A program made the translations under genes and the position numbers. A DNA stretch of 20,767 nucleotides from a virus. This document shows positions 1 to 20,767 of this stretch, in pieces. Each line of letters opens with the position of its first letter. The stretch's first letter is position 1. A model generated the notes under the pieces. It was given only the letters and a program-made list of their open reading frames with translations, was not told the DNA's origin and made no database searches. The DNA lies in IMG/VR virus record IMGVR_UViG_3300046002_001511, positions 1 to 20,767 of that record; one strand, written 5' to 3'.

Positions 1-1625
1 TTGTCAGCAATATCAGGCGTGAGTGCTGATTTGGGCATGATCCGCACCAGCATGGGCTGACCAACCTGACGTATGACCTCTGGGTCTATGCCATGGCTAG
101 GATCATTGACCAAGCTGCTGACGTAGTCGTTCGCCGTTCCCTCTTGGAATGCTCGCTGCAATCCGGCAACACGACCATTACCTGCTACCGGACGAATGCC
201 AGAGAACTCAGGATCTGCGTACTCAGGGACTGTTGTGCCATCTGCGCGATTGCTAGGGACAATAAAGCCAGCGTCAATCACCGCATACTGCACAGGTATT
301 TTCGTGCCATCAGAGGCAGACACTGTGTCGATGCGTCCCAACCGCTGCGAGTTTAATTCCACATCACTGATTACCACGGGTGCGCCAGCGCCAAAGTCTT
401 TAGACACAGACAGTCGGTTGTAATCAGGCTCTGCCGCAATGCTGGTCATCTGCTGAATAGATGCTGGCTTAGAACGATCACGGTTCTGGATGTCAGAGAA
501 CGACATGCCGAAGTCTTCTGGCTTGCCCTCCCAGTAATTGGTCATCGCAGACACAGCATCATCTGATGGTGGGGCAAATGAAGGCGGTGAAGGCGGTGGT
601 TCCACAGGAGGTGCGGCTTCTGTGGGAGGTGGTGCAGCAGCAGGAGGCGCAGCAGCTGGTTCCGCAGTTGGCTCTGCTGTAGGTGCCGGTGGTTTTTCCG
701 CAGGCGCTTCTCTGCGACCAGTCACGCCTGCCGCAGTACCAAGACCCAAGCCGCCAACAGCAGCCATACCCATCGTCTCGCCCAAACCTTCTGTCAGGCT
801 GCGAGTGGGATCAACCTTTTGTACCGCAAGGTTCTGCGCTACCTTGCCGCCGCCTTCTTCAATCGCTTCGCTGATAGCTTCGCCAGCACCACCTTTGATG
901 CCGCCAAGAATCCTGCCGCCCTTGATCGGTGTCTTGGCCATCGCCCGCTCAATAGCGCGACCGCCCGGCAACATCTGAGCAGCAATAGATATGACGCCAG
1001 CTTCGAGGCCGGCAGTACGTGCGTAGCCCAGCACACGGCCAGTAGCTTCTTCCGGCGATACGCCTTGGTCTACCAGCTTCTTATGTAGCTCTTTGAACGT
1101 CTCTGCACCGATATCTGCGCCCTGCTGCGTAGCACCTGTGCCGACAGCGCCTGCCACGGCCGTGCGTGCGCCAGCACCGGCAAGACTCAAGCCGCGTGCA
1201 ACTGCTAATCCGGGGAGAAGATTGGGTGCCTGCTCTGCGATGAAATTACTGAGCAGCGCAGGATTGGCGATGGTTTCTTTGAATGCTGTAATACCAGCAG
1301 ACAGCTCGCCCTCTTTGCCGGCTTCTTTGATCTTGGCTGCACGCTCTGCTTCCAAGCGTTTCAGCTCTTCCGACTTCATGCCTTCGCCGGTCTCACGCAG
1401 CTGACGGCCAACCTTGGTCAAACCAGTATCAGAGAACTCGCCCGTAGCTAGGCCGTATAGCTGACCCGGTAACTGTGCCAACGCACCAGCACCGGATACC
1501 AGTCCGGCGCCTACGTCTTTGATAGCTTCGCCAGTCGTGCGACCGCGCTTTACAGGTTCATCAAACTGGTCAAACGGATTGCCAGCTTTGGTTGCAACGT
1601 CAAACTGGTCAAAAGGGTTTGCCAT
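1..1625 (-). CDS. Large polyvalent/ejection protein, N-terminal part (DdrB/ParB-like domain)
   Basis: This frame stays open from ATG 1625-1623 to the window edge, giving 541 codons of a longer protein with its 3' end missing. It opens with two copies of NPFDQFD (residues 3-9 and 16-22). Gly/Ala-rich hydrophobic helices follow (about 100-290), then a Pro/Ala linker (about 305-355). The last part looks like the DdrB-like ParB fold of phage polyvalent proteins: YAVIDAGFIVPSN near residue 448, VAGNGRVAGLQRAF from 480 and QPMLVRIM near 523. Proteins of this kind are thought to be packaged and delivered into the host with the DNA; further enzymatic domains may lie beyond the window. It starts 3 nt after the 472-residue gene, with an AGGGA ribosome site. 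The family call is fairly firm. Delivery with the DNA is inferred from the family and the neighbouring ejection-type genes. Confidence 0.75.
   Translation of the reverse strand, partial: MANPFDQFDVATKAGNPFDQFDEPVKRGRTTGEAIKDVGAGLVSGAGALAQLPGQLYGLATGEFSDTGLTKVGRQLRETGEGMKSEELKRLEAERAAKIKEAGKEGELSAGITAFKETIANPALLSNFIAEQAPNLLPGLAVARGLSLAGAGARTAVAGAVGTGATQQGADIGAETFKELHKKLVDQGVSPEEATGRVLGYARTAGLEAGVISIAAQMLPGGRAIERAMAKTPIKGGRILGGIKGGAGEAISEAIEEGGGKVAQNLAVQKVDPTRSLTEGLGETMGMAAVGGLGLGTAAGVTGRREAPAEKPPAPTAEPTAEPAAAPPAAAPPPTEAAPPVEPPPSPPSFAPPSDDAVSAMTNYWEGKPEDFGMSFSDIQNRDRSKPASIQQMTSIAAEPDYNRLSVSKDFGAGAPVVISDVELNSQRLGRIDTVSASDGTKIPVQYAVIDAGFIVPSNRADGTTVPEYADPEFSGIRPVAGNGRVAGLQRAFQEGTANDYVSSLVNDPSHGIDPEVIRQVGQPMLVRIMPKSALTPDIAD
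1584..1625 (-). repeat. Tandem NPFDQFD coding repeat
   Basis: The first codons of the large partial gene encode NPFDQFD twice, 13 residues apart. At DNA level the motif TCAAACTGGTCAAA is seen twice on the plus strand, near 1561 and 1600. Short aromatic-acidic motifs at the very N-terminus are typical of this group of large phage proteins as I recall them. A role in docking or packaging is only a guess. Confidence 0.6.
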
Positions 1626-1628
1626 TTG

Positions 1629-3047
1629 TTATTTCCCTAGAATACGCGCTGCCGCTCCCTGTCCATACTTAGCGTCAAAGTCTGCTGCCAAGCCGGGATT
1701 CTTTTTCAGATAATCAACAGCTCCCGCTGGGGGCGAAGTCATTGGAGCAGGCGCAGCACCTGATCGCATAGGATCAGATGACATCATTTGTCGCGCCATC
1801 TCTTGTTTTTGCTGCAATGTCTTGCCAGCGTTCATAGGATCATTTGCCACAATCTTCATGGCTTCTTCGTAGCTCATGATGTTCTGTGGTTTGCCAGCGC
1901 CACGGATACGATCTATGTCGCCCATGAATTTGCCAGCAGCTTCTGGTCCTTGTTTAGCAAGGATGTCGTGGTACCTGCTTAGTAGGCGCTCTGTTTCGCC
2001 CGGACGACCAGCAGACATCGCGTGAATCTTAGCCACAGCAAGCTGGTATTGACCAGACTTGTCAGCCACTTCCAGCGCACGCTTTGCGTTCTCATCAACA
2101 CCGTACTTGGTAATGTACAGTTCAGATGATTTTTCAAGCGCTTTGTTCTCTTGGTCAACACGACGCTGCTCAAGTGCCTGGAGTTGATCTTCGTAGCGAT
2201 TGACTCTCTCTCTTGCCTTGCCAGACTGATCGCGTTTCAACCGATCTTCTGCCATCAACAGATCGCGCTCTGCCTTGGTGATGTCGCGTTCGGTATCACG
2301 GATTTCCTTCATCGTGCCGCTGTACTGCATCAACGCCTGACGACCTGCTGTAGACAGTGCTTCGAACTCCTTGCCTTGACGTGCGCCTAGTAGGCCAAAT
2401 CCAGCCATCATCAGGGCTTCACCCTTGGCCTGATCTCTACGACCCTTCAGTTCCTCTCGACGCGCCTTTTCTTCTTCGCGCATCGAACGAATCAACTCAC
2501 CCGTATCAATACCGGCTAGGCGCTCTTCCTCTTGCATCCGTTTCAACTCACCAGCGTAGGTGCGCTCTTCCGGCATCTTGTAGTCGCGCAACGCGTAACC
2601 ACCCGGCATTACTACCGGCTGACGCGCTGGCGGCGCAGTAGGTGCAGCGGGTGTTTCTCGCGCTATAGCCTCTGGCAAAGAAGCCAGACCTCTGCGGAAT
2701 GTATCCTCGGCAGATACCAACTCACCATCTGCATATCCCGGCACTTCTCCACCGTCGGCAAATGCCACGATCCCGCCGCCTGCCATCTCTTCTGGCAGTC
2801 CTGATGGCAGCGCAGCCACTCCGGGCTGTGCTTGTTGTTGCATCATCTGTTGTTGCTGACCTAGTACCTCATCTGCCACGGTCTGCTGCGGCGGTTGCAT
2901 GTTCTGCTTCTGGATGCGGTCGATCATCATCCCAGCCATGACAGCCTTGGTGGGATCTATCAATCCCATTTGCGCCATCTTCTGCAACTGAGGCTTGCTG
3001 TACTTGGTAGCCAGCGCCTGTATATCTTGAATACCGGGAATAGCCAT
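1629..3047 (-). CDS. Coiled-coil virion protein with ADGG peptide (472 aa)
   Basis: No enzyme fold is recognised. The N-terminus is Gln/Met-rich (residues 45-75). A short Gly motif, AGGGIVAFADGG, lies at 89-100 and is followed by a second ADGE at 106-109. A long, highly charged Glu/Arg/Lys/Gln region with coiled-coil character covers about 160-315, interrupted by a small hydrophobic patch (211-222). The tail is Ala/Pro-rich. The gene starts 1 nt after the 345-residue gene, with GGAG seven bases upstream of the ATG, and is followed 3 nt later by the large polyvalent gene. Position and composition fit an internal virion or ejection protein, or a scaffold for one. It resembles proteins I recall from uncultured aquatic phages, but its function is not known to me. 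Confidence 0.7.
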   Translation of the reverse strand: MAIPGIQDIQALATKYSKPQLQKMAQMGLIDPTKAVMAGMMIDRIQKQNMQPPQQTVADEVLGQQQQMMQQQAQPGVAALPSGLPEEMAGGGIVAFADGGEVPGYADGELVSAEDTFRRGLASLPEAIARETPAAPTAPPARQPVVMPGGYALRDYKMPEERTYAGELKRMQEEERLAGIDTGELIRSMREEEKARREELKGRRDQAKGEALMMAGFGLLGARQGKEFEALSTAGRQALMQYSGTMKEIRDTERDITKAERDLLMAEDRLKRDQSGKARERVNRYEDQLQALEQRRVDQENKALEKSSELYITKYGVDENAKRALEVADKSGQYQLAVAKIHAMSAGRPGETERLLSRYHDILAKQGPEAAGKFMGDIDRIRGAGKPQNIMSYEEAMKIVANDPMNAGKTLQQKQEMARQMMSSDPMRSGAAPAPMTSPPAGAVDYLKKNPGLAADFDAKYGQGAAARILGK

Positions 3048-3048
3048 C

Positions 3049-4086
3049 TTAGGACTCCGTCATCTTGTGCAATCCCAACCCCATCAAGCCGCCGTTCTTA
3101 AAAATTGGAAGCCCTTGCGCGGCTCTCGTACCAGCATAGATACTTGCTAGACCACCGATCTGCGCACCCAACGACGGTGGCGCTTCGTACAGCTGCTTGG
3201 TCGAAGTCATCGGCATACCACGCGCCATCTCCATGATGAACTGCGCTTGCTGATATGGGAACTGCTGCTGCCGTAGAAAGTCTTCGTAATCCTGACTCAG
3301 CTTCTTCTGCTGCAATGCCTGACGCTCTGCGCCTGCTGCCGCCTGCAAGCCAACAATATCCTTGGCCTGACCAAACTGTAACTGCCCCAACTGACCCAGC
3401 TGCTGTGCCGACTGGAGTGCCGACTGTAAGCCGAGCTGAGATGCCTGTAGGCGACGTGCCTGTTCTGACTGGAACTGCTGCGCTGCCTGCTCGTAAGCGG
3501 CCTGACCGCCACGCGCCTGAATGTCACCCATCTGCTGGGCTAGATTTCTCTGCGCCTCTGCTTCCATGATGGCCTGACGTGAGCCGCCAAATGCACCTGC
3601 TCGCGCTGCCTGCGCACCACGCTGAGTACGGGCAATGTCTGCTTGCCGTTGAGCTTCGCGCTTGGAGATGTCCACCACGTTCTGCATGTACGGCGACATG
3701 TACGACTGCGCCATGCCAGGATCGGTGAAAGATCCACCTGCTAGCAGAGATGGGTTGTAGACGCCCGCCAGACCTGCCGCTCCTGCGCCGCCCGCCATCT
3801 GTGCAGAAGGATTCACATACGGAGATACCGCCAAGTTGGCCGTTGCCTGCTGTGCCTGTAGCTGCATCGGGTCAAATCCCGCTATGCGCTGGTACTCGTA
3901 AGGACGGTACTGCTGCTGCGCTAGGCCAGCAGACTCTTCTAGTACACGGTTGACCAGCGGCTGGACTTCTGGCGCGTACGACAGAGCAGTCTGCGTTACA
4001 GCGCTGGGAGTTCCCCCGCCACCGTCGCCGCCCATAGAGAACGTGAACCAGTCCGGGTTAAACAGGAATTTCAGGAAGCTAAACAT
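3049..4086 (-). CDS. Ala/Gln-rich putative ejection (internal virion) protein
   Basis: The 345-residue protein has a short hydrophobic/aromatic N-terminus and a Gly-rich turn (about 18-26). A long Ala/Gln/Arg-rich helical body follows, including ARAGAFGGSRQAIMEAEAQR. It ends with a small Gly motif, FKNGGLMGLGLHKM, related to the Gly peptides of its two larger neighbours. The composition resembles the pore or internal virion proteins of podoviruses (T7 gp14-like or P22 ejection class), but I see no diagnostic motif, so this is inference from composition and position. Its ATG overlaps the end of the 148-residue gene by 8 nt (ATGTTTAG), with AAGGAG seven bases upstream, indicating translational coupling. 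The GGSRQA-type segment is familiar to me from uncultured marine phage proteins. Confidence 0.6.
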   Translation of the reverse strand: MFSFLKFLFNPDWFTFSMGGDGGGGTPSAVTQTALSYAPEVQPLVNRVLEESAGLAQQQYRPYEYQRIAGFDPMQLQAQQATANLAVSPYVNPSAQMAGGAGAAGLAGVYNPSLLAGGSFTDPGMAQSYMSPYMQNVVDISKREAQRQADIARTQRGAQAARAGAFGGSRQAIMEAEAQRNLAQQMGDIQARGGQAAYEQAAQQFQSEQARRLQASQLGLQSALQSAQQLGQLGQLQFGQAKDIVGLQAAAGAERQALQQKKLSQDYEDFLRQQQFPYQQAQFIMEMARGMPMTSTKQLYEAPPSLGAQIGGLASIYAGTRAAQGLPIFKNGGLMGLGLHKMTES

Positions 4087-4525
4087 TTAAATGCTCCTTG
4101 CGATATTCGTCATACCGCTCAAACACGATTTCTTTCCACACTTCAGGCATGTATTCAGCCGCCTTCTCTGGTCCCACACAGACATGCACCGCGTAAGCGA
4201 TGATGTTGCCCGCCGCATATCGCAGGCCGTGCGCTATCTCTATGCCATGCTGATCCTTCGTCTGCTCGTAGTGGTTGGCCGTCTGATACGCACTCACAAC
4301 GGTTATCCACATGGGCAAAACAGCATGCTGAATCATCTGGTAGAACCGATTCATCGGCAGGTAAACCAAGCAGATCATGAACGCGTTGTTGATGTCACGC
4401 TCTGCTAAATCTTTGTCTTTATCTACCAGATCATCCCAAGCGTGTGACAGATCCACAAACATGTGGAACATGGCAAACGCATCCTCATTACCACCAAACC
4501 ACTCAAGCTTTCCTACAGTCTTCAT
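4079..4525 (-). CDS. Conserved hypothetical phage protein (148 aa)
   Basis: I do not recognise a family. The protein is helical and rich in aromatic, Met and His residues. It has two hydrophobic segments: AFMICLVYLPMNRFYQMI (about 48-65) and an Ala/Ile/Val stretch in the second half (about 105-118). Charged surroundings make integral membrane insertion uncertain. It is locked between two virion genes: its ATG shares ATGA with the stop of the 1021-residue gene, and its stop overlaps the start of the 345-residue gene by 8 nt. This tight packing supports it as a real gene expressed with the ejection proteins, perhaps as a small virion component or assembly chaperone. No function is assigned. Confidence 0.7.
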   Translation of the reverse strand: MKTVGKLEWFGGNEDAFAMFHMFVDLSHAWDDLVDKDKDLAERDINNAFMICLVYLPMNRFYQMIQHAVLPMWITVVSAYQTANHYEQTKDQHGIEIAHGLRYAAGNIIAYAVHVCVGPEKAAEYMPEVWKEIVFERYDEYRKEHLNV

Positions 4526-7500
4526 GCAGGCAGATGCTTCTCTGATCTGGTATTAACAGCGACTCTGTTTTTGCCGACCGACTTGCGCCGTGCTTTCTGG
4601 ATTCTGTCCATCATGGCGTACAGCTTCCGCGCACCAGCGTCTGTCGATCCGTTGCCAAGTTCAGAGACGATACGAGCTGGAATCACAAACTCACCATCAG
4701 CAAGACGAGCAGGCTGCCGGTTGCCAATAACAGCAGGGATATCATCAGATACTCCATCTCCCGGTCCTTTCAGTAGTCTGCCACCATCAGAGTAGCCGCC
4801 AAGATCTGCTATACCGCCAGCAGCCATCTTGACGCTTTCTCCCGTCTCTCTTGCCCGCGCCAAGAACTTCTCGCGCTCGCCAGCATCAATCCGGTTGTCT
4901 CTACCAAACTCATTGATCCAGTAATCAAAGCCGCCCATGTCTGGCGCACGTCCAAGATTATCTTGGTACAGATCGTAAAGTTGCTCACGGGCGTAGTTGT
5001 TGGACTGCTTGGTTACTGGGTCGGTTCCAAACAAGAATGGTGCTTTTGCGTTCAGTTGTGCGCTTTCTTCTTGAGTGATACGACTGCCCATTCTGTTGGG
5101 GTCATACAGACCGGCGTTATAACCAGCATTGCCCATGTCTACTTCTTTTCGTAGACCGGCGGCTATCTGCTCTCTGAGAGGATCAATACCACCTGCTTTA
5201 CCTATCTGGCTCATCCAGTATTCACGGCCAGGAATATCTGTCTCGCGACCACCGATCTCTCTGTACAGGCTTTCCAGTGCATTTCTGTCAGCAAGCTCGG
5301 TCTGAGCATTCGACATAAACAGCTCACGCTCACCAGCGTCAATGATGTTGTCCTTGCCGATGGTATTCAAGTAATAATCAAATCCTGCCGCATCAGGCAG
5401 ACGTCCGAGCTTGGTCAAATACAGCTCGGTCAAATCTGCTCGTGCTTTGTCATTTGGTCCAGTCTGGAACTGTCTAATCAGCGCATTCTCTTCGGGCTTA
5501 TTCTCGAAGTAGTTGTACGCATACGCGCCCGGTGCTGTGCTGATTTCTCTGCCAGTGCCTGTTCCGGCTGCTGCGCCAGCTCCGGCACCAGCGGCGGCAC
5601 CAGTACCGGTACCAGTACCGGCCCCAACTCCTGCACCAGCACCTACACCAGCTCCAGCTCCTGCGCCACCAGTTGTTGCGGGAGTGGTGGCTGGCAAGCT
5701 TGGCAATCCCAGCTTTGGCACAACAGGACCTGGGTAGCCATACTGCGCCGGGTTGTACGGAACCCCGCCTTCGATCATGGCTCGGCCAGACTCGTCGTAC
5801 ACGATCTTCGGCACAAGCGGCTTGGCTAGGTTCGTGAAATACTCAGGCGAGTATTGCAACGTTTTCTCTAGCGTAGATGGCGCCATTTGAGCTTGCCGCG
5901 AGTAGAACTCCAAGCCAGGCAAATCTACCTGTCGACCAAGTACACGCTCATAGGCGTCTGCTACCTGACTAGGCGTTGCAGCCGAGGTCTGTAGGCTTCT
6001 AGTTGGCGCTTTGCTACCAAGAGCAAATGTCGTTTTTGCAAATGGCGACTCTACGGCTTCAGTATTCGTTGAGGACCCCTTCCCTCGATAGTCATATCCC
6101 CCGCCAACATATATAGCACCAGCTGGAATGTTGACGGTGCCGGACGATCCTTGGCTTGCTGCTTGCGTTGCTGCTTGTGTTGCAGCTTGGTTGGTTGCTG
6201 CTTGGTTGGTTGTTGTTGTGGTGGTAGTACCGCCCCTTGGAACACCAGTTGCTAAAAATTCTGCTCTTTCTGGATTGTTCGCATAAGACAGATCTGCGCG
6301 AAGTTGAGCTGCTGAAATGTTTGGATTTGAATAATGCTGCAATCCAGCGGGATCTGGCGCACGTCCAAGGAACTCTCGGTACGCAGCTTCAATATCACCG
6401 CCCGCAGCAAACTTCTGCTCTCCGGTGTACGGATCTACGTTTTCGTAGTTCATCGGGCGAATGAAGTCTTGAGAGATTGGCCGCTCTGATGGTGTGGCGT
6501 ATCCACGTGCTTTTTGATTAGCCATCGGGTAGCCGGTGTTGGCACCGATAGCGTTCATGCGGGACATCTGCTCTACCGTGCCGCCATCTGCTAACGACAT
6601 CAGCCCACCGCCTGCTGCGTACACCTCGCCCGTCGGCGCAAACCGCGCGTTCGGATAGTAGTTACGCTCGCTAGTGCCAGCTACGCCAATAGGATATGGA
6701 TCGTACTCGTATCTCAATCTTTCAAGCGGCTCGCCCTTTTTCTGTTCAGGCATCTTGCGCTGCCCCTGCGACGCGTTGTACAGAGATGTCGCCAACGCAG
6801 CAGACTCATACGGATTGTCTTTAACAAACTGCATGAGCTTCTTGGGATCGGAGGTTATTTCTCCCAATCCTCGACCCATTGCTGACAACTGACCGCTGAC
6901 AGTATTTGGCGCTGTTGCTGCTTGAGCTAGGCCTGCGTTTGTCACACCGCGCACTAAATCACCCTGCATGCCGCCTTGGATGGCAGATTTCAACGCTGTC
7001 TCTTGCGCCACTTTTGCAGCGTTTCCTGCCATACCTCCCAAGGCTGGATTTGTTGCGGCCTGAAGAGCAGCAGGAGAGTTAAGCGCTGTATAGGCTAGCG
7101 TTGGCGCAGCGCCCATAGGCGTTGCAACAGTGGCACCTGCTGCTTGTTGAGCGGCCTGATTGGCAGCGGCCGTACTAGCACCTTTGGTCGCTGCGGCAGC
7201 CGCTACGTCATCAGCAAGGCCTGCTGCCGCACCACCAACACCTGCTAGCGCACCACCTATGCCAGCACCACCAAACGCACCAAGCCCCGCCATGATGCCT
7301 TTGCCAAGACTGCCTGTTGCCAGCGTGCTAACAGCACCGGTTAATAGCGCGGCGTTAACCGCAGACATTCCAGCAGCCTTCAGGCCGATACCAGCAATCG
7401 TGGGAAGAATCGCCGCAAGGAAGAATGCCTCCGGCAGACCAGTCTCAGGATTGATTGTCAGACTGCCACCGTGTGCCATGGCCAAGGCCTGCAAGCCCTT

Positions 7501-7587
7501 GACCTCGCCGGGGGTCATGTGGACAAGGACGGAATCGCCGTTGCGACCTGCGCCCTGAAGATGCTGGGCTAAGTTGTGGAGGCTCAT
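4522..7587 (-). CDS. Large virion protein with five DUF4214-like repeats and ADGG peptides
   Basis: The 1021-residue protein is built in modules. An N-terminal domain (about 15-52) carries VHMTPGEVKGLQALAMAHGG, followed by a Gly/Ala hydrophobic stretch (53-125) that could insert in a membrane. The peptide AAGGGLMSLADGG is at 324-336. Five DUF4214-like units follow, at about 400-445, 541-588, 717-765, 769-815 and 866-912. Most show a (Y/L)xxxLGRxPDxxGxxYY/W core; three end in an acidic DAGE/Asp-rich turn or helix. Low-complexity linkers lie at 454-478 (Thr, then Asn/Gln/Ala) and 640-680 (Gly/Ala/Val/Thr). The C-terminus has MAAGGIADLGGYSDGG and LADGEFVIPARIVSELGNG. DUF4214 is known from surface-layer and secreted adhesin-like proteins. 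Here I infer a tail-associated or ejected protein that may contact the envelope. It starts with AAAGGTG upstream of the ATG and ends in an ATGA overlap with the next gene. Confidence 0.75.
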   Translation of the reverse strand: MSLHNLAQHLQGAGRNGDSVLVHMTPGEVKGLQALAMAHGGSLTINPETGLPEAFFLAAILPTIAGIGLKAAGMSAVNAALLTGAVSTLATGSLGKGIMAGLGAFGGAGIGGALAGVGGAAAGLADDVAAAAATKGASTAAANQAAQQAAGATVATPMGAAPTLAYTALNSPAALQAATNPALGGMAGNAAKVAQETALKSAIQGGMQGDLVRGVTNAGLAQAATAPNTVSGQLSAMGRGLGEITSDPKKLMQFVKDNPYESAALATSLYNASQGQRKMPEQKKGEPLERLRYEYDPYPIGVAGTSERNYYPNARFAPTGEVYAAGGGLMSLADGGTVEQMSRMNAIGANTGYPMANQKARGYATPSERPISQDFIRPMNYENVDPYTGEQKFAAGGDIEAAYREFLGRAPDPAGLQHYSNPNISAAQLRADLSYANNPERAEFLATGVPRGGTTTTTTTNQAATNQAATQAATQAASQGSSGTVNIPAGAIYVGGGYDYRGKGSSTNTEAVESPFAKTTFALGSKAPTRSLQTSAATPSQVADAYERVLGRQVDLPGLEFYSRQAQMAPSTLEKTLQYSPEYFTNLAKPLVPKIVYDESGRAMIEGGVPYNPAQYGYPGPVVPKLGLPSLPATTPATTGGAGAGAGVGAGAGVGAGTGTGTGAAAGAGAGAAAGTGTGREISTAPGAYAYNYFENKPEENALIRQFQTGPNDKARADLTELYLTKLGRLPDAAGFDYYLNTIGKDNIIDAGERELFMSNAQTELADRNALESLYREIGGRETDIPGREYWMSQIGKAGGIDPLREQIAAGLRKEVDMGNAGYNAGLYDPNRMGSRITQEESAQLNAKAPFLFGTDPVTKQSNNYAREQLYDLYQDNLGRAPDMGGFDYWINEFGRDNRIDAGEREKFLARARETGESVKMAAGGIADLGGYSDGGRLLKGPGDGVSDDIPAVIGNRQPARLADGEFVIPARIVSELGNGSTDAGARKLYAMMDRIQKARRKSVGKNRVAVNTRSEKHLPA
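5548..5670 (-). repeat. Gly/Ala-rich low-complexity linker, coding
   Basis: Residues 640-680 of the 1021-residue protein are short GA, GV and GT units in tandem, encoded by imperfect six-base repeats (plus strand: repeated gcACCAgc and gtACCg-type units). The linker separates the second and third DUF4214-like units and probably gives flexible spacing. Confidence 0.75.
6154..6228 (-). repeat. Thr run and NQAAT/QAAT repeats, coding
   Basis: Residues 454-478 of the 1021-residue protein are a Thr run followed by tandem NQAAT and QAAT units, encoded by repeated GCTTGGTTGGTTGCT-type plus-strand motifs. This is a second flexible linker, just after the first DUF4214-like unit. Tandem short units like these can change length between related phages. 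Confidence 0.65.
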
Positions 7588-7598
7588 AGCACACCTTT

Positions 7599-7610
7599 AC
7601 AAAATTTTGT
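7599..7610. promoter_or_regulatory. 12-bp perfect palindrome in a short intergenic gap
   Basis: ACAAAATTTTGT is a perfect palindrome in the 31-bp gap between the C1q-like gene and the 1021-residue gene, immediately upstream of that gene's AAAGGTG ribosome site on the minus strand. It is the longest gap in this half of the window. It could be a protein-binding site, or part of an mRNA structure controlling the next gene. Chance is also possible for an AT-rich 12-mer. Confidence 0.3.
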
Positions 7611-7618
7611 CAATCGTA

Positions 7619-8278
7619 TCATGTGGATAACCTTGAAACAAAGGTTATGGTGCTGATTAACGATGGAATAGACGGTCGATCAAACGGACTCGATGAGGCC
7701 GGTAAAGCAGCCAATCTAATGTCTGGATGACTTGCTGCGCATACAAAATCGATAACACTGTTGGACTCCGCAGTTACAAAGATATTTAACGCCGCTACTG
7801 CCGCGCCATTACGACTGCCATGCTTACTCGGTATCGTAAGCTGCGTTGCCGATTCATAAACATTGTTGCCGTCTACTCTGACCCAGAAATCCACATCGTG
7901 CGCTTGTGAGTCTGAGTTTTCAAACTGAGCGCTGAACTGGTAGTTGTACACGCCCGCGTAGGTCACTTGCACGCTGCCGTTGGACAACGCAGTATCAACT
8001 GTCGCATTTGCATCCGTGTTGTTCAGGGTTATAACCGTGGCAACGTTAGATGTTAGGTTGGTAGAAGCGTTAGAAAAAAATGCGCCGCTTGGTAGGCTGA
8101 CAAATCGCCCGCCGCCCTCACTCAAATACGTTTGCAATGTGGCGCTTAATTGCTGAAAGTACAGGCGTAGAACCCGGCTGTAGTCATCTTGATACTGACG
8201 GCTGTACTGGGTCAGCCCAAGCGGCAACGCCGGTGGAGCAGGAACTATGAGTTCATTGATGATGGTGACATTGGCCAT
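7619..8278 (-). CDS. C1q/TNF-like jelly-roll virion protein
   Basis: About 70 N-terminal residues are helical (QYSRQYQDDYSRVLRLYFQQ region). They are followed by a beta-rich domain with the pattern of C1q/TNF-like jelly rolls in phage proteins: TVDTALSNGSVQVTYAGVYN, YQFSAQF, VDFWVRVDGNNV, then a Ser/Pro-containing C-terminal strand region. Such domains trimerise and often act as receptor-binding heads or capsid/tail decorations. A TTG start at 8281 is possible, but the ATG at 8278 is better because it overlaps the upstream TGA by one base (TGATG), giving 219 residues. It lies directly after the nozzle-like gene, which fits a tail-tip component. The jelly-roll assignment rests on pattern recognition, not a search. 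Confidence 0.65.
   Translation of the reverse strand: MANVTIINELIVPAPPALPLGLTQYSRQYQDDYSRVLRLYFQQLSATLQTYLSEGGGRFVSLPSGAFFSNASTNLTSNVATVITLNNTDANATVDTALSNGSVQVTYAGVYNYQFSAQFENSDSQAHDVDFWVRVDGNNVYESATQLTIPSKHGSRNGAAVAALNIFVTAESNSVIDFVCAASHPDIRLAALPASSSPFDRPSIPSLISTITFVSRLST
7627..7648 (-). other. 8-bp inverted repeat at the 3' end of the C1q-like gene
   Basis: ATAACCTT (7627-7634) and its exact complement AAGGTTAT (7641-7648) flank a six-base loop. The hairpin is inside the last codons of the C1q-like gene and, on the minus-strand transcript, comes before the gap containing the ACAAAATTTTGT palindrome. There is no clear U-run after it, so it is not a classical intrinsic terminator. It could attenuate transcription or protect an mRNA end. 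Confidence 0.35.
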
Positions 8279-10410
8279 CAACGTCTGCCATCAGCACGCA
8301 CATCTATTCTGGGAACGCCCAGCTGCCACTGACATCCGAGCTGGTTGGAGCTGACTTTGAATGCCATCTGGCGGCCACGAATCCGCGTGTACACAATCTC
8401 CGTGAACTCCTGAACTGTGTAGTTCTTCTGTACCGCATACGACTGCGCAGATGCCACTGTGGGCGATGGGCTAGCGCCATAAGCTGCGCCAGGGTTTTGC
8501 CTCGGACGCACCGTGAATGTAACTTCCGGCGTACCAGTCTGTGTTGTCGAACCATCAAACGTGATATCAGGAATCATGCGCCACACAAAACCAAAGTTAT
8601 GGCCATCACCAATATCAAAGTCGGATGACTGGATATAAGAGTCAATAGGATTGATCGTCCCGTTTACCTCGATGTCGTCGTTGCCAATCTCGTGATACAC
8701 GATGGTGTGGCTGTACGTGGCTGCCATCGGGTACTCCCGCAGCGGGCTGTCTAGCCATGCAGTCCTGCCCAGTGTGCCGTAGTACCAAACCTGATCCAGA
8801 TAGTTGTAGATCACATATCTGTCGATCACGGAGCTGCCGGATGAGCAGTAGTACCACCAGATCTCGCTGTAGCCTTCGTTCGTGCCAGCAAAGAACTGAT
8901 CTGACTGCTCCATGTTAATGTCGCCAAAGACGTACTGACGCAGCGCGGACGGTAACGTTTCCACCCGGCCGGTGTAGGCGTAGAACTTGTCCTTGCCCAT
9001 CCAGTAAGTAATGTTGTTGGCCGTAGCAACAACGTTCGGACCGGCGATAGAGATGTTGTCAGACAGGATATTGAATCCCCAGACATACGGTGGCCCCAGA
9101 TACTGCATAGAAAACACAGCGCTATCTGTAAGCACCAAGATCTCTTGGCGAGTCTGCTGGGCAGCAATAATCTCTGACCCAGAGGACAACCGGAAACTAC
9201 CCGCCTGATTCGTGGCAAGTGGTGCCCAGACTGCGTAATCTTCCTGATCTGACCAGCGGATCAGCATTGGATCTTGCGCTGTAGAGCCGTAGTCATTAAC
9301 ACCAAACGCAATCACAAACCGTGATGAATCCGACACCATGACAAAGTTGGCAACAACCGGGCAGCTTGTGTCTGTCTGGTATACGCCGCTGCTGGAGTTA
9401 GAAAGCAACGTTGCCGGTGTGGTAAACAGCAGACTACCGCCGGGCGTGTACTGAGGAACCCACATGTACAGCGAACCACCGCGCGGGTTGATGATTAGAT
9501 AATCACCAAAGTTTGCTTCTGACCACAGACGCAATCTTTGTGTAATCCCAAACGCGGCAGACTCGCCCCAGCCGGTAAACACTCGAGCGTTGTAGACAAT
9601 CGAGCCGTTGGAGTGTGAGGTTGCAATCGTGCCATTTGCACCGCGCGTCGCACCTGTAAACGTCGTTGCCGTGTTACCGGTGTATGTTGCTAGTTCCTGA
9701 TTGATCAGTACTGTGCCGGTGGCGTTGGAGAAGCCGGTGGTCGACGTTACTGAAATGGTGGAGTTAGATGCGTTCAGCGGGACTGTTAGTGCCGTCTGTT
9801 GCGTGTTGAGAACAAACCCGCCCCACAGACCTGCGCCCCAGCCGGTGACGTAGCCGTAGATCTCAAGGCCGCTGTTCAACTGATACTTGGCTGTAACCGT
9901 ACCACCGCCGGTCGCAGATGACGTCGCCGCGCTAGACGCAGTGATGGAGTACGAGTTCGTGTTGATGTAAGTAATTCTGAACTCACCGTTCAGATTTAAC
10001 CCACCTACCGTCGTAGCACCGGAGAACGTTACATAATCGCCATCAGTTGCGCCGTGGTTGACGTCTGTGACTATGACAACTCTGGAGCCGTTAGTCGTAG
10101 TAAACGGATCTGTCAGCGTTTCTGTCGCACGAATCGGCGTGATGTCGTTATAAACACCGCCGCTCTCAACGTAGTACTTGGAACTCGTTCCTACAGCTAG
10201 CAGGTTGTAGCCCTGTAGCGTTACCCAGTTCCACAGACTGCGAGCCGTGCCGATATACGTGCTGCTGGAGATAGGCTGCCAGCCGCCCAGCTTCTGCGGG
10301 TAGCCGGAGCGAAACCGTATCTTGTTGCACTCAAACCAGCCGCCTTCGTTCGCCAAGGTTGTACCTTCGCGGTTGACGCCTGGACGTAGTTGCAGTTTCT
10401 GTAGTGGCAT
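8278..10410 (-). CDS. Large tail protein, putative nozzle/stabilisation protein (710 aa)
   Basis: The N-terminus (LRPGVNREGTTLANEGGWFE through about residue 45) matches a family I recall from many uncultured aquatic podoviruses. Its layout, an early PG-N-R turn followed by a conserved aromatic/basic block, resembles T7 gp12 and P22 gp10 tail-nozzle or DNA-stabilisation proteins. Two inserted beta modules can be seen: about 98-178 (VNHGATDGDYVTFSGATTVG) and about 205-275 (STTGFSNATGTVLINQELAT). The rest is beta-rich with Trp/Tyr, as in a propeller. The role would be to extend the connector and close the packaged head. The ATG follows the Rz stop directly (TAAATG), and its own stop overlaps the next gene by one base. 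The nozzle role is inference; the virion structural role is more secure. Confidence 0.65.
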   Translation of the reverse strand: MPLQKLQLRPGVNREGTTLANEGGWFECNKIRFRSGYPQKLGGWQPISSSTYIGTARSLWNWVTLQGYNLLAVGTSSKYYVESGGVYNDITPIRATETLTDPFTTTNGSRVVIVTDVNHGATDGDYVTFSGATTVGGLNLNGEFRITYINTNSYSITASSAATSSATGGGTVTAKYQLNSGLEIYGYVTGWGAGLWGGFVLNTQQTALTVPLNASNSTISVTSTTGFSNATGTVLINQELATYTGNTATTFTGATRGANGTIATSHSNGSIVYNARVFTGWGESAAFGITQRLRLWSEANFGDYLIINPRGGSLYMWVPQYTPGGSLLFTTPATLLSNSSSGVYQTDTSCPVVANFVMVSDSSRFVIAFGVNDYGSTAQDPMLIRWSDQEDYAVWAPLATNQAGSFRLSSGSEIIAAQQTRQEILVLTDSAVFSMQYLGPPYVWGFNILSDNISIAGPNVVATANNITYWMGKDKFYAYTGRVETLPSALRQYVFGDINMEQSDQFFAGTNEGYSEIWWYYCSSGSSVIDRYVIYNYLDQVWYYGTLGRTAWLDSPLREYPMAATYSHTIVYHEIGNDDIEVNGTINPIDSYIQSSDFDIGDGHNFGFVWRMIPDITFDGSTTQTGTPEVTFTVRPRQNPGAAYGASPSPTVASAQSYAVQKNYTVQEFTEIVYTRIRGRQMAFKVSSNQLGCQWQLGVPRIDVRADGRR

Positions 10411-10884
10411 TTATTTCACCGCTTGTCTGGCTGCTTCGTATTGGGCGTAGCACTGTTTGAGGGCGACTCTGACTTCGTCGGCTTCTCCAGCGAACCGGAC
10501 AAGAAATTCGCCATCCTCTCGGTAAAGCTCTTTTCCGGTACAGGCACTGGGTCCAACACCGGCGGCACTGGGCACGGCACTTGTATTGGCGGCGGGGCGA
10601 CTTTGGCGGTCGCGCAGGCTGTTAGCAAGAGCGGTATTCCTAGCAGTAATATCCCGTATCTCACGATCCTTCTCCTGTCGCATCCTATCTGCACCCATCT
10701 GAAGATTCTGCTGAACTTCCACAGACTCTTCCATCGCCTTGGCGTACTGAGCGTACTGCGCAGCCTTCTCTTTATCCCAAGCCTGCTGTACTTCTGCCTT
10801 GCCATCTTGACTACCTTGATAATACCCTCCAGCCGCCGCTACGCCAACAGCCACTACCGCCGCGAGGATCATCCAAGGATTCAC
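10411..10884 (-). CDS. Rz: Rz-like inner-membrane spanin
   Basis: A 157-residue protein with one N-terminal membrane segment (about 4-22, ILAAVVAVGVAAAGGYY) and no signal cleavage site. It is followed by a charged helical periplasmic region (about 30-95) with coiled-coil character. This is the i-spanin plan: anchored in the inner membrane, it pairs with the Rz1 lipoprotein across the periplasm to fuse inner and outer membranes at the last step of lysis. The start is GTG (10884-10882), overlapping the lysozyme stop (GTGA). An ATG four codons later would leave a shorter cytoplasmic tail. The nested Rz1 frame inside it, and the lysozyme and holin-like genes before it, make the call strong despite weak sequence conservation in this class. 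Confidence 0.85.
   Translation of the reverse strand: MNPWMILAAVVAVGVAAAGGYYQGSQDGKAEVQQAWDKEKAAQYAQYAKAMEESVEVQQNLQMGADRMRQEKDREIRDITARNTALANSLRDRQSRPAANTSAVPSAAGVGPSACTGKELYREDGEFLVRFAGEADEVRVALKQCYAQYEAARQAVK
10416..10664 (-). CDS. Rz1: Rz1-like outer-membrane spanin lipoprotein, nested in Rz
   Basis: The gene lies wholly within Rz in another reading frame. From GTG 10664 the product is 82 residues and begins MRYGILLLGIPLLLTAC, a signal peptide with lipobox L14-T15-A16-C17. The mature 66 residues are Pro-rich near the start (APPPIQVPCPVPPVLDP), as in other Rz1 proteins, with Ser/Glu/Lys at the end. The frame is open upstream to 10805, but those residues would place a basic stretch before the lipobox. 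GTG has AGGAG seven bases upstream, so I choose it. The product should be sorted to the inner leaflet of the outer membrane and bind Rz. This nested arrangement is known from phage lambda. Confidence 0.88.
   Translation of the reverse strand: MRYGILLLGIPLLLTACATAKVAPPPIQVPCPVPPVLDPVPVPEKSFTERMANFLSGSLEKPTKSESPSNSATPNTKQPDKR
10672..10676 (-). promoter_or_regulatory. Ribosome binding site of Rz1 (decides GTG start)
   Basis: On the minus strand AGGAG (within AGGAGAAGG) stands seven bases before GTG 10664-10662, inside the Rz coding sequence. No comparable site precedes the upstream start candidates of this frame. Confidence 0.7.
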
Positions 10885-11366
10885 TTTGGCTCCGTAAAGT
10901 AGAGGGCAATCTCATCGTTCCGGCGCTTTACCAAGCCCGGCAGAACCTTGCCGCCACCCTTGGTGAACTTCAAGAACTCCTGCCTTACCCCGTCGAAGTC
11001 GCCACGGTTGTGCTTCTGCCGTAGGGTCGATCTCTGCAACGTGCCTAGCCCAACATTGAATGCAAAGCTGACCAACGCACCCATGCGATTTTCGTTAAGA
11101 TTGTCAGGGCAGTAGCGAAGAACACCAGCGATAAAACGCTGTAGGTCTTTCTCAAGGATTGAATCCACTTCGTCTTTGCTGAATACACGGAAATCCTCTA
11201 TCTTCAGTGCGAATCTATCTCGCTGATCAACCGGCATCTTGCCCTGCTCGGGGTAGAGAACATGCCCCACTCCGATAGTCCACAACTTCGCCGGACACTT
11301 GTACGGCTTATATCTCACACCTTCATGGTGCTTGATCATGGCAATGGTGGCTGCCGGGATCTTCAT
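10881..11366 (-). CDS. GH24 lysozyme (endolysin)
   Basis: This 161-residue protein is of T4-lysozyme type and cuts the MurNAc-GlcNAc bond of peptidoglycan. The active-site pattern is visible: E15-x8-C24-x5-T30, in EGVRYKPYKCPAKLWTIGVGH. GH24 enzymes usually have Asp at the middle position; Cys occurs in a known subgroup. Further typical pieces are the ALVSFAFNVGLG helix (about 97-108) and KRRNDEIALYF near the C-terminus. There is no signal peptide or SAR anchor, so release to the periplasm should depend on a holin, and a holin-like gene lies just upstream. The start shares ATGA with that gene, and the end overlaps the Rz GTG (GTGA), forming a lysis cassette. Confidence 0.9.
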   Translation of the reverse strand: MKIPAATIAMIKHHEGVRYKPYKCPAKLWTIGVGHVLYPEQGKMPVDQRDRFALKIEDFRVFSKDEVDSILEKDLQRFIAGVLRYCPDNLNENRMGALVSFAFNVGLGTLQRSTLRQKHNRGDFDGVRQEFLKFTKGGGKVLPGLVKRRNDEIALYFTEPK

Positions 11367-11875
11367 TTGCCAGCCTTGCTGTTACCGCGAGAACCAAACC
11401 ACATGGCGATGATCGTGCCAAGGAGCGCCATCTCGTCAGCGTCAAACACAATCTCCATGATCTGGATCAGCTCACCGATTGAAGTCACCTTGTCGCCGTG
11501 CATGAAGATCCACAGCATGGTCAGTAGGTTGATTAGGACTAGCTCAAACACGAAGATGAACGTGACAAATGGCCGGGTGGCCGCTGTCATGTCTTTGACC
11601 CACTGAGAAGAGGATTCCAACAGCTTCTCTTGGTTGTTGTAGATCATGCCCATCTGAGCCATGTACTGCTGGTGATCCTGCTCGTCGTTCTCGCGGACTT
11701 CTTCCGTCTTGTCTGCCGGTGAGTAGCCGCGTTCAGTCAAAGCCAACTGCTGCCGCATCTGCATGTGCATGATGTCTAGCTCGTGCTTCTTGTCTGCACG
11801 GTCTTGCAGGATGTCAAAGAGTCTTGGGAACAGAGCGACGATGTAGCCGCCGATGGTAGAGATGAGAGTCAGCAT
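11363..11875 (-). CDS. Holin-like membrane protein
   Basis: A 170-residue membrane protein with two clear transmembrane segments (about 102-125, FVTFIFVFELVLINLLTMLW, and 147-161, ALLGTIIAMWFG). A weaker hydrophobic stretch lies at the N-terminus (3-20). Between them is a long charged helical loop. The C-terminus, GSRGNSKAGK, is short and basic. The layout, with WVKDMTAATRPFVT entering the first strong membrane segment, resembles the three-TM holin family described from gene transfer agents and many phages. A pore-forming role in releasing the neighbouring lysozyme is inferred from its position directly before that gene (ATGA overlap). Starting at ATG 11875, it follows the 101-residue gene with 2 nt between stop and start. 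Confidence 0.65.
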   Translation of the reverse strand: MLTLISTIGGYIVALFPRLFDILQDRADKKHELDIMHMQMRQQLALTERGYSPADKTEEVRENDEQDHQQYMAQMGMIYNNQEKLLESSSQWVKDMTAATRPFVTFIFVFELVLINLLTMLWIFMHGDKVTSIGELIQIMEIVFDADEMALLGTIIAMWFGSRGNSKAGK

Positions 11876-11877
11876 GA

Positions 11878-12183
11878 TTACCTTCCGTAAAGTCGTTCTT
11901 CCAATATCTCGCGCCGCAAGTCTTTCATCTTCCTAACTTCGTGAACGGCAGCCTGTGTTACTACGTGCATGTCCCAAAGCATAAAACCGACAATCGGCAT
12001 AACGATGAAAAAAGTAAGCAACACTGCCAGCACTACGACAATCAATGACCAAGGGACGTTTTCATCATCGCGCTTCTTGTCGTCAGCCACATTAGACCCA
12101 CTGCCCATATAACTACGAACACCACTGCCGAGACCCACGCCACCTTTGCTTTGACTTCCGCTATTTTTTTTCTGCGTCGCCAT
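11878..12183 (-). CDS. Small single-TM protein overlapping the upstream gene
   Basis: The 101-residue protein has a polar Ser/Gly/Lys-rich N-terminal arm (1-43), one transmembrane segment (about 45-70, LIVVVLAVLLTFFIVMPIVG) and a charged helical tail rich in Arg/Glu (75-101). I do not recognise the family. It could be a holin, antiholin or lysis regulator, given its place before the holin-like gene, but nothing proves that. Its first 142 bases overlap the end of the upstream gene in another frame. The ATG at 12183 has no good ribosome site; an internal ATG (residue 26) has none either. Translation may therefore depend on the upstream gene by coupling, or by -1 frameshifting on an A8 run (12164-12171). 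Confidence 0.65.
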   Translation of the reverse strand: MATQKKNSGSQSKGGVGLGSGVRSYMGSGSNVADDKKRDDENVPWSLIVVVLAVLLTFFIVMPIVGFMLWDMHVVTQAAVHEVRKMKDLRREILEERLYGR

Positions 12184-12728
12184 CTTGCAATCTGTATCAG
12201 CTTAAGTTCCTCGGCATGAGCTGCTTCTTGCTCGGCAACGATGGTCTGCCACATCTCTTCAAACTTACTCCAGAGCGACCCCAACTCAGGCGGCGCTCGG
12301 TACACCATCGTCTCGCGTATCTCAACCAACATTGCGTCTAGTCTCGTCGTTATGATGATGCGCCGTAATGCCCGTCTACCAATACTTTCCTCACCCTTGT
12401 AGACCTTGCTTCCTGCTACCTGCTCTGCCAACAGCGCTTTACTCAACGCGTCATAACTGTCCATCAACACACCCAACTGGTCACCAATCTGGGTGTAGAC
12501 ATCATTCGGGTCAGCCTTGGCTATCTCCTGCACACGCTGGACTTCTGCGTGGTACTGCTGTTTCTGCACCGGCGTTGGATCGACGATCTTGTTGTACTGC
12601 TCTTTCAGATCATCCAGTACTTCCTTGACTTCCCCTGCCGCGCCTTTGATTTCCTTGTAAAGCTCACACCCCTTCTTGACCGCTGCAACAGCAGCATTCG
12701 CCGCAGCAAGAAGGGTTAGCGGGTCAAT
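12042..12728 (-). CDS. Tail-anchored membrane protein, apparent ATT start (228 aa)
   Basis: The frame is open from a stop at 12731 down to 12042. Conventional starts would begin only at GTG 12569, which has no ribosome site. At ATT 12728-12726, GGAGG lies five bases upstream and the coding would begin (M)DPLTLLAAANAAVAAVKKGC, a beginning I recall from related uncultured-phage proteins (MDP-..-KKGC-LYK). The product has a hydrophobic Ala-rich start (4-17), a charged helical body, a conserved-looking GEESIGRRALRRI segment (about 112-124), RRRKK at 184-188 and a C-terminal membrane segment (about 196-215). Function is unknown; it may be a membrane partner of the lysis genes. It starts 11 nt after the oxygenase gene and overlaps the 101-residue gene by 142 bases. 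Confidence 0.7.
   Translation of the reverse strand: MDPLTLLAAANAAVAAVKKGCELYKEIKGAAGEVKEVLDDLKEQYNKIVDPTPVQKQQYHAEVQRVQEIAKADPNDVYTQIGDQLGVLMDSYDALSKALLAEQVAGSKVYKGEESIGRRALRRIIITTRLDAMLVEIRETMVYRAPPELGSLWSKFEEMWQTIVAEQEAAHAEELKLIQIARWRRRKKIAEVKAKVAWVSAVVFVVIWAVGLMWLTTRSAMMKTSLGH
12164..12171 (-). other. A8 run, possible -1 frameshift or slippage site
   Basis: On the minus strand the upstream gene reads AGA-AAA-AAA-ATA here. A_AAA_AAA is a canonical slippery heptamer in that frame. A -1 shift would enter the frame of the 101-residue protein and give a fusion of about 283 residues, replacing one C-terminal membrane segment with another. I see no obvious downstream stem-loop by eye. Confidence 0.4.
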
Positions 12729-12733
12729 TTACG

Positions 12734-12738
12734 CCTCC
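12734..12738 (-). promoter_or_regulatory. Ribosome binding site supporting an ATT start
   Basis: Minus-strand GGAGG is followed by CGTAA and then ATT. The in-frame TAA just before ATT rules out any start further upstream, so this strong site has no other long gene to serve. The alternative ATG-GAG-GCG-TAA is only three codons. Confidence 0.65.
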
Positions 12739-12739
12739 A

Positions 12740-13348
12740 TCAATTTTCACCTAATTGCAACCCAGTTAAATTTTCATCAACACCAATGTGACCTTTGAGG
12801 AAGGTGTTGAAAGATATACTCACACGGGTCTTGTCTCCTACGGCCGTCTGGACCATATGCTCCAAATGTGATGGGAATAAAATTAAATCACCCACACCAA
12901 CCTCGAACCACCAACTTTCTGAGTTCCAGTGATTCCACGTGGCTGGTTGGATTTTGATTCGTTCGTAACCACTTTTGTAAAAAAATATTTTGTCTAATTG
13001 TCTGTTGGCCTGCGAATAGAACACGCCTGATATAAAACTGTTTGGATGCGCATGTCTGTGATGATACTGCCCAGGATCTGTGTAATTCGCCCAAGATTGC
13101 GTCACATATAGCGCCACCTCGCCCTTGGGGTTGTGTACCGTTTTGAAGTAATCCACCACAGCATCTTCAATAAACTCACGAATGTCTGTCAGCTCTTTGT
13201 GCCGCAAAATTTGTCGGTCAGAACTGGTGACATTGCCTTGATTTGGGTACTTCTCTTGGCCAAGAATAAAATTCAGTTCTTTCTCGGTCAGCTCGCGTCC
13301 CAAGCGAGAAAATCCTATCGGCAACGGAAATAAATTTTGTATGTTCAT
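12740..13348 (-). CDS. 2OG-Fe(II) oxygenase-like protein
   Basis: The 202-residue protein resembles the phage-borne 2-oxoglutarate/Fe(II) dioxygenase group (Pfam 2OG-FeII_Oxy_5 type). The core is visible: WANYTDPGQYHHRHAHPNSF (about 86-105) with His 99 and 101 as candidate iron ligands. It continues with ISGVFYSQA (106-114), LFPSHLEHMVQ (157-167) with distal His 161/164, and TRVSISFN (174-181) with Arg 175 placed to bind 2OG. Such enzymes hydroxylate proteins, nucleotides or small molecules; the substrate is unknown. Common in aquatic phages, they are usually counted as auxiliary metabolic genes. It follows the APS-kinase-like gene by 4 nt and shares the AT-rich composition of the cassette. 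Confidence 0.8.
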   Translation of the reverse strand: MNIQNLFPLPIGFSRLGRELTEKELNFILGQEKYPNQGNVTSSDRQILRHKELTDIREFIEDAVVDYFKTVHNPKGEVALYVTQSWANYTDPGQYHHRHAHPNSFISGVFYSQANRQLDKIFFYKSGYERIKIQPATWNHWNSESWWFEVGVGDLILFPSHLEHMVQTAVGDKTRVSISFNTFLKGHIGVDENLTGLQLGEN

Positions 13349-13352
13349 AAAA

Positions 13353-13790
13353 TTATGCCACTTTTAATTTATGGAAATTGTTAATTATTTCTGCAATTTT
13401 TTCAGCATGCCATGCAGGGTAGTCAAATTGATTAGTAACTCGATAATTATATTTATCCGGCGGCACAAACAATTTGTTGGTGTCTTCGTATTTGCTTTCT
13501 TTGATGCGATCTACCCAAACCAAAAATTCTGGGTTGAAAATTTCACGAGCCTCTGGTGTAGGGCAAACAAAATCGGCAATAACGTGAGAACCATGACGGG
13601 AAGCTATGTTGCACAATACACCCATCCTTCTTGCTTGTTCTAGTCGATCATCAACAGTAAAGCCTAGATCTTTGTTAATTTCTCGCCTAATTTCATCAGC
13701 ATTAAAATGCACCGCGTGCAAACACAGCGCAAGCTCTGTGGCCAATGTTGTTTTGCCAGAACCAGGAAGCCCCATGATTAATATTTTCAT
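13353..13790 (-). CDS. APS-kinase-like P-loop kinase
   Basis: The 145-residue protein has a Walker A motif, GLPGSGKTT (7-15), FNADEIR (29-35) where CysC has DGDNVR, and NKDLGFTVDDRLEQARRMG (39-57), very like the NKDLGFS-DR-E--RR block of adenylylsulfate kinase. These would bind ATP and APS to make PAPS. ADFVCPTPEARE (72-83) matches the region after strand 4. It is shorter than typical CysC (about 200 residues) and the C-terminus differs, so the substrate is not certain. A TTG at 13808 would extend it, but ATG 13790 is preferred: one base after the upstream TAG, with GGTGGAA before it. With a sulfotransferase two genes upstream, PAPS supply is a reasonable inference. Confidence 0.75.
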   Translation of the reverse strand: MKILIMGLPGSGKTTLATELALCLHAVHFNADEIRREINKDLGFTVDDRLEQARRMGVLCNIASRHGSHVIADFVCPTPEAREIFNPEFLVWVDRIKESKYEDTNKLFVPPDKYNYRVTNQFDYPAWHAEKIAEIINNFHKLKVA

Positions 13791-13791
13791 G

Positions 13792-14166
13792 CTATTCCAC
13801 CGGCGCAATTGGAATCCAAGTCAACTTTTCTTCTGACCAAAGGTGTTTGTTTCCATCAGCAGGCTTTGGTACAGGAGCTTCCCATTGATAAAAAGTTGTA
13901 TTCAGTATCCAAGATGGAAATGGTTGCTTTGGTATAAATACATCTTTGTCAGGATCATACCTTCCACCAATTGTTGCGTAGTTGGCTCTGAACTTGTTGT
14001 TGTAACTCGTTTGCACCCAACGGGTATCCTGTCCAAAAATTTGTTGGCAAAATTGAACGCCAAGCTGTTCTGACTCCAAACCAAACTCATTAGTAATTTC
14101 TGTGTTTGAAACTACAATGACTTGCAAGACAGTATTGTTTTCATCTAGTTGAGCAAAATGTGCCAT
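13792..14166 (-). CDS. MAHFA-type conserved phage protein
   Basis: The 124-residue protein starts MAHFAQLDENNTVLQVIVV, a beginning I recall from a widespread family in marine cyanophages and other aquatic phages. It contains RANYATIGGRYDPDKDVFIP (about 60-79) and PSWILNTTFYQWEAPVP (about 84-100), both typical of that family, with Trp-rich beta structure. Function is not established. In those phages it is often found near tail-fibre and structural genes, so it may be a virion or tail accessory protein. Here it lies inside the accessory cassette, between sulfotransferase and kinase. It starts 12 nt after the sulfotransferase with GAGGAACGT upstream of the ATG, and ends one base before the kinase start. 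Confidence 0.75.
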   Translation of the reverse strand: MAHFAQLDENNTVLQVIVVSNTEITNEFGLESEQLGVQFCQQIFGQDTRWVQTSYNNKFRANYATIGGRYDPDKDVFIPKQPFPSWILNTTFYQWEAPVPKPADGNKHLWSEEKLTWIPIAPVE

Positions 14167-14178
14167 ACGTTCCTCGCA

Positions 14179-14991
14179 TCAAACTACTTCAGCATCAAGC
14201 TTCAAAGACCATTCGCCAAACACCTGCTCGCCATATACAAGCATGTTGATCTTCTCACAAGCTTCTAAAACATGGTCTGGCAACTCTACATCTACCTCAC
14301 GAGAAGCAATCTGTGGCCGGACGTCGTGCATACCCAACAACCCGTGAACAGAGTCATTCTCACAATTAAATTGTTCTATGTTGTCAATCTGATGATTGTA
14401 GGGTTGCAGCCCCAAAAAATCATAGATCAAATCCAAAACTTCCAATGGCTCGTCCACCAAATCTCTGTAGTCTATGTACAAAAATTTGTCGGAGGGAATA
14501 AATCTGGAATAAGCAATGGCCTCCGCTGCCTTATAAATTGGCTCGCTGTTTGGTCGCAACAAGTCAGAGTACAAATCACCACGCCAATTATTTTTTTTCC
14601 TCAAAGAAACTAACGATTTTACAATCTCTTCGGCAGGCCGAACCATGACAATGACTTTTTGATTTTTGTTAACGTACGTGTTCCACATGTCTAAATTTGT
14701 GGGATGAACCCAAGCCCTGCCTTTTTCTATGACGATTGGTTGATCAACGTGCTTGTAATATAAATAAGGCAATGACGATATAATTTCATGTTGCGTGTGT
14801 GTTTTGTTATTTGCCAACAAAGCAGTTGTTTGCTCACACGAACACTTCATATCCCACATAAGCTGACACAGCGCAGAAGCACCTTCTCCATAGATAGATG
14901 GGTTTTGCATCAACAACGAAATTAACAAAGTTGAACCTGTCCTTGGCAACCCGCTCAGTAGTACAAATTCTTTTCTTTGTTCGCTCTTCAT
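14179..14991 (-). CDS. PAPS-dependent sulfotransferase
   Basis: The 270-residue protein has the 5'-phosphosulfate loop LSGLPRTGSTLL (12-23) and the 3'-phosphate loop VIVMVRPAEEIVKSL (113-127) with Arg118 and Ser127. It also has YIDYRDLVDEPLEVLDLIYD (172-191) ending in FLGL, the usual closing segment of sulfotransferases. It would transfer sulfate from PAPS to an acceptor (sugar, protein or lipid) that I cannot name. The frame is open upstream to 15093, but that part overlaps the adhesin gene. ATG 14991 sits one base after the adhesin TGA, just before the P-loop, and is preferred. Composition is AT-rich compared with the structural genes. The kinase at 13353-13790 may supply its co-substrate. 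Confidence 0.88.
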   Translation of the reverse strand: MKSEQRKEFVLLSGLPRTGSTLLISLLMQNPSIYGEGASALCQLMWDMKCSCEQTTALLANNKTHTQHEIISSLPYLYYKHVDQPIVIEKGRAWVHPTNLDMWNTYVNKNQKVIVMVRPAEEIVKSLVSLRKKNNWRGDLYSDLLRPNSEPIYKAAEAIAYSRFIPSDKFLYIDYRDLVDEPLEVLDLIYDFLGLQPYNHQIDNIEQFNCENDSVHGLLGMHDVRPQIASREVDVELPDHVLEACEKINMLVYGEQVFGEWSLKLDAEVV

Positions 14992-14992
14992 G

Positions 14993-15892
14993 TCAGCCCC
15001 ATTTGATAGAGCCACTCGCGTTAAAAACGTAAGCTCTAAATCCTCCAGATTCCACCACTGTGGGCGATCCAGTTGTGGCTGTAGCAACAGCAAATGCGAT
15101 TGGATAACGAAGAATTACAATGCCAGACCCTCCCGCTGCTGGTCCAGTTCCAGGATTGTTTGGCGCAGCTATGGCAAAATACGAGCCTCCACCGCCCCCT
15201 CCTCTGTTTGCAACGCCTGCTGTGGCGCTAAATCTTGCGCCATTTCCGCCTCCACCTTGGCCACCTAAAATGGCGGTATCAGTACCACTTCCTCCGCCTC
15301 CGCCTCCGCCATACAAAGTATTAGATCCACTGTAATCGTTACTTATGCCATTACCGCCTTTGCCGCCAACGGTGCCTGAGCCATTAAAACCAACTTCATT
15401 TTTGCCGCCGCCACCACCACCTGTACCTAAATTTCCAGCCACGCCGCCGTTATTGCCTTCGCCAGCAGTGCCAACGCCAACCGGTGATCCATTTGTACCT
15501 CCCCCGCCAGATCCTCCTGTCCCGCCAGCACTTCCGCTTGGCGCGCCTCTGCCGCCGCCAATCGATGTGACAAGAGATCCAAAACTTGAATTAGAACCGT
15601 TTGCAGCAGCTGCACCACCGCCACCAACGGTTATTGTGTATGTTGTCCCCGCTGTTATAGACGTGTTTCCTACTCTTACGCCCCCTGCGCCACCGCCACC
15701 CCCGTAACGACTTCCGCCACCGCCGCCACCAGCCACAATTAAATAATCAACCGTAGTAGGAGGAACAAGAGGCCATTGAGAATTGCCAATATATTGGGTT
15801 GCTTGTGTTGCAATAAACACACCACTTGCCGAAGTTGTTGTGACGTTCGGCCCCGTTTGGCGAATTAATCCACCGGAGTATCTCAGGCTCAT
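14993..15892 (-). CDS. Glycine-rich tail adhesin
   Basis: The protein is 299 residues from ATG 15892. After a short N-terminal part, VDYLIVAGGGGGG (48-60) begins a Gly-rich domain to about residue 255. It contains repeated GGGGGxGG blocks and closes with GGSGIVILRYP. The C-terminal strand FRAYVFNASGSIKW completes a pattern frequent in phage receptor-binding proteins. Dense glycine runs suggest a polyglycine-II sandwich, as in the gp38-type adhesin of Salmonella phage S16, though this is inference. The TTG at 15910 is rejected: ATG 15892 overlaps the upstream TAA by one base (TAATG) and has GGAGGAG upstream. Its place after fibre-like genes fits a host-recognition tip. Confidence 0.78.
   Translation of the reverse strand: MSLRYSGGLIRQTGPNVTTTSASGVFIATQATQYIGNSQWPLVPPTTVDYLIVAGGGGGGSRYGGGGGAGGVRVGNTSITAGTTYTITVGGGGAAAANGSNSSFGSLVTSIGGGRGAPSGSAGGTGGSGGGGTNGSPVGVGTAGEGNNGGVAGNLGTGGGGGGKNEVGFNGSGTVGGKGGNGISNDYSGSNTLYGGGGGGGSGTDTAILGGQGGGGNGARFSATAGVANRGGGGGGSYFAIAAPNNPGTGPAAGGSGIVILRYPIAFAVATATTGSPTVVESGGFRAYVFNASGSIKWG
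15128..15730 (-). repeat. Poly-glycine repeat region, coding
   Basis: Residues 55-255 of the adhesin hold many runs of four to eight glycines separated by short Asn/Ser/Thr/aromatic loops. On the plus strand these appear as CCGCC/CCACC tracts, which produce long spurious Pro-rich frames there. The loops would be the variable, ligand-facing parts if the sandwich model holds. Confidence 0.7.
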
Positions 15893-16266
15893 TAGTTCAT
15901 CTCCTCCCAAGAGGAAATCACCGTAATTTTGCTTGCTGTATTGGCTGTGGCGCCAATTGACTTATCTTCGAGCAAATACACCGATGATGTTTTATCAATA
16001 ACCACAAGGGCAGATCCTGCGGGAACGCTTAAATTAGTAACCCACGGGAAAGCTGTGCCACCAAGCGCCGCAGCGCCGTATAAATTAACAGTCACAGCGT
16101 ATGGAGTAGATGGGTCATTATTGGAAACAACCAGAGTATTAATCTTGTACACGCGGCCACTAGAAGAAGCGTTGCTTACAATACTCGTGGCGTTAGTTGT
16201 AGATAATGAAGTGGTAGACGTATTGCCATAAATAGCGCTTAAGCTAACAATGTTTGGATTTGCCAC
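15892..16266 (-). CDS. Small beta-rich virion protein (124 aa)
   Basis: The protein has a Ser/Thr-rich beta pattern: MANPNIVSLSAIYGNTSTTS, then VYKINTLVVSNNDPS (about 39-53), a Pro-Ala-Gly turn (VPAGSALVVIDK, about 81-92) and SVYLLEDKSIGATA. It closes with ISSWEEMN. This is a familiar form in uncultured phages (a MANPN-(I/V)..IYGNT start, and an IVSN core with a 'sticky' strand ending in a YEE/WEE segment), believed structural but without known function. The start is GTG 16266, with AAGGAG six bases upstream. It follows the tail-fibre-like gene by 10 nt and its stop overlaps the adhesin start. A role in the fibre or adhesin assembly is inferred from position only. Confidence 0.68.
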   Translation of the reverse strand: MANPNIVSLSAIYGNTSTTSLSTTNATSIVSNASSSGRVYKINTLVVSNNDPSTPYAVTVNLYGAAALGGTAFPWVTNLSVPAGSALVVIDKTSSVYLLEDKSIGATANTASKITVISSWEEMN

Positions 16267-16276
16267 GATGAACTCC

Positions 16277-16978
16277 TTATAGTCCGAAAATTAATGCAAA
16301 AACTATGGACTGACTTTGCGTCACGCCACTTGCGCCAGGCGTTTGGCTGACCCAATGGGTGCCGTTACTTGTGAGTACGTTGTTTGCCGTGCCAGGTGCT
16401 ACCAGCGTCACAGTGCCCGTGTTATTGCCAACCAACACGCTGCCTAGTGTCAGGTTCGCCCTGCCAGTACCACCATTGGCTACCGTCAGCGCGTTCGTCA
16501 AATTGACCGATGCGGTATTGACGTTGTTTGTTACCGTGACGTTAGACGCTCTGAACTCGGTGATATAAGTCGTGGTCTCAGCGACGTTGATGCTGTCGTT
16601 AAAGATAGTCATCGACCTGCCAGCCGGAACCGCAACCGCCGTACCTGTCGGCGCTGCGTTCGTGCCGTTAGAGATCACCACCGTGTTCGACAGATTGTTC
16701 ACGACGATGTACTGCTTCTCTATCGCCGGGATGAACAGCGTCTGCTGATTGGTAATCGTGCCAACTAGGTTCAGCTCTAGGTTACGCGCTACCTGCGTGG
16801 CATTCGTGTCAGCCAACGCAATAGCGACGTTAGAGCTGGCAAACGTGACATTAGCCGATCCGGTAATCGCTTCTTCCAGCGCCGTCCCAAGGTTGACGTT
16901 CGTTGTCGTACCCCAAGTACCAGCCTGATCACCGGTGCCGATCAGCTCGATCTTTAGCTGGGAATATGTACTAGCCAT
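16277..16978 (-). CDS. Tail-fibre-like protein
   Basis: The 233-residue protein has an N-terminal domain with TYSQLKIELIGTGDQAGTWG (4-23) and NVNLGTALEEAI, a common phage fibre/structural start. A Ser/Thr/Asn/Val-rich beta body with VVVNNLSNTVVISNG follows. The C-terminus has the repeat known from tail fibres: TVANGGTGRANLTLGSVLVG, then VLTSNGTHWVSQTPG. These 'NGGTG..NVLTSNG..W' units usually sit next to receptor-binding tips. Only one such unit is present, so it may be a short fibre, or a platform on which the later adhesin is attached. ATG 16978 has AAGGAAA before it. It begins 9 nt after the repeat-fibre gene. Confidence 0.72.
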   Translation of the reverse strand: MASTYSQLKIELIGTGDQAGTWGTTTNVNLGTALEEAITGSANVTFASSNVAIALADTNATQVARNLELNLVGTITNQQTLFIPAIEKQYIVVNNLSNTVVISNGTNAAPTGTAVAVPAGRSMTIFNDSINVAETTTYITEFRASNVTVTNNVNTASVNLTNALTVANGGTGRANLTLGSVLVGNNTGTVTLVAPGTANNVLTSNGTHWVSQTPGASGVTQSQSIVFALIFGL

Positions 16979-16987
16979 GATCTTTCC

Positions 16988-17953
16988 TTAGATTGTATTG
17001 ATGAGCGTCCATGTGGCTGCGTTACCCGTGTTTATGGGCGCCCAAGTCTCAGCGCCGCCGGTGTTAATAACTGACCAAGTGACGTTACCACCTGTCTCAA
17101 TAAGTTCCCACAAAAATCTGCGTCGTGCCACATCTTCTGCCACGACGGTTTCGTTGATCCGCGCAATGAAGCTGGCACTCGCGCTAGCAAGATCTGAAGC
17201 CGCTGTTGCTTCGTCCACCCTGACAGCAAAGGTGACCAGCGTAGAGAACTCAACAGAGGCAGACGCGCTCTCAGATACCGAAACTGACGCTGTGTTAAAT
17301 CCATCAGGTAGATCTGCTGCATTCGCGGTTTCCTCAATCCTGCCAGATACACCAAATACACCCTTCACCAGATCCTGTGCTGCTACCGTCTCTGCCACCA
17401 CGCCAATCAGCGCAACCTGCGAAGCTACTGTGTCATTCCCTGCTGCCGACTCGCTGACCGTACCAAACCTGTTTCTAATGCCAGTAACTGCATCGCTTGC
17501 CGCCGCGCTCTCAGATACCTGAGAGTTTACATTCGCCAAACTGCTTACTACATCTGCTGCCTGCGTCGTCTCACTGACTTGCCCGTTGATCGTAACCAGC
17601 GAGCTGACTGTGTCGTTGCCTGTTACGCTCTCCGTTACAACACCGGTAACCGACTTGGTAGATGCAACACTATCAGCTCCAGCAGCTGTGTCGGTGACAG
17701 ATACGCCAAGGGCAACAGCAGCAAGGTAAACATCAGTAACAACAACAGACTCTGCAATGTTTGCAACGATTCTGGGCTGTATCTCTGAACTGACTTGGTC
17801 AAGAGCTTTGACCAACCCGCCATCACCCAGACCCCAACCATCAGAACCCCACGCACCATTGCCCCAGCCGCCATTTGATATCAGCCGATCATAAACAGAG
17901 CAACCCCATCCGGCCTGCCCCCATGTGCCGCTACCAAATCCGCCCTCTGCCAC
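16988..17953 (-). CDS. Repeat fibre protein: WG-rich head, eleven 20-residue repeats, W-repeat tail
   Basis: The 321-residue protein has three parts. Residues 1-45 are Gly/Trp-rich (GSGTWGQAGWG, GNGAWGSDGWG). Residues 67-285 are eleven units of 20 residues (the last 19) without spacers, of the form (S/T/A)E(S/T)-xx-xx-D-xV-x(8)-(G/x)-x-V. Examples are SETTQAADVVSSLANVNSQV and SESAAGNDTVASQVALIGVV. Residues 285-321 are three 11-residue units (IETGGNVTWSV, INTGGAETWAP, INTGNAATWTL). The regular period suggests a beta-solenoid or elongated stalk. I do not recognise the family. Start is GTG 17953, with GGAG six bases upstream, 3 nt after the YodC-like gene. Its position ahead of the fibre and adhesin genes suggests a tail spike or fibre shaft. 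Confidence 0.75.
   Translation of the reverse strand: MAEGGFGSGTWGQAGWGCSVYDRLISNGGWGNGAWGSDGWGLGDGGLVKALDQVSSEIQPRIVANIAESVVVTDVYLAAVALGVSVTDTAAGADSVASTKSVTGVVTESVTGNDTVSSLVTINGQVSETTQAADVVSSLANVNSQVSESAAASDAVTGIRNRFGTVSESAAGNDTVASQVALIGVVAETVAAQDLVKGVFGVSGRIEETANAADLPDGFNTASVSVSESASASVEFSTLVTFAVRVDEATAASDLASASASFIARINETVVAEDVARRRFLWELIETGGNVTWSVINTGGAETWAPINTGNAATWTLINTI
17099..17755 (-). repeat. Eleven tandem 60-bp coding repeats (diverged)
   Basis: Residues 67-285 of the repeat-fibre protein are eleven consecutive 20-residue units, corresponding to 60-bp DNA units (last 57 bp). The units are strongly diverged at DNA level, so the period is best seen in protein. Conserved positions are a Glu/Asp near position 2, a Ser/Thr at 3, an Asp near 8 and a Val or Ile at 20. 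This is coding duplication, not a CRISPR array. Confidence 0.75.
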
Positions 17954-17956
17954 ACA

Positions 17957-18130
17957 TTACTCCGCAGCCTCTAACTCACTATCCATGAACCAACGACTGT
18001 GAACCTGGCCGTCCTCGGCAGTCCACTCCATCAAGCACCAGATACCGCCATCATCGTCCATGCGCATCTTTATGATCGGACCCTGTGGCACTACGGCCTT
18101 CAGCTTTACAACATCGCCTCTTTTGAACAT
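17957..18130 (-). CDS. YodC-like small protein (DUF2158-like, 57 aa)
   Basis: The frame encodes MFKRGDVVKLKAVVPQGPII and continues with KMRMDDDGGIWCLMEW, ending HSRWFMDSELEAAE. The start (x)FKxGDVVxLK, an M-V-D core and a WCxxxWF... end resemble the DUF2158/YodC group of small beta-barrel proteins found in bacteria and phages. Function is unknown. Two ATGs are possible; AGGGG (18137-18141) lies six bases before ATG 18130 but touches the earlier ATG 18136, so I choose the later. It is 12 nt after the preceding stop and 3 nt before the repeat-fibre gene. It sits in the neck/tail region, so may be a virion or assembly protein. Confidence 0.65.
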   Translation of the reverse strand: MFKRGDVVKLKAVVPQGPIIKMRMDDDGGIWCLMEWTAEDGQVHSRWFMDSELEAAE

Positions 18131-18136
18131 GGCCAT

Positions 18137-18141
18137 CCCCT
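18137..18141 (-). promoter_or_regulatory. Ribosome binding site of the YodC-like gene
   Basis: AGGGG on the minus strand, six bases before ATG 18130. The nearer ATG at 18136 immediately abuts it and would have no spacer, so this site decides the start. Confidence 0.55.
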
Positions 18142-18142
18142 A

Positions 18143-18718
18143 TCAAGTCGCATCAAGGTTGAACGAGTACGTCACGTTCAGAACGTCACCGCTGACCACC
18201 GTACGGTCGCCCGGCGCTTGGAAGTCTGCCGCCGAGAACAACAAGCCAGATGTGCCAGTTGCCACGTTGCACAGGAAAGCACCCGAGATCGTAGCGTTCG
18301 CAGTCATCGTGAACGTTGCCAAGGAAGCCGCGTTGTTGATGTTGGATGGATCTGCCAGCGTGGCATTGCCAAACGTTACCTGCGGGCGGTTGCCGCTGTA
18401 GTTGGAGTTCTCATCCCAACCAACGTGAGATGCCAACGTATCCCCACCGGAGAACGTGGTTGAAGCCGATGTGTTGTTGATCAGGCCGATGTACCACGCA
18501 GCCGTGTAGGTCGAACCCTTGAAGTACTTGGTGTTCATGTCCTGCAAGCCGGTGTTCACCACCAGATTGGAGCCCATGTCCACCCACTTTTGGTTGCCTT
18601 CGCTGTCGTAGCAGGTGACAGTAAACACACCACCGCCGGACGCGCCTTCAGCAAAACCCGTCTTGCGCTCAGTATTGGCGCTTACGGTCTCGCTGGATTT
18701 TGATTTCTCAATCGTCAT
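18143..18718 (-). CDS. Beta-rich virion protein (191 aa)
   Basis: The conserved block QKWVDMGSNLVVNTGLQDMN (about 43-62) followed by TKYFKGSTYTAAWYIGLINN is, as I recall, seen in many phages near fibre and neck genes. The second half (TFTMTANATISGAFLCN, GDVLNVTYSFNLDA) is beta-rich. The Gly/Ser-rich N-terminus (SGGGVF) follows a polar leader. Function is not established; tail or capsid decoration is a fair guess. ATG 18718 has GAGGAG before it. It begins 9 nt after the 141-residue gene. Similar proteins carry a Gly-rich, Asn-Ser-rich loop here, so it may be partly exposed on the particle. Confidence 0.68.
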   Translation of the reverse strand: MTIEKSKSSETVSANTERKTGFAEGASGGGVFTVTCYDSEGNQKWVDMGSNLVVNTGLQDMNTKYFKGSTYTAAWYIGLINNTSASTTFSGGDTLASHVGWDENSNYSGNRPQVTFGNATLADPSNINNAASLATFTMTANATISGAFLCNVATGTSGLLFSAADFQAPGDRTVVSGDVLNVTYSFNLDAT

Positions 18719-18727
18719 GATGACTCC

Positions 18728-19153
18728 TCAGTTAATACGTATTAACGCACTGGACGATGTGTTGGGAGGCAACGTCACCGTAAATGTGCCATTGGCAGCC
18801 TGCGTCTTGTCGCTACCAAAATCCAACGTGGCTATCGACGCGTTCGCTACAGTGGCGTTGTAGATCAACGCACCCCGCGCAACAAACTGCGCTGATGTCC
18901 ATGAAACATTGTCAAAGCTTACATACACAATCCCGTTGCTGGTCGAAGATATCGACACGTTGGCTAGCGTGTTTCCGCCCGCCGTGTATCCAGCACCGGT
19001 TACCTCATTCGTCGGCGAGTATTCAGTCGTACTCTCGCCCATCTCTACATAGCCGTCATACAGCGCCATCTTCAGCGTGTTGGACGCAACATTCTGGCGG
19101 CCATTTAAGATGTCCACCTTGAACGACGTAGTCAGGCCTTGGTAAATCGTCAT
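18728..19153 (-). CDS. Conserved phage structural protein (141 aa)
   Basis: A widespread phage family by pattern: LTTSFKVDILNG, LKMALYDGYVEMGESTTEYS (28-47), GAGYTAGGNTLANV (53-66), FVARGALIYNATVANASIAT (90-109) and LDFGSDKTQAANGTFTVTLP (110-129). The fold should be a beta-sandwich. The family is often found next to adaptor genes and is thought to be part of the virion, but its exact position is unknown to me. The ATG shares ATGA with the stop of the adaptor gene (19150-19153), which indicates coupled translation with the adaptor. Confidence 0.78.
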   Translation of the reverse strand: MTIYQGLTTSFKVDILNGRQNVASNTLKMALYDGYVEMGESTTEYSPTNEVTGAGYTAGGNTLANVSISSTSNGIVYVSFDNVSWTSAQFVARGALIYNATVANASIATLDFGSDKTQAANGTFTVTLPPNTSSSALIRIN

Positions 19154-19833
19154 GTCACTTTCACCCTAACCTGACCACTGCGGTACGCATCCTGACGCTC
19201 CATACCATCGCCCAGACGTTTCAGTTCGCCCATAGCCTCGTTGTACTTGGCCTCGACGTTGGCAATCAAATCTTGCTCGCCCTTCATGAACAGGTAAGCC
19301 TCACGCAGAGAGCCGTACAACAGCGCCGGATCGTAGTTGTCACCCAGCCACGTGCGGCCGTCAGCAGCCGTCGTAATCGACTCTGGGTAATAGTAGTAGT
19401 GCAGCTCTAGCGTGTACGCCTGATCAGGTGTTGGGCCGAAGATAAACGTCAGCTCATCTACCGCCACGTTGCTCGTCACCTGCGGTCCGAAGATTGAGTA
19501 GTACTTGGGCAAACCCTGATCTGCCGGCGTGGGATACGCAGCACGGATGTAGTTCACATCCTTGTTCAGCAGGTAGTGATACTCCTCAGTCGCTGTGCCG
19601 TAGTTCTCGATCACAGCCATGGAGTACACCGCTAGGAAATCGTTGGGAGCAGTCAAGTACTTGTTACCCGTCTGCATGATGCCAGTGGAGTTGCGGCGAA
19701 TAGACGGCAACTGCACCGCATTGTAGATGCGGGTTTCTGTCTGGCGTATGAACGTGGGAATGTACGACTCAAAGTCTGAGTCGTAGTTCTCCGTGTACGC
19801 CTTGATCGCGTCGACTAACTCTGTGTATGTCAT
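19150..19833 (-). CDS. Head-tail adaptor protein
   Basis: A 227-residue protein resembling phage SU10-type head-tail adaptors. MTYTELVDAIKAYTENYDSD (1-20) and a helix with FIRQTETRIYNAVQLPSIRR (28-47) are typical. A beta region with FLAVYSMAVIENYG follows, and then LLYGSLREAYLFMKGEQDLI (about 171-190) and a helical end. In podoviruses such adaptors attach under the portal, prolong the DNA channel, and bind the nozzle and fibres. The ATG shares ATGA with the upstream 91-residue gene and its stop overlaps the next ATG. The adaptor call rests on recalled family similarity. Confidence 0.75.
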   Translation of the reverse strand: MTYTELVDAIKAYTENYDSDFESYIPTFIRQTETRIYNAVQLPSIRRNSTGIMQTGNKYLTAPNDFLAVYSMAVIENYGTATEEYHYLLNKDVNYIRAAYPTPADQGLPKYYSIFGPQVTSNVAVDELTFIFGPTPDQAYTLELHYYYYPESITTAADGRTWLGDNYDPALLYGSLREAYLFMKGEQDLIANVEAKYNEAMGELKRLGDGMERQDAYRSGQVRVKVT

Positions 19834-20105
19834 GCCATTGGGCCGCGAGCCATTACACCCTTAGTAGCAGCACCAGTGCCACGGATCTTGATGCCAGTCG
19901 TCTTCGTATCTTCCCGACCAGGATCACCCGCAGACACGCGCTGCACCGCAGTTCTCGGACCAAGCTTGTCCACCGCGATATTGTTCGGATCTTCCATCTT
20001 CTTCAACTTGGCAGGCACAGACTTGCCAGTCATCGTGTGAGGCGGAGCGTAAACCGAAGCGGGTCCAACTTCCTTCCCACCCTTCTTCATTGAGTACTTA
20101 GCCAT
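19830..20105 (-). CDS. Small basic phage protein with MKKGG start (91 aa)
   Basis: The protein is Lys/Arg/Gly/Pro-rich and probably disordered. It starts MAKYSMKKGGKEVGPASVYA and ends GIKIRGTGAATKGVMARGPM-A. Both ends look like conserved peptides that I recall from uncultured aquatic phages, where such proteins lie beside the adaptor. It shares the MKKGG peptide with the 49-residue protein encoded just upstream. A DNA- or capsid-binding role would suit the charge, but no function is known. Its stop overlaps the adaptor ATG (ATGA). It begins 7 nt after the 49-residue gene, with GAGGTTGAT before the ATG. Confidence 0.68.
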   Translation of the reverse strand: MAKYSMKKGGKEVGPASVYAPPHTMTGKSVPAKLKKMEDPNNIAVDKLGPRTAVQRVSAGDPGREDTKTTGIKIRGTGAATKGVMARGPMA

Positions 20106-20112
20106 ATCAACC

Positions 20113-20262
20113 TCACTTGGTTTTCTGGTTATGAATACGTGCCTCGTTGCGCCCGTATTTTTTCAGATCGGATGTAGTTACGCCACCCTTTTTCATGCCT
20201 TTGTGCATGCGCTTTTCGTGTGCCTTGACCGCTGCCTTGGCGACCTTTCTCATCTTGTCCAT
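20113..20262 (-). CDS. Very small basic protein with MKKGG motif (49 aa)
   Basis: The product begins MDKMRKVAKAAVKAHEKRMH and continues GMKKGGVTTSDLKKYGRNEA, with RIHNQKTK at the end. About 40% of residues are Lys, Arg or His. The GGVTTSDLKKYGRN segment resembles small proteins I recall from uncultured aquatic phages. AGGAG lies six bases before ATG 20262, and the gene sits 9 nt after the zinc-ribbon gene, so it is very likely translated. Possible roles are DNA condensation or binding of an acidic virion partner; none is shown. Confidence 0.65.
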   Translation of the reverse strand: MDKMRKVAKAAVKAHEKRMHKGMKKGGVTTSDLKKYGRNEARIHNQKTK

Positions 20263-20271
20263 CTCTTACTC

Positions 20272-20694
20272 CTAGTTGATAGTCACGTTTGCCACAATCG
20301 TCACCGGCGCTAGATTGTTTGGCGTCAGTCCATCGTCATTCGCCCTAGCCCCACCTATCGGTGCCCAACCCCACTGGATGATCCGGCTACCACCGGCAGG
20401 GAAACCATCCTGCAATATGTTCGTGCCAGAGGTGTTGTCCGTCTGTAATCCCGTCAATCCCGACTGCCAGTAAGACTTGTCCGGCCTCGGATTTCTCACT
20501 GCCTGCGGGTCGTTCACCGGGTACATACCAAGACTCAACTGCGGCTGATCCGGCTCCCAACACGTCTTGCACACCTTGATGTTGACGTTCTTCGTCTTGA
20601 TCGTCAGTGTCTTTAACTCTTTCAACATGAACCGGAAGCCGCAGCGGTCACATTCCGCAATCGACTTCTTGCCACTTGCATACTTACTCGGCAC
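20272..20694 (-). CDS. Zinc-ribbon-like phage protein (140 aa)
   Basis: The N-terminal half has two Cys pairs, C15-x2-C18 (ECDRCGF) and C42-x2-C45 (VCKTC), a zinc-ribbon arrangement. It is preceded by the start MPSKYASGKKSIAECDRCGF, which I recall from a widespread family in aquatic and enteric-type phages. PQAVRNPRPDKSYWQ (63-77) is also typical. The C-terminal half is Gly/Asn/Pro-rich with beta strands and ends VTIVANVTIN. The family is found near the portal-adaptor region; its role is not established, but a structural or assembly role in the neck is likely. Start is GTG 20694 with AGGTGAT upstream, 3 nt after the preceding stop. Confidence 0.75.
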   Translation of the reverse strand: MPSKYASGKKSIAECDRCGFRFMLKELKTLTIKTKNVNIKVCKTCWEPDQPQLSLGMYPVNDPQAVRNPRPDKSYWQSGLTGLQTDNTSGTNILQDGFPAGGSRIIQWGWAPIGGARANDDGLTPNNLAPVTIVANVTIN

Positions 20695-20697
20695 AGA

Positions 20698-20767
20698 TCA
20701 CCTGTACGTAATCATTCGAGGCACCAAACGATCCGGGGCTTTTTCCCGATCTTCGCCTGCCGCCATT
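20698..20767 (-). CDS. C-terminal end of an upstream gene (partial)
   Basis: The frame is open from the window edge to TGA 20700-20698 and encodes GEDREKAPDRLVPRMITYR before the stop. An ATG near the edge (MAA...) would make a 22-codon gene, but it is more likely the end of a longer gene cut by the window. The stop is 3 nt before the zinc-ribbon GTG, as expected in this tightly packed operon. No function can be given. Confidence 0.45.
   Translation of the reverse strand, partial: MAAGEDREKAPDRLVPRMITYR

Follow-up and report, generated by a model that had tools for sequence, protein, structure and literature searches.

A conserved ATT start codon in a phage gene family suggests weak translation of the leading gene in an overlapping pair

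The locus and its ATT start site

The window analyzed here is the whole 20,767-nucleotide stretch of the viral record IMGVR_UViG_3300046002_001511. Its minus strand carries a gene for a predicted membrane protein that lacks a conventional start codon, preceded by an oxygenase family gene and followed by a short overlapping gene, termed the partner, and by genes of lysis type (Table 1). Read in the direction of transcription, the start site runs ATG (12740-12738) GAG GCG TAA (12731-12729) ATT (12728-12726) GAC CCG CTA, and the perfect GGAGG five bases before an ATT that directly follows an in-frame TAA can be read in the window as the earlier note had described it. From this ATT the frame stays open for 228 codons, to a stop that ends at 12042. 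The one in-frame ATG upstream, at 12740, is closed by the TAA after three codons, and the first in-frame ATG, GTG or TTG downstream is the GTG at 12569 (codon 54), which would give a product of 175 amino acids. The GGAGG-N5-ATT motif was dropped as stand-alone evidence, as its two matches in the window against 0.34 expected (two or more in 4 of 100 shuffles) are not significant; the significance of the site derives from its conservation among relatives and not from the motif by itself.

Table 1. Features around the ATT start site in the window
Feature	Position	Strand	Remarks
2OG-Fe(II) oxygenase family gene	12740..13348	-	TGA ends at 12740; upstream gene differs between relatives
Three-codon minigene ATG GAG GCG TAA	12729..12740	-	Contains the Shine-Dalgarno sequence; ends directly before ATT
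Shine-Dalgarno sequence GGAGG	12734..12738	-	5-nt spacer CGTAA before ATT
Start codon ATT (very probable)	12726..12728	-	Aligns with ATT/ATC/ATA/GTG in near relatives and ATG in distant relatives; conservation begins at this codon
ATT-started gene, 228 codons; predicted all-helical protein with C-terminal transmembrane helix	12042..12728	-	dN/dS 0.08 in codons 2-53
Partner gene, 101 aa, one transmembrane helix	11878..12183	-	Begins inside the ATT-started gene; overlap of 142 nt, frame +2
170-aa hydrophobic protein (phrog_6637, unknown function)	11363..11875	-	Putative holin
Endolysin (Phage_lysozyme)	10881..11366	-	Family match
Rz-like spanin	10411..10884	-	Gene of lysis type

The minigene joins the oxygenase stop through its ATG in a TGATG overlap and perhaps feeds ribosomes to the ATT. 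Across the family, a similar ATGGAG or ATGGGG layout is found in 19 of 73 distinct contexts with ATT, ATC or ATA (ATH) at the start, and the minigene, hence optional, was dropped as an essential part of the site. Positions 12740-15093 of the window encode the oxygenase, a kinase-like protein and, judged by its motif only, a putative sulfotransferase. On the downstream side, the 170-amino acid protein is a possible holin, judged by its position and hydrophobic stretches, and several other loci also have lysozyme or holin-like genes downstream.

The 228-residue protein has a predicted C-terminal transmembrane helix at about residues 198-216. The AlphaFold2 model of residues 1-228 is all-helical (pLDDT 80, pTM 0.57) and consists of a three-helix bundle and a long C-terminal helix ending in the transmembrane segment, a superficially syntaxin-like arrangement. 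The best PDB matches to this model are three-helix bundles (GARP-SNARE complex, syntaxin) with Z of 11 or less; such values are ordinary among helical bundles, and a function based on this likeness was dropped. Significant matches to viral structures are phage proteins without names. Searches of Pfam, NCBIfam and PHROGs gave no significant match to the protein, the weak PHROGs matches being to families of unknown function, and no IF3 was found among the matches from these three collections. The earlier note had suggested that the protein may be a toxic membrane protein; the membrane part of that suggestion, though not the toxicity, is supported by the predicted C-terminal helix and by the adjoining lysis genes.

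Conservation of the start position

The near-relative set comprised 80 IMG/VR loci in which most or all of the protein was matched from residue 1. The codon at the start position of these relatives is ATT in 55, ATC in 17, GTG in 7, ATA in 1 and ATG in none, so the comparison of this base in homologues that the earlier note had proposed came out in favor of ATT. Across 47 distinct contexts, pairwise DNA identity averages 0.26-0.28 in each 10-base block from -60 to -10, 0.62 at -10 to -1 and 0.84 directly after the start. This jump places the beginning of homology exactly at the Shine-Dalgarno (SD) sequence and the ATT, and the two stay attached to the gene whenever its upstream neighbor is swapped. 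Such exchange of the upstream gene has occurred repeatedly among these loci (L001-L080), in which its length and frame are very different, and the recombination edge lies close to -10. In these loci and in the window alike, the start is closely surrounded by stop codons of all three frames.

In the near subfamily, SD pairing energy ranges from -4.9 to -10.7 kcal/mol in 38 of 38 distinct ATT, ATC or ATA contexts, as computed with a generic anti-SD sequence that may differ from that of the host. None of these 38 contexts has an in-frame canonical start upstream of the ATH codon before a stop is reached; a few distant ATT members (the L095 group and L305) have TTG or GTG 19 codons upstream. Codons 2-53 show a dN/dS of 0.080 at a pS of 0.65, with synonymous sites saturated, which is comparable to the dN/dS of 0.057 in codons 54-180. 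The 52 codons after the ATT are thus under purifying selection, and no part of the family is more conserved than the MDPLTLL N-terminus. Canonical start codons are the rule for the neighboring genes of these loci. The partner is present in the 80 near relatives with its start aligned in 79, all 79 being ATG, and canonical starts are likewise found in 21 of 21 copies of the gene for the 170-amino acid protein and in 19 of 19 lysozyme genes.

Another 80 loci, more distant, came from a profile scan, and the codon at this position is ATG in 59 of them. The start position is fixed by these independent canonical relatives, because their proteins also begin Met-Asp-Pro and have ATG there. With ATT, ATC or ATA in 73 of the 80 near relatives, ATG in distant ones and homology setting in from -10 to +1, sequence comparison makes ATT 12728 almost certainly the start codon of the 228-residue protein.

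A sequencing or assembly error that conceals a true ATG or GTG was the main alternative in the earlier note. Nothing beyond the rarity of ATT starts speaks for it, and the same codon class recurs in 73 of 80 near-relative contigs and in further sets; since these contigs come from many metagenomes, an error in the window is excluded for practical purposes. Initiation at GTG 12569, with the preceding 53 residues left untranslated, has in its favor that this is the first ATG, GTG or TTG in frame. However, it is scarcely credible in view of the constraint on codons 2-53, it would forfeit the MDPLTLL N-terminus, and the homologues do not begin there, as the next in-frame canonical start varies among relatives (codons 34, 37, 54, 63, 66 and 79). 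Also very improbable is that the ATT is an internal isoleucine codon, with the protein arising through readthrough of the TAA or through a frameshift out of an upstream gene. All three isoleucine codons do occur at the site, and the upstream open reading frame is in frame in 22 of the 46 ATH contexts that have a long one. Yet upstream frames of all three kinds are found, the sequence before -10 is unrelated among relatives, the in-frame stretch before the ATT of the window is only a few codons long, and distant relatives carry ATG at codon 1. Moreover, codon 1 in the 73 distinct ATH contexts (ATT 69, ATC 4) departs from isoleucine usage at codons 2-175 of the same genes (ATC 296, ATT 257, ATA 170; p = 5e-22, without tree correction). 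A readthrough or frameshift product was rejected as well, there being no homologous in-frame coding upstream of the stop.

Exchange of start types and the overlapping partner

A tree of 133 family proteins was built without residue 1. Its two outer groups (34 and 17 rows) have ATG throughout, and the other 82 rows carry ATT in 49, GTG in 19, ATC in 11, ATA in 1 and ATG in 2. Three further scans again returned ATT and GTG in members near the ATT and GTG branches, and the 245 non-redundant family members divide into 103 with ATH, 74 with ATG and 68 with GTG. The near-cognate codon at the homologous start position is accompanied in ATH members by a strong, correctly spaced SD sequence, with GGAGG plus 5 nt or GGAG plus 6 nt before the start as the commonest layouts in the 73 distinct ATH contexts. 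Over distinct contexts and with the generic anti-SD sequence, ATH sites have a median SD energy of -6.8, GTG sites of -1.5 and ATG sites of -3.35; the share that reaches -4.5 or better is 95% for ATH, 18% for GTG and 40% for ATG. The difference in SD energy between ATH and GTG has a p of 3e-17 without tree correction.

About 27 interchanges between ATH and GTG can be counted on the tree, at least 15 of them on supported branches (FastTree). Among 15 independent ATH/GTG pairs, the accompanying SD shift is compensating in 7.6 on average and opposite in 0.0 (median sign-test p 0.008). Compensating shifts at these exchanges are what selection for weak, non-zero initiation would give. Nine members (L084, L086, L087, L140, L147, L273, L307, L314 and L319) have CTT, CTA, TTA or GTT at the aligned start and a GTG one codon upstream in frame; their start has therefore shifted by one codon. 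A search for prophage relatives returned one distant match only, in a contig of a MAG.

The partner lies in the +2 frame in 130 of 130 distinct contexts and is 70-104 amino acids long, and the overlap spans about 43-154 nt across non-ATG members. Overlap with the partner is present in 97 of 98 ATH members and 65 of 65 GTG members, together 162 of 163 judgeable non-ATG members, and in 5 of 67 ATG members. The single non-ATG member without overlap, L024, has a shortened reading frame. The association between overlap and start codon falls mostly within one clade and is thus confounded by ancestry; it is a lead, not proof. In codons 181-228, which make up the overlap, pS is 0.33 and dN/dS 0.275, a lower synonymous rate such as double coding would predict. 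Five members (L115, L120, L207, L223 and L250) have both an ATG start and the overlap; their SD energy is -3.0 or weaker in four and -6.8 in L115. In L115 and L120, the partner is followed by a second protein beginning MIDPxTALAGIQSAISxVKK, like the family N-terminus, which may be a paralogue of the ATT-gene family.

Probable weak initiation and its precedents

Taken together, the ATT is very likely the true start, compensated by a strong SD sequence, with weak initiation under selection that would limit a helical membrane protein relative to its partner. Selection for weak initiation at the start of this gene is in itself probable, and control of the ratio between its protein and the overlapping partner can be put forward tentatively. 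Mechanistically, the initiator tRNA would read ATT as fMet, and the strong, precisely spaced SD sequence would offset the poor codon pairing, leaving the gene translated, but weakly. The rate of initiation would be set by IF3, which discriminates against AUU, AUC and AUA. Where recombination swaps the site, the outcome is either a strong SD beside ATT, ATC or ATA or a GTG whose SD is weak or absent; ATG hardly ever results in this branch of the family. The purpose would be to keep a tail-anchored helical membrane protein below the small single-transmembrane partner that begins in its 3' end. The earlier claim that the ATT limits translation gains indirect support from the swap of ATT plus strong SD for GTG plus weak SD. 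As counterpoints to weak initiation, the ATT seems frozen beyond its need, because ATC and ATA should do equally well, and an ATG start combined with the overlap occurs in five members, one of which, L115, has a good SD sequence as well.

Ribosomes finishing the upstream gene would reinitiate at the ATT, and this probably contributes, because a long upstream open reading frame, where present, ends within 30 nt of the start in 46 of 46 ATH contexts. Carried further, termination-reinitiation could account for the codon on its own: the stop of the upstream gene would deliver the ribosomes, codon strength would hardly matter, and the ATT would be tolerated rather than selected. Besides the close upstream ends, a stop in frame within two codons of the start in 56 of 73 distinct ATH contexts and the abutment of ATG GAG GCG TAA on the ATT of the window are consistent with this account. 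However, tolerance predicts frequent ATG through drift or recombination, and ATG is found in 0 of 80 members of the near subfamily. Reinitiation also leaves open why ATH needs a strong SD sequence when equally coupled GTG does not, and as a full explanation it is rather unlikely.

Elevated IF3 is reported to inhibit de novo initiation at non-canonical codons as well as SD-less reinitiation (PMC2268962), so both site types, ATH with an SD sequence and SD-less GTG, could respond to IF3, although this is speculation. A further idea, for which the odds are poor, is that the AUU, AUC or AUA start ties output of the lysis-adjacent membrane protein to the amount of free IF3 relative to 30S subunits, the phage thereby reading the translational state of its host. 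If so, the ratio of the two overlapping membrane proteins would be set in this way, and hence the timing of lysis or membrane takeover.

To our knowledge, the bacterial genes known to have a conserved non-AUG start number no more than a handful. In phage T4, an internal AUU start in gene 26 gives a shorter product; AUU is thus a phage start codon there too, although internal, whereas the gene described here has the ATT as its main start. A search of mostly open-access literature found no conserved ATT start in any other phage. In Escherichia coli, the AUU start of infC lowers initiation and underlies IF3 autoregulation, and in Streptomyces, an ATC start is likewise regulated through IF3 (PMC5472188); an AUU start is also indicated for pcnB by a title in the reference list of PMC13009471. 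The phage gene shares its AUU start with infC and pcnB. Unlike them, it is unrelated to IF3 or poly(A) polymerase, its codon alternates with SD-less GTG, and it overlaps a membrane-protein gene.

A closer parallel in gene arrangement is Streptomyces sigR, in which a GTC start with an extensive conserved ribosome-binding site keeps SigR below its coupled partner RsrA (PMC5472188). As in sigR/rsrA, in which the partner is needed in excess, the phage gene combines a non-canonical start with a strong conserved ribosome-binding site, is the first of two paired genes and overlaps the second. However, the sigR codon is GTC and not ATT, the pair is a sigma factor and its antisigma factor, and the ratio and the IF3 effect were measured for sigR, whereas we infer them for the phage gene. 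In Staphylococcus aureus, ccpN (AUA) and cvfC1 (AUU) have conserved non-canonical starts with an extended SD sequence and reduced yield (PMC13009471). The rescue of a conserved non-canonical start by an extended SD sequence is common to these and the phage gene; ccpN and cvfC1 are chromosomal Gram-positive genes, and the passages of PMC13009471 on them report no swap with an SD-less GTG.

Judged by its sequence, the phage gene falls among the few whose output is limited by a non-canonical start. The feature that seems new is a whole phage family that swaps repeatedly from one kind of weak start to the other, in association with an overlapping pair. Retention of ATT, or of SD-less GTG, in well over 100 further phage contigs suggests that the first gene of this pair is held weakly translated. 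These more than 100 natural sites amount to a replicated natural experiment, in which two routes to a weak start have been swapped many times and ATG is almost excluded from the branch that overlaps a second gene. Additionally, the family exposes a systematic annotation error, in that gene finders restricted to ATG, GTG and TTG clip the most conserved part of the protein. An example of start misannotation in the family is L082 (MW202462.1), positions 4998-5690, where the deposited coding sequence begins at an ATG (locus position 5025), eight codons inside the conserved N-terminus, although a GTG in the same frame lies ahead of the aligned start, at 4998.
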